Positions 1 through 52,946 of a DNA stretch of 52,946 nt are shown piece after piece (the stretch's first letter is position 1; every line of letters begins with the position of its first letter). Under the pieces are notes generated by a model. It ran no database searches. It was not told the DNA's origin and was given only the letters and a program-made list of their open reading frames with translations. The position numbers were made by a program, and so were the translations under genes. Origin of the DNA: Cellvibrio mixtus subsp. mixtus J3-8 (GTDB lineage: Bacteria > Pseudomonadota > Gammaproteobacteria > Pseudomonadales > Cellvibrionaceae); NCBI RefSeq assembly GCF_000766945.1, contig NZ_KN266214.1, positions 1,627 through 54,572 on the forward strand, in the 5' to 3' direction.

Positions 1-3000
1 TTCCAATCCGATTTTTGCCGCTCACCCCAGGCACCAAAACTCATGCGATTCACAAACTGGCCGAGCGCATTGGTGGTGGCTTCTACTGAGCCCAGGTTAT
101 CCGTGTGTAAGTACACAATATCATTCGCGCTTTGTGTGCCATTGGTGAGCACACGGTTGTTCATGATCACACCATCCACATAACTTTTTTGTGTGGTGGT
201 AGCACCATCAACAATCACTTCATAAGTACCGCCCGCTAACTTGTAGGTGGTTTTGGTGAAGTTAACTTCCTTATACAGCTCGTGATCCGGGTCGTAGTAA
301 AAATCTACGGTGAATGTACCGGAAATACGTGTGGGTTTATTAAATGTATCGTAGGTAATGGACTCACTGCCACGTGCCGTCATGTTGCCGTATTTATCGT
401 AGCTGTAATTCACACCACCAGCAGAAGTCACTGCATGCACACCGGCATTGCGCACTTGTTGATAGAGCAATTCGCCCACATCGTTTTCCATGCCGCTGAA
501 CATATCGGAACGATTAACCAGATTACCCAAACCACCGTTGTCATACGTAAAGGTTTGCGCGCGCGAAAACAGCCCGCTGGTGGTGATGGTTTTTATGCGA
601 TTGAGTTTGTCGTAACCGAAAGACTCGATGATATTTTCCTGCGCCACGCCATTGGCATTGGTCCTTGCTGTCGTGCGTGTGGCGAGATTGCCCAGTGTGT
701 CGTAACTGTAATTCAGGTTTTGGATGTCGCCGTATAAGCTGGTGACATTGTTGATGCTGCTCAGGCGACCGGACTTGATAGTGGTCAAGCGACCATTTTT
801 ATTATCGAAGCCGGTTTGGGTAACAACACCGTTGCCCCATAGCTGGTTATTGAACGCACCGCGAGTATCAACGGTATTACCCAACGCCCACAACACGCGC
901 GACGTGGACGTTACATCGCGCGTTTGGACTTGATAACCCGCCGCATGGTAATCGCGCTGGATTTTGAAACCGTTTGGATATTTAACGGTTTCCGGGCGGC
1001 TGAAGTTGTCGTAGGTGTAAGTAAATTCACCACCATTTAATCCCGCAGTGTTGACAATCTGGCGAGATAAACGTGAGAAACCATCATAAAAATAATCTTC
1101 ACTAAATCCATTGCCGCTGCGGCTTGTTAACTGGCCTTGTTGTCTGGTATCCCATACCCATGAGTAAGAAATATTACTGCCATTAGCAGGTTTATCAATA
1201 CGGCTGGTTTGGCGGCCCAAGCGGTCGTAATCGTAGCTGATATATTTTTCAACACCGTCAATACCTTTTTGCCAGGTTTGTTTGCGCAGTTCGCCAAAAC
1301 CATTGAAATCAAAATTCACAATACCCGCATCGGGATCTTTGATATAGGTTTTGTTTCCGGCAAGATCATGGCGGGTATCAATTTGCGTAACAATATTATT
1401 GTTTACCTGCGCTGTTTCAAGGTTGCCAGCAGCATCGTAACTGTATGCCACGGTGTTATAGAGTGCGTCCTCAACGCGAACCACTTGGCCCAATGCATTA
1501 ATCCAGCTATTGCTGGTTTGTATTTCAGAGCCACCCACGGGTTTTATTACATTTACGTTTTCTGAAACCTTGTAACCATAGCCATCGGTGGTGTAGCTAA
1601 CTGTTTTGCTACCACCATCGGCAGCCACAATGCTATTAGCTCTGCCCATCGCATCGTAACTACTGTAAACAGTCCATGCACTGGCTGAGGCGCTGCTCGC
1701 TAATAGCCCATCAGTTACATAGGGCTCAGAAATTCGAAACAGATTGCCGGCTTCGGAATATTGCGTAGCTTTATTAACCATTTTTCCATCCAAACCATAC
1801 GCCACATTGCGAATTTCACGTTGCAATAAGTCGTAAAAGACGATGCTTAATGGTTCACCCAACTTCCCTGGCTGGGCGGTATGCGTTACCTGGGATGCGA
1901 TACCAAAGATTGCTCCTGTCGGGCAGGTCACCGGCGCATTGGCACAATAAAATGCGATGCTGTCAGAGACTGTGCCATCAGGTCCTTTTTGATGATGCAA
2001 CCGCCCTAATGCGTCGTAAATATTGGTCGTAGATTGCCCCAGGAAAGTTTCCGTGCTAATGGCACCAAAACGATAATCATAGGCATATGTGGTTGTGTGG
2101 CCTTCTGCATTAGTAATGGTTTGCGGATATATGCCGGACGCAAAATTACTGAATGCCGTGATACGTGCAGGTTCATCGGTGCCATCAATATCCCTGGCTA
2201 CTTCAGTAATTTTGTTCACAATGCCATTGTTTTCACGATCATAGGTTGTCGTTTTCTGAATTGGTTCACCCTTGAAATCAATGCGCGACCAAATATCGCG
2301 TTGCGCGTTAGGCGTGAATTCGGTAATGATCCGCTTCAGCCCATTACCTCCGGCTTTTGTCAGTTCTTTAGTCGATGTTAATAGAAAATCATCGCTGCAA
2401 TTTGCCGGTGTGCCGTAATAATCATAATAATTATCAACTTGTTGGTTGGCTTGTTCGCCTGTTACCTCAGTACCATTTATTCCATTGCCGGTTTTTATAG
2501 TTTGCCGGGTGAGATTTCCACACGTATCAAATGTATTAACCGTTTTTCCAACACTGACAGGTAGGGATTCATTGGTTGTACTTAATTCATATTTTTTCTG
2601 CACAGATGAACGCAGGTAAGGAAAACGATTATTTGCTGGATGCAATTCATAGGTATGATCAGTAACAGCAATTAACTTTCCTGAGGTATCTTTAATTACC
2701 TGCTTTTTTACGCGTCCGTTATATGGCCAATCCAGACGATAATCTGTTGAGGTTACCAATGATTTATTAATATCGATGGTTTTTATATTTTCGAAACCGA
2801 TAAATCCACGTCCATGGCGATCAACCCTTGCGCCGGCATAAAAATAATTCCGATAATTCAAACTTCCCCAACCATTACTGGTACCCACCATGGACACCAC
2901 TGGCATGCCGCGACTGGCGGGCATTTGTGGAAATTGCGGTCTAATCCCCGGGGAATACAATGGTGTTTCAAAGCTAACTGTGGGTATTAAGGGGCTGTAA

Positions 3001-6000
3001 CGTATTTCTGTATTTGCAGCAAATCCATCTGTGATGCCCTTTAATAAATCCGGTTGTTTTTGTTTGCCGGGGTAAATCGTACCGCTGTAATTGATATCCA
3101 ATGAACCATCGTTATTGACATCGCCCATCAGTATATTCGCCTGGACCTCACCATACACCGGATTGCACACATTGAGATTGGACAAAAAGGCAACTTGATT
3201 CCCTGACGAATCTTTTGCTTCAACAAAGTTAGCGGAACCACCGTTATTGTCTCGCGCTAGCAATACTCTTAGTTTGCAGACGTTAGGCCCGCTGGGAACT
3301 ATCGCTAACAAATCGTCTCGTCCATCCTGATCGTAATCGTATGCGTACGAGAAATGGTTATAGACGTAATACGATTGACCTGCCTGGCCAGCAATGATGC
3401 CGGTATCGATCTGGTTTCCAAATGAGCCATTTTGCGCGTTAATGCGGTAGAACCACTTACCGGTGTCACCTGTCACTTGATGATAGAGGAAATCTTTGTT
3501 GCCATCTCCATTGATATCCGCCACCACCCTGTACAATCCACCGGTCTGCCTAATGGGGCTATCTTTGAAAGGTTCTGCGACGGTATAGAGTTTAGTGGTA
3601 TTCGCTTCAAAAGAATCACCGAAAGGAAACACAACAAATACACCTACCGGCTTGCCATTAGTGGCTGAAAAATTAACATCGGTTGTAATACGGGATTTTA
3701 AGCCATCGCCACTAATATCAAGAAGCACCGTACCCGCACTCTTGGTGGTATCGCGGGAGCCTGTTTGCACAAATGCAGGTATCGATTGGTATGACTGGAT
3801 AAAGTTGATTCCCTTGTAATTAAAATCATCTAGTCCATCATTATTGAGATCGTCCACTATAAATGAACCAACGTCTGTGGAATCACGATCAATTTCACTA
3901 TAAGTTTTGGTATTGGTGCTTCGATTAATATTGGTGATCAAGCCAACAACTTTCTTATTAGGCGTGACCGTCTTATCAATGGTTTGAATGAGGAGTGCAT
4001 AACCATTGTTGGTCATCACCGGGGCTGCTGCATCAATGGTGTAGCCAGCGGTCACCCAGTCACCATTATCGAAACACAAGCTGGTAGTTCCCCAGGCTAC
4101 CTTGCCGGTTGTTGTAATTATATCGTTGCGTTCATCGCCATCCAGATCAACAATTTGCCTCGCATCGGAGATCTTAGCTCCGTTGCAATATTGCAAGGTG
4201 TATGGATTATTCACATCAAAACCGAACTCACCGCTATCCCAACTGAATTTGAGTGGTTTTGCACATTTCCAACTGGATGACTCATAACCGCACTCGGTGA
4301 TGGAATCCACAAGCTCACGCTGCGTAGCCTGGCTTAATACATAATCAGCATCATAGCGCTTAATGGGCGTGCCATTTTCAGGAAACAGTGGATTTGTCAC
4401 ATTGATATAGGTTGTAACAGTGTCCAATACTTTTTTGCGTTTGTAATAATTACCTCTTGAATAACCCCAGGGTATTTGGCCCAATCGATCCTGATAATTA
4501 AAAACAACGGCGGAACCCGGAGCAAAATTGATTCTCTGTGGATAATAATCACCACTAGCAAGATCATTGATGTAAGAAATCGTATAGGTATTGCCATAAG
4601 TATCTTCTACTTTGTCCAGTAACCAACTGGCTACTGCCGATGCAGTTGTCGTTGAGGAATAAACTTTGCTACCCTGGCTGGAATCCGCCTCGCCAAATGT
4701 CAGAACACGTCCATCCTTCGTCCACACTTTGAAATAACCGTGATCGCCATTTGCACTGGAACCATAAGCAACAATGCGCGAAAAGTTATCCAGTTCCGTT
4801 CGGTATTCCGTTCCGGTTGCCCAATACGTGGAATTTGCCGGGGCTGCACTGGAAGCAATTACCAGTTTTTGTCCATCCAGACACAAACGATCGCCAATTG
4901 TGTAACGCAGATTGGGTTTTTGCGCTTCTGCACCCTCCGTCGCAAAAGTCTTACGGCATCGCGTAATAGCGGAAAGACCACTCAAATTCCAACCAACACC
5001 CATCAAGCCATTTCCAGCACGACTGTTATAAGCAAGCGCCAGTTTTGGTTTCAAATCACGCACGGCTGGCGGCAGTTCAATACCAATTGAATAATTTGCT
5101 GCACCATTACTAACACTGAGATTACCTTGCGTTGATGCAACGAGCTGATTGGCTCCCAGAGAAGGGAGTCCGGAATTTGTTAATGAATAATTAAATATTG
5201 CGGGTGCTTGTGAATTGAAATCGAATAACGTCGCCGAGCTTGAGGTTGACGCCGATGAGCTGCTTGCAGCAGCAACCACAAACCGACCTTCTGCCGACTT
5301 CGACATTCCCCCATTCGAACCACTAGCAACAATATGCCAGTAATAAGTTTTACCTACAGTTAGTGTTGGTGGGGAAGTATTGCTAACAATTGTTGCAGCA
5401 CCATCCGGATTACCGTAACGGGTTCGTTTTACCCAATTTGTGCTCCAGGTTAATTGTGCTGCATTTCCAGCCGTTAATGCACTGCTACCCAAATTATTAA
5501 TTGACCAGAAATCTACATACTGACCACTCAGACCAGCCCGGGGTGATTCGGAAATTGCAATGCTGTAAGACGCTGTTGAAACCAGACTAGCAGTAGTAGC
5601 AGCGAAGAATGGAATCGTTGAGCCAGTTCCACCAACTGCCGGGCTTTGTATAATTGCAGTAGTTGGTGGTACCGGGATATTACCAATTGCGCTTGAGCCA
5701 GTAGTACAACCGGCTGCATTACAGGCTTTTAATAAAAAGGTGTAGTTAACACCAGCGCTGATGATTGGCACTTCCTGATAGGTAGCCATGCCGGAGTAAA
5801 TGAGTAAATTATTCCGGTACAACTCGTAACGCGAAACATTGCTGACAGCATTCCAGGAAATTTCAAAAATGTTGCGATTGAGATTATTACTAATAGTCGG
5901 TGTGGGTTGTGCAGGTAGAGACATCACTGTAAAACTGGCTTGCGCAGATTTGGTGCCGTTGGATCCAACAATGTGCCAATAATAGGTTTTACCAGGAGTG

Positions 6001-6425
6001 AGGCTTGCGGGTGAGCCGACCGTACTACTGCTTACCGCACCATCATAACCACCACTGCGAATATTGCGTGTCCAACCTGAATTCCAGGTCAAACGATTTG
6101 AGTTAGTCGGTGAAAGGTCATTAGCTGTGAGGTTTTGTTTTATCCACCAATCAACGTATTGATTATTAACCCCGCCGCGTGGATTTTCCGAAACCGCAAC
6201 GTTATAAGTCACACCGCTGACAAGGCTTGATGCTACTGCTGAAAATTGCGGAATGGTTGATTGATCACTGCCAACAGGATTGGCGATTTGGGCAGTCTGG
6301 GCAAAGGTGTTGAATGAAATTATTGCCAGAGCAACATAAATAAAAATATGAAGTTGTCTGAAAAAACTCGGAAGGTATTTTTGATGATTGTTTAGCGAGC
6401 GAAATATCCTTAAATATTCAGACAT
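1..6425 (-). CDS. Giant secreted SpvB/RHS-repeat protein, 3' end cut by window edge
   Basis: The frame is open from an ATG at 6425 (GGAGG seven bases upstream) to base 1, so at least 2141 residues are present and the C-terminus lies outside. Order from the N-terminus: a signal peptide ending near FNTFAQ (about residue 43); a module containing QYVDWW and GKTYYWHIV (about 45-165); an FN3-like module (about 170-255); a second copy of the first module with QYVDFW (about 260-380); a polyserine linker (about 385-400); an SpvB-type domain (GVGWNLSG near 480); several FG-GAP/VCBS calcium-type repeats (DLDGDERND, DDLNNDGLDD, DINGDGNKD, DVNNDGSLD, about 755-1110); then YD/RHS repeats such as YDALGRL and YDRLGRQ (about 1450-2080). 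The last residues visible include MSFGAWGER, typical of entry into the RHS core. Such proteins form shells around a C-terminal toxin or act as surface proteins. The role here is inferred; the effector tip is not visible. Confidence 0.9.
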   Translation of the reverse strand, partial: MSEYLRIFRSLNNHQKYLPSFFRQLHIFIYVALAIISFNTFAQTAQIANPVGSDQSTIPQFSAVASSLVSGVTYNVAVSENPRGGVNNQYVDWWIKQNLTANDLSPTNSNRLTWNSGWTRNIRSGGYDGAVSSSTVGSPASLTPGKTYYWHIVGSNGTKSAQASFTVMSLPAQPTPTISNNLNRNIFEISWNAVSNVSRYELYRNNLLIYSGMATYQEVPIISAGVNYTFLLKACNAAGCTTGSSAIGNIPVPPTTAIIQSPAVGGTGSTIPFFAATTASLVSTASYSIAISESPRAGLSGQYVDFWSINNLGSSALTAGNAAQLTWSTNWVKRTRYGNPDGAATIVSNTSPPTLTVGKTYYWHIVASGSNGGMSKSAEGRFVVAAASSSSASTSSSATLFDFNSQAPAIFNYSLTNSGLPSLGANQLVASTQGNLSVSNGAANYSIGIELPPAVRDLKPKLALAYNSRAGNGLMGVGWNLSGLSAITRCRKTFATEGAEAQKPNLRYTIGDRLCLDGQKLVIASSAAPANSTYWATGTEYRTELDNFSRIVAYGSSANGDHGYFKVWTKDGRVLTFGEADSSQGSKVYSSTTTASAVASWLLDKVEDTYGNTYTISYINDLASGDYYPQRINFAPGSAVVFNYQDRLGQIPWGYSRGNYYKRKKVLDTVTTYINVTNPLFPENGTPIKRYDADYVLSQATQRELVDSITECGYESSSWKCAKPLKFSWDSGEFGFDVNNPYTLQYCNGAKISDARQIVDLDGDERNDIITTTGKVAWGTTSLCFDNGDWVTAGYTIDAAAPVMTNNGYALLIQTIDKTVTPNKKVVGLITNINRSTNTKTYSEIDRDSTDVGSFIVDDLNNDGLDDFNYKGINFIQSYQSIPAFVQTGSRDTTKSAGTVLLDISGDGLKSRITTDVNFSATNGKPVGVFVVFPFGDSFEANTTKLYTVAEPFKDSPIRQTGGLYRVVADINGDGNKDFLYHQVTGDTGKWFYRINAQNGSFGNQIDTGIIAGQAGQSYYVYNHFSYAYDYDQDGRDDLLAIVPSGPNVCKLRVLLARDNNGGSANFVEAKDSSGNQVAFLSNLNVCNPVYGEVQANILMGDVNNDGSLDINYSGTIYPGKQKQPDLLKGITDGFAANTEIRYSPLIPTVSFETPLYSPGIRPQFPQMPASRGMPVVSMVGTSNGWGSLNYRNYFYAGARVDRHGRGFIGFENIKTIDINKSLVTSTDYRLDWPYNGRVKKQVIKDTSGKLIAVTDHTYELHPANNRFPYLRSSVQKKYELSTTNESLPVSVGKTVNTFDTCGNLTRQTIKTGNGINGTEVTGEQANQQVDNYYDYYGTPANCSDDFLLTSTKELTKAGGNGLKRIITEFTPNAQRDIWSRIDFKGEPIQKTTTYDRENNGIVNKITEVARDIDGTDEPARITAFSNFASGIYPQTITNAEGHTTTYAYDYRFGAISTETFLGQSTTNIYDALGRLHHQKGPDGTVSDSIAFYCANAPVTCPTGAIFGIASQVTHTAQPGKLGEPLSIVFYDLLQREIRNVAYGLDGKMVNKATQYSEAGNLFRISEPYVTDGLLASSASASAWTVYSSYDAMGRANSIVAADGGSKTVSYTTDGYGYKVSENVNVIKPVGGSEIQTSNSWINALGQVVRVEDALYNTVAYSYDAAGNLETAQVNNNIVTQIDTRHDLAGNKTYIKDPDAGIVNFDFNGFGELRKQTWQKGIDGVEKYISYDYDRLGRQTSRIDKPANGSNISYSWVWDTRQQGQLTSRSGNGFSEDYFYDGFSRLSRQIVNTAGLNGGEFTYTYDNFSRPETVKYPNGFKIQRDYHAAGYQVQTRDVTSTSRVLWALGNTVDTRGAFNNQLWGNGVVTQTGFDNKNGRLTTIKSGRLSSINNVTSLYGDIQNLNYSYDTLGNLATRTTARTNANGVAQENIIESFGYDKLNRIKTITTSGLFSRAQTFTYDNGGLGNLVNRSDMFSGMENDVGELLYQQVRNAGVHAVTSAGGVNYSYDKYGNMTARGSESITYDTFNKPTRISGTFTVDFYYDPDHELYKEVNFTKTTYKLAGGTYEVIVDGATTTQKSYVDGVIMNNRVLTNGTQSANDIVYLHTDNLGSVEATTNALGQFVNRMSFGAWGERQKSDW

Positions 6426-6695
6426 AAGTAAACCTCCATATTATGGATCTATGATTGATAGCAAGAGAGAAAAAAAGGAGAGAGGGCAATGCAGGGTAGG
6501 ACACCTATCCATAGCGCCATCTGGTTTAAATTTAAGCGGAGGGCATAATATCGATGAAAACACGGCGTGACAATAGTCACTTTAATACTAAAAAATCAAC
6601 AACCGTTGCAAATATGGATTAATTGCTTGAAAAGGATATAAAAGATCGAGATCAATAATATGCAGGGCAAACCAATGCCCTGCATACCCTAACGA
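6426..6695. other. Intergenic region between the RHS gene and kduD
   Basis: This 270-base stretch holds the promoter side of the minus-strand RHS gene and the end of kduD. It has a purine-rich patch (about 6470-6487) and a short inverted repeat GTGAC/GTCAC near 6566-6579. I see no convincing gene. Confidence 0.4.
6660..6685 (-). terminator. Hairpin downstream of kduD
   Basis: ATGCAGGGCA and TGCCCTGCAT form a perfect 10-base inverted repeat around a 6-base loop, 11 bases after the kduD stop codon. There is no clear U-tract on the minus strand, so it may be a weak terminator or an mRNA-stabilising 3' hairpin. Confidence 0.55.
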
Positions 6696-7490
6696 CTAAA
6701 CCTCATTACCCGGCTTACCAATAGTTGCCAGAATCCCACCATCCACATAGACAATTTGCCCGGTAACAAAATCGCTCGCTTTGGACGCGAGGAAAATGGT
6801 TGCGCCTTGCAGGTCATCCGGATCACCCCATTTTGCGGCGGGAGTCCGGTTGATAATAAACTCATTGAAGGGATGACCATCTACGCGAATGGGTTCGGTT
6901 TGGCTGGTGGCGAAATAGCCGGGGCCAATACCATTCACTTGCACGTTATATTTTGCCCACTCGGTGGCCATATTTTTAGTAAGCATTTTCAAACCACCTT
7001 TTGCGGCTGCATAAGCACCCACAGAATTGCGGCCCAATTCGCTCATCATTGAACAGATATTAATAATTTTTCCCTGGCGACGTTCAACCATTTTGCGCGC
7101 AACCGGACGCGTCATAGTGAACACGCCAGTTAAATCAATTTTGATGACTTCTTCAAAATCTTGCAGCGACATTTCCAGCAACGGTGTGCGTTTAATAATG
7201 CCGGCATTGTTGACCAGAATATCAATAGGGCCATGCTCGTTTTCGATTTGCTCAACAGCAGCGGCAACCTGGTCTTCATCAGTGACATTGAATTTGTAAC
7301 CAAATGCCTGGAAACCTTTTGCGCGATATTCGTTAACGGCATTATCGATTTTTTCCTGCGAGGAATTACCGTTGATAATTAATTTTGCACCGGCGCTGGC
7401 GAGACCTGAAGCCATGGCCATACCCAGGCCATGGGTGGCGCCGGTAACCAGGGCAACTTTTCCGGTTAAGTCGAAGAGTGGGTGAGTCAT
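6696..7490 (-). CDS. kduD: 2-dehydro-3-deoxy-D-gluconate 5-dehydrogenase KduD (SDR)
   Basis: Cytoplasmic short-chain dehydrogenase that reduces 2,5-diketo-3-deoxygluconate (DK-II) to KDG, the last step of the unsaturated-uronate branch of pectin breakdown. The 264-residue protein has the classical SDR landmarks: the cofactor motif TGATHGLG (16-23), NNAG (94-97), and the catalytic Tyr160 and Lys164 in YAAAK, with Ser147 or Ser150 just upstream. The central and C-terminal sequence (RRQGKIINICSMMSELGRN, GPGYFATSQT, VDGGILA) is of KduD type. I chose the ATG at 7490, which gives MTHPLFDLTGK; an upstream in-frame extension to 7580 is poorly conserved in character. It lies downstream of kduI on the same strand, 113 bases away, as expected for a kduI-kduD pair. 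Confidence 0.93.
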   Translation of the reverse strand: MTHPLFDLTGKVALVTGATHGLGMAMASGLASAGAKLIINGNSSQEKIDNAVNEYRAKGFQAFGYKFNVTDEDQVAAAVEQIENEHGPIDILVNNAGIIKRTPLLEMSLQDFEEVIKIDLTGVFTMTRPVARKMVERRQGKIINICSMMSELGRNSVGAYAAAKGGLKMLTKNMATEWAKYNVQVNGIGPGYFATSQTEPIRVDGHPFNEFIINRTPAAKWGDPDDLQGATIFLASKASDFVTGQIVYVDGGILATIGKPGNEV

Positions 7491-7603
7491 AAGGTGATCT
7501 CGATTGGGAATTTTTTTAAAATTTCTTGAGTGGGATAAAATTTTTAAACGTTGGGAAAACCCGTATTCGTCAGACTTCATACGGGCTACGTATTGGCAAT
7601 AAT

Positions 7604-8443
7604 TTATTTGAGTTCGCTGGGCTTGTGGAAATCCATATCGGTGTAATCGTGGTTTTCACCCGCCATACCCCAAATAAATGTGTAGTTGGCAGTGCCTACA
7701 CCGGAGTGCATTGACCAGGGTGGTGATACAACCGCTTGTTCATTCCCAACCCAGATATGGCGGGTTTCTTCCGCGGGCCCCATAAAATGACACACAGCGT
7801 GATCTTGCGGGATATTGAAATAAAAATAGGCTTCCATACGGCGGCTATGCGTATGCATCGGCATAGTGTTCCAGATGCTGCCGGGTTTTAATTCGGTCAT
7901 GCCCATTTGTAATTGGCAAGTATCCAATACCGTGCTGATCATCAGCTGATAGATTTCGCGCTCGTTACAGGTATCGCCAGCGCCGACTTGCAATACCTTA
8001 CTATTTTCCTTGTTCAATTTTTTGGTCGGAAAAGCCTGATGTGCCGGAGTGGAATTTAAATAAAATTTTGCCGGGTTATTCGCATCGTCGCTGCTAAAAA
8101 TAACTTCTTTGGCACCGCGGCCGATATATAGAGCCTCTTTAGTATTGATGGCATAAACTTCGCCATCAACCGATATTTTTCCCGCCCCGCCAATATTAAT
8201 AGCGCCCAATTCGCGACGCTGCAGGAAAAAATCCGCTTTCAATTGATCGTAGCTTTCCAGCGCAATTGCTTTATTTACCGGGAATGCACCACCAACCATC
8301 AAACGCTCATAATGGGTGTAGGTAAACAATACTTCATCGGCAGCAAAAATATTTTCCACCAGGAAATGTTTACGCAGTTTTTGGGTATCGTAATGTTTGA
8401 AATCATCGATATGTACTGCAAAACGCTCTTCTACGACTTTCAT
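7604..8443 (-). CDS. kduI: 5-keto-4-deoxyuronate isomerase KduI
   Basis: Cupin-fold, zinc-dependent isomerase converting 5-keto-4-deoxyuronate (DK-I) to 2,5-diketo-3-deoxygluconate, the substrate of KduD. The 279-residue length matches the family (278 in E. coli). The metal site is visible: His197 and His199 in MHTHSRR, Glu204 in MEAYFYF, and His246 in SMHSGVG, each offset by one from the E. coli ligands. Other family blocks are RRELGAINIGGAG and NEQAVVSP. The ATG at 8443 is preceded by AAGG seven bases upstream; a GTG at 8461 is in frame but less likely. It sits between the DUF4861-GH105 gene and kduD in the minus-strand pectin block. Confidence 0.96.
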   Translation of the reverse strand: MKVVEERFAVHIDDFKHYDTQKLRKHFLVENIFAADEVLFTYTHYERLMVGGAFPVNKAIALESYDQLKADFFLQRRELGAINIGGAGKISVDGEVYAINTKEALYIGRGAKEVIFSSDDANNPAKFYLNSTPAHQAFPTKKLNKENSKVLQVGAGDTCNEREIYQLMISTVLDTCQLQMGMTELKPGSIWNTMPMHTHSRRMEAYFYFNIPQDHAVCHFMGPAEETRHIWVGNEQAVVSPPWSMHSGVGTANYTFIWGMAGENHDYTDMDFHKPSELK

Positions 8444-8524
8444 AATAAAACCTTCTATCACGGTTTGTTACTTGTGCCTGCGCGCAATAGGCGGGCAGGT
8501 AATGATCACTTTCTATGAGGATAG

Positions 8525-8569
8525 TGAATTGCATAACCAGTGAATAATGAAATTTGGCTATGCAATTCA
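8525..8569 (-). terminator. Inverted repeat between the GH105 gene and kduI
   Basis: TGAATTGCATA (8525-8535) and TATGCAATTCA (8559-8569) form a perfect 11-base inverted repeat with a 23-base loop, 7 bases downstream of the GH105 stop. It lacks a strong U-tract. It could attenuate read-through into kduI or be a regulator site. Confidence 0.4.
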
Positions 8570-8575
8570 TTGTTA

Positions 8576-11092
8576 CTACTTGAGTAATTTATAAATCTCA
8601 AGGCTCGCCCCGATAAACGGGCTATTGCCTTTGGCATCGTTAGAGAAAATGCGCTCGGTCATGTAGTAATCATAGGAACCATCGCGACCAAATCCCAAAC
8701 CGGCTACCAGGCATTGATCATTCATACTGACTTTGCCATCTTTATGCACCGTCATAAATTCATTGATGAGGCCCTGGTAACTTTTTACAGCTGCATCGCG
8801 ATAGGATTCCGGCAAATAACCTTTGTTAACGGCTTTCGCAAGGAAATAAGTAAACATTGCACTTGCGGATGACTCGCGGTAATTGCCAATGTCGCCCGGC
8901 CTATCGGTAATTTGCCACCAGGTGCCTGTGGCTTGATCCTGGTAACGCAAAATATCCGGAGCCAATTCCACGATGATATCCGTCAACGTTTTGCGTAATT
9001 CCGTTTCTGATTCCGGAATAAAATCGAGCACATCAACCAATGCCATTGCATACCAGCCCATACCGCGCGACCAGAATTGTGGGGCACGACCGGTTTGCTT
9101 ATCGGCCCAATCCGCTTTTTTGGATTCATCCCATGCGTGGTAATAAAGGCCGGTTTTTGCATCGCGCAGGTGATCGCGCGCGATTACAAATTCATGTACG
9201 GCTTCTTTAAAACTTTTGTGTTGCTGTTCACCCGTTTCATAAGCAGCAGCATAACGCGCTAAAAATGGCATACCCATGTACACACCGTCCAACCACAATT
9301 GATTTGGATAGGTTGCACGATGCCAGAACGCGCCTTCGCTGGTACGGGGATGACGTTTTAAATTTTCACGCAAAAAATCAGCGGCTTTGCGATATTTTTC
9401 TTGCCGGGTGCGTTGCTCCAACAAGATCACCATTTCACCCGGCTTGGTCAAATCGATGCTGAATAAATCCGGCTCAAAGGTTTCAATGTGTCCATCATCG
9501 CGGATATAACTGCCGGTTACAGTTTCCAAGGCTTGGCGATACGCAGGATTAGGGCTGATTGCATCAATATCTTGTAACACAGCGATTTGCATACCCACTA
9601 CATCGTATTCAAATTTGCCCGGACGTTTACGGTATTCATCCCAACCTTGATAGTGGTAATTCAGGGTTTTGCGTTCCAGTTCGGAATCCGCTAATTTCTT
9701 CGCCCAGTTCAATGCGGCTTCAGAGTCAACCGGTTTTTGTTTTGCAGCCTGGCTCAATGTCGATTCAAAACGTACGCGTGGAGTTTTGGTCAGGCGTTGA
9801 ATTTCACTATCGAGATACGCTTTAAATTCTGCTTCGGTTTTGATGCCATTTAATTCGTGCTCCCAGGCCGCCACAAAATAATATTCCAGCTCGCCGCCTT
9901 TATCTTTCATGATAGAGACGTAGGAATTTTCATCGGTCGTTTGTTTTTCACGATCATCGCGACGGAAAATTACCGCCATGCCCAAATGATCATTCTCGCC
10001 ACTTAAACTTTGCTTGCCCCAGCTGGCCGCGTAGGTCCAGGCGTAACCACTGATATTTTGTGGCCCTTCAAAAAAGGTCGTGCCGGGATGTTTAACCAAA
10101 CCAATCGCGAGGTTCGGTAATTGCTGGCTCGCTTGTAATTTCACATTCACTAAACGGCTGCCGGCATTCATTGTCAAATGCGCAGTCAAATCCACTTTTT
10201 GGTTATTGATTTGCCAACCGTTGTAATTGATTTTGAATCCGGAATAAAGATCACCATTATTGGTAATGATGGCATCGCGAGTATCAACCAATGAAACCAG
10301 ATCAACACTTTTTCCATTCCAGAAACCATAGCCACCCATGCCGAGTGATTTGCCCACCTTTAAAACATCCACACCCCAATCGGCGTTGATGTGATAGGAA
10401 TCGTAACCATCTTGCCCGACATTTTGCAGGACAACATCGTTGGTTTTCTTACCAAAAATATCAAAGCCGTTACGCCAGTCGAGATAAACACGGTATGCCA
10501 CTTTATCGGATTCAATACCGGGGCCTTCATAGCGAATCCAGAAAGAGTGATCCGTGTATTGTGCTGGTGGCGTTACTTTATCGACATTTTTAAAAGTCCC
10601 GCCCACATATTCCTTACCTTTCCATTCACCACCGTCTTTGATGGAAATTTCAGCCTGGGTTTGTTTTTTCAACGCTGGTTTTTGAATGGCGGGATCGGAG
10701 GAGATTACAAAGGATTTGCTTTCTGCTGCTGCGAAATCGCTCACTAACAACAAACTATCCACTGTACCATCGCCGTCAGTATCCACTGTTTGCGAAGGCT
10801 GGACTGTGCCATTGACTGACACACTTAAATGTTTTACCGCTTCATCAGTTGGATCCAACCCCAAATCGTATAACGGAAAATAAATGGGTTCTTGCTGCAA
10901 AGCGAAATTATTGGCATTGGAAATTTCTGCAGTAGCGACTTGCGGATTGGCCGCTATTGTTTGCGCAACAGATGTTGTAGCGGTGGTTTGTTGTTCATTG
11001 GTTTTTTCTGGTGAGCAACCGGTAATTGCTGCCAAAAAAATACCGCCATAAATAGCCTTGCGGGGCGTTCTGCTTTTCAACAATAAACTCAC
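8576..11092 (-). CDS. DUF4861-GH105 fusion lipoprotein, unsaturated (rhamno)galacturonyl hydrolase
   Basis: Predicted outer-membrane or periplasmic lipoprotein that removes unsaturated galacturonyl residues from pectin-lyase products. With the GTG at 11092 (AAGG eight bases upstream) it has 838 residues and a short signal with lipobox ITGC. A longer in-frame GTG start at 11182 has no good ribosome site. Residues about 60-440 match DUF4861 in character (YFPLYDLG, WIRYEGPG, VYLDWRNGFDIFGKK, DWGVDVLKVG, GPQNISGYAWTYAASWG). About 480-838 is an (alpha/alpha)6-barrel of the GH88/GH105 type, with DGVYMGMPFLARYA and RAPQFWSRGMGWYAMAL around the active site. It lies 170 bases downstream of the TonB receptor and upstream of kduI. 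Family assignment is by eye. The exact substrate (rhamnogalacturonan or homogalacturonan) cannot be read from sequence. Confidence 0.85.
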   Translation of the reverse strand: MSLLLKSRTPRKAIYGGIFLAAITGCSPEKTNEQQTTATTSVAQTIAANPQVATAEISNANNFALQQEPIYFPLYDLGLDPTDEAVKHLSVSVNGTVQPSQTVDTDGDGTVDSLLLVSDFAAAESKSFVISSDPAIQKPALKKQTQAEISIKDGGEWKGKEYVGGTFKNVDKVTPPAQYTDHSFWIRYEGPGIESDKVAYRVYLDWRNGFDIFGKKTNDVVLQNVGQDGYDSYHINADWGVDVLKVGKSLGMGGYGFWNGKSVDLVSLVDTRDAIITNNGDLYSGFKINYNGWQINNQKVDLTAHLTMNAGSRLVNVKLQASQQLPNLAIGLVKHPGTTFFEGPQNISGYAWTYAASWGKQSLSGENDHLGMAVIFRRDDREKQTTDENSYVSIMKDKGGELEYYFVAAWEHELNGIKTEAEFKAYLDSEIQRLTKTPRVRFESTLSQAAKQKPVDSEAALNWAKKLADSELERKTLNYHYQGWDEYRKRPGKFEYDVVGMQIAVLQDIDAISPNPAYRQALETVTGSYIRDDGHIETFEPDLFSIDLTKPGEMVILLEQRTRQEKYRKAADFLRENLKRHPRTSEGAFWHRATYPNQLWLDGVYMGMPFLARYAAAYETGEQQHKSFKEAVHEFVIARDHLRDAKTGLYYHAWDESKKADWADKQTGRAPQFWSRGMGWYAMALVDVLDFIPESETELRKTLTDIIVELAPDILRYQDQATGTWWQITDRPGDIGNYRESSASAMFTYFLAKAVNKGYLPESYRDAAVKSYQGLINEFMTVHKDGKVSMNDQCLVAGLGFGRDGSYDYYMTERIFSNDAKGNSPFIGASLEIYKLLK

Positions 11093-11262
11093 GCTCTTCA
11101 CCTTCTCTTTTACTTGAATAGTAGCTGCTTGAAAATTAGCTGTTACCTGGCAATCAATCCTGCATAAAAAACAACAAAACACCTGCTTAAATAATCAAAC
11201 AGGGGTGCCAGCGAACTGACATCCCTTTTGATTTCATTTTTAATGCAACAAGCGTACGAACA

Positions 11263-14064
11263 TTAATTAAATTTGTATTGAACGCCAAGGTTAAATTGAC
11301 GGCCAGTTGCGTGATAGTAAGACAGGCGTTGCTCACTTTCGCTACCAACCCATTGATCGTCCACCTCATCCGTCAGGTTTAATGCCTCAAGCGTAACTTT
11401 CCATCGATCACTTACTTGGTAACCGAATGATGCATCAATGTTAGTGGTTGAGTTTGTACCCTCTTCATCATTTCCTTCCCGGCCAACTGGTGTAGTCAAA
11501 TAACTGCTACGATTTGCCAATGAAACACGGCCGTTAAACTTATCATTCTCATAATAAATTGTTGCCGCATAAGTCTCATCAGACAAACCAACCAATGGAC
11601 GAGTCTTTTGGAAGAGACCAGCGGCGTTTAGATAATCCAAATCGGATTCAACATGAGTGAAGGATCCGATAAAACCAAAGTTGCTCCAGAATCCAGGCAA
11701 GAATGTAAATGGTTGCTGGTAACTAATTTCATAACCATCCAAATCGCCGCCAGGACCATTTACAGGCGCAGAGAACGACCAATCAACCGATGTATTACAT
11801 TCAGTCACTGGTCGACCAGCGCTGGCACAGGCATTTACAGCAGCTTCAGCGGGCAAGCCTGTATCTAAATAATTGACTTGTGTTCTAACAGTTTGAACAT
11901 GGCTTTCAATTTCTTTCTTGAATAAAGTTAAACCTAATAAACCTTCTTCAGCGAAATACCATTCAACACCCAAGTCATAACTTTTCGCTTTAGTTGGTTC
12001 CAATATTGGGTTAGCGCCGGTAATAGTACGGTTTGTACCAGCGACACTGACGTTTACCGCAGGAACAATCGAACCAAGGCCAGCTCTGGAAATACCTTCG
12101 GAATAACTCGCACGCACAAATAAATCTGAAATTGGTTCTACAGACAAATTCAATGCAGGCAATGTATCTGAGTAGTCATGTTCAACAGTAATGTAACTGC
12201 GATTTGCCGTGTTCGCGTTCAACCAACCACTTGATGTTTGATCGGTATCAAAACGACGCACACCAATATCACCACGTACTGGCACAGAGCCAATATCAAA
12301 ATTAAAATCTGCTTGCACATAAGCACCAGTGGTTTCTTCACCCACTTCGTAGGTGCTACCGTAGTTTGGAGTCATTGCTGCATCAAACAACTTATAGCTA
12401 TCCATGATTAATCCACGATTTGGAATTAACCATGGCTGACCATCACCCAAACCAGAATCGTATTCAACGATAAAATCCGGATTGGAAAGAATGTCTACGC
12501 CATTAACACCTTCACCGGCGGTGAGCACAAATTGATTTGTATTAAATGAAAAATCTTTATAGTCCGCACCAATCTTAAATTTTAAGTGGTCATTAAAATC
12601 GTATTCAAAAGCAAGAGATGCTGCATCATTCTCATTTACAGTTGATTGTGGACGCTGACGAACACCATTCGTTTTCCATGATGTTTTGGCATATGCGGTT
12701 TCGTCAAAGATTAACTTTGGATTATCATAATCGCGATAATCATAAGTAAACCGTTGATTATTCGCTTCCATAATCACAGTATTCTGAATAGGGTTGTCAT
12801 AATCAGATTTTGTAGTTCCAACCAGAGCTTTCATACGGAAACTATCAGTGAAGTCTTGCTTCAAGGTGATAGTGCCCTGGGAGAAGTCTGTTGACATATC
12901 ATCAAAACGGTTTTCTGAAAGTAAACGAGTGCCTTCAATATCTGCATAAACCAGAGTATTCCCTCGAACTTCGTAATCCAACAGGTTACCGCCAGTGACG
13001 TTAGTACCTGGGTTCATTGAGGCTTGTAAGAAAACTTCCTGACGAGTTGCATCGAATTTAGCCCATAGGCCATCAACACTAATTTCTGTTGTGTCAGTGG
13101 GGCGGAATTGCAACGACAAACTTGAGCCCAAGCGCTCCATAGTGTGTTCGAATGAGTCGTAACGTGGAATGCGTGGTGCAAATTTGCGGTTGTCATAAGT
13201 ACATGCGGTGCTTGCGTTGTTGTCAGTATCCAGACAGGGGCCATTTACCACATCAAAATCATTCGGGTTAGGCGCAACACCAACTACTCCGGCCCCCAAA
13301 GCGCCAACCGTTTGGCCTTTCACTGTTTTAAAGCGATTACTATGCTGATTGCTCCAACGGACAGTACTCGAACCTTCATCTTTTACATCGCGCTCTGAAT
13401 AAGACAGGGAAAATAGAGCACCAAATTTGCCATCAGCAAAAATATTACTCACCAGAAAAGAACCACCTGGGTCAGTTTTTTCTGATAAATCGTTATAGCC
13501 AAGCTGACCAGCAGCAGTGAACACAAATCCCTCATAATCAAACGGCTGAGCAGCTTTCAAGTCAACAGTTGCACCTAATGAGCCTTCCTGAATTTCGGCC
13601 GAGTTGGTTTTACGCACGGTCAAAGAGCTGAATAAATCAGAAGAGAAAGTATTGAAGTCAAAACCACGACCGCGGTTATTACCACCAACGGCATCTGTAC
13701 CACCTGTAGTTGAAACAGTTTCCATACCATTCAAACGAACAGTAGTAAATGTTGGACCAAGACCACGCACAGTGATGCCGCGACCTTCACCACCAGAACG
13801 CTGGATCGCTACGCCAGGAACACGCTGTAATGATTCAGCAAGGTTATTATCTGGAAATTCGGCAATATCCGATGCGACAATCGCATCCACAAAACCAGTT
13901 TGACTTTTCTTAATATTCATTGCGTTTGCCAAGCTGTCACGGAAACTCCCCGTAACCAACACTTCTTCAACGGTTTCGTCACCAGCCTCTTGCGCATACA
14001 CGCCAGCAGGCAATGCCGCTACGGCCATGGCCAGTACGATTGGATTTAGTGCAAACTTTCTCAT
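11263..14064 (-). CDS. TonB-dependent outer-membrane receptor, probable pectic oligosaccharide uptake
   Basis: A 933-residue outer-membrane active transporter. The ATG at 14064 has GGGGAA upstream. A signal peptide ends at VYAQE (about residue 25) and is followed by a TonB-box-like stretch (VEEVLVTGSF). The plug domain (about 50-170) contains FPDNNLAESLQRVPGVAIQR and GRGITVRGLGP, the signature of the large carbohydrate-type receptors of Xanthomonas, Caulobacter and Cellvibrio. The rest is beta-barrel, ending in FNLGVQYKFN. There is no N-terminal signalling (STN) domain. Its place between GH28 and GH105/kduI/kduD suggests oligogalacturonides as substrate; that is inference from context. Confidence 0.92.
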   Translation of the reverse strand: MRKFALNPIVLAMAVAALPAGVYAQEAGDETVEEVLVTGSFRDSLANAMNIKKSQTGFVDAIVASDIAEFPDNNLAESLQRVPGVAIQRSGGEGRGITVRGLGPTFTTVRLNGMETVSTTGGTDAVGGNNRGRGFDFNTFSSDLFSSLTVRKTNSAEIQEGSLGATVDLKAAQPFDYEGFVFTAAGQLGYNDLSEKTDPGGSFLVSNIFADGKFGALFSLSYSERDVKDEGSSTVRWSNQHSNRFKTVKGQTVGALGAGVVGVAPNPNDFDVVNGPCLDTDNNASTACTYDNRKFAPRIPRYDSFEHTMERLGSSLSLQFRPTDTTEISVDGLWAKFDATRQEVFLQASMNPGTNVTGGNLLDYEVRGNTLVYADIEGTRLLSENRFDDMSTDFSQGTITLKQDFTDSFRMKALVGTTKSDYDNPIQNTVIMEANNQRFTYDYRDYDNPKLIFDETAYAKTSWKTNGVRQRPQSTVNENDAASLAFEYDFNDHLKFKIGADYKDFSFNTNQFVLTAGEGVNGVDILSNPDFIVEYDSGLGDGQPWLIPNRGLIMDSYKLFDAAMTPNYGSTYEVGEETTGAYVQADFNFDIGSVPVRGDIGVRRFDTDQTSSGWLNANTANRSYITVEHDYSDTLPALNLSVEPISDLFVRASYSEGISRAGLGSIVPAVNVSVAGTNRTITGANPILEPTKAKSYDLGVEWYFAEEGLLGLTLFKKEIESHVQTVRTQVNYLDTGLPAEAAVNACASAGRPVTECNTSVDWSFSAPVNGPGGDLDGYEISYQQPFTFLPGFWSNFGFIGSFTHVESDLDYLNAAGLFQKTRPLVGLSDETYAATIYYENDKFNGRVSLANRSSYLTTPVGREGNDEEGTNSTTNIDASFGYQVSDRWKVTLEALNLTDEVDDQWVGSESEQRLSYYHATGRQFNLGVQYKFN

Positions 14065-14334
14065 AGCTATTCCCCATCTTTTATTGTGATTAAATCATTG
14101 AGCTAATAGAGCTGTGTTTTTTTGCCGCCTCGTGGGCAACAGCAATCAACACGGTTTCACAAACGAGCAAATTCAGGTCAGGCAGAATTCGCGTTACTTT
14201 GTAATCTGTTTGTTATAACTGTTTTTAGCCTGGGCGGCTTTTTAGTGCTTTTCCTTTTAGAGAGGACGATGGGCACTATTCAAATTTTTTTATATTTCAA
14301 TTCGCTTTATGAAAAATTATTAACAATTTATTTA
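14065..14334 (-). promoter_or_regulatory. Promoter region of the pectin TonB receptor
   Basis: About 270 bases between the GH28 stop and the receptor start. It contains ACGGTTTCA near 14151, which resembles half of the palindrome at 16319-16332, and an AT-rich stretch (14280-14335) suited to a promoter on the minus strand. No start site can be fixed by eye. Confidence 0.35.
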
Positions 14335-14356
14335 ATGCAAATGTCGCAATTTGCAT
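14335..14356 (-). terminator. Small hairpin overlapping the end of the GH28 gene
   Basis: ATGCAAAT (14335-14342) and ATTTGCAT (14349-14356) form an 8-base inverted repeat with a 6-base loop that touches the GH28 stop codon. The tail is AT-rich rather than a clean U-run, so termination is only possible. Confidence 0.35.
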
Positions 14357-15834
14357 CAGGCTTTAAATTCAATGCCCTGGATTTTTACATTGCTGGCGAC
14401 AAAGTTATCCAACTCTTCCAATACACCTATTGCATCTACTTTTTTGAAATCACAATCAATTAAGTGAAGGCTTTGGATAGGAGAACGCTTGTAACCGCGC
14501 ACCTGGAATACTTTATGTGCCGTTTCGCATTTCAAGTTACTGATATGAATATTGCGCACAGTCGGGGTAAATTTACCGGCATCGCCTTCTTCGTAATGAA
14601 AGTCGATAACAATAGCGGTTTGCACTTCGCCGATTGTGATGTTGCGAATATAGAAATTTTCGATCACACCGCCGCGAATGGAATTGGTTTTAATGCGGAT
14701 GCCACGTTCCAGTTCAGGACTGCTCATCACGCAATTTTCAACAAACACATTACGCACACCACCGGAAATTTCGCTACCAATTACCACACCACCGTGTCCG
14801 CTACGCATCTGGCAATCGCTGATCAAAATATTTTCAGAGGGAATATTGATACGGCGGCCATCGGCATTGCGGCCGGATTTAATCGCGATGCAATCATCAC
14901 CGGTATCAAATAAACAATTTTTGATAACCACGTTTTTGCAGGATTCAGGATCGCAGCCATCGGAATTGGGGCCATGGCTAACCAACTTGACGCCATCAAT
15001 CGTGACGTTTTCGCATAACACCGGATTCAATAACCAGAAGGGCGCGTTAGTGATAGTTATATTTTCGATTAATACATTTTTGCAGGAATAGGGCTGCACA
15101 AATGTCGGACGCAAATAGGAACCGTCAGCGTAATTACGCCGGGCGACAGGTACATTATTTTCCATGTCCTGCATTAATTTATTACGCGCCGCTTCCTGGG
15201 TCGGCACGCCGGGAATACCCCAATCCACGCTGCTGAAATTACTGCCTTTCCACGGCCACCAGGTCGTGCGATTGCCCTGACCATCCAACGTACCTTTTCC
15301 GGTCACGGCAATATTGGTTTGCCCGTAGGCATAAACCAGGGGGGAATAACCCATGATTTCCATCCCTTCCCAACGCGTAAACACGGCCGGCAGGTAGGCT
15401 TTGGGATCAGTGATAAACGCAATAGTTGCGCTTTCATCAATGTGCAAATTCACGTTGGAGCGCAGATGTACCGGGCCACTCAAATATCTACCACCAGTGA
15501 CCAGCACTTTACCGCCACCGGCGTTGTGGCATGCGAGGATAGCGGCCGCAATTGCCTGGGTATTGTCGTGGCCGGCCTTGGCCTGGGCACCATAGGTACG
15601 GATATCAAATGTACGATCAGGAAATTCAGGAACACGCACTTGTTGGCGGATCAGTTCCGCTTGCGACCATGGATCAGTACTGGCTGGAGACGCGACTGAA
15701 GCATTGTGATGGGCACAACCGCCCAGGATACCCATGGCCGAGCAGCCGGCAATTGTGGTCAACCCCTGTTGAATAAAGGTACGACGACGGATAAAGGCCT
15801 GGCGGCCTGCATATTCCAGGTACATCTCAGTCAC
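14356..15834 (-). CDS. GH28 polygalacturonase, exported with twin-arginine-like signal
   Basis: Right-handed beta-helix enzyme hydrolysing alpha-1,4-galacturonan with inversion. All four GH28 motifs are present in the 492-residue protein: NSDGCD (290-295), DTGDDC (310-315), GHGG (346-349) and RIK (380-382). Probable catalytic residues are Asp292, Asp313, Asp314 and His347. The N-terminus reads RRRTFIQQG (17-24 region), Tat-like, and runs into LGGC at 37-40, so the protein may be a Tat-exported lipoprotein. The GTG start at 15834 has GAGAG eight bases upstream; an ATG at 15825 is the alternative. It lies upstream of the TonB receptor on the same strand, and the intervening 200-300 bases argue for a separate promoter. 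Confidence 0.95.
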   Translation of the reverse strand: MTEMYLEYAGRQAFIRRRTFIQQGLTTIAGCSAMGILGGCAHHNASVASPASTDPWSQAELIRQQVRVPEFPDRTFDIRTYGAQAKAGHDNTQAIAAAILACHNAGGGKVLVTGGRYLSGPVHLRSNVNLHIDESATIAFITDPKAYLPAVFTRWEGMEIMGYSPLVYAYGQTNIAVTGKGTLDGQGNRTTWWPWKGSNFSSVDWGIPGVPTQEAARNKLMQDMENNVPVARRNYADGSYLRPTFVQPYSCKNVLIENITITNAPFWLLNPVLCENVTIDGVKLVSHGPNSDGCDPESCKNVVIKNCLFDTGDDCIAIKSGRNADGRRINIPSENILISDCQMRSGHGGVVIGSEISGGVRNVFVENCVMSSPELERGIRIKTNSIRGGVIENFYIRNITIGEVQTAIVIDFHYEEGDAGKFTPTVRNIHISNLKCETAHKVFQVRGYKRSPIQSLHLIDCDFKKVDAIGVLEELDNFVASNVKIQGIEFKA

Positions 15835-16318
15835 TGCGTGTTCTCTCGTGTATTGCTTTATCGGCTGAATGCTTTTGTTGTTATGGCCAGACCTGGACGC
15901 TTCGATAAGTGAGTAACAAATTCGCCCGCATTACTTATGAAAGAGTTTTAGCAGACGATTCTGATTGCCACTGGCAAATGTCCAATCCGGCTTTTTCGAG
16001 AAGAAGATACTTATCCTCCTATCGAACGAAAATCATTCTGTATGTCATGTTTGATATTTGCAAGCCAATAGCACAAAAATTTTCCTTAACAAGCGTAAAT
16101 TTAGTGTTTTTTACGCCATATTTGTCATGTAACCGTTTTCTTTTATTTTTTAATTAAAATGTAAACGTATACACATCACTTTAAATAGAAATTTTTTAAA
16201 AAATATTTGATTTTTATTGAAAATAAAACATCCTAATATTTTTATAATATTAGGATAAACTTAATAATATGATAGATTCGTTTTTATGTAACAGGCTAAA
16301 GATTTGTTTTGCGCCATA
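15835..16318. other. Gene-free region between GH28 and the uxaA leader
   Basis: This is the divergent intergenic stretch between GH28 (minus) and uxaA (plus). It becomes very AT-rich from about 16040. It carries ATGTAACCGTTTTC at 16127-16140, a partial match to the palindrome at 16319-16332. TCCTAATATT/AATATTAGGA (16231-16255) forms a perfect 10-base inverted repeat with a 5-base loop. Short open frames here have no ribosome site or family character. Confidence 0.4.
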
Positions 16319-16332
16319 TGAAACCGGTTACA
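16319..16332. promoter_or_regulatory. LacI-type palindromic operator candidate
   Basis: TGAAACCGGTTACA is a near-perfect palindrome with an AACCGGTT core, the form typical of LacI/GalR-family operators. A possible promoter (TTGTTT at 16304-16309, TTACAT at 16328-16333, 18-base spacing) would be overlapped by it at the -10 element, which suits repression. No LacI-family gene is in the window, so the regulator is unknown. Confidence 0.45.
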
Positions 16333-16339
16333 TTTGAGT

Positions 16340-16450
16340 TTTTGGGCTTTGGAGGGTGGTTGCGAGAGCCAAAAATCGGGCGTAGATTTGATCCCGGTAT
16401 TGACCGAATACCATTGCCGATTTTGAGGCGCCGCAAGGCGCCTTTTTTTT
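16340..16450 (+). ncRNA. Candidate structured leader or small RNA upstream of uxaA
   Basis: There is no gene before the strong plus-strand terminator at 16426-16450, so a short RNA or attenuated leader is likely. Visible pairings are AAAATCGGGC (16372-16381) with GCCGATTTT (16416-16424), enclosing a perfect hairpin GGTATT/AATACC (16396-16412), and a looser GGCT/AGCC stem upstream (about 16345-16370). The 5' end is not known; 16340 is an estimate from the possible promoter. Confidence 0.4.
16426..16450 (+). terminator. Strong intrinsic terminator in the uxaA leader
   Basis: AGGCGCC, loop GCAA, GGCGCCT, then a run of eight T. It lies 193 bases upstream of the uxaA start on the same strand and follows no recognisable gene. 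Confidence 0.8.
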
Positions 16451-16476
16451 AAGATCGAATTTATCGGTGCAGCCAA

Positions 16477-16494
16477 ATGCGTCCAGGGACGCAT
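16477..16494. repeat. Perfect 8-base hairpin downstream of the leader terminator
   Basis: ATGCGTCC/GGACGCAT with a 2-base centre, 27 bases past the terminator. Farther on, TTCCTTAATTCG occurs twice in tandem (16596-16607 and 16609-16620) just before the uxaA ribosome site. Confidence 0.5.
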
Positions 16495-16643
16495 GGAGTT
16501 GAGGGAATAGCAGTGAGAATTTTCTGAACGGCTACACTTGAAATGATCGCGGAGGCATCAATCCTTTTCGGTAATTCATTACATTGATTCGTTAGTTCCT
16601 TAATTCGCTTCCTTAATTCGAGAGCATCGAAAGAGAGACACGC

Positions 16644-18164
16644 GTGAGCAGTATTATTGTTTTGCATGACAGAGATAACGTCGGTATTTGTAAAGTTGCC
16701 CTGCCAGCCGGGGTTCTGTATGCAGAAAAAGATGTCACCCTCCTGCGCGATATTCCCGCCCTGCACAAGTTTGCGGTGCGTCCCATCGCCAAAGGCGAAG
16801 CGATTTTGAAATACGGGCAAACCATTGGTTTCGCCAGCCAGGATATTCCCGCCGGTGAACATGTGCATGTGCACAATTGCGCGATGGGTGCTCTGGAAAA
16901 AGATTACGGTTTTTGTGAAGAAGCCAATCCTACTGAATTTGTAGCCATCGAAAAACGTGCAACCTTCCAGGGCTATAAGCGCCTGAATGGCAAAGTGGGA
17001 ACGCGCAATTTTGTGGGCATTATCACTACCGTGAATTGCTCGGCGACTGTTGCAAAAGCCATTGCCCAGCATTTCACCTTCTCCGGCGAGCTGCAAAAAT
17101 ATCCGAATATTGATGGCGTCGTCGCCATGACCCACGACTCAGGCTGCGGTATGCGCTCGGATGGTGAAGGTTATGAAACCTTGCGTCGCACGTTTAACGG
17201 TTATGCTCGTCACCCGAATTTTGGCGGTGTGATGATGGTGGGCCTGGGTTGCGAAACCATGCAGATCCAGCGTGTGATGGAAGAATGCGGGCTCGCCGAT
17301 TCCAACACATTTACCGCGTATACCATTCAGGACGTAGGCGGTACGCGCATCGCGATTGAAAAAGGTATTGAAACCCTGCGCGCGATGTTGCCACTGGTCA
17401 ACGAATTCCAACGCGAAACGGTTCCTGCAAGCGAATTAATTATCGGTTTGCAATGCGGCGGTTCTGATGCACTTTCCGGTGTAACGGCAAACCCTGCTTT
17501 GGGCATTGCCGGCGATATTTTGGTTCGTCACGGCGGCACCGTCATTTTGTCTGAAACACCGGAAATTTTCGGTGCAGAGCATTTGCTAACACGCCGCGCG
17601 GAAAACCCGCAAATCGCGCAAAAATTATTGGATCGCATCAGCTGGTGGGAAGATTACACCGCGCGCAATGATTTCGAATTAAATAATAATCCATCACCCG
17701 GCAATAAAGCCGGTGGATTAACAACCATTATTGAAAAGTCACTCGGTGCGCAAGCCAAAAGTGGCTCAACCAATTTAACCGATGTATTTTTATACGGCGA
17801 AGACATAACCACCAAAGGTTTTGTGTTTATGGACAGCCCCGGTTATGACCCGGTATCCGCCACGGGCCAGGTCGCATCGGGCGCGCAGATTTTATGCTTC
17901 ACTACCGGCCGCGGTTCTGCATTTGGTTGCAAACCGGCGCCCAGTATCAAACTTGCTACCAACAGTAAAATCTTTGCGCATATGAATGAGGATATGGATT
18001 TGAATTGCGGAAAAGTGCTGGACGGCGAGGTTACACTGGAACAAAACGGCCAGGAAATTTTTGAAGAAATACTCGCAGTTGCTTCCGGGAAAAAAACCAA
18101 AAGCGAATTGCTTGGCTACGGCGATAATGAATTTATCCCGTGGAAAATTGGGGCAGTGGTTTAA
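16644..18164 (+). CDS. uxaA: Altronate dehydratase UxaA
   Basis: Cytoplasmic iron-dependent dehydratase converting D-altronate to KDG in the galacturonate route. The 506-residue protein has the full two-part architecture: an N-terminal SAF-like domain (about 1-95, with HVHVHNCAMG) and the UxaA/GarD catalytic domain, with MTHDSGCGMRSDGEGYETLRRT, GLGCETMQ, QCGGSDALSGVTANPALG and FTTGRGSAFGCKPAPSIK. The GTG at 16644 follows AAGAGAG at a suitable distance. It has its own long leader with a possible operator, a structured RNA and a terminator. The closely related galactarate dehydratase GarD is the alternative, but neighbours of the uronate pathway favour altronate. Confidence 0.92.
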   Translation: MSSIIVLHDRDNVGICKVALPAGVLYAEKDVTLLRDIPALHKFAVRPIAKGEAILKYGQTIGFASQDIPAGEHVHVHNCAMGALEKDYGFCEEANPTEFVAIEKRATFQGYKRLNGKVGTRNFVGIITTVNCSATVAKAIAQHFTFSGELQKYPNIDGVVAMTHDSGCGMRSDGEGYETLRRTFNGYARHPNFGGVMMVGLGCETMQIQRVMEECGLADSNTFTAYTIQDVGGTRIAIEKGIETLRAMLPLVNEFQRETVPASELIIGLQCGGSDALSGVTANPALGIAGDILVRHGGTVILSETPEIFGAEHLLTRRAENPQIAQKLLDRISWWEDYTARNDFELNNNPSPGNKAGGLTTIIEKSLGAQAKSGSTNLTDVFLYGEDITTKGFVFMDSPGYDPVSATGQVASGAQILCFTTGRGSAFGCKPAPSIKLATNSKIFAHMNEDMDLNCGKVLDGEVTLEQNGQEIFEEILAVASGKKTKSELLGYGDNEFIPWKIGAVV

Positions 18165-18411
18165 ATTCGCTCCCATTTTTTTCAAAGCACAGGCCAAATC
18201 CCCCGTTTGGAAAACGGTGGGAATGTAGCGCACTGATCAACATTCGATATTTTTATCGCACTACGCTCAATTAAAAAATTTTATACAACGATAACCGGCA
18301 AAAAGCTGGATTAACTAGAAAGCAAATTACGGCAGTTCCATCGGTCACATTAATAATGATATTGATGTGACTTCCTATTGCCCAAAATTTGCCACAGAGA
18401 GAACGACAACA
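18165..18411. promoter_or_regulatory. Intergenic region and palindrome upstream of pntAA
   Basis: The gap between uxaA and pntAA holds an imperfect palindrome, GTCACAT (18344-18350) and ATGTGAC (18365-18371), whose inner AAT/ATT bases also pair. It may be an operator or a leader hairpin. There is no clear terminator after uxaA, so read-through into pnt is possible. Confidence 0.35.
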
Positions 18412-19569
18412 ATGAAAATAGCCATCACCAAAGAGCGGCGGGCACACGAACGCCGTGTTGCCGCCACACCGGACACTGTAAAAAAATTTATTGCACTGGG
18501 ATTTACAGTGGTAATTGAAAAAGGTGCCGGAGAATCCAGCCGTATTCCCGATAGTGATTACCAAACCGCCGGTGCAACTATTGAAAGCGATATCGTCAAT
18601 TTATTACGCGACGCTGACATAGTTTTAAAAGTGCAGCGACCATTGCTCGAAGGCGAAGGACAAATTAATGAACTTGCGTTAATAAAACGCGGGGCATTAT
18701 TAATCGCCATGCTTTCACCTTATGCCGATCCTTCAGCGCTCACTCAATATGCGCAAGCGGGCATTACCGCAATGACTCTGGAATTTGTGCCACGCATTAC
18801 GCGCGCGCAGTCCATGGATGTGTTGAGTTCACAATCCAATCTCGCCGGTTATCGCGCGGTGCTGGAAGCCATTCATATTTATGATCGCGCCATGCCGATG
18901 ATGATGACCGCTGCCGGCACCATCGCACCCGCACGCGTAATGGTTCTTGGCGCAGGTGTCGCCGGTTTACAAGCGATTGCGACTGCGCGGCGTTTAGGCG
19001 CAATTGTTTCTGCAACCGATGTGCGCGCGGCATCCAAAGAACAAGTGGAAAGCCTCGGCGGAAAATTTGTGATGGTGGAAAGCGAGGAAGTTAAAAACGC
19101 TGAAACCGCAGGTGGTTATGCCAAAGAGATGAGTGATGATTACAAGCGTCGCCAGGCTGAATTGGTTGCCGAGACATTAAAGAAACAAGACATCGCCATT
19201 TGCACCGCGCTAATTCCCGGACGTAAAGCCCCCACATTAATTAATGATGAGATGGTGTATTCAATGCGCCCCGGTTCAGTGATCGTCGATTTGGCAGCGG
19301 AACAAGGTGGTAATTGTACCCTCACCAAACCCGGTGAAATTATTGAAGTAAATGGTGTAAGCATTATCGGTTTATTAAATATCCCAAGCCGATTATCAGC
19401 AGATGCCAGTGCGCTTTATGCCAAAAACCTGTTGAATTTTATTACTCCCATGGTGAATGCCGACAAACAGCTCGCTGTTAATTGGCAGGATGAAATTATT
19501 GCCGCCACAGTGCTCACACGCGACGGCGACATTGTTCATCCCAACTTTAAACCTGCCAGCGCGGCTTAA
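18412..19569 (+). CDS. pntAA: NAD(P) transhydrogenase subunit alpha, NAD-binding part (PntAA)
   Basis: Forms domain I of the proton-translocating nicotinamide nucleotide transhydrogenase, which moves hydride between NADH and NADP+ using the proton gradient. It has 385 residues from the ATG at 18412, giving the family's MKIAITKER start. It shows the alanine dehydrogenase/PNT fold, with QSMDVLSSQSNLAGYRAVL, the Rossmann motif GAGVAGLQAIATARRLGA and the RPGSVIVDLAAEQGGN block. The split into three genes (AA, AB, B) is typical of Rhodospirillum-type rather than E. coli-type pnt. The next gene begins 12 bases downstream, so this is an operon. Confidence 0.95.
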   Translation: MKIAITKERRAHERRVAATPDTVKKFIALGFTVVIEKGAGESSRIPDSDYQTAGATIESDIVNLLRDADIVLKVQRPLLEGEGQINELALIKRGALLIAMLSPYADPSALTQYAQAGITAMTLEFVPRITRAQSMDVLSSQSNLAGYRAVLEAIHIYDRAMPMMMTAAGTIAPARVMVLGAGVAGLQAIATARRLGAIVSATDVRAASKEQVESLGGKFVMVESEEVKNAETAGGYAKEMSDDYKRRQAELVAETLKKQDIAICTALIPGRKAPTLINDEMVYSMRPGSVIVDLAAEQGGNCTLTKPGEIIEVNGVSIIGLLNIPSRLSADASALYAKNLLNFITPMVNADKQLAVNWQDEIIAATVLTRDGDIVHPNFKPASAA

Positions 19570-19581
19570 GGGGAATTCATT

Positions 19582-19881
19582 ATGGAAACCAGTTTTGTTT
19601 CGCAATTATCGATTTTTGTACTCGCGATTTTTGTTGGCTACTACGTAGTCTGGAGTGTGACGCCTGCGTTGCATACACCTTTGATGGCAGTGACCAACGC
19701 CATCTCCAGTGTGATTATTGTCGGAGCATTAATTGCGGTTGGCCCTGAAGGCATGAGTTTATCCAAAGTGCTCGGCTTTGTTGCCATGGTGTTAGCCGCG
19801 ATTAATATTTTTGGCGGCTTTACCGTCACACAACGCATGCTCGCCATGTATAAAAAGAAAGATAAAGCGGGGAGTAAATAA
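19582..19881 (+). CDS. pntAB: NAD(P) transhydrogenase subunit alpha, membrane part (PntAB)
   Basis: Small 99-residue inner-membrane subunit that, with PntB, builds the proton channel (domain II). Three hydrophobic segments are visible: SIFVLAIFVGYYVVW, AISSVIIVGALIAV and VLGFVAMVLAAINIFGGF. They are followed by the family's GFTVTQRML and a lysine-rich end. An AAGGGGAA ribosome site precedes the ATG. It sits 2 bases before pntB. Confidence 0.95.
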   Translation: METSFVSQLSIFVLAIFVGYYVVWSVTPALHTPLMAVTNAISSVIIVGALIAVGPEGMSLSKVLGFVAMVLAAINIFGGFTVTQRMLAMYKKKDKAGSK

Positions 19882-19883
19882 TC

Positions 19884-21287
19884 ATGGCCAGCTTCCACGA
19901 AAACCTCACCGCATTCGCTTATTTAGTCGCAGCCGTTTTATTTATTCTCGCGTTGCGCGGTTTGTCATCTCCAGAGTCATCCCGTCGCGGCAATACGCTC
20001 GGCATGATCGGGATGGCAATCGCAATTATTACTACGGTATTGAGCCCGGAAATTACCTCCTATGGCTGGATTTTTTCCGCGTTAGCGATTGGCGCGGTGA
20101 TCGGGATTTTTATCGCACGCAAAATTGCCATGACCGCAATGCCGCAATTAGTAGCCGCATTTCATAGTTTGGTTGGCATGGCGGCGGTATTGGTTGCTGG
20201 TGCAGCATTTAGTAATCCGATTGGTTTTGGTATTGCCAATGCAGCGGGTGAAATTTTTATTGCCAGCCGTATTGAAATGGGCCTGGGTGTGGTGATTGGT
20301 GCAATTACCTTTTCCGGTTCAGTAATTGCATTTACCAAATTACAAGGATTGGTTTCCGGAAGACCAATTGTGTTTGGTGGCCAGCATTTTCTGAACGCGT
20401 TAATTGGTTTACTGATTATTGGTTTGATTGTGTATTTCTGTGTTGACCAATCTGCGTGGATTTTCTGGAGCATGACCGCACTTGCATTTTTAATTGGTGT
20501 GCTGCTCATTATTCCGATCGGCGGCGCTGATATGCCGGTGGTAGTTTCCATGCTCAACTCCTATTCAGGATGGGCTGCGGCTGGCATCGGATTTACACTG
20601 CATAATAATGCATTGATTGTTACTGGTGCACTAGTCGGCTCGTCGGGTGCGATTCTTTCCTATATTATGTGTAAAGGTATGAATCGCTCATTTTTCAATG
20701 TGATTCTTGGCGGTTTCGGTGCAGATGCAACAGCCGCAACTGCAACAGCTGGCGACGACAAACCGGTTAAACAAGGCAGTGCCGAAGATGCTGCATTCAT
20801 TATGAAAAATGCCGGCTCGGTGATTATTGTTCCCGGCTATGGCATGGCTGTTGCGCAAGCGCAACATGCATTGCGCGAAATGGCTGATGAATTAAAACGC
20901 GCGGACGTGAAAGTCAGTTATGCCATTCATCCGGTTGCTGGCCGTATGCCTGGCCATATGAATGTGTTACTCGCTGAAGCCAATGTGCCTTACGACGAAG
21001 TGTTTGAGCTCGATGATATTAACAACGAATTCCAGACGGCTGATGTTGCCTTTGTAATTGGTGCAAATGACGTGACCAATCCCGCCGCCAAAACCAATCC
21101 GCAAAGCCCGATTTTCGGCATGCCGATCCTGGAGGTGGAAAAAGCGCGCACAGTATTGTTTGTGAAGCGCTCTATGGCTTCAGGTTATTCAGGTGTGGAA
21201 AACGAATTGTTTCATCGCGATAACACCATGATGTTGTTTGGTGATGCGAAGAAAATGGTCGAGTCTATTGTAAAAAATATCGCGTAA
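19884..21287 (+). CDS. pntB: NAD(P) transhydrogenase subunit beta (PntB)
   Basis: Inner-membrane subunit carrying the remaining transmembrane helices and the NADP(H)-binding domain III. In 467 residues the N-terminal two-thirds is hydrophobic (many helices, including GLGVVIGAITFSGSVIAF). The C-terminal domain has the NADP site GYGMAVAQAQHALREMADEL, followed by HPVAGRMPGHMNVLLAEA and VIGANDVTNPAA. GGGAG precedes the start. It completes an AA-AB-B operon and is followed by a terminator at 21333. Confidence 0.96.
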   Translation: MASFHENLTAFAYLVAAVLFILALRGLSSPESSRRGNTLGMIGMAIAIITTVLSPEITSYGWIFSALAIGAVIGIFIARKIAMTAMPQLVAAFHSLVGMAAVLVAGAAFSNPIGFGIANAAGEIFIASRIEMGLGVVIGAITFSGSVIAFTKLQGLVSGRPIVFGGQHFLNALIGLLIIGLIVYFCVDQSAWIFWSMTALAFLIGVLLIIPIGGADMPVVVSMLNSYSGWAAAGIGFTLHNNALIVTGALVGSSGAILSYIMCKGMNRSFFNVILGGFGADATAATATAGDDKPVKQGSAEDAAFIMKNAGSVIIVPGYGMAVAQAQHALREMADELKRADVKVSYAIHPVAGRMPGHMNVLLAEANVPYDEVFELDDINNEFQTADVAFVIGANDVTNPAAKTNPQSPIFGMPILEVEKARTVLFVKRSMASGYSGVENELFHRDNTMMLFGDAKKMVESIVKNIA

Positions 21288-21332
21288 TATTTTCCATCAA
21301 CAATTTTTTGTATGAGTAATGGAGCCCCTCTA

Positions 21333-21362
21333 GAGTGCCGCTCGGTGAGGGCACTCATTTTT
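21333..21362 (+). terminator. Intrinsic terminator after pntB
   Basis: GAGTGCC (21333-21339) pairs with GGCACTC (21350-21356) and is followed by ATTTTT. It lies 46 bases after the pntB stop. Confidence 0.75.
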
Positions 21363-21379
21363 CCAGGTTTAGGTAGGTT

Positions 21380-21784
21380 ATGAAGATTGAACATTTTGCC
21401 GTAAATGTAGCTGACCCTGTTGCGATGGCTAAATGGTATGTGGCGAATATGGGTTTGCAAATTGTGCGCAAGCAAGAAGGCGGGGCTAACACCCATTTTC
21501 TTGCTGATGATTCCGGTGATGTGATGATTGAAATTTACAACAACCCACCGGATGAAGTTCCCGATTACAAAAATATGAATCCGTTGTTATTACATCTGGC
21601 TTTTGTGTGTGAAAACCCGGAGCAAAAACGTGCAGAGCTCGAATTAGCTGGAGCAAGCTTTGCCGAAGAAGTACATATTAAAGATGGCTCGCATTTAGTA
21701 ATGATGCGCGACCCCTGGGGACTAGCAATTCAGTTATGCAAACGCGGGAATAAAATGCTGAAGTATCAGCAGGAATTTTTTTGA
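21380..21784 (+). CDS. VOC (glyoxalase/bleomycin-resistance fold) protein
   Basis: A 134-residue vicinal-oxygen-chelate protein with the two-module fold: MKIEHFAVNVADP at the start, a central PLLLHLAFVCENP strand and MMRDPWGLAIQLCKR at the end. The likely metal ligands are His5, a Glu in VMIEIYN, His in LLLHLAF and a position in the last strand (Gln in IQLCKR, where Glu is usual). The substrate is unknown. AGGTAGG precedes the ATG. It starts 18 bases after the pntB terminator and lies within the uronate cluster, so a link with keto-sugar metabolism is plausible but unproven. Confidence 0.8.
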   Translation: MKIEHFAVNVADPVAMAKWYVANMGLQIVRKQEGGANTHFLADDSGDVMIEIYNNPPDEVPDYKNMNPLLLHLAFVCENPEQKRAELELAGASFAEEVHIKDGSHLVMMRDPWGLAIQLCKRGNKMLKYQQEFF

Positions 21785-21810
21785 TTATTTATTGTAACGT
21801 CGCGATGTGA

Positions 21811-21914
21811 GTTTTTTCGTCAGTCACTGATTTCAAAACCCTCGAGCCATGGATGGCGAAAGGGAGCCAAGGACGGGTTTATGCGTTTTTGAAATCAGTG
21901 ACTGACGGAAAAAC
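21811..21914. repeat. Long palindromic (MITE- or REP-like) element
   Basis: Two 29-30 base arms (21811-21839 and 21885-21914) are nearly perfect reverse complements. Their shared core is GTCAGTCACTGATTTCAAAA. They flank a 45-base centre containing CGAGCCATGGATGGCG. The sub-motif CCATGGATGG (21847-21856) recurs as its reverse complement at 21970-21979. It lies between the convergent ends of the VOC gene and kdgK, where it could terminate both transcripts. Confidence 0.7.
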
Positions 21915-22010
21915 GGATTCGAAGGGATAACACTGTTCGAATAAGGATAAATACCGATAATCGTTTTCACCATCCATGGTATATAGATTTCACCAAAAAT
22001 ATTAAGCGGC

Positions 22011-22952
22011 CTATGCGCCAAGTTCTTTATCAAAAATAGCTTTATCAATAATCGCACCACGGTGACGAATGATAATGCCGGCGCAGCGAATGCCTTGTTT
22101 CGCAGAATCTTCAATCGATTTTTTCTGCAAACGACCCGCGAGATAACCCGCGTTAAATGTATCACCTGCGCCGGTAGTATCAATAACACCTTGCACAGGT
22201 GGAACAGGTACGCGGATTTCCGCATCGGGGGTAATGATCACGGCATCATCAGCACCGCGTTTTAATACAAGTTCGCACAGGTTGTAAGATGTGTAACGTT
22301 TTTTGCAGCCTTCGATACTGTCATCGCCCCACAATAATTGTTCGTCATCGAGGGTAAGCAGCGCGATATCGGTGTATTGCATAATCGCGAGCATCGCTTG
22401 TTGGGCTTCAGCTTTATCGCGCCATAAGCGCGGGCGATAGTTGCTATCGAACGCGATAATCACATCTTGCTGACGCAATTTATGCAATGCGTTGTATAAA
22501 AATTCACGTGATTTTTCGCCAATAATTGCCAGCGTAATGCCACTCAGGTAAACGCAGTTGCAATGGACCAGTTTCTGGCACAATTGATCGGCAGCATCCT
22601 GCGAATTAAATAATTCGCGTGCCGGCGCCTCTTTGCGCCAGTAAAAAAATTCGCGCTCACCATCAGGGCGATTGCGAATAATGTACAAACCGGGTGAACG
22701 ACCGGGAATTTGTTTGATCAAACCGGTACCAATATTTTCATTCGCCATGCGCTGCATAATTTGCGCACTGTAAGGGTCATCACCCAACTGGGTTACGTAA
22801 TCAGTTTTTAAACCCTGGCGAGCCATATACACCGACGTGTTATAGGTATCGCCAGCGAAAGAAAGGGCCATTGTTTCGCGGCCATTGCTGTCGGCGGTCG
22901 GGAACGGGGAAAGCTCCACCATGACTTCGCCAATTGCTGCTATGTGTGCCAT
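22011..22952 (-). CDS. kdgK: 2-dehydro-3-deoxygluconokinase KdgK
   Basis: Cytoplasmic PfkB-family kinase making KDPG from KDG and ATP, the point where both uronate branches meet. The 313 residues show the N-terminal MAHIAAIGEVMVEL strand, the substrate-site patterns GDTYNTSVYMARQG (34-47) and FDSNYRPRLW (168-177), and the anion hole and catalytic base in DTTGAGDTFNAGYLAG (Asp264). The ATG at 22952 has GGAA seven bases upstream; the in-frame GTG 12 bases earlier overlaps that site. It is transcribed opposite to its neighbours, divergently from the UxuB-type gene. KDPG aldolase, the next enzyme, is not in the window. Confidence 0.95.
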   Translation of the reverse strand: MAHIAAIGEVMVELSPFPTADSNGRETMALSFAGDTYNTSVYMARQGLKTDYVTQLGDDPYSAQIMQRMANENIGTGLIKQIPGRSPGLYIIRNRPDGEREFFYWRKEAPARELFNSQDAADQLCQKLVHCNCVYLSGITLAIIGEKSREFLYNALHKLRQQDVIIAFDSNYRPRLWRDKAEAQQAMLAIMQYTDIALLTLDDEQLLWGDDSIEGCKKRYTSYNLCELVLKRGADDAVIITPDAEIRVPVPPVQGVIDTTGAGDTFNAGYLAGRLQKKSIEDSAKQGIRCAGIIIRHRGAIIDKAIFDKELGA

Positions 22953-23211
22953 GTTAAATTCCACGGATGTGCTGGTTAAGAATGTTGTTATGGGTTGTGC
23001 GATATGGGTGACGCAATAATAAAGATGCGTGACATTAAGCCGGGCAACTATAACACTTGTTAAATGGCAACCCTAGAATTTTGTGCGATTAAAATGAAGT
23101 TGTTTTGTTATTTAAATGTTATTGCTGATTGGTAAATCAGATTTTATTTTGTGTTTTTATTTTTTAAATTTTTAGCTTTTAAGAATGCTATCAACCCTGC
23201 TGGATTTTATA
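22953..23211. promoter_or_regulatory. Divergent promoter region kdgK / uxuB-like
   Basis: A 259-base divergent spacer, AT-rich from about 23070. I find no clear operator. A copy of the 16319 palindrome is not visible here. Confidence 0.35.
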
Positions 23212-24690
23212 ATGAATCGTTTAAACAAAAACTTGTTGTCACAGTTACCTGAAGATGTTGTTTTACCAAAATATAATCGCGATGAATTAGTGTCTGGTAT
23301 TGTTCATCTGGGGATAGGCGCATTTCATCGCGCCCATCAGGCATTTTATACGGAAGCGGTATTAAACCAATTCGGTGGAGACTGGGGAATTATTGGCAGC
23401 AGCTTACGGTCAGCCAGTGTGCGCGATCAACTGGTGCCGCAAGATTGTTTGTATACATTAGTTGAGCGTTCCGGTGCGGGCGAAAAATTACAAATTATCG
23501 GCGCAGTGACCGATACGCTTGTTGGCCCGGAAAACCCCGCCGCATTAGTAGCAACAATCGCACAACCCAACATTAAAATTGTTTCATTAACTGTGACCGA
23601 AAAGGGTTATTGCCATGATCCCGCCACCGGCAATTTAAATGAAGCACATCCCGATATTATTCACGACCTGCAAAACCTGGAAGAACCTGTATCTGCTATT
23701 GGGTTTATCGTTGCTGCGCTAAAACTACGCTATGAAAATAAACAGAAAGCATTTACTGCATTGAGTTGCGATAACCTGCCGAACAATGGTGAAGTGTTGG
23801 AAAAAGTAGTGCTGCAGTTCGCGCAGAAAATTTCTCCGGCGCTTGCCGATTGGATTAAAACCAACGCTACATTTCCCAGCACCATGATTGACCGTATTGT
23901 TCCCGCCACCACTGACGATGATCGCCGCGATATTGAAGCTCGCCTCGGTGTTCGCGACGAAGGGATGGTTGTATGTGAGCCTTTTTCACAATGGGTGGTG
24001 GAAGATAAATTTGCAGACGGTCGTCCCGAATGGGAAAAAGTTGGCGTACTGTTAGTCAACGATGTTCGTATATTCGAAAAAATTAAACTGCGTTTATTAA
24101 ACGGCGCTCACTCTACCATGGCCTACACTGGCTATCTTTCCGGTTTCCAATACATTAGCGAAGTCATGGAGCAACCGGCATTTGTTAATCTGGTAAAAAC
24201 CTATATGGCACGCGAAGCAGGTGAAACTGTGGTTGCGCCAGCCGGTTTTGATATTGAAGCTTACAAACAACAATTACGTGACCGTTTTTCCAATAAGGCA
24301 CTCAAACATCGCACCTGGCAAATTGCGATGGATGGCTCGCAAAAATTACCGCAACGCTTATTGGAAACATTGCGTGAGCAATTAGCAGGTAACGGTCATA
24401 TCGATATTTTGTGCCTCGGCGTAGCAGCATGGATTCGCTACGTATCCGGTGTCGATGAGAAAGGCCAGGCGATTGAAGTTTCCGATCCCCTTGCAAAAGA
24501 ACTTCGCGCCGCTTGCGATGCAAATCAGGGCAACCCGGCTGCAACGGTGAAAGCCGTTGTTGGTATTCAAAAGGTATTTGGTGCTGATCTGATTAATGAG
24601 CCACGTTTTGTAGAAACGACAACCCAATGGCTGGAAAAATTCTACGCGAAGGGTGTACTTGCAAGTGTTAAAGAAAGCTTTGCACATTAA
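23212..24690 (+). CDS. uxuB: Mannitol dehydrogenase-family reductase, probable fructuronate reductase (UxuB type)
   Basis: NADH-dependent long-chain polyol dehydrogenase, most likely reducing a hexuronate (fructuronate to mannonate). Starting at the ATG at 23212 (GGA eight bases upstream) it has 492 residues; an ATG at 23185 would add nine. Landmarks are the Rossmann motif GIVHLGIGAFHRAHQAFYT (mannitol-dehydrogenase type, not the GEGNFLRAF type of UxaB), LTVTEKGYCHD, DRIVPATT and the catalytic KLRLLNGAHS (Lys-x4-Asn-x2-His). It neighbours kdgK and pectinesterase. UxaA in the same cluster needs altronate, so a tagaturonate-reducing role cannot be excluded. Confidence 0.87.
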   Translation: MNRLNKNLLSQLPEDVVLPKYNRDELVSGIVHLGIGAFHRAHQAFYTEAVLNQFGGDWGIIGSSLRSASVRDQLVPQDCLYTLVERSGAGEKLQIIGAVTDTLVGPENPAALVATIAQPNIKIVSLTVTEKGYCHDPATGNLNEAHPDIIHDLQNLEEPVSAIGFIVAALKLRYENKQKAFTALSCDNLPNNGEVLEKVVLQFAQKISPALADWIKTNATFPSTMIDRIVPATTDDDRRDIEARLGVRDEGMVVCEPFSQWVVEDKFADGRPEWEKVGVLLVNDVRIFEKIKLRLLNGAHSTMAYTGYLSGFQYISEVMEQPAFVNLVKTYMAREAGETVVAPAGFDIEAYKQQLRDRFSNKALKHRTWQIAMDGSQKLPQRLLETLREQLAGNGHIDILCLGVAAWIRYVSGVDEKGQAIEVSDPLAKELRAACDANQGNPAATVKAVVGIQKVFGADLINEPRFVETTTQWLEKFYAKGVLASVKESFAH

Positions 24691-24707
24691 TAGCAAGTTG
24701 CTTCACT

Positions 24708-24737
24708 AACGCCCGCTGATGCGGGCGTTTCTTTTTA
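24708..24737 (+). terminator. Intrinsic terminator after the uxuB-like gene
   Basis: AACGCCCGC, loop TGAT, GCGGGCGTT, then TTCTTTTTATTTT. It lies 18 bases after the stop and 22 bases before the pectinesterase start. Confidence 0.9.
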
Positions 24738-24758
24738 TTTTGTGGAGACAATAAAACC

Positions 24759-25871
24759 ATGATGCTTCGCTTTGTGACTGTATTGATGACAGTTTTATTT
24801 TTTTCCGGTTGTGCCGGCGTAAAACCCTATGACGCAGTAGTTGATAAAAATAATGCGAGCCAACATCAACTCGGCAAGAAAAATTTCTCCAGCGTGCAGG
24901 CGGCATTGGAGGCTGCACCCACAGTTGCCAAAAAACCTTACCGGATTTTTATTGCGCCTGGCGATTATTATGAAAAACTTACCATCGCCAAACCCAATAT
25001 CCATTTAATGGGTGCAGACAAAAAAAACACACGAATTTATTACAATGCTTATGCCGGCCAACAATCTACCGAGACGGGAGCCACCAAAGGGCAAATCTGG
25101 GGAACACCAGGTTCTGCCACAGTGATTATTCGCGCGGCCAATATCCATATACAACAACTGACTATTGAAAATACTTTTGATTTCCTGGCGAACGATGCGC
25201 TTGCCAATGATGATCCCCAGCGTATTGCCAACACCCAGGCAGTTGCATTGCATCTGGATAATGGCAGTGATCGTTTTGTAGCGCGCGAGGTACGTTTGCT
25301 CGGCTACCAGGACACATTATTTGTCAATGCCGGACGCAGCTGGTTTGATAAAAGCCTCATCGCGGGCAACGTGGATTTTATTTTTGGTAAAGGTAATGCG
25401 CTGTTCACCCACTCGGAAATAAAAACGCGCGGGCGCGGCAAACCCAGCGTGCCCCACGCCTATCTGGTTGCGCCATCCACCCAAATTAGCAGTGAATATG
25501 GATTAACCTTTATCGACTGCATTTTAACGCGCAGTAAATCCGTACCCGATAATTCCGTACCTCTTGGCCGCCCCTGGCACCCGACCACCCAGTTTACCGA
25601 CGGCCGTTATGCGGACCCGAACGCAATTGGGAAAGCGGTATTTATTAATTCCTGGATGGATAAACACATTACCCTGGATGGCTGGGACTCTATGAGTGGA
25701 ACCGCCAAAGATGGAACCCGAACAAAGTTCCTCCCTGAAGATTCACGCTTCTTTGAATCTAACAGCAAGGGACCGGGTGCAGCGGTAAACCGCCACCGCC
25801 GACAGCTATCGGCAGAAGAAATCAAACACTATTCCACAGAAAAAATTCTCGGGGATTGGAAACCGGAATAA
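24759..25871 (+). CDS. Pectin methylesterase (CE8) lipoprotein
   Basis: Removes methyl esters from homogalacturonan so that polygalacturonase can cut it. The 370-residue beta-helix protein begins with a lipoprotein signal (VLFFSGC, Cys18). CE8 residues are all visible: Gln160 in NTQAVALHL, Gln184 and Asp185 in GYQDTLFVNAG, Asp206 in GNVDFIFGKGNALF, and Arg271 and Trp273 in PLGRPWHP. GGAG precedes the paired ATG codons at 24759 and 24762. A terminator separates it from the reductase upstream, so it likely has its own promoter. Lipid anchoring suggests it works on oligomers at the outer membrane or in the periplasm. Confidence 0.94.
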   Translation: MMLRFVTVLMTVLFFSGCAGVKPYDAVVDKNNASQHQLGKKNFSSVQAALEAAPTVAKKPYRIFIAPGDYYEKLTIAKPNIHLMGADKKNTRIYYNAYAGQQSTETGATKGQIWGTPGSATVIIRAANIHIQQLTIENTFDFLANDALANDDPQRIANTQAVALHLDNGSDRFVAREVRLLGYQDTLFVNAGRSWFDKSLIAGNVDFIFGKGNALFTHSEIKTRGRGKPSVPHAYLVAPSTQISSEYGLTFIDCILTRSKSVPDNSVPLGRPWHPTTQFTDGRYADPNAIGKAVFINSWMDKHITLDGWDSMSGTAKDGTRTKFLPEDSRFFESNSKGPGAAVNRHRRQLSAEEIKHYSTEKILGDWKPE

Positions 25872-25938
25872 AGGATTTTCCCTGGCGCTTTGCGTATGAT
25901 GGCGCCCTCGCTGTCAGGGACCTTATGGATATTGGCTA

Positions 25939-27339
25939 ATGCATTACCTCTCCCCCGAATTCGCCTTGATTTTCGTTGGATTTTTGTGGCTCTACTGGTG
26001 GGCGGGATCAGCCTACGGCGTGCGTGCGCAGAACCATTTATTGCTCGGTGCCAGCTATCTTTTTTATTGCAGTTTTGATTGGCGTTTTGCGTTGTTGCTG
26101 ATCAATTTTTCGCTGGTTATTTTGTTGCTCGCCCAGGCAATAAGGACACCCGATGGAACCCGTCGTCGCTGGCCGGTAATTGCGGGCGTGGCGATTGCAT
26201 TACTCAACCTCGGCATTTTCAAGTATTACAATTTTTTCCGTGAAGAAGCGATGGCATTGCTCTCGCCAATATTCACCGGCGCCAGCTTGCCGGTGCTGGA
26301 ATTGGTGCTGCCGGTGGGCATTTCCTTTTACACCTTCCAGGGAATCGCTTATCTGGTTAGCGTTGGCCGCGGTGAATACAAAGCAGCAACACTGCCCGAT
26401 GGTTTATTGCACCTTTCTTTTTTCCCGACTTTATTAGCAGGGCCGATTTGTCGCCCTAACGAATTACTCGCGCAAATTGAGTCACCATCGCAACGCGCTA
26501 TCGTTGCACCTGAGTGGGCGATCCTGCTGGTTATTTCGGCGCTGATTAAAAAAGTCTGGCTCGCAGCCTGGTTGGCCGAGGAGTGGGCCAATCCGGTTTT
26601 TTCGAACCCGGAAAGTTATCACGCCTTGGAATTGGTGGGCGGATTGATGGCCTATGCATGGCAATTGTTTTTCGATTTTTCCGGCTATACCGATGTGGTT
26701 ACGGCACTTGCCTTGTTGCTCGGTTTTAATCTGCCGGTAAATTTCCGCCAGCCGTATCTCGCCACCAACCTCAGCGATTTCTGGAAGCGCTGGCATATCA
26801 CTTTATCGCGCTGGATTCGCGATTATGTGTACATCCCGCTCGGTGGCAATCGTGGCAATTGGGGGCTCACACAACTTAACCTGGTTATCGCCATGACGCT
26901 GTCCGGTTTTTGGCACGGAGCAAGTATTACGTTTGTGGTGTGGGGTTTATGGCACGGCATTGGCTTGGTGTTTCAAAACCTGTGGCATAAGGTGTCCGAA
27001 TGGCGCCTCCCGGCGGTGATCGGCCAGATCATTACGTTTATATTTGTGTGTCTCGGCTGGCTATTATTCAGGGCGGAAGACTGGGATTCAGTATCTGCGT
27101 TTGTAAAAGGTTTTGGCGAATGGGACATTGTGCCCAGCCTGAACTGGTTGGGTTTATTACTGGCAATGGTGGTATTTTTTACATTGGCCAGGCATGCGCA
27201 GGCAATTATGGATAAATCCGCACTCGCGCTACGAAAGCTGCCCTGGTGGGGCCAAAGTTTTTGCCTGTTGGTCTGCGCCCTGGCAATTATGGAATTGGCA
27301 CCTGCCGGTATGCCGGGTTTTATCTATTTTGGTTTTTAA
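25939..27339 (+). CDS. MBOAT-family O-acyltransferase (AlgI/DltB-like)
   Basis: Polytopic inner-membrane protein (466 residues, about 11 hydrophobic segments) of the membrane-bound O-acyltransferase family, which passes acyl groups from the cytoplasm to extracytoplasmic glycans. Family blocks are FKYYNFF, LPVGISFYTFQGIAYL, HLSFFPTLLAGPICRP, QLFFDFSGYTDV, WKRWHITLSRWIRDYVYIPLGG and the active-site histidine region GFWHGASITFVVWGLWHG. The ribosome site is weak. It is followed after 54 bases by two SGNH-type genes, the usual partners of AlgI-type acyltransferases. The acceptor glycan cannot be read from sequence. Confidence 0.92.
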   Translation: MHYLSPEFALIFVGFLWLYWWAGSAYGVRAQNHLLLGASYLFYCSFDWRFALLLINFSLVILLLAQAIRTPDGTRRRWPVIAGVAIALLNLGIFKYYNFFREEAMALLSPIFTGASLPVLELVLPVGISFYTFQGIAYLVSVGRGEYKAATLPDGLLHLSFFPTLLAGPICRPNELLAQIESPSQRAIVAPEWAILLVISALIKKVWLAAWLAEEWANPVFSNPESYHALELVGGLMAYAWQLFFDFSGYTDVVTALALLLGFNLPVNFRQPYLATNLSDFWKRWHITLSRWIRDYVYIPLGGNRGNWGLTQLNLVIAMTLSGFWHGASITFVVWGLWHGIGLVFQNLWHKVSEWRLPAVIGQIITFIFVCLGWLLFRAEDWDSVSAFVKGFGEWDIVPSLNWLGLLLAMVVFFTLARHAQAIMDKSALALRKLPWWGQSFCLLVCALAIMELAPAGMPGFIYFGF

Positions 27340-27393
27340 TATTGCTGTCGCCTTCTATTTTTAATACCTGCGTTTTAACGGATTCACAACGCT

Positions 27394-28746
27394 ATGCAGT
27401 TAGATGAAAAACCATTCCTGGCGATTGAGCCGGAATCGCAACACCCGAGCGCGCTGGCAGCCATCAGCCTTGCCTGTGTGTTGCTGGTGGCCATTAAAGG
27501 CAATGCCCTGTTGCAATACTGGCAACAGACGCACCATATTTTTCTGGAGTTGGGCAATTTACCCACGGCTAGCCAGTTGATCCCTGGCAGCCAGACCTTC
27601 GCACACTGGCAACAGGATTTTAACCGTTGGGGCGATGAGCGCGCGGAGCGAATGCTGGTTGCAGGACAATTGTTGCTTGCCGGTGATAAAGCCCTGCCAA
27701 AACCGCAGGTAGTAATGGCCCCCACTAAATGCCCGGAGGTTGCAACGCCCAAAGCAACTGCTCCTACTTGTCCCGCGCCTGCAACTAACGAAAAACCAAC
27801 GGCCGAGCCATCAAAGACATCTGTGCCAGTGGTAGCGAATATCAATATCGCCCCTAGCGAAAAGAAAGAAGCAAAAACAGTGGATACAACGGAGAGCCCG
27901 TCCACTACCGATGACCCGGCTTTTGTGATGCCGGAAGCAACACCTGAAGCGCTGGCCGCGGCCAATGCGCCTATCGCCTTGCAAACCGGCGACCGTATTT
28001 TGCTTGTGGGTGATTCACTGATGCAGGGTGTTGCACCGCATTTGATTACGGCGCTTAAGCGCAATTACAACGTGGAATCCATGGATATCAGCCGACACAG
28101 CACCGGCCTGACCTATCCGGCATTTTTTGATTGGCCAGCTACCGTCAAGGCCGCATTTGAGCTGGAAAATTACCAGGTGGTCATTGTGTTTCTGGGCGCT
28201 AACGACCCCTGGGATATGACCCTCCAGGGCAAATATGTGCGCTACGGTTCCGAGCGCTGGAGGGAAGTGTACAGCGCGCGGGTGAAGCAAATTATCCAGA
28301 CCACGGCAGAGCATAATGCGCGCTTGATTTGGTTGGGCGCACCACCCATGGGGCGTGAGGATTTGCTCGGTAAAGAGCCGTTGCTTAATGAAATCTATGC
28401 CACTGAATCAGCCAGGTATCCCCTGTTCGCCCGCTTTGTCGCCACCGCGCCCAGTTTGAGCACTGACGGCAGCACCTTTACCAAATTCCTGGAGTTGCCA
28501 GAGCGCGGCAGTGTGATGGTGCGCACTGATGACGGCGTACATTTCACCACCCAGGGCCAAAAACTACTGGCCAAACTAACACTGGCGCAATTTACCCATG
28601 CTGCGCCATCAACAGAGCAACCACCTGTACCACCCATGGCAGAACCGGGAGTGATACCTGCCGAACCGAAACCTACTGCGTCACCTGCACCCGTGGAACC
28701 GACGCCACCGGCGCAGCAGCCCAACCCGGCTATTAGTCAACGATGA
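27394..28746 (+). CDS. Membrane-anchored SGNH-fold protein (DUF459-like)
   Basis: A 450-residue protein with a short cytoplasmic N-terminus, one transmembrane segment (SALAAISLACVLLVAIKG, about 19-36), a Pro/Thr/Lys-rich linker (about 110-190), an SGNH hydrolase domain (about 195-405) and a proline-rich tail. Block I is VGDSLMQGVAPHL, block III is LGANDPWDM and block V is DGVHFTTQGQ, giving the Ser/Asp/His triad. This DUF459-like type occurs next to MBOAT acyltransferases and is thought to complete O-acetyl transfer in the periplasm. It overlaps the next gene by 4 bases (ATGA). Confidence 0.85.
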   Translation: MQLDEKPFLAIEPESQHPSALAAISLACVLLVAIKGNALLQYWQQTHHIFLELGNLPTASQLIPGSQTFAHWQQDFNRWGDERAERMLVAGQLLLAGDKALPKPQVVMAPTKCPEVATPKATAPTCPAPATNEKPTAEPSKTSVPVVANINIAPSEKKEAKTVDTTESPSTTDDPAFVMPEATPEALAAANAPIALQTGDRILLVGDSLMQGVAPHLITALKRNYNVESMDISRHSTGLTYPAFFDWPATVKAAFELENYQVVIVFLGANDPWDMTLQGKYVRYGSERWREVYSARVKQIIQTTAEHNARLIWLGAPPMGREDLLGKEPLLNEIYATESARYPLFARFVATAPSLSTDGSTFTKFLELPERGSVMVRTDDGVHFTTQGQKLLAKLTLAQFTHAAPSTEQPPVPPMAEPGVIPAEPKPTASPAPVEPTPPAQQPNPAISQR

Positions 28747-29966
28747 GATATTTTTGTTTTTGCGTGTTTTTTTTGCTGGCAACTTACACGGTCGCCGATC
28801 AATCCACCCCTGTCCATGATTACGGCGATCGCAAAGCGCCAGCACTATGGGAAGCCTTGCAGCAACTCGAACAGGGCCAGCGCACACAACCCTTGCGGAT
28901 TATCCAGTTGGGCGACTCCCACACCGCTGGCGATTATTTTACCGGCCAACTGCGCCTGCGCTTGCAGCGCCAATTTGGCAATGCCGGAATTGGCTGGTTA
29001 ACGCCCGGATACATCACTAACCAACGCTCCCATCAAGTACTGTTACGCAGTTTGGGCAAGTGGACGCTCAGCGATAGCAAAATCGCCAAACATACCGGCA
29101 CTTTTCCATTGGGTGGCTTGATTAACACCTCGGCTGGCAATTCGATTTTGGAAATCAAAGCCAAAGAAGAGCTCGCTAGCGGTCAGTGGCAAGTGAGCAT
29201 CTGGCAGCAATCAAAACAAACGCCCTGGAGCCTCGCCCTGGTCGGCGGCAAATTATCCAAATTGCCCGGCCAGGGTGACCCCAAGGCGAGCTGGCGCCTG
29301 AGCAGTCAATTGATCGATGCCAGCAAAGTGAATGGTTTGCGCTTACTGGCACCGAGCGGTGGCAAATTGGGCGGGGTCATTATTGATCGCCAGGCACCCG
29401 GCATTACGCTGGATGCGTTGGGCATTAACGGTTCCGTCGCCAATGTGATCAGCCGCTGGGATGAAGCCAGCTTGCGCGCCCAATTACAGTGGCGCGATCC
29501 GCAATTGGTCATCCTCGCCTACGGCACCAACGAAGCCTTCGGCAAAGACCTGATTCCCGATACCTACGAAACCGAATTGCGCAATGTCATTCGCAAAGTG
29601 CGCGCCGCTGCCCCCAACGCGGCCATCCTCCTGATAGGCGCTCCCAGTTCAGCCAAAACCAAAGCGCCCAATATCAATGGCGGTTGCAAGCTGCCGTTGC
29701 CACCCTCGCTGATCAAAGTACAAAACAGCCAGCGCCGCATCGCCCGTCAGGAAAAAACCCTTTACTGGGATTGGGGCGCGATGATGGGCGGTAATTGCGG
29801 CGCGCAAGCCTGGTTCAAACAAGCGGTGCCATTGATGCGCCCGGACCTTGTCCATATGAGCCCCGAAGGTTATACCGCCAGTGCCGATGCACTGTACATG
29901 GCCTTAGTGCGCGAAATGGATGATGGGCTCAAACGCGAAAAATTCAGACGGGAAAAATCGCAATGA
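28743..29966 (+). CDS. Secreted SGNH/GDSL hydrolase-like protein, second O-acetylation partner
   Basis: A 407-residue exported protein with signal peptide (ending near TYTVADQ, about residue 19). SGNH blocks are visible: QLGDSHTAGDYFTGQLR (block I), ILAYGTNEAFGKDL (block III, with Thr-Asn-Glu) and DLVHMSPEGY (block V). The central 150 residues form a probable beta-rich insert. It overlaps the upstream SGNH gene by 4 bases and the downstream SDR by 4 bases, so the three are translationally coupled. Two different SGNH proteins after one MBOAT suggest either sequential acyl transfer or a transferase plus an esterase; the sequence does not decide. Confidence 0.83.
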   Translation: MRYFCFCVFFLLATYTVADQSTPVHDYGDRKAPALWEALQQLEQGQRTQPLRIIQLGDSHTAGDYFTGQLRLRLQRQFGNAGIGWLTPGYITNQRSHQVLLRSLGKWTLSDSKIAKHTGTFPLGGLINTSAGNSILEIKAKEELASGQWQVSIWQQSKQTPWSLALVGGKLSKLPGQGDPKASWRLSSQLIDASKVNGLRLLAPSGGKLGGVIIDRQAPGITLDALGINGSVANVISRWDEASLRAQLQWRDPQLVILAYGTNEAFGKDLIPDTYETELRNVIRKVRAAAPNAAILLIGAPSSAKTKAPNINGGCKLPLPPSLIKVQNSQRRIARQEKTLYWDWGAMMGGNCGAQAWFKQAVPLMRPDLVHMSPEGYTASADALYMALVREMDDGLKREKFRREKSQ

Positions 29967-30712
29967 CGCTAAATCCTGTTGCATTAATTACCGGTGCCAG
30001 TAGCGGCATAGGCGCCGCCACTGCATTGCTCGCAGCACAGCGCGGATACGATGTAGCATTTACTTATCTCAACCAACAACAACACGCAGAAACCATCGCT
30101 GAAAAAATTACTGCATTAGGCCGCAAGGTTATTTTTACACCGGTTGATCTCAGTAAAGAAGTCGATATTCTCGCGTGGTTTGCACAGGTCGATGCGCATT
30201 TTGGCCGCATGGATTTATTAGTAAATAACGCGGCGATTTTGCGCCAAAAATTATTTCGCGATATTGAAACTGAAGCGCTACAACATTTATTTGCAGTCAA
30301 TGTTATCGGCAGTTTTTTATGCGCGCGCGAAGCTATAAAACGTATGGGCACAACAAGCGGCGGCAAGGGTGGATCAATTGTGAATGTATCTTCCGTTGCA
30401 GCGCGTGTGGGCTCGCCGTTTGAATATATTGATTACGCGGCAACTAAAGGTGCTATCGACACTTTTACACTGGGGCTTGCTAAAGAAGTGGTCAGCGAAG
30501 GTATTCGTGTTAATGCCGTGCGCCCGGGAATAATTAACACTGGTATGCATGCAAAAGGAGGGGAACCCGGACGCATCCAACGTGTTGCGCCATCCGTGCC
30601 CATGCAACGCGCGGGCGAACCGGAAGAAATCGCCAACGCGATTTTGTGGCTTGCATCCGCAGAAGCCTCATTCGTTACCGGCACAATCCTGGATGTGTCA
30701 GGTGGACGGTAA
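29963..30712 (+). CDS. YgfF-like short-chain dehydrogenase
   Basis: A 249-residue NAD(P)-dependent SDR. The cofactor motif is TGASSGIG, followed by NNAA; the catalytic residues lie in NVSSVAARVGS and YAATKGA. The C-terminal half (VRPGIINTGMHAKGGEPGRI, PMQRAGEPEEIA) closely recalls E. coli YgfF, whose physiological substrate is uncertain. The start overlaps the SGNH gene by 4 bases, making it the last gene of the acyltransferase operon although the chemical link is unclear. Confidence 0.88.
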   Translation: MTLNPVALITGASSGIGAATALLAAQRGYDVAFTYLNQQQHAETIAEKITALGRKVIFTPVDLSKEVDILAWFAQVDAHFGRMDLLVNNAAILRQKLFRDIETEALQHLFAVNVIGSFLCAREAIKRMGTTSGGKGGSIVNVSSVAARVGSPFEYIDYAATKGAIDTFTLGLAKEVVSEGIRVNAVRPGIINTGMHAKGGEPGRIQRVAPSVPMQRAGEPEEIANAILWLASAEASFVTGTILDVSGGR

Positions 30713-31097
30713 AACCTGCGCGATATTTCTTTTTTTAATATCCATGGAATTAGCTGCGTCAAATTAAAAGCTCGAAGGAAATTAATGTGGCTTTTAATAT
30801 CCATTAAAGTATTTAAAAATTTTACTTGGCTCGCATTTATCAACGTTAAAAAAATAAAAACCCTCACATTAATTTGAAACTCCTACGCCCGGTATTTGTA
30901 GGCTTTGCAAAATATTCGCTTAATTCATCTAAAATCCCGCTAAAATCTGCAAAAAATAATTGGCATTTACCTTGCAAAAGTTAAATCGCTACGGAAATTT
31001 TCTTTATCCCGCGACAGGTAAAAAGCAGTCGCAAAAGTATGAAGAAAAGCAAAAAAATAAACGGAACTTTTTACTAAACCATATCGAGGTGAATATC
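30713..31097. other. Gene-free region between the SDR and csbD-like gene
   Basis: 385 AT-rich bases. TTTTAATATCCAT occurs twice (near 30735 and 30794). A possible promoter for the csbD-like gene begins with TTGGCA at 30960. I see no gene. Confidence 0.4.
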
Positions 31098-31298
31098 ATG
31101 AACAAAGATATCGTTGAAGGTAAATGGAAACAATTGAAAGGCTCTGTGCAAAAAAAATGGGGTGATATCACCGATGACGATTTTGATCGCATCGCTGGTA
31201 ACCGCGAGCGCTTCGTAGGCGTTTTGCAAGAGAAATACGGTAAACGTAAAGAAGAAGCTGAGAAAGATATTGATACCTATCTGGACTCGCTTCATTAA
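31098..31298 (+). CDS. CsbD-like stress response protein
   Basis: A 66-residue, highly charged soluble protein: MNKDIVEGKWKQLKG at the start, then VQKKWGDITDDDFDRIAG and a final amphipathic helix. This is the CsbD/YjbJ family of abundant general-stress proteins with unknown biochemical role. The ATG at 31098 has GAGGTG nine bases upstream; the frame is open farther upstream but without family character. It is not linked by function to its neighbours. Confidence 0.92.
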   Translation: MNKDIVEGKWKQLKGSVQKKWGDITDDDFDRIAGNRERFVGVLQEKYGKRKEEAEKDIDTYLDSLH

Positions 31299-31653
31299 TT
31301 CTTCCTTATGGAAGATGAAAATTCGGTGCTGCGCATTACGCGTGGCCCGAAGCTTTATTTTGTCCGGATTAACAGTTTATCCCCAATAAAATAGTTGCCC
31401 GGCATATTCTTTTATGTATAAAAACTAGCCTTATTACAGCAATTCCTGCTTCATCCACGCTACGTTATCCACTCCTGTGCGTTATCAAGCACTGTCATAA
31501 ATAGTAAATTTTATTCGCGAATTTCGCGCAAAATGCTATTTTTATAAGCATTCCTTTACAGTTAAGGAATTATGTTGTCACAGATAAACAATACTTATTA
31601 TTCGATTCCACTCGGTTAAACCCGGCTTACTACTTCTGATAAGGTCATCGGCT
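31299..31653. other. Promoter region of the GH3 gene
   Basis: 355 gene-free bases after csbD. The region near 31515-31560 contains repeated TTCGCG and a small AATGC/GCATT inverted repeat. The GH3 promoter must lie here, but I cannot place it. Confidence 0.35.
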
Positions 31654-34230
31654 ATGAACCCTACATTTCCACTACGCTCGCTACTTTCGGGCGCGGTGCT
31701 GCTGTCACTACTTGCAGGCTGCGACTCCAAAAAAGCGGAAGCACCCGCACCTGCGCCCATCGCTGAAACGGCTGCCGTCGAATGGCCCGCTATTAAAAGT
31801 GTTGTTGCCAAAGATCCGGCGGTTGAAAAACGCATCGATGAACTATTGGCAAAAATGACGCTGGAAGAAAAAATTGGCCAGTTAATCCAACCGGAAATTC
31901 GCTATCTCACACCGGAAGACGTAACCAAATATCACGTTGGTTCCGTGCTTAACGGCGGCGGCAGCACGCCGGGTGGAAACAAGTACGCAACCCTGGAAGA
32001 TTGGGTAAAACTCGCTGACAGTTACTACAACGCCTCCGTTGATAAATCCAATGGACGCATTGGTATTCCCATTATGTGGGGAACCGATGCTGTGCACGGT
32101 TTGGGCAATGTGGTCGGCGCAACATTATTCCCGCATAACATTGGTTTGGGCGCAACCCATAATCCCGAATTGCTGAAAAAAATCGGCTGGGCCACCGCAC
32201 GCGAAATTGCGGCAACAGGACTGGATTGGGATTTCTCGCCCACCGTTGCAGTCGCACGGGATGACCACTGGGGCCGCACCTATGAATCCTGGTCGGAAGA
32301 CCCACGTATCGTCGGCGCCTTTGCCGGCGAAATGGTTGAAGGCCTGCAAGGCACTGGCGGCACCGATAAACCCTTTACCAACGAACACGTTATCGCCACC
32401 TCAAAACATTTTATTGGCGATGGCGGCACCCTGAATGGTGTTGACCGCGGTGAAACCCAGGGCGATGAAAAATTTGTGCGCGATATTCACGGCACCGGTT
32501 ATTTCAGTGCGATTGAATCCGGCGTGCAAGTGGTGATGGCATCATTCACCAGTTGGGATGGTACGCGCATGCACGGCCACAAATATTTACTCACCGATGT
32601 ATTAAAAAATCGCATGGGTTTTGACGGGCTCGTTGTAGGCGATTGGAGTGGCCACAGTTTTATTCCCGGCTGTACCGCAGTGGATTGCCCGGAATCGTTG
32701 ATGGCAGGCCTGGATATTTACATGGTGCCGGAAGAAAACTGGAAAGACCTTTACAACAATTTGCTGGCGCAAGCCAAATCCGGCGAAGTGACTGCTGAAC
32801 GTCTGGATGATGCAGTGCGCAGAATCTTGCGCGTGAAAATTCGCGCAGGATTATTTGAAAAAGGCGCGCCATCTACTCGTCCCCTTGCCGGTAAAAAAGA
32901 AGTGCTCGGCGCACAAGCACATCGCGAAGTTGCCCGCCAGGCAGTGCGCGAGTCCATCGTATTATTGAAAAACAAAGGCAATTTATTACCACTGGATCGC
33001 AAACAAAAAGTATTGGTTGCCGGTGATGGTGCCGACAATATTGGTAAACAATCCGGTGGCTGGTCTGTGTCCTGGCAGGGCACGGGTAATACCAACGCAG
33101 ACTTCCCGGGCGGCACCTCTATTTATGCTGGTATTAAAGAAGTTGTTGATGCTGCAGGTGGCAAAGCCACGCTGAGTGTCGATGGCTCATTCAAAGAAAA
33201 ACCGGATGTTGCTATCGTGGTATTTGGTGAAGATCCTTACGCAGAAATGCAAGGTGATGCCGGCTCACTCGCGTATAAAGTGCGCGACCCACGCGATTGG
33301 GAACTGCTGAAAAAATTACGCGCACAAGGCATTCCGGTCGTATCACTGTTTATTTCCGGTCGCCCATTGTGGGTTAACCGTGAAATTAATGCGTCTGACG
33401 CATTTGCAGCAATCTGGTTGCCCGGTACTGAAGGTAATGGTGTCGCCGATGTTATTTTCAAAAATGCGGCTGGCGCGATCAATTACGATGTTACCGGCCG
33501 TTTGAGTTTCTCCTGGCCGAAATTACCAAACCAATCTCCACTCAACGTGGGCGATGCGAATTATGATCCATTGTTCGCTTACGGTTATGGTTTGAGTTAC
33601 GCCGATAAAAATACCATCGGTGATAACCTCTCCGAAGAAGGCCCACAAGCTGCACAAGCGCTCGATAAACTGGACATTTTCAAACAGCGCGCAATTGACC
33701 CATGGCGTTTGGAAATTATCGGTTTCCAGAATGATGTTGTGGCAGCGACCAGTAATACCGTAAAAGCCTCGTCGCTCACACTGCAATCGGTCGATCGCGA
33801 TGTACAGGAAGATGCCCGTCGCGTGCAATGGCAAGGCAACGGCAACGGCCAGGTGGCATTCTCAATTAATGATCGCCAGGATTTTATTAATTATGTGAAA
33901 GAAAATTCAGCATTGGTGTTTGATATTAAAGTAAACGCAGCGCCCAGTGATGCAACCTGGTTGCGTTTAGGTTGCGGCTCTTATTGCGCATCCGATATCA
34001 ACCTCACTGAAAAGCTGAAAGGTTTTGCAGGAAAAGAGTGGCAAACCGTTACTGTCCCGCTGAGTTGTTATCCAAACTCAGGCGCGAATTTCGGTGTACA
34101 ACAACCACCGGAAGAATTCTGGACCCAGGTTCTGCAACCTTTCTCACTCATTACCAAAGGCACATTGGATATTACCTTCGCCAATGTGAGCGTAGTGAAG
34201 GGTGCAGGTAAAGATGTTGCTTGCCCTTAA
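31654..34230 (+). CDS. GH3 exo-beta-glucosidase/glucanase lipoprotein with ExoP-like C-terminal domain
   Basis: Retaining GH3 enzyme hydrolysing beta-glucosidic bonds of cello- or laminari-oligosaccharides. The 858 residues start with a lipoprotein signal (SLLAGC, Cys23). The (beta/alpha)8 domain covers about 60-410, with GTDAVHGLGNV, the KHF site (SKHFIGDGGT) and the nucleophile Asp330 in GLVVGDWSG. The alpha/beta sandwich domain covers about 440-660 (RESIVLLKNKGNLLPL, FGEDPYAEMQGD, FAYGYGLSY). About 690-858 is a galactose-binding-like beta-sandwich, as in ExoP-type cellodextrinases of Cellvibrio and Pseudoalteromonas. Lipid anchoring keeps it in the envelope. It has its own terminator and is not in the pectin operons. 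Confidence 0.94.
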   Translation: MNPTFPLRSLLSGAVLLSLLAGCDSKKAEAPAPAPIAETAAVEWPAIKSVVAKDPAVEKRIDELLAKMTLEEKIGQLIQPEIRYLTPEDVTKYHVGSVLNGGGSTPGGNKYATLEDWVKLADSYYNASVDKSNGRIGIPIMWGTDAVHGLGNVVGATLFPHNIGLGATHNPELLKKIGWATAREIAATGLDWDFSPTVAVARDDHWGRTYESWSEDPRIVGAFAGEMVEGLQGTGGTDKPFTNEHVIATSKHFIGDGGTLNGVDRGETQGDEKFVRDIHGTGYFSAIESGVQVVMASFTSWDGTRMHGHKYLLTDVLKNRMGFDGLVVGDWSGHSFIPGCTAVDCPESLMAGLDIYMVPEENWKDLYNNLLAQAKSGEVTAERLDDAVRRILRVKIRAGLFEKGAPSTRPLAGKKEVLGAQAHREVARQAVRESIVLLKNKGNLLPLDRKQKVLVAGDGADNIGKQSGGWSVSWQGTGNTNADFPGGTSIYAGIKEVVDAAGGKATLSVDGSFKEKPDVAIVVFGEDPYAEMQGDAGSLAYKVRDPRDWELLKKLRAQGIPVVSLFISGRPLWVNREINASDAFAAIWLPGTEGNGVADVIFKNAAGAINYDVTGRLSFSWPKLPNQSPLNVGDANYDPLFAYGYGLSYADKNTIGDNLSEEGPQAAQALDKLDIFKQRAIDPWRLEIIGFQNDVVAATSNTVKASSLTLQSVDRDVQEDARRVQWQGNGNGQVAFSINDRQDFINYVKENSALVFDIKVNAAPSDATWLRLGCGSYCASDINLTEKLKGFAGKEWQTVTVPLSCYPNSGANFGVQQPPEEFWTQVLQPFSLITKGTLDITFANVSVVKGAGKDVACP

Positions 34231-34254
34231 TTAACATTCGCTGTTAGAAAATAA

Positions 34255-34291
34255 AATCCCCGCCAGTGAAAGCTGGCGGGGATTTTTTATT
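34255..34291 (+). terminator. Intrinsic terminator after GH3
   Basis: AATCCCCGCCAG pairs with CTGGCGGGGATT around a 6-base loop, followed by a T-rich tail. It is 24 bases past the GH3 stop. Confidence 0.92.
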
Positions 34292-34361
34292 TTCAACCTT
34301 CGTTATTCTTCATCCCCTGGGAATACCACCCTGTCACATTCGCCGAATCAAGACCGGGAGT

Positions 34362-34520
34362 ATGGTCTACGACTACCGGCGCAAGACACAGTACCCGCCA
34401 CAGGCAACCGTGCCCTGGTTGCAACTTAAGGGGCATTGGTTGGAACAGGCGGGATTCACCATTAACACACCGGTGACGATTCGGGTTATGCAAGGGTGTT
34501 TGGTGTTGACGACGGAGTGA
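34362..34520 (+). CDS. SymE-like type I toxin, possibly N-terminally truncated
   Basis: The C-terminal SymE signature is clear: VPWLQLKGHWLEQAGF followed by TPVTIRVMQGCLVLTTE. SymE proteins are AbrB-fold derivatives acting as SOS-induced toxins or nucleoid-binding proteins, repressed by antisense RNA in E. coli. From the ATG at 34362 there are 52 residues, shorter than the usual 80-110. GGGAG is only one or two bases from that ATG. The frame continues upstream to a GTG at 34266 inside the GH3 terminator, so the 5' end may have been lost or the gene is decayed. It borders the orphan RHS tip, a frequent neighbourhood for symE-like genes. Confidence 0.65.
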   Translation: MVYDYRRKTQYPPQATVPWLQLKGHWLEQAGFTINTPVTIRVMQGCLVLTTE

Positions 34521-34539
34521 GGAACAAACTCACGCGCTC

Positions 34540-34576
34540 ATAAAAACAAAACCCCGGTCAGAGGACTGGCCGGGGT
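34540..34576 (-). terminator. Terminator of the small lipoprotein gene
   Basis: On the minus strand CCCCGGCCAG pairs (one G-U) with CTGACCGGGG over a 4-base loop, followed by TTTTGTTTTT. It lies just downstream of the stop at 34586. Confidence 0.85.
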
Positions 34577-34585
34577 GAACGTTTA

Positions 34586-35131
34586 TTAACTTTGAGAAAA
34601 TTGAACGGATTTTACGTGACGCCACTTTTTCTCTTTGTATGACATTACAATAAAAGTCGAACCGCCACATAAAGGCCCGCAGGCAGAGGCCAAAAAAACT
34701 ATAGCGGATTTACGGTTACTAGAATACGCAACACTGGATATATAAATTACTCCTTTCACACCAGGGAACACATGATAAAAGTGCTCCCAATGTTCATCCT
34801 CGAACACTATATCTTTCACTTCCTTTTTACCTTCTAGAGCCTTCTCTATTGTTAAAGATTTTTCAATATTGATCTGCGAACAAATTTTCTCAGATATTAA
34901 TGGAGAATTTTTTGAAGCATATAAGGCATTTATCAAATCTTCCCCAACATCTTTTATTAACGATTCGCTTAACTGATCCCTTGATGGCGGCTTAATGGTT
35001 TCAGATTGCAAGATATATACATCATTGCCTTTACAATAACCGCCAAGCGCAGTTTTCATTACGTCAAAATCTTCTGCATGTGAGCAACCATGAAGAGACA
35101 TAAAAATCAAAATAAAAAAGTAATTTCTCAA
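34586..35131 (-). CDS. Small predicted lipoprotein, candidate immunity protein to the RHS tip
   Basis: An unrecognised 181-residue protein. The TTG start at 35131 is supported by GAGGG eight bases upstream and gives a short lipoprotein signal ending SLHGC (Cys16). The mature part is mixed alpha/beta with EDEHWEHFYHVFPGVKGVIYI and a cysteine-bearing loop, ACGPLCGGSTF. It begins 31 bases downstream of the orphan RHS tip on the same strand, has its own terminator, and its AT content is higher than that of the pectin genes. That arrangement is typical of an immunity gene following a polymorphic toxin, but nothing in the sequence proves it. Confidence 0.65.
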   Translation of the reverse strand: MRNYFFILIFMSLHGCSHAEDFDVMKTALGGYCKGNDVYILQSETIKPPSRDQLSESLIKDVGEDLINALYASKNSPLISEKICSQINIEKSLTIEKALEGKKEVKDIVFEDEHWEHFYHVFPGVKGVIYISSVAYSSNRKSAIVFLASACGPLCGGSTFIVMSYKEKKWRHVKSVQFSQS

Positions 35132-35162
35132 TTACCATACCCTCATTAATAGATGGTAAACA

Positions 35163-35834
35163 TTAGCAGCCTGGTGTACCTGGCGATCTTTTACACCAAT
35201 TGTCCACAGATTGATTAGCAAATTTTTCAATACTTTCATCTGATGTTGTATATCCATGACCTTGGTAGATAGCAGCATTTACCCCATAAGCACTTTTTTC
35301 ATCTTCCAAAGCTTCATCACGTGATGCGGAGGCTCTTTTGCCTCTTTTTTCAAAAGTATGTATATGATCTACTTCATGAGCAACAGCAGAACCAGCTTCA
35401 AGTTCACTTTTCATCTTTGATCGATCAACCCGAATAATTCCTCTGGAGCTTTCTGCGGTGTTCCCTGGCCCTCCAAACTCAGCTCTACCTCCTGATTTAA
35501 GACCACCAAAGGAAATAGTAACTCCATTCCGCTCACCCTCTTTACCAAGAGTTTTATTTATTGCAGTTACTTGTGCAGTTTGCGCTTTATCTAGCTTTCC
35601 TGATTTCAACGCTTCATTGACCACCTTAAGATCATTTTTAAGTTGACCACATTGTTCAGTTGTTCCACCGCATGTATACATCCCTGTTGGGTCTCGCTTA
35701 TTAACCGGATCATTTCCCACATACGCATACATATTCATTTGATCTGCGTAAAAAATTGGATCCGTTTGCAAAAAGCGACCAAGTTTCGGTGAATACAATC
35801 TCGCTTTGTAATGAAATAAAGCTAACTCACCCAA
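35163..35834 (-). CDS. Orphan RHS core end with C-terminal HEVDH zincin-like toxin domain
   Basis: The frame encodes the end of an RHS core: [39 protein letters not shown], then [10 protein letters not shown], the usual boundary before a variable toxin tip. About 165 residues follow and contain [10 protein letters not shown], a HExxH zinc-protease motif, with a possible third ligand in [14 protein letters not shown] core sequence can be read upstream to 35939 ([17 protein letters not shown]), where an in-frame TAA stops it, so the long RHS body is missing. The only start within the frame is TTG or further downstream. It is either a displaced tip awaiting recombination or a pseudogene remnant. 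Confidence 0.75.
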
Positions 35835-36117
35835 CCAAATTTGCCCTGTATAACCAAAGCGGCCGGTGTTGGATGCACCTGGAATACCGAAGCTGTCGTA
35901 GGTGAGTTTAGTCAGGTAATTACCTGAGCCATCAAGGAATTAAGTCACTACACAAGTGAAATACATGCAAAATTGTAGATCAATAAACCCCACAAAAAAT
36001 CGGGCTTACCAGCTCTTGCTGCTTGCGCCCATCCAACAAAATGGTAACAAGCAATTCCTCGTAAGAGCTATTATCGAGCAACGGCTAAAAGCCTAATATC
36101 GTCATAGGTTTTTACTT
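35835..36117. other. RHS remnant and spacer
   Basis: The minus-strand frame of the RHS tip continues to 35939 without a start codon. From 35940 to 36117 I see no gene; this AT-rich spacer separates the accessory island from the halogenase operon. Confidence 0.5.
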
Positions 36118-37608
36118 TTAGCTATTCAGCGTGCTACTACAATATTTATTAATAAATTCATGATGCGTTAAAAGTGTTGCCATATTTCTATCAACACCGG
36201 CAGCAACGCCATTCAAAAAATTTTGCAATTCATGCTCTGACATTAAATCGACAATGGGGTGATATGATGTGGGGATGACACCTTGCCCGAGCATAACCTG
36301 GGTCCATGAATCCAGGCGAAATAATTCGCCTTCAACCTGATAGGCTCTCCCATAATCTTTAAATAAATTTATGCGGTGCATAAGGTTTTCCGGCACATCC
36401 ATATCCTTACAATAACGCCAAAAAGGACTATCATCGCGCTCAGTCGCCTTGTAATGCAGGATAATAAAATCCCTGATTCTTGTGATTTCACTTTCCGCCT
36501 GGATATTAAATTCATCCACAATCGGTTGCCGGATTTCTCCATGGGGGAATAGTTGGAGCAGGCGGGTTATTGCCGTCATAATCATATGGATACTGGTTGA
36601 CTCGAGCGGCTCTAAAAAGCCGGAAGACAAGCCCACAGCAATACAGTTTTTATTCCAGGTTTTTTTGCGTTTTCCGGTTTTAAATTTTATTACCCTGGGA
36701 TCAATAAGTACTTTTCCCTCTACGCTCGTCAGCAACATATTGATTGCTTCATCATCCGACATATAACGACTGCTAAACACCAATCCATTGCCGACCCTGT
36801 GTTGCAATGGAATTTTCCAGCGCCAACCGGCATGGTGTGCAATTGATCGAGTATAGGGTACAGCGGGGGCCGTGCTTTCTGTCTGGATTGCAATAGCACT
36901 GTCACAAGGCAACCATTGCTCCCATCCCTCAAATCCGGTCTGCAGCGTTTGTTCAATCAACAAACCCCTCATCCCCGTACAATCCAAAAATAAATCTCCC
37001 GGAATCTCCTGGCCGGATTCCATTTTAAGTGCAGCGATATCCCCGGAGTCCGGATGTTGTCGCACCTCTGCTATTTTTCCTTCAACGCGTTTTACACCAC
37101 GCGCTTCCGAACGTACCCTGAGAAAACTGGCATAGCGTCCGGCATCAAGGTGAAATGCGTAATTTAGTTTTGCCTGGTCATTGACAGAGAAGAGATCCTT
37201 TAATGCTGCTTTGTATTCGAGGCAGTAATCACCAAACTCCCGGGCGATTCCCAACTTTCGTCCCCTGAGCCAAAAATGAATAAAGTCAGTAATTAATGTT
37301 TGCTTGCCGGTGATTCCAAATGAATGGAAATATTTTTCACCAACTTGCTTCCAGTTTTCAAATTGGATGCCGAGCTTAAACGTAGCATTGGTTGCGCGCA
37401 TAAACTCTTGCTCGTTTATTCCCAACAAGCGGTGAAATGTCCGCATGGGCGGGATGGTCGCTTCGCCAACACCGATAGTCCCTATTTCCTGTGATTCAAC
37501 CAACGTGATATCGAGGAGCTCACCCATTTGATTCGATAACGCAGCGGCGGCAATCCAGCCTGCTGTACCACCACCGGCAATAACTATCTTCATTTTTTTA
37601 TTTAGCAT
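36118..37608 (-). CDS. Tryptophan halogenase-like flavoprotein
   Basis: FAD-dependent protein of the tryptophan halogenase family, 496 residues from the ATG at 37608 (a GTG at 37623 and an ATG at 37593 are alternatives). The FAD motif is GGGTAGW near the N-terminus, then GVGEATIPP. The halogenase signature WxWxIP is present as GWRWKIPL, and a lysine sits in FKLGIQFENW where the catalytic Lys is expected. GLSSGFLEPLESTSIH is the second FAD block. In Cellvibrio, Caulobacter and Xanthomonas, such genes accompany SapC, JmjC-cupin and TonB receptor genes and are linked to carbohydrate uptake; no halogenated product is known. It begins within 30 bases of the cupin gene's stop. Confidence 0.9.
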   Translation of the reverse strand: MLNKKMKIVIAGGGTAGWIAAAALSNQMGELLDITLVESQEIGTIGVGEATIPPMRTFHRLLGINEQEFMRATNATFKLGIQFENWKQVGEKYFHSFGITGKQTLITDFIHFWLRGRKLGIAREFGDYCLEYKAALKDLFSVNDQAKLNYAFHLDAGRYASFLRVRSEARGVKRVEGKIAEVRQHPDSGDIAALKMESGQEIPGDLFLDCTGMRGLLIEQTLQTGFEGWEQWLPCDSAIAIQTESTAPAVPYTRSIAHHAGWRWKIPLQHRVGNGLVFSSRYMSDDEAINMLLTSVEGKVLIDPRVIKFKTGKRKKTWNKNCIAVGLSSGFLEPLESTSIHMIMTAITRLLQLFPHGEIRQPIVDEFNIQAESEITRIRDFIILHYKATERDDSPFWRYCKDMDVPENLMHRINLFKDYGRAYQVEGELFRLDSWTQVMLGQGVIPTSYHPIVDLMSEHELQNFLNGVAAGVDRNMATLLTHHEFINKYCSSTLNS

Positions 37609-37632
37609 TTCATTATTCTTCACTTATCCGCA

Positions 37633-38652
37633 TCAACGATTCAGTTTATTAATAAGCAGGGCTCTTAATTTCCTGACACCCAATCTATCCAGGACTTGTA
37701 AAAACCCTCTCGCCTCTGGCGGAATAAAGGCGTTGGATTTTTCTGCTCCGTCAAAAATATAATGATTAAAAATATGTTTCCAGGCTTCGCGCTCATGGGG
37801 GGATTTATCCCTGATACCAAGCATCGCCATGTACAAAGCGTTCATACCTGATGTTAAAAACGCCGGGGCATCTTCCCACCAGTAATTCACAAGAATATTG
37901 TACGGTGCCAGGCTTTCTACATGATGCCACCACATGCTTGGTATATATAGCGCGTCCCCTGGCTCCAGCTCTACAACCCGGGCAGTCAACAGTGCATCGC
38001 TAAAGCGTGGGAATTTTTGAAAGTCAGGATTTTTAAAATCAACAAGGCTAATAACCTGTCCACCGGGTGTGGGCTCCAGCGGACCGGGATAAAGATTGCT
38101 GATTTGATCCGGCGGGAAAAGTGTAAACCTGCGCTTGCCGGCAACACAGCAGGCGATGTTATCCAGCGCATCAAAATGACAGGTCGCGGTTGTTGCACCG
38201 CCAATCCAGATACTCACTCGCTCTGCCATTGCATCGGGATGTTTATCGCGAGGAATTACAATGTTGTTGTTATCGTTAAACCCGGGCAAATGCGTATCAA
38301 TAATATTGGATGCAATATAATACGCTGGAGCATTTATTTGATTCACCCCATCCAGAATCGCTTCCAGGGTTTCATCAATGCGACCTTTAAAACTTTCATA
38401 ATCGAGCCTGGTGCAATCATCGTTGTAAAACATCCTGCCGTTATTTTCTGCAGGGATTTTGCATACGATCGTAGGGCTGCCATTATAAAACGATTTCAGG
38501 TAATCGACTGATGCACGATCTGACTCTCGCCCGGCTTGCACCATAGGCCAATCGCCAACCAACTGCTTAAAAACAACAGGCTCTGCAGAATTAATTACAT
38601 TTTTTGGAATAGTGTGCGAATTAATTCCATGCAAAATCGTTGTTTCTTTCAA
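37633..38652 (-). CDS. JmjC-type cupin (cupin-like 8) protein
   Basis: A 339-residue protein of the bacterial JmjC/cupin-8 type, probably an Fe(II)/2-oxoglutarate oxygenase. The metal motif is visible as CHFDALDN (His-x-Asp) and the distal His in MWWHHVES. The fold also shows GKRRFTLFPPDQ and LEPGDALYIPS, the usual jellyroll strands. It ends 24 bases before the halogenase start and begins 2 bases after the SapC stop. The target residue or molecule is unknown. Confidence 0.88.
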   Translation of the reverse strand: MKETTILHGINSHTIPKNVINSAEPVVFKQLVGDWPMVQAGRESDRASVDYLKSFYNGSPTIVCKIPAENNGRMFYNDDCTRLDYESFKGRIDETLEAILDGVNQINAPAYYIASNIIDTHLPGFNDNNNIVIPRDKHPDAMAERVSIWIGGATTATCHFDALDNIACCVAGKRRFTLFPPDQISNLYPGPLEPTPGGQVISLVDFKNPDFQKFPRFSDALLTARVVELEPGDALYIPSMWWHHVESLAPYNILVNYWWEDAPAFLTSGMNALYMAMLGIRDKSPHEREAWKHIFNHYIFDGAEKSNAFIPPEARGFLQVLDRLGVRKLRALLINKLNR

Positions 38653-38654
38653 AG

Positions 38655-39416
38655 TCAGTTATTCCCCGTCAACAGTTTGCGATTTTTTCGATCAATTAAT
38701 TTTCGAATATTAGACATTGATGCCGCGATTAAATAAGCCGCCTGAAGAAAGCCAGCCTTGTTCAGCTCTTCCAGTGCAACACCTTCCAGCTGCGATAATT
38801 TTTCAACATTAATTGTCTCAAATCCATTAATTTTTAATTTTTCCTGGTTTTGAAATTCGATATCCAAAACAACAGCATCCAATAATTGATATTTGGCGAA
38901 TGCATCAAACATCAATTTTGTCTGCGGTATTCCATCATTGATAATTTCCAACGCCTTGGAGATATGGTTCAGGTATGGGCTATGCCCGCCATTTTCCAAA
39001 AACAGTGAATGGCCTTCATTACTGTTTGCTTTAGGATGGTTCATATCAATATGCACCATCGGCCTTTGAATCTCTGCCCCATCCACAACGTCGCGATGCA
39101 TACCGATAGAAAATGGTCCTCTAGCGAGCGCCGCCGGAACATAATAGGCGTCCCATCCGGAATATTTTTGTTTTAATGGATTTGCATCCGTCAAAAACAG
39201 GTTTTCATCTTTTTCCAGGCCAAAAAATACAATCGCCTGATATTCATTCGTCTCCGGATTCTTACGGCACAATATCGGGTATTCTTTTTGAACCTCAGCG
39301 AATTCAGTTATAAATGTAACTGTACTGACAACATTATCCCCCAGCGCTGCTGAAAATGTTGAATTCACCCGCAAATGTTCGTGAGCAATATTGTTTAATA
39401 CTTCTGTCTTTTGCAT
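38655..39416 (-). CDS. SapC-family protein
   Basis: A 253-residue protein with the SapC-like fold: YPILCRKNPETNEYQAIVFFGL, then NLFLTDANPLKQKYSGWDAYYVPAALARGPF, and a C-terminal helical region with LIDRKNRKLL. SapC was named for S-layer proteins, but in this genomic setting it belongs to TonB receptor-linked loci and has no known activity. The ATG at 39416 has GGTAG seven bases upstream. It is the first gene of a three-gene operon downstream of the TonB receptor. Confidence 0.88.
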   Translation of the reverse strand: MQKTEVLNNIAHEHLRVNSTFSAALGDNVVSTVTFITEFAEVQKEYPILCRKNPETNEYQAIVFFGLEKDENLFLTDANPLKQKYSGWDAYYVPAALARGPFSIGMHRDVVDGAEIQRPMVHIDMNHPKANSNEGHSLFLENGGHSPYLNHISKALEIINDGIPQTKLMFDAFAKYQLLDAVVLDIEFQNQEKLKINGFETINVEKLSQLEGVALEELNKAGFLQAAYLIAASMSNIRKLIDRKNRKLLTGNN

Positions 39417-39460
39417 ATAAATACTACCGGCAATTTGCACAATTTATTTTGATCTACATA

Positions 39461-39492
39461 TAAAAAAGAGCCGCCTGGGCGACTCTTTTTTA
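39461..39492 (-). terminator. Terminator between the TonB receptor and the SapC operon
   Basis: AAAAAAGAG and CTCTTTTTT with inner CGCC/GGCG form a stem with one mismatch and a U-tract on the minus strand. Placed after the receptor stop, it would let the receptor be made in excess over SapC and the halogenase. Confidence 0.75.
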
Positions 39493-39514
39493 TTAAACAA
39501 CCTTTAAGTGATAC

Positions 39515-42500
39515 TTAGAAGCTGTATCGAGCACCCAATTGGTAACGAGCACCCAAATCATCGTAACCCCACAACATGTTTTTGTTACGGGCATGCTCAC
39601 GACGATCTTCACCAGTCAGGTTAATACCTTCAAACGAGAGCGACAAATTGTCGGTCACATGATAAGTCACGTTAGCGTCAATTTGCGAGTATGCTTCGAT
39701 GTAGCCCGGGTTGTTAGCACCAGCACCGGTTCTATTGAGGAACTCATCACGCCAGTTGTAAGCGAGACGCGCTTCAATACCATACTTTTCATACATCAAT
39801 ACCAGGTTTGCAGTATCGCTCAGACCCAACAATGCAAATTGGTTTTCTGTAATATCCATGTCATCAAACTTCACATCGCCTCTTACGATGGTGTAGTTAG
39901 CCTGGATACCAAAGCCGGTCTCACCAAAGAAGTGTTGCCCCGCAAACTCAGCACCATAAATTTTCGCCTGGCGGCTGTTAACCGGGCTGCTCATGGTGTA
40001 TACCATCAACGGATCATCTGCATTCGGAGTGATGAATGGGTAACCTTTCTGCTCATTGAAGAAGTTCTTCAATGAGTCGGTGTATGCCGCAGCGCCGGTA
40101 GGATATGCAGTTGGGTTGGCCAAAATTTGCATCATTGCATAAATGCTGGCGTCATCAACATTGATACCTCTGCTTTGCAACGCCGCTTGTGCTGCTTTTG
40201 CTCTTGGGCCTGAGGTTTGGTCTTGAATACCTGGGAAGGTGCGCGTTACTTGCTCTGTTCCGATAAAGTTAATAACGCGTTTTTCAAACACACCGGCAGA
40301 CACATAGCTGGCATCATCAAAATACCATTCTACGGACACGTCAACGTTATTTGACTCTAATGGCTTCAGATAAGGGTTGTTACCGGTTGCCTGAACGTTA
40401 GTACCTTCATTCAGCGTAGAACCGTCCGGATTGCCAAATGAAGTTGCTGCGCCCAATTGACCCAAACCAGGACGAGCGATGGTTTTGCTGTAAGAGAATC
40501 TGGCTACCAGGTCGTCCCTCAGTTTGGCTGACAAATCCAGGTTGGGGAGCAATGCGTCATAGCTGTTCCTGGCTACAGTTTGGGCGCCTGCTGCCTGGCT
40601 AACAGTACTGAAATCGTTATCTGACTGCCATACGTAATAAGCCAGCGGTGGAGTATCAGAAGATGAGACTTGATCGGTTGTTTCATAGCGCAAACCGGTC
40701 AATACATCAACCTCAAGCCCGGCTAATGTACCCGCCGTGCTTAACTGGAAGTAGACTGCATCGGTATCTTCCTGAATGTCATTGTTGCTTTTGCTATTGC
40801 GAACAATACCTTTAGGACTCTGTTTGTTTTCTACACCAATATAAGCTGGTCCAGATCCGAGGGGAGAGTCAGGAGAAACCTCAGTGGTGGGGTATATACT
40901 CACCAGGTGTTTTGCCAATGCACGTGCGTCAGCACGATAACCGATATGGGGTGACTTACCCGTGCTTACATCCTCAAATTCACCCGCAACATCGAAGTTT
41001 TCAAACAATCCGGCAGGGAATTCGCCCGGCGCAGATGCACCCCAACCACCCAATATCTGAGCATTGTTGGTGTTGTAATCAATGGTATTTGAACCCATTT
41101 CACGGCGCTCAATACCAAAGTCAAAACGGCCATCATCAAACTGCCATTGCGCATCCACTTTAGCTTGGGTTACATCAGACACTTGCTCAGCTGACCATAC
41201 ACGCATAACGGAAGAACTAAGATCCTCTGTGCCCAGAGTTCCATCTATTGTGTGAGTCCAGTTAGGAATAGTGGCACCACTAAACTGCCAGCTTGCACCG
41301 GACTTAATGGTCGCGCCAATACCGACATCCAATTCACCGGAATGACCTGGGCCAGTTGGCAGACTTTCCAGGGTTGAGTCATGGACATCGACATTCAATG
41401 TCAATTGGTCATTCACTGCCCAGTTAAGATTTAAACCAGTTGACTCCAGGGTATCTTCCTGCGAACGATATTGCTGGGAGAAACCGATATCTTTTCTATC
41501 TATACCGTAGTTTTCGACAATGAATTTAGGCGTCTTAATGGCAGAATTATCAAACTCAACGGATTGGAGGTAATTACCATTTTGCACCCAGGTTGTCACT
41601 TCACCGCGATGTTCAGATTGGTTGTTCTGAGCAAAGGTATAGTCCAGGGTAGCGGTCAGGTCTTCAATAGGACGATATTGGAAGGTCAACTGTGCGTTGG
41701 TGCGATCACGCTCACGATCGGAGAAGGTATAACGGACATCGTTAGGACGAGAATAAAGTTGTCCAACCGCTGGGGCATTCTTGAATTTCGCACTGTTAGC
41801 AGGGGTGTTATAAATAGTTTGGCTGTCACCGCCGCCCCATTCTGCAACTGTCCAGTTGTTAACGGTAGCCCCGGTAAAACCTGAGTCACGCTCTTGATAG
41901 CTAGCGCTCAATGACACACCAAATACATCAGAGTCATCTGCCCAGCTCACCAGGCCGGAAACTTCCGGAGTTACGTCGTCACCAGTACGATTGGTCGTAT
42001 CCGCTACCGCTTTAGCGCCAATAGTTGCTTTGAATCCATCACCGTCCAATGGACGAGAGGTTTTGATGTTTACCGATGCACCAATACCACCCGCAGCGAT
42101 GTTGGCCTTACCGGTTTTATAAACTTCTACGCCGGAAACGGCTTCAGAAGCGAGGTTCGCGAAATCAAATGCACGCGAGTTACCGCCACGAGTGGATGCG
42201 TCAGCACCTGAACTACCACCGTATGCGCTACCCGTTGGAAGTGTTCTTCCGTTCAAGGTCACCATATTGTAGTCAGGGCCAAAACCCCGAACGGTAATAC
42301 GCGAACCTTCACCATTGGAACGGTCAATAGAAACACCGGTAATACGTTGCAGCGATTCCGCCAGGTTGGTATCCGGGAATTTACCCATATCTTCGGCGCT
42401 GATCGCATCGACCACACCCGCTGCATCACGTTTGATGTCCATCGCACGCTCCATAGAGGCGCGAATACCGGTTACTGTGACTTCTTCAACTGAATCATCT

Positions 42501-42592
42501 TGTGCAATGGCAAAGCTGCTCAGACCACTAAGGGCTGATGAGGCAATGACCGTTGCCAGGATTTTTTTATTAAAACTGACTTTTCTACTCAT
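39515..42592 (-). CDS. TonB-dependent receptor of the SapC/halogenase locus
   Basis: Outer-membrane transporter of 1025 residues. The ATG at 42592 follows AGGAG at good spacing; longer in-frame starts lack one. A signal peptide ends at FAIAQDD (about residue 31), then a TonB-box-like VEEVTVTGIR. The plug (about 45-200) has FPDTNLAESLQRITGVSIDR and SRITVRGFGPDYNMVTLNGR. The barrel ends in YQLGARYSF with a terminal Phe, as expected for outer-membrane insertion. It is the same subclass as the receptor at 11263-14064 but clearly not a recent copy. Its substrate is unknown; linkage to SapC, cupin and halogenase suggests sugar oligomers. Confidence 0.93.
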   Translation of the reverse strand: MSRKVSFNKKILATVIASSALSGLSSFAIAQDDSVEEVTVTGIRASMERAMDIKRDAAGVVDAISAEDMGKFPDTNLAESLQRITGVSIDRSNGEGSRITVRGFGPDYNMVTLNGRTLPTGSAYGGSSGADASTRGGNSRAFDFANLASEAVSGVEVYKTGKANIAAGGIGASVNIKTSRPLDGDGFKATIGAKAVADTTNRTGDDVTPEVSGLVSWADDSDVFGVSLSASYQERDSGFTGATVNNWTVAEWGGGDSQTIYNTPANSAKFKNAPAVGQLYSRPNDVRYTFSDRERDRTNAQLTFQYRPIEDLTATLDYTFAQNNQSEHRGEVTTWVQNGNYLQSVEFDNSAIKTPKFIVENYGIDRKDIGFSQQYRSQEDTLESTGLNLNWAVNDQLTLNVDVHDSTLESLPTGPGHSGELDVGIGATIKSGASWQFSGATIPNWTHTIDGTLGTEDLSSSVMRVWSAEQVSDVTQAKVDAQWQFDDGRFDFGIERREMGSNTIDYNTNNAQILGGWGASAPGEFPAGLFENFDVAGEFEDVSTGKSPHIGYRADARALAKHLVSIYPTTEVSPDSPLGSGPAYIGVENKQSPKGIVRNSKSNNDIQEDTDAVYFQLSTAGTLAGLEVDVLTGLRYETTDQVSSSDTPPLAYYVWQSDNDFSTVSQAAGAQTVARNSYDALLPNLDLSAKLRDDLVARFSYSKTIARPGLGQLGAATSFGNPDGSTLNEGTNVQATGNNPYLKPLESNNVDVSVEWYFDDASYVSAGVFEKRVINFIGTEQVTRTFPGIQDQTSGPRAKAAQAALQSRGINVDDASIYAMMQILANPTAYPTGAAAYTDSLKNFFNEQKGYPFITPNADDPLMVYTMSSPVNSRQAKIYGAEFAGQHFFGETGFGIQANYTIVRGDVKFDDMDITENQFALLGLSDTANLVLMYEKYGIEARLAYNWRDEFLNRTGAGANNPGYIEAYSQIDANVTYHVTDNLSLSFEGINLTGEDRREHARNKNMLWGYDDLGARYQLGARYSF

Positions 42593-43057
42593 GGAGCTCT
42601 CCTTAATTGGATTAATTATGCTCAGGATTTTTTTATCGTACCGCTTATACAAATCCATTACCCCCTAGAGCAGGAGTAATAGACCCGAATTCACCTTATT
42701 AGCAAGATGATTTGGATCGCACCAGGCTGTCGCCTGTCTCCACCTGCCAACTGCACTTATTGTGTTTTTGAATGAGACATAGCTCGCAACTGGCACCGTT
42801 GAATACAAGTATCATATGTTCAGTTTGACTACAAGAAATTGAGACGCACCAATTTGTAAAAATCACTGATCTGTTACGCAACGCTACACATTGGCGTAAA
42901 AATCAATCAGCGGTAGCAGTTTTTTGATTAGTGAAATTTAGGTGGGAGGAAAAATTGCTGTTGCAACAACAATATAGGAAATCAACCATTCATATTTATA
43001 TTATAAATTTATCAATGAAATTGTTTTTATTGTTGGTGAAAATACAAGCATAAAACT
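42593..43057. promoter_or_regulatory. Gene-free promoter region of the second TonB receptor
   Basis: 465 bases upstream of the receptor. It becomes AT-rich toward 42940-43030 and contains a 15-base AT palindrome at 42994-43008 (ATTTATA, T, TATAAAT). Nothing resembling the 16319 palindrome is seen. A 60-codon minus-strand frame at 42699-42881 has no ribosome site or family resemblance. Confidence 0.35.
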
Positions 43058-43086
43058 AAAAAGCCGATCTAGTGATCGGGCTTTTC
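43058..43086 (-). terminator. Terminator overlapping the end of yheV
   Basis: AAAAGCC..GATC pairs with GATC..GGCTTTTT around the yheV stop codon on the minus strand, ending in a U-run. Confidence 0.75.
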
Positions 43087-43317
43087 AAAAGGCAAAATAT
43101 TGATGACTTGAACATCCTGTTTGTCCTTTTCAGTCAAATTAACGCGGGTATCCAGTTCACGTGCAATCGGTTTGAAATGCATCTCATCCTTATAGCCACA
43201 CGCCACACATTCGCGAAAATCTTTGCCGTCCTCGCTGTATACCACCAGCTTATCCATCTCTGAACAGCGCGGGCAAACCGCGCCCGCGACAAAACGACGC
43301 TTGCTGCTGTAAACCAT
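43069..43317 (-). CDS. yheV: YheV-like putative zinc-ribbon protein
   Basis: An 82-residue protein with two CxxC knuckles, AVCPRCSEM and RECVACGY, which should bind zinc. The N-terminal VYSSKRRFVAGAVCPRC is the family signature. Function is unknown. Its ATG overlaps the prlC stop by one base (TGATG), so it is translationally coupled to the peptidase, a pairing also seen in pseudomonads. Confidence 0.9.
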   Translation of the reverse strand: MVYSSKRRFVAGAVCPRCSEMDKLVVYSEDGKDFRECVACGYKDEMHFKPIARELDTRVNLTEKDKQDVQVINILPFEKPDH

Positions 43318-45389
43318 CAGGCTACCTCCCCGGAGGCATCGCCCACCGTGATTCCTGAGTGTCGCAGCAACGCATCAATGTGCGGTTCACGGCCACGGAA
43401 ATTTTTAAATAATTCCATCGGCGCACGACTGCCGCCTTGTTGCAGAATTTCTTGCAGGAAACTCTCGCCCGTCTGCGCGTTAAAAATACCTTCCTCCTCA
43501 AAACGCGAATAGGCATCGGCCGATAAAACCTCCGCCCATTTATAGCTGTAATAACCCGCCGCATAACCGCCAGCGAAAATATGGCTAAAGCTGTTTTCGA
43601 ATCGATTAAATGCGGGCGGCTTGATAACCGCAACCAGGTCGCGCACTTCATTTAATACGTCCTGCGCAGATTTTGGCGCAGCAGAATCGTATTCAGCATG
43701 CAGGCGGAAATCGAATAAAGAAAATTCCAACTGGCGGATCATTTGCAAACCCGATTGGAAATTTTTCGCTGCAAGCATTTTATCCAGCAAGGATTGCGGT
43801 AAAGGTTCGCCCGTTTGATAGTGCCCGGAAATTAATGGAATCGCTTCCGGCTCCCAGCACCAGTTCTCCAGAAATTGGCTCGGCAACTCCACTGCATCCC
43901 ACGCAACACCGTTAATTCCACTCACCGCAGCGACATCAATTTGCGTGAGCATATGGTGTAAACCGTGGCCAAATTCATGGAATAAAGTGGTTACTTCATT
44001 GTGGGTTAACAATGACGGGGTATCGCCTACTGGCGGCGTAAAATTGCAGGTTAAAAAAGCGACCGGCAATTGCACACCATTGGGTGTTTTACGGCGCACA
44101 CGGCAATCGGCCATCCAGGCGCCGCCTTTTTTCTTGTCGCGCGCAAATAAATCCAGATAAAAGCTGGCGATATGCTTGCCATTTTTTTCGATATGGTAGA
44201 AGCGTACATCCGGATGATATGTATCGAAATTCGCAATGGATTGCACCTGGATTCCAAACAACCGCTGCACTACATCAAACATACCCGCAATAACTTTTTC
44301 TGCGGGAAAATACGGGCGCAATTCTTCTTGCGATACCGAATATTTTTCTACACGCAATTTTTCACTGTAATACGTGGTATCCCAAGCTTGTAAATCAGAA
44401 CACCCATTTGCAGCGGCAAATGCACATAATTCAGCATAGTCTTGCTCTGCATAGGGTTTGGTTTTTTGCGCAAGCTCATTTAAAAATTGCAGCACCTGTG
44501 CCGGCGATTCAGCCATCTTGCTGGCGAGCGAACGCTCGGCGTAATTATTAAATCCCAGCAATCGGGCCAATTCGTGCCGCAATGCAAGCGTCTCGGTAAT
44601 AAGCGCGCTGTTATCCCATTCTGCAGCAGAAGAACCATCCGCTTTTTTTCCTGCTGCAGATGCACGGGTTACATAAGCAGTATAAATTTCTTCGCGCAAC
44701 ACGCGATTATCAGCATATGTCATCACCGCGTAGTACGAGGGAAAGTCCAAGGTAATTACATAACCTTGCAGATTTTTTTGTGCCGCTGTTTGTGTCGCTT
44801 GCGCAAGCGCTGATTCCGGTAGCCCGGCGAGGTCATCGGCATTATCGAAATGTTTATACCATGCCTGGGTTGCGTCCAGCACATTGTTGGAAAATTGTGT
44901 AGAAAGTTCGGACAAACGTTTTTGGATTTCACCAAAACGTTTTTTATCCACTTCATTTAATGCAACACCTCCCAATCGAAAATCGCGCAATGCATTATTC
45001 AGTGTTTGTTGTTGGGCCTGGGTTAAGTGCGCAAACTCACTGCTCTCTACCAGTTGCTGATAAGCCTTATATAGATCTTCGTTTTGGCTGAACTCAGTAG
45101 AATAATCAGTCAACAGTGCGATGCTTTCCGTGTAGGCTTTGCGCAATTCATCACTGTTGGCAACCGAATTCAAATGGCTTACCGGTGCCCAGGCTTGATC
45201 GAGCTTATCGCCTTGTTCTTCAATGGGTGCGACCAGATTATCCCAGGTTACAGTAGGCAGCCCACCCAATAAGGATTTTAATTGGGCGCGGCCATCATCA
45301 ACCAATTTGCGAATCGCCGGTTCAACATGTTCAGCGCGAATAGCAGAAAAAGGCGGCAGTGTGTGGGTTTCAAGCAGGGGATTGGTCAT
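43317..45389 (-). CDS. prlC: Oligopeptidase A (M3 zinc metallopeptidase)
   Basis: Cytoplasmic thimet-type peptidase that degrades short peptides, including cleaved signal peptides. The 690-residue protein starts at the ATG at 45389 (GGAG eight bases upstream), giving MTNPLLETHTLPPFSAI. The HExxH motif is HEFGHGLHHM (His471, Glu472, His475), with the distal Glu in WDAVELPSQFLENW. The length matches E. coli PrlC (680). It is a housekeeping gene, divergent from the carbonic-anhydrase-like gene. Confidence 0.96.
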   Translation of the reverse strand: MTNPLLETHTLPPFSAIRAEHVEPAIRKLVDDGRAQLKSLLGGLPTVTWDNLVAPIEEQGDKLDQAWAPVSHLNSVANSDELRKAYTESIALLTDYSTEFSQNEDLYKAYQQLVESSEFAHLTQAQQQTLNNALRDFRLGGVALNEVDKKRFGEIQKRLSELSTQFSNNVLDATQAWYKHFDNADDLAGLPESALAQATQTAAQKNLQGYVITLDFPSYYAVMTYADNRVLREEIYTAYVTRASAAGKKADGSSAAEWDNSALITETLALRHELARLLGFNNYAERSLASKMAESPAQVLQFLNELAQKTKPYAEQDYAELCAFAAANGCSDLQAWDTTYYSEKLRVEKYSVSQEELRPYFPAEKVIAGMFDVVQRLFGIQVQSIANFDTYHPDVRFYHIEKNGKHIASFYLDLFARDKKKGGAWMADCRVRRKTPNGVQLPVAFLTCNFTPPVGDTPSLLTHNEVTTLFHEFGHGLHHMLTQIDVAAVSGINGVAWDAVELPSQFLENWCWEPEAIPLISGHYQTGEPLPQSLLDKMLAAKNFQSGLQMIRQLEFSLFDFRLHAEYDSAAPKSAQDVLNEVRDLVAVIKPPAFNRFENSFSHIFAGGYAAGYYSYKWAEVLSADAYSRFEEEGIFNAQTGESFLQEILQQGGSRAPMELFKNFRGREPHIDALLRHSGITVGDASGEVA

Positions 45390-45471
45390 GCAATAACTCC
45401 ATCGGGCGAAAATCAAACGCAGTTTCGCGTATCATACACCCAAGATTGTGTTGGTTTTCGAGGAATTATTT

Positions 45472-46038
45472 ATGGGCGCAATAAGAAGTTTCCAAGGCCA
45501 TACCCCGCACTTGGGTGAACGGGTTTTTGTGGATGAATCTGCGGTTGTTATTGGCGATGTGGAATTGGGGGATGATGCCTCAATATGGCCCTGCGTGGTA
45601 ATTCGCGGCGATATGCATCGTATTCGTGTAGGTGCACGCACCAGTGTACAGGATGGTTCAGTGCTGCACATTACCCACGCCAGTGATTACAACCCGGATG
45701 GCCACCCGCTCACCATTGGCGATGATGTGACAGTCGGTCATTCAGTGTGTTTGCATGGCTGCACAATTGGCAACCGCGTTTTGATCGGAATCGGTTCAAC
45801 GATTCTTGATGGGGCAATTATTGAAGATGAAGTTGTGATCGGGGCAGGCTCATTGGTCCCACCGGGAAAACGCCTCGAATCCGGTTTTTTGTATATTGGC
45901 TCCCCGGTTAAGCAAGCTCGCCCGCTAAAAGATTCGGAGCGCAGCTTTTTTTCTTATTCTGCAAATAATTATGTGAAGTTGAAAAATGCTTATCTTGAGG
46001 AATGTAAATCTTCACAAGACAACTCAAGCCTCGACTAA
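45472..46038 (+). CDS. yrdA: Gamma-carbonic anhydrase-like protein (YrdA family)
   Basis: A 188-residue left-handed beta-helix trimer-forming protein. Hexapeptide repeats run through the middle, and the three zinc histidines are visible: His66 in SVLHITH, then His90 and His95 in VGHSVCLHGCTIGNR. The C-terminal SGFLYIGSPVKQARPL block matches YrdA. Carbonic anhydrase activity is uncertain for this subgroup. The ATG at 45472 has GAGGAA upstream. The FAH gene begins 28 bases downstream. Confidence 0.93.
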   Translation: MGAIRSFQGHTPHLGERVFVDESAVVIGDVELGDDASIWPCVVIRGDMHRIRVGARTSVQDGSVLHITHASDYNPDGHPLTIGDDVTVGHSVCLHGCTIGNRVLIGIGSTILDGAIIEDEVVIGAGSLVPPGKRLESGFLYIGSPVKQARPLKDSERSFFSYSANNYVKLKNAYLEECKSSQDNSSLD

Positions 46039-46066
46039 TCGTTCACCATTATTTTCAGGGATTACC

Positions 46067-46738
46067 ATGTTGAAATACTCGTTGCCAATTGTTGATAGCC
46101 CGGATGTATTTTCCGTGAATAAAATAATTTGCATTGGCCGCAATTATGCCGAGCACGCTCGTGAAATGGGGCATGACCCTGATCGCGAACCACCCTTTTT
46201 CTTTTTCAAACCACAAAGTGCATTGGCGCAAAATGGCGACGTTTTTCACTACCCGCATTTTTCCAGGCACGTTGAGCATGAAGTGGAGCTGGTCGTAGCG
46301 ATAGGCAAATCTGCAACAAAAATTTCCGCAGCAGATGCAGGTAATGTTGTATTCGGTTTTGCTGTCGGCCTGGATATGACCTGCCGCGATATCCAGAAAG
46401 AAGCTAAAAAACTAGGGCGCCCCTGGGAGCTCGCAAAGGGTTTTGATGGCTCAGCACCTTGCACCGCAATCCAACGCGGAACAATGCGTGATCTGGAGCA
46501 ATGTAATGCACTGGTATTAACGCGCAATGGCGACGAAGTGCAACGCGGCAACTGGCGCGATATGGTGTGGCCAATTCCAGAATTAATTGCTGAAGTATCA
46601 CGTTATATAAAATTGGAGGCAGGCGATTTGATTTTTACCGGAACACCTGCCGGTGTGGGGCCGGTGCAGATCGGCGATGAATTAATTGCACGTTTGGAAG
46701 GTTTTTCGCAAACATTGAAATTGCGCATAACTGAATAG
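46067..46738 (+). CDS. Fumarylacetoacetate hydrolase-family protein (YcgM-like)
   Basis: A 223-residue FAH-fold protein, probably an acylpyruvate hydrolase or oxaloacetate decarboxylase/tautomerase. Landmarks are CIGRNYAEHAREMG, FFFKPQSAL, the metal-binding HVEHEVELVVAIG, KGFDGSAPC and LIFTGTPAGVGPVQIGD. GGGA precedes the ATG at 46067. A longer in-frame start at 45986 would overlap the upstream gene and is unlikely. It probably forms an operon with the yrdA-like gene. Confidence 0.9.
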   Translation: MLKYSLPIVDSPDVFSVNKIICIGRNYAEHAREMGHDPDREPPFFFFKPQSALAQNGDVFHYPHFSRHVEHEVELVVAIGKSATKISAADAGNVVFGFAVGLDMTCRDIQKEAKKLGRPWELAKGFDGSAPCTAIQRGTMRDLEQCNALVLTRNGDEVQRGNWRDMVWPIPELIAEVSRYIKLEAGDLIFTGTPAGVGPVQIGDELIARLEGFSQTLKLRITE

Positions 46739-46743
46739 CAAAA

Positions 46744-46780
46744 TAAAAATTCAGGTGAAAACTATTCACCTGAATTTTTA
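46744..46780. terminator. Bidirectional terminator between FAH and pirin genes
   Basis: TAAAAATTCAGGTGAA and TTCACCTGAATTTTTA form a perfect 16-base inverted repeat with A/T tracts on both sides, between two convergent genes. Confidence 0.92.
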
Positions 46781-46788
46781 TTACCGCG

Positions 46789-47481
46789 TTATGGCAAATC
46801 AAAAACCAACGCTTTTACTGCTTGTGCCATGGCATTTAATTGCAGCGAATCAATATCTGCCAATTTCGCACCATCACCGGGCCTTACGGTTTCACCCGCA
46901 ATTTTCAATTCACCATCAATCACATGCACATAATAATGGCGGTTGGTTTTGGTATTCAATTGCGCAGTTTCACCTGGCGCCAACAACAGCTGATAAATAC
47001 GTGCATCCTGTTTGATTACCAGGCTACCCGCTTCACCATCAGGGCTCACCGCCAGGGTTAACCCCGGATTACTGCCAAAATCTTTTTGCTGGTAACCCGG
47101 TGCTTCGCCATACACATTAGGCTGAATCCAGATTTGTAGAAAGTGTAAGCCTTTTGTGCGCGATGGATTAAATTCGCTATGGCGAATACCACTGCCGGCT
47201 GACATCAATTGAAATTCGCCTGGCGGCAGGGTGGCGACATTACCTTCGCTATCTTTATGAGCGATCTCGCCCTCAAGTACGTAACTAAGGATTTCCATAT
47301 CGCGATGGCCATGCGTATCAAAACCTGCCCCGGGAGTCACACGATCATCATTAATAACACGCAGCGCGGAAAATCCCATGTGGCGCTCATCGTAATAACT
47401 GCCAAATGAAAACGTATGTTTACTGTTGAGCCAACCAAAATCGGCACCGCCACGTTCATGGTTACGTCTGATACTGATCAT
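46789..47481 (-). CDS. Pirin-family bicupin (YhhW-like)
   Basis: A 230-residue bicupin, metal-dependent, with quercetin 2,3-dioxygenase activity reported for relatives. The ligands are in place: His57 and His59 in THGHRDME, His101 and Glu103 in RHSEFN, the same numbering as E. coli YhhW. GGAGGTG precedes the ATG. It lies downstream of the doxX gene on the same strand; both are divergent from a LysR regulator. Confidence 0.93.
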   Translation of the reverse strand: MISIRRNHERGGADFGWLNSKHTFSFGSYYDERHMGFSALRVINDDRVTPGAGFDTHGHRDMEILSYVLEGEIAHKDSEGNVATLPPGEFQLMSAGSGIRHSEFNPSRTKGLHFLQIWIQPNVYGEAPGYQQKDFGSNPGLTLAVSPDGEAGSLVIKQDARIYQLLLAPGETAQLNTKTNRHYYVHVIDGELKIAGETVRPGDGAKLADIDSLQLNAMAQAVKALVFDLP

Positions 47482-47579
47482 CTTACACCTCCCGTTTTGT
47501 GCGACCGGCTATGGCCGGTCGCGACACAATGAATTTCTGTTTGTTACTGCTTATTAATGGCCACACTTTTCATTAACAA

Positions 47580-48017
47580 TTACAGCTTATTGGCAATCAC
47601 GCTGTCTGCACTGACGCGACCGCCGCCGGAGATCAACAGGGATACCGCACCCGCCAACAACGCCAAACCAAACTCATAACCGTTATTACTCATAAACAGG
47701 CCGTTGTTGATATGTACCGAGAAAATCGCCACTACCATGGTTACTGCAAGCACTAATGCTGTCGGGCGAGTTAACAAACCGAGAATCAGGAACAATCCAC
47801 CGAAGAACTCTGCGGAACCAGCTAACGCTGCCATCACGACACCGGGACCAAGGCCAATTGAATCCATCCATTGCCCGGTGCCTTGCAGGCCGTAGCCACC
47901 AAACCATCCAAACAATTTCTGCGCACCGTGGGCAGCGAATATGATGCCGAGGGGCAAACGCAGTGCCAGGGCAGAAAAACTGTTATTGGTAGCGATAATG
48001 TTGCGGATAATGCTCAT
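47580..48017 (-). CDS. DoxX-family membrane protein
   Basis: A 145-residue protein with four hydrophobic segments: LALRLPLGIIFAAHGAQKLF, VMAALAGSAEFFGGLFLILGL, ALVLAVTMVVAIFSVHI and FGLALLAGAVSLLI. DoxX/YqjF-type proteins are poorly defined integral membrane proteins linked to thiol or oxidative stress. GGAG seven bases upstream supports the ATG at 48017. It probably forms a unit with the pirin gene 99 bases downstream. Confidence 0.9.
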   Translation of the reverse strand: MSIIRNIIATNNSFSALALRLPLGIIFAAHGAQKLFGWFGGYGLQGTGQWMDSIGLGPGVVMAALAGSAEFFGGLFLILGLLTRPTALVLAVTMVVAIFSVHINNGLFMSNNGYEFGLALLAGAVSLLISGGGRVSADSVIANKL

Positions 48018-48201
48018 GGTAATCTCCAAAAAATTTGAATGCATAAATCGGGTTTAGTTGCTATTTAGATCCGTTTTGGCGTTTGCTTGTTGCTGTGTTC
48101 GCCTCACTTGTTACCAGAATAAGCTTGTGATCGGAGATAAAAAAGCGGAAGATTTTGAGTCATTACTTCAAAATTTTTGAACATCGGGAAGATTACCCAT
48201 C
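48018..48201. promoter_or_regulatory. Divergent promoter region doxX / lysR
   Basis: The 184-base spacer between divergent doxX-pirin and a LysR gene is the classic position for LysR autoregulation and target control. No T-N11-A box stands out clearly enough to place. Confidence 0.4.
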
Positions 48202-49101
48202 ATGCACCACGCCATTACGCTGGAGGCACTGAGAGTACTAGATGCTATTGACCGCAAAGGCAGCTTCGGGGCTGCTGCCGAGGCTTTATTCAAAGTGCCA
48301 TCAGCCCTCTCCTATACCGTCCAGAAGCTTGAATCCGACCTTGGCATCAGTTTATTTGATCGCAGTAAACAGAAAGCCCAACTCACCACAGCCGGGCGGT
48401 TGTTGTTAGAACAGGGACGGCAGTTGCTGCAAGCTGCCAGCGCTATTGAAGAAGCGGTACAACAACTGGAGTCCGGTTGGGAAACCCAACTGCGCATTGC
48501 CCGGGATACGGTGTTGCCACTCACACCATTGCTGCAGCAAATCAATGCCTTTAATCAATTGGATAAACGTGTAGCCATTACGGTGAGCGAGGAGGTACTG
48601 GGAGGCACCTGGGATGCATTAATCGCCGAACGTTGTGATTTAGCGTTGGGCGCAAGTGGGGATTTACCGAAAGGGATTTTTGAATATCGGTTAATGGGCG
48701 AAGTGGAATTCGTATTTGCTGTAGCGCGGGAACATCCGCTACGTTTTCATAAAGGTCCTGTCGATGCAGCAGCTATCTCCGCATTTCCCACCATCGTTAT
48801 CGCCGACTCATCGCTCAGTTCGCAGGGACGCACATCTGGTCTGCTGGAAAGCCGGCAAATTATTCGTGTGCCCAACGCCATAGCAAAAATTCAGGCGCAG
48901 CAAATGGGAATCGGTGTTGGTTTTTTGCCAAAACATTTAATTCAAGATGAAATTCAACGCGAGGAACTGGTGGTTCTGGATTGCTCGGTGCCTCGTCCGA
49001 ATATTCCGCTTTATATTGCCTGGCGAAAAAATAATTCGGGCAGGGCCCTGCAATGGTTTGTGAATGCAAGCTCACAGGAGAATTGGTTACTATCCAAATA
49101 A
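48202..49101 (+). CDS. LysR-family transcriptional regulator
   Basis: A 299-residue LTTR: winged helix-turn-helix at about 7-65 (EALRVLDAIDRKGSFGAAAEAL, then SYTVQKLESDLGISLFDR), a linker helix, and a periplasmic-binding-like effector domain from about 92. Its divergent position suggests it controls doxX-pirin, perhaps in answer to electrophiles or flavonoids as in similar loci. The effector is unknown. Confidence 0.93.
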   Translation: MHHAITLEALRVLDAIDRKGSFGAAAEALFKVPSALSYTVQKLESDLGISLFDRSKQKAQLTTAGRLLLEQGRQLLQAASAIEEAVQQLESGWETQLRIARDTVLPLTPLLQQINAFNQLDKRVAITVSEEVLGGTWDALIAERCDLALGASGDLPKGIFEYRLMGEVEFVFAVAREHPLRFHKGPVDAAAISAFPTIVIADSSLSSQGRTSGLLESRQIIRVPNAIAKIQAQQMGIGVGFLPKHLIQDEIQREELVVLDCSVPRPNIPLYIAWRKNNSGRALQWFVNASSQENWLLSK

Positions 49102-49128
49102 AAATTTATTACAGGAAATTTAATAAGA

Positions 49129-49153
49129 CCGCTATCACCATTGGTGATAGCGG
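49129..49153. terminator. Hairpin between convergent lysR and 10-cysteine gene
   Basis: CCGCTATCACC and GGTGATAGCGG form a perfect 11-base stem with a 3-base loop between two convergent genes. The tail is AT-rich rather than pure T. Confidence 0.65.
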
Positions 49154-49163
49154 AACCACTTAA

Positions 49164-49682
49164 TTACTGGCAGTAAACATTTACATACGGGCTACCATTT
49201 GGCGGGCCAGAATAGCATCCATTAATAAACCCCAAACTTTCGTACCGTGGAGTACAGCCGGGTCCACATTGTTGTTGGAAATACTGGCCAAAGCCATCGC
49301 TGCTCGAAATACTAACAGCACAACCACTGCCAACGTACTTTCCTACATTTTGACATTGGGACGATAACAATGGCGCCACAGTCCGATACAAATTCGGATT
49401 TTGGCAAGTCCCCGAATTATAAACTCCGGATGCCAGCGAAATCGTACAATAAGTCACTTGCCATGTTGGTGCGGTATACGTTAATGACTGAGTTGCCGCC
49501 ACGTTATTATTCGCTTCTTTACATTGAAAAGTAACGATTGCACCCGAAGTTCCTCCCGGTTGCGAACTTGTATGAATCCAATTGCAAGACACGGGGATAT
49601 TCTGGCTTTGTGCCATTGCATTGGTAACAGACAAAGTTGCAGATACTATTGCCATAGCACCAAATAATTTTAACACTCTCAT
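49164..49682 (-). CDS. Secreted 10-cysteine protein, copy 1 (unknown family)
   Basis: An unrecognised 172-residue exported protein with a signal peptide ending at TNAMAQS (about residue 25). The mature part holds exactly ten cysteines, in motifs VSCNW, CKEANNN, YCT, GTC, QCQNVGKYVGSGCA, CGPGCTPRYES, NGC and a C-terminal YCQ. The order and spacing match the gene at 49896-50414, so the two are tandem paralogues. Five disulfides are likely, pointing to an extracellular or periplasmic role. AGGAG precedes the ATG, and the bases around the start are identical in both copies. No catalytic motif is visible. Confidence 0.8.
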   Translation of the reverse strand: MRVLKLFGAMAIVSATLSVTNAMAQSQNIPVSCNWIHTSSQPGGTSGAIVTFQCKEANNNVAATQSLTYTAPTWQVTYCTISLASGVYNSGTCQNPNLYRTVAPLLSSQCQNVGKYVGSGCAVSISSSDGFGQYFQQQCGPGCTPRYESLGFINGCYSGPPNGSPYVNVYCQ

Positions 49683-49895
49683 AACGTCTCCTGATTTTAA
49701 TTAATTATTTACATCCTTCACCAGCCGGGGGTCGAACAAAAAAATAGGCCGATAATTAAATCTGTCATCCTTTTCAGATTAATGGGCTACTGCAGTAGCA
49801 CCCTGCATTCACCCAATCCTTCTCGTTATTACGCAATATCAAAATAAAATTTTTATTGAAAAATCCGTTATCGCATTGCAATAACGGATTTCTTA

Positions 49896-50414
49896 CTACT
49901 GACAGAACACTTTTACTTCAGGGCTGCGGCCCTCACCGGCATATGGGCAAGCAGTTGTCCATCCGATAGTCTCAAAACGTAAACTACAGTTATTACCGCA
50001 GAGTGTTGGAACAGGGATGTTAGCAGTGCCGTTGGCACAACCCTGGCCAAGAAACTTGCCTGCATTCGGGCAGACTGGAGATGCTGAACTGGAAGCTGAA
50101 CTGGAAGACACCGCTGTCCTGAAGAAGCTCGGAGACGAACACGCACCGGTAGAGCTAATATTAGCCGCCAGGGTTAGCGTGCAATTCTCCATAACGTTAC
50201 TTCCGTTGTATGAACGAAAGTTCTGCGAAGCAACCCAAGTGTTGTTAGCCTCCTTACAGACACGGACAACATCTCTCCATGTACCATTTGGAGGGCCTTC
50301 TGAACTGGCAACACTCCATGTGCAAGATACCGGTACTCCCTGCGCATTCGCACCAACATTAATTAAAACGGCTAACCCAAGTAGCGCAGCACCTAACATT
50401 TTTATTACTCTCAT
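49896..50414 (-). CDS. Secreted 10-cysteine protein, copy 2 (unknown family)
   Basis: Tandem paralogue of 49164-49682, also 172 residues, with a signal peptide ending near GANAQGV. Shared elements are VPVSCTW, CKEANN, ten cysteines in the same order, NAGKFLGQGCA, CGNNCSLRFE and the terminal FCQ. It differs by an inserted serine-rich stretch (SSSSASSSAS, about 107-116), the kind of linker common in Cellvibrio secreted proteins. The 213-base gap to copy 1 may hold a separate promoter. Function unknown; a disulfide-rich inhibitor, adhesin or lectin are guesses only. Confidence 0.8.
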   Translation of the reverse strand: MRVIKMLGAALLGLAVLINVGANAQGVPVSCTWSVASSEGPPNGTWRDVVRVCKEANNTWVASQNFRSYNGSNVMENCTLTLAANISSTGACSSPSFFRTAVSSSSASSSASPVCPNAGKFLGQGCANGTANIPVPTLCGNNCSLRFETIGWTTACPYAGEGRSPEVKVFCQ

Positions 50415-50528
50415 AACGTCTCCTGATTTTTAAATTAATTTTTCCTTCAAAAGTTCTTCAGTGTTAAAACATCAGAACCCGGCAATTCGACGTCCTATCG
50501 AATTATTTAAGCCAATTAAAATTCAATT

Positions 50529-51230
50529 TTAATTAAGCTCAAATCCTTTCTCATTACGAGTGACATAAAATACGGCTTCGCCTTGTGTGATACGACTATC
50601 AATAATTATTTGCGAAAAATTGTTTTCACCAAATGTTTTACTAATTGCCATTGCGACTTGATTAGCTTGCTCTTGATCAGCGACACCAACTTTCAACTGA
50701 CATTGGGTTGATTTGCAGCTGGCTGATTTTAATGCGATGCCAGATAAAGATTTATCCTGTCCAAATAATGTTTGTATTTGACTTTCTTCCTGATCAGCCC
50801 AGGTGAAATTTTTTTCTTCAGCCTCAAAACGACCTTCCATTTCCACACCCAAATCAAACCAGGGTTTTTCCTGCTGGCTTTTGGTGAGCCAATTTGTAAA
50901 AGCGGATGCGCGCTCTTTAAGTTCGTATTCTTCTTTTGCAATATTGCCCGCAGATGGGTTTACTGAACTGAAATCGCTTGCTGTTTCAACAGCAATTTTT
51001 TGAGGCTTTTCTTTTGAAGGAAGTGAAGATTGCGCCCTAGAATATTTATCTGCAATCAGTTTTTCATTTTCTGTTGTTAAGTTTTTTATTTTTTCTAGGA
51101 GTTTTTCTTTATCATCATTTTCGAAAATAACATTAGACTCTGGTGCTACATCAATATGCTGATGATCTCCCAACCAATATCCAAACATTGCAGATAAAAA
51201 TATTGATACCGTAAATATTAATTTATTCAT
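50529..51230 (-). CDS. Membrane-anchored coiled-coil protein, unknown function
   Basis: About 233 residues from the ATG at 51230. An N-terminal hydrophobic anchor (LIFTVSIFLSAMFGYWLG) is followed by a charged coiled-coil segment (NDDKEKLLEKIKNLTTENEKL), a Ser/Lys/Pro-rich linker and a C-terminal alpha/beta domain. That domain has two cysteines (SCKSTQCQLKVGV) and ends FYVTRNEKGFELN. I do not recognise the family. The start is uncertain; ATG at 51242 is possible. It lies alone between the 10-cysteine genes and the pyruvyl transferase, all on the same strand. Confidence 0.7.
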   Translation of the reverse strand: MNKLIFTVSIFLSAMFGYWLGDHQHIDVAPESNVIFENDDKEKLLEKIKNLTTENEKLIADKYSRAQSSLPSKEKPQKIAVETASDFSSVNPSAGNIAKEEYELKERASAFTNWLTKSQQEKPWFDLGVEMEGRFEAEEKNFTWADQEESQIQTLFGQDKSLSGIALKSASCKSTQCQLKVGVADQEQANQVAMAISKTFGENNFSQIIIDSRITQGEAVFYVTRNEKGFELN

Positions 51231-51446
51231 ACCCTGAATCATCCCTTGCACAAAACAGCTCAAAGAGAATAACAGACGCTCAAAAACACACGAGCAATCA
51301 GGTGCCAGAATAACATTTTTTTACAAATGAAAATATTTATTGCATATAAATCATTTTATTTTGAAAATTTAATAAAAATATGATTAAAAAGTTAATTTTA
51401 AAATTAGCATCGGCATACCTTGGCAACGTAAATATCCACCTTCAAA

Positions 51447-51480
51447 TAAAAAGCCGCTGTTTTTATACAGCGGCTTTTTA
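51447..51480. terminator. Bidirectional terminator after the pyruvyl transferase-like gene
   Basis: TAAAAAGCCGCTG and CAGCGGCTTTTTA form a perfect 13-base inverted repeat with an 8-base loop and T-tracts on both strands. Confidence 0.92.
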
Positions 51481-51507
51481 TAAATCACATCAAACCGATT
51501 ATTTAGG

Positions 51508-52557
51508 TCAGATTGTATCTGCGAGATACTTATGAACTTCTGCCAACTTTTCTTTCAAAATTGATTTTTTTTCGTCATGAATTTTATCATCACTTAGCAT
51601 GCCGGGCTGCGCTGCAGAAATGCGAATATCTTCCAGTGTCTTGTCAAAATAACGATTGTAGATTCCTGTTTTCAGAACTCCATTCAGTGCCCGGTCGGCA
51701 ACCACTGCAGCGGCAGAAATAACCTCAAGATCCTTTCCACCCTGCCAGGATTGCGGAATTACTTTTTTATAAACTGCTTTGGCGGATTGCGCAAAAGATG
51801 GCGATTGCCGCGCCGTTATAACTTGTGCAGCGTGATTGTGATTGGCCGACGGTGTCATTGCCGTTTCAAACATATCAGCGCGGCCCGAAGTAAGGTTAAA
51901 CACCTTATTCGTTAACCCAAGAGCAGCATAGCGCTGGAAATGGTGACGCATACCCAGTGAGCTTGCCCAGTCTTGCCATTTGAATCCGTTAATCCTTGAG
52001 GAAGTGGAAACCGATACCCAGGGCACCCGATAAGCATCCGCAATAATTGCTGCGTGCATAGCTTCTGCAATCACCAGACTGGCGCCACTAATAGCCTGCA
52101 TAATTTTTGCGATATCATCCAACGGATTTACGTATTCTACCCCGGCACGCTTGCATGCACTTTCCCACAAAGGGTTTAACGATGACTCCCAATGGGGAAC
52201 GAAAATTGTTTTTCCTGTTTTAGGGCCAGCAGGGAAAATTTCTGGCGTCAATATCGCCGGATCGGTAATGGCCAAATCAGCGGGCAAGCCAAGTGCTTTG
52301 GCTGTAGATGGTCCACGTACAAAAAAGATTTTCCAGTTCTCATTTTTCAGTTGACTGAAATCACCACCATATCCGCTGCCAGAACCACAAACAATAACTT
52401 GCCCATCATGGGCTTTGCTGTGCCCCAATAAAGTGCCAATTCCCATCATCAGGATATTGTCATCGCGGCCAATAAACTCCCCCAAATAAGGCTGCCAGAG
52501 GTATCTATTCAAAACGTCACCGAAATTAGGGACATCTTCGTACATACTTATTTTCAT
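51508..52557 (-). CDS. Polysaccharide pyruvyl transferase-family protein (ExoV-like)
   Basis: A 349-residue GT-B-like protein of the polysaccharide pyruvyl transferase family, which adds ketal-linked pyruvate from PEP to exopolysaccharide sugars. Visible blocks are NFGDVLNRYLWQ at the N-terminus, VRGPSTAKALGLPADLAITDPAIL in the middle, FVPHWES, and the later ASLVIAEAMHAAIIADAYRVPWVSV. These match the ExoV/WcaK type in character. The ATG at 52557 has AAGGGAT eight bases upstream. No other exopolysaccharide gene is in the window to show its acceptor. Confidence 0.87.
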   Translation of the reverse strand: MKISMYEDVPNFGDVLNRYLWQPYLGEFIGRDDNILMMGIGTLLGHSKAHDGQVIVCGSGSGYGGDFSQLKNENWKIFFVRGPSTAKALGLPADLAITDPAILTPEIFPAGPKTGKTIFVPHWESSLNPLWESACKRAGVEYVNPLDDIAKIMQAISGASLVIAEAMHAAIIADAYRVPWVSVSTSSRINGFKWQDWASSLGMRHHFQRYAALGLTNKVFNLTSGRADMFETAMTPSANHNHAAQVITARQSPSFAQSAKAVYKKVIPQSWQGGKDLEVISAAAVVADRALNGVLKTGIYNRYFDKTLEDIRISAAQPGMLSDDKIHDEKKSILKEKLAEVHKYLADTI

Positions 52558-52894
52558 CAAAACTATCCCTTTGCAAAGGCGAATTTAAAATAATTAGAAA
52601 ACGATGTTTGAATCTTTTACTAAAATTTTGTTAATACGATAATGCCCACCTGATGACACGCCCCAATTCTTACGAATAAACGACACGTGCAATAGTGAAA
52701 AAGAATTCAGCAAATATAATGCCAGCGTTTAAGCAGCGGATGAATTACATAAAAGAGAATAAGGGAGCGGTATAACTTTATGCGACAAGTAGCGAGACAT
52801 TTCTTAGTGTGAATAATTTTTATAAAACCCTCACATATTGATAAATGGATCATTCGCAACTTGATAATCCAAAAATGTCCATTTTAAAAAATTT
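52558..52894. other. Gene-free right-hand region
   Basis: About 340 AT-rich bases upstream of the pyruvyl-transferase-like gene, presumably with its promoter. I see no gene or clear structure before the octamer repeat. Confidence 0.35.
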
Positions 52895-52946
52895 GCATTT
52901 GTGCATTTGTGCATTTGTGCATTTGTGCATTTGTGCATTTGTGCAT
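52895..52946. repeat. 8-base tandem repeat at the window edge
   Basis: The unit GCATTTGT is repeated without error six and a half times, from 52895 to the last base, so the array may continue outside. The unit length is not a multiple of three. This is not a CRISPR: there are no spacers. Confidence 0.95.

Follow-up and report, generated by a model that had tools for sequence, protein, structure and literature searches.

A conserved candidate small RNA beside uxaA in Cellvibrio and its predicted link to the translation of pectate lyases

The window analysed here is the whole stretch of 52,946 nucleotides from Cellvibrio mixtus subsp. mixtus J3-8, which lies on contig C11 of the genome that we label G000. 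In this window, uxaA, the gene for altronate dehydratase (16644-18164, + strand; PF20629, PF04295 and PF08666), is preceded on the same strand by a candidate small RNA gene of ∼56-57 nt (16395-16450), recognised by its conservation and folding. The gene comprises a 26-nt core, GGTATTGACCGAATACCATTGCCGAT (16396-16421, + strand), which is invariant among its copies, and an intrinsic terminator ending in a run of eight thymines (16425-16450, + strand; stem 16425-16444, T8 16443-16450). The initial annotation of this DNA had placed a terminator upstream of uxaA with no gene before it, and both points are borne out: no + strand ORF of at least 100 amino acids terminates in the 600 nt before the RNA. 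The perfect hairpin described at 16396-16412 is also there, as a 6-bp stem (GGTATT-GACCG-AATACC). The pattern scan that detected the terminator gave 1 against 1.9 expected, and alone would not single it out. Folding of the 57-nt stretch 16395-16451 gives -22.2 kcal/mol (z -4.54), with none of 200 dinucleotide shuffles as good, and the fold of the whole region 16300-16460 stands out modestly from its shuffles (z -2.05, 4 of 200 as good). The core can form two hairpins that differ little in energy (-22.0 and -22.2), and ACCG is unpaired in both. A leader peptide (TTG-ACC-GAA...) was dropped by eye since the length of the linker shifts its frame and stop.

Transcription of the RNA is predicted to start at ∼16395 from a promoter made up of a -35 box TTGCGA (16360-16365, + strand), a 17-nt spacer and a -10 box TAGATT (16383-16388, + strand). 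As the two boxes match only 8 of the 12 consensus bases, the promoter is missing from the promoter-scan list, and our prediction rests on conservation rather than on the scan. A TTG-type hexamer followed after 17 or 18 nt by a TA...T hexamer was found in 22 of 23 copies of the RNA by script and in the copy of G085 by eye, the boxes having 6 to 9 of the 12 consensus bases. By prediction and conservation, the RNA has both a promoter of its own and an intrinsic terminator. A LacI-type, CG-centred palindrome, TGAAACCGGTTACA, is located at 16319-16332. The palindrome noticed in the initial annotation is therefore present, but it lies 27 nt upstream of the -35 box and does not overlap the -10 box as had been suggested. 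By eye, similar palindromes are found upstream of 18 of the 23 copies, and a TGACA.CGCT-type palindrome at the other five. A second LacI-like palindrome, TGTAAACGTATACA, lies at 16160-16173, towards the GH28 end of the intergenic region. A possible separate -10 box of uxaA, TACACT (16533-16538, + strand), was picked out by eye in L001-L012, and a good -35 box to go with it was not found. At the left end of the window, positions 1-6600 have no long closed ORF listed, and a gene probably runs off that end.

A covariance model built from 17 copies was run on 144 genomes of the family. Matches of at least 69 bits were obtained in 20 of these genomes, with 23 copies, and the next match had 32 bits; matches at or below 32 bits were left out, and those inspected share mainly the terminator. 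The carriers are 17 of the 21 Cellvibrio genomes and three Marinimicrobium-type genomes (genus g46). A DNA search of 57 relatives gave matches in 19; in two of them (L018 and L019) only the terminator is matched, and these are excluded from the copies. The 26-nt core is identical in 23 of 23 copies; one core pattern search required 21 exact bases, but the DNA and covariance-model searches did not. Over the 20 uxaA-linked copies, identity is 1.00 in the core, 0.42 in the upstream block, 0.43 in the 13 spacer bases before the -10 box and 0.29 after the terminator. The covariance search of relatives that the initial annotation called for has thus returned a conserved RNA, but not the compensatory changes that were to accompany it: neither stem has a two-sided change, and the core hairpin never varies.

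The uxaA gene itself is found in 75 of the 144 genomes (E up to 1e-100). The RNA was not found in four Cellvibrio genomes: G006 and G020, which gave no match for uxaA either, G002, where uxaA is represented by a fragment only, and G005, whose uxaA is intact but preceded by a different region. Inspection of 21 loci for a divergent form of the sRNA in G005 and G006 revealed none with the core followed by a terminator, and plasmids gave no match. Comparison of the window with the 4227 families of Rfam 15 gave no match above the gathering cut-off (the best sub-threshold scores were 18.8 bits for isrK and 19.5 bits for Atu_C8, with cut-offs of 50), and no known Rfam family was found in nine target or copy loci.

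That 20 of the 23 copies are located upstream of uxaA would fit a leader acting in cis, in which a uronate would control the terminator of an attenuator or riboswitch and the short RNA would be a by-product. The distance from the T-run to uxaA is 61-208 nt. In five genomes (G003, G009, G012, G015 and G017) it is only 61-94 nt, so a second promoter would hardly fit and uxaA may be transcribed there by read-through. The RNA may also have a minor role as a leader. We nevertheless consider a cis-acting leader very unlikely as the explanation of this RNA. No conserved aptamer, antiterminator or other alternative to the terminator was seen, only the core and the terminator are conserved within the RNA, and Rfam offers no match. 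The closing stem that had been drawn between 16372-16381 and 16416-16424 is complementary in this sequence, but only two of the 23 copies have its AAATCGG string ahead of the core, and the other 21 lack it. Moreover, the 5' arm of the stem falls within the promoter spacer, between the two boxes, and would therefore not be part of the RNA. The alternative in the same annotation, a small RNA, is strongly supported by sequence, through the predicted promoter, the invariant core, the terminator, the second copies and the conserved pairing partners.

A second copy of the sRNA is found away from uxaA in each of G000, G013 and G014. The gene downstream of it points towards the sRNA, and none of the three copies has a co-directional gene, which argues against a cis-acting leader and favours action of the sRNA in trans. 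The sRNA gene is hence separable from its neighbour in these three genomes. The second copies have the promoter TTGTCA-17-TACATT and terminator stems that are altered yet present. Their neighbours are TonB receptors in G013 (Pfam), a TonB-like ORF (by eye) and an EamA transporter (Pfam) in G000, and an adjoining receptor-like ORF in G014 (by eye).

How the sRNA came to lie beside uxaA is suggested by the uxaA leaders of other Cellvibrionaceae (L072-L086). Seen by eye, these leaders often have TTGCGG-17-TAGATT with no core, and often a spacer palindrome resembling GGTCTGACC together with a GntR-like ORF in divergent orientation. This uxaA promoter looks ancestral to that of the sRNA, and the sRNA may have been inserted behind it.

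To find where the core could pair, we surveyed TTCGGTCAAT sites in seven genomes and classified the 112 of 113 that were recovered, using automatically called ORFs that make the distances approximate. In leaders, there are 14 sense sites against 1 antisense (p 5e-4), or about 9 genes against 1 when orthologs are counted once. Sites in coding regions are balanced (37 sense, 39 antisense), and those in 3'UTRs are 7 sense and 1 antisense, with two PL10 sites at ∼-104 counted there because the leader cut-off was 100 nt. The remaining sites are 8 sRNA copies and 5 other intergenic ones. A conserved seed with conserved complements in mRNAs is thus found. Besides pectate lyases, the carriers of leader sites are GH43, nagB (three genomes), a GntR-like gene and a lipoprotein. 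Total numbers of sites are in mild excess over the reversed control, at 77 against 63, and at 321 against 272 without 20 sRNA copies. In 21 genomes, the reverse complement of the hairpin (at most 2 mismatches) occurs at 38 places outside sRNA genes against 17 for the reversed control. Many of these 38 places are one orthologous 3'UTR element between a small ORF and its terminator; by script, the element was found in 10 of the 21 genomes, was absent from G016, G007 and G018, and could not be read in the remaining eight. In five genomes there is another 3'UTR site, downstream of a glycosidase ORF that we take to be GH30-like. The sequence complementary to the core's 3' half, ATCGGCAATGG, has 291 matches in the 21 genomes, sRNA copies included, against 80 for a reversed control that is unmatched for codon use. 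Codon use may lie behind the excess, or this half may have further targets.

In the nagB leaders L172, L335 and L411, TTCGGTCAAT(A/G)CC abuts a CACTC-ACTG-GAGTG hairpin that holds the Shine-Dalgarno sequence. In four genomes, galT-like genes (L426, L436, L447 and L461) have TTCGGTCAAT at about codons 5-8, which may reflect conservation of the protein or another target. The leaders of the window's own genes contain no exact long complement to the sRNA. Of 20 window leaders scanned, those of a pntA-like gene, pntB and a hexapeptide gene scored low (z -4.4, -2.8 and -1.9) at -21 to -23 kcal/mol, but they were rejected as targets because the pairings have large gaps.

Leader sites are also found in three pectate-lyase families, PL3, PL1 and PL10. 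In PL3 (PF03211), all 11 members of one ortholog group have TTCGGTCAATCCG at -46 to -53. Over the 30 PL3 loci, 11 have this -50 site and 19 are without it, three of the latter having TCAATACC near -80. TATAGT is kept in 11 of 11 leaders ∼100 nt upstream of the site, which is therefore probably transcribed. For PL1 (PF00544), 31 of 82 matches were examined: 15 loci have the module (altered in L370 and L371), L221 and L385 have another layout, 10 have none, and 4 were unjudged by the script, of which L384 carries the site in a separate listing. The PL10 site is found in three genomes, G007, G016 and G018, where the enzyme was identified by PF09492 for L450 and by eye for L432 and L423. In G007 and G016 almost all of the core is matched, giving a duplex of -36.1 kcal/mol, and such long pairing would account for the retention of ACCAUUGCCGA. 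The presence of sites does not follow the sRNA strictly, which counts against the proposed regulation: in G005 the PL3 site and a weaker site in PL1 persist although the sRNA was not found, G009 gave no PL1 or PL3 match despite its sRNA, and in G012 and G015, which also have the sRNA, the module is lacking at the 6 of 8 and 2 of 7 loci inspected. PL1 and PL3 have a common fold and PL10 a different one, so PL1 and PL3 may also have come to share leaders by exchange.

The sites are near-palindromic, the set of genes is functionally coherent, and G005 retains sites without the sRNA. The GGTATT-N5-AATACC palindrome and the ATTCGGTCAAT sites could accordingly be read as DNA operators of a pectin regulator, with no RNA pairing involved. 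However, the leader sites keep one strand (14 against 1), other sites lie in 3'UTRs ahead of terminators, and the PL3 site is ∼100 nt downstream of the conserved TATAGT. A regulon of such operators was dropped, as no genome has more than three occurrences of the strict palindrome, and we regard operators as a most improbable account of these sites.

How pairing could affect translation is suggested by folding of 26 PL1 and PL3 leaders, which were chosen because the module is present; the cutting pattern was written from their arms, and 26 of 26 passed. In most minimum-energy folds, CAAUC-CGUC pairs with GACG-A-GAUUG around the Shine-Dalgarno sequence, with variants in L362 (outer arm CGGUC) and in L377, L364 and L371 (CCGUC with GACGG). 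The masking arms are complementary in 24 of the 26 leaders (one terminal mismatch) and 11 to 27 nt apart, the other two having a variant stem, and the stem of L372 has one compensatory change from a G-C to an A-U pair. A masked ribosome site is thus predicted by folding in these site-selected leaders, and the 3' half of the pairing site is the arm that hides it. When the 13-nt site is blocked, the mean predicted accessibility of the Shine-Dalgarno sequence rises from 0.14 to 0.41, by more than 0.1 in 23 of 26 leaders, and with a 13-nt control block upstream of the site it stays at 0.14. A 10-nt block in a shorter window gives a smaller rise (0.20 to 0.34). For L221 the value goes from 0.29 to 0.63 (control 0.31), and for GH43 from 0.35 to 0.53. 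Among the PL10 leaders, that of G016 rises from 0.00 to 0.30 and that of G007 barely (0.22 to 0.24), while that of G018 rises from 0.05 to 0.44 but also responds to the control block (0.37). The net cofold energy contrasts weakly with that of shuffled sRNA (mean -8.5 against -5.2, with equal best values of -17.6).

Overlap of site and masking arm is found in the pectate-lyase leaders but not in those of nagB and the lipoprotein. With the site blocked, nagB has no consistent rise (0.26 to 0.32, 0.22 to 0.17 and 0.23 to 0.16), and the lipoprotein falls from 0.39 to 0.27. These two have their sites at ∼-30 with no consistent predicted release of the Shine-Dalgarno sequence, as would be expected if the sRNA acted in trans on the same targets by repression, blocking ribosome loading or recruiting a nuclease and providing negative feedback at high galacturonate. 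The majority of known sRNAs are repressors. Against this, the site coincides with the masking arm in PL1, PL3, PL10 and L221, and sites at -50 or -100 are far for direct occlusion. We judge repression to be unlikely, and activation by unmasking to be the most likely mode of regulation.

We consider it likely that the RNA is a trans-acting sRNA, encoded beside galacturonate catabolism, that activates the translation of pectate lyases by an anti-antisense route like that of DsrA. In this proposal, an sRNA of ∼57 nt would be made from the promoter adjoining uxaA, and its 5' hairpin would expose ACCG, where pairing would start and open into 10-24 bp with UUCGGUCAAU plus CCG in PL1 and PL3 leaders and with UUCGGCAUGGUUUCGGUCAAUACC in PL10 leaders. 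The paired stretch would be the arm that masks the Shine-Dalgarno sequence, through CAAUC-CGUC with GACG-A-GAUUG in PL1 and PL3 and through the hairpin of AAUACCUU with AAGGUAUU in PL10, and pairing should therefore make the ribosome site accessible and increase translation. In cells that degrade galacturonate, more pectate lyase would then be made, in a feed-forward loop. The anatomy of the sRNA gene, its conservation, the pairing sites and the predicted masking are well supported by comparison of sequences, and we infer from them that the sRNA is transcribed, uses Hfq, activates its targets and is induced by galacturonate. To the broader claim, that a new sRNA family couples the galacturonate locus to pectinase translation, that site and masking arm in the three pectate-lyase families are convergent or exchanged, and that the 3'UTR sites are sponges or further targets, we give about an even chance.

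The proposed action resembles that of DsrA, ArcZ and RprA on rpoS, where a short sRNA pairs with the masking arm of a leader and frees the ribosome site. The Cellvibrio sRNA differs from these in sequence and hosts, and in that its predicted targets are several secreted pectinases, not one regulator. Spot 42, ChiX, MicF and others are likewise stand-alone sRNA genes linked to nutrient use, from which the Cellvibrio sRNA is set apart in so far as no Rfam family matches the window. RssR of the Salmonella myo-inositol island is also an sRNA encoded inside a sugar-catabolism locus and has a positive effect through a 5'UTR, but it stabilises the mRNA of the activator reiD, whereas the predicted targets of the Cellvibrio sRNA are the enzymes themselves (PMC6288124). 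In a review of bacterial hemicellulase gene control that covers Cellvibrio japonicus, the terms 'sRNA', 'small RNA' and 'post-transcriptional' do not occur (PMC10766802), and a search of titles and abstract openings gave no Cellvibrio sRNA and no sRNA pairing with pectate-lyase leaders. As far as this search goes, the sRNA family appears undescribed and has a coherent predicted pectinolysis regulon. If true, an sRNA that links intracellular catabolism of a sugar acid to secreted pectate lyases would be a post-transcriptional layer in plant-wall degradation. One invariant 26-nt RNA set against three pectate-lyase families would also allow the origin of target sites to be tested cleanly.

Two further features of PL1 leaders were seen by eye. 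In L366, L367, L378, L381 and other PL1 leaders, an A-rich AATAA.AATAATA-like stretch lies upstream of the site and resembles Hfq-binding repeats. A second PL1 group (L359, L360, L361 and L363) has a different stem that could mask the Shine-Dalgarno sequence, GGTCTCGC with GCGAGA, and a further regulator RNA may be involved there.
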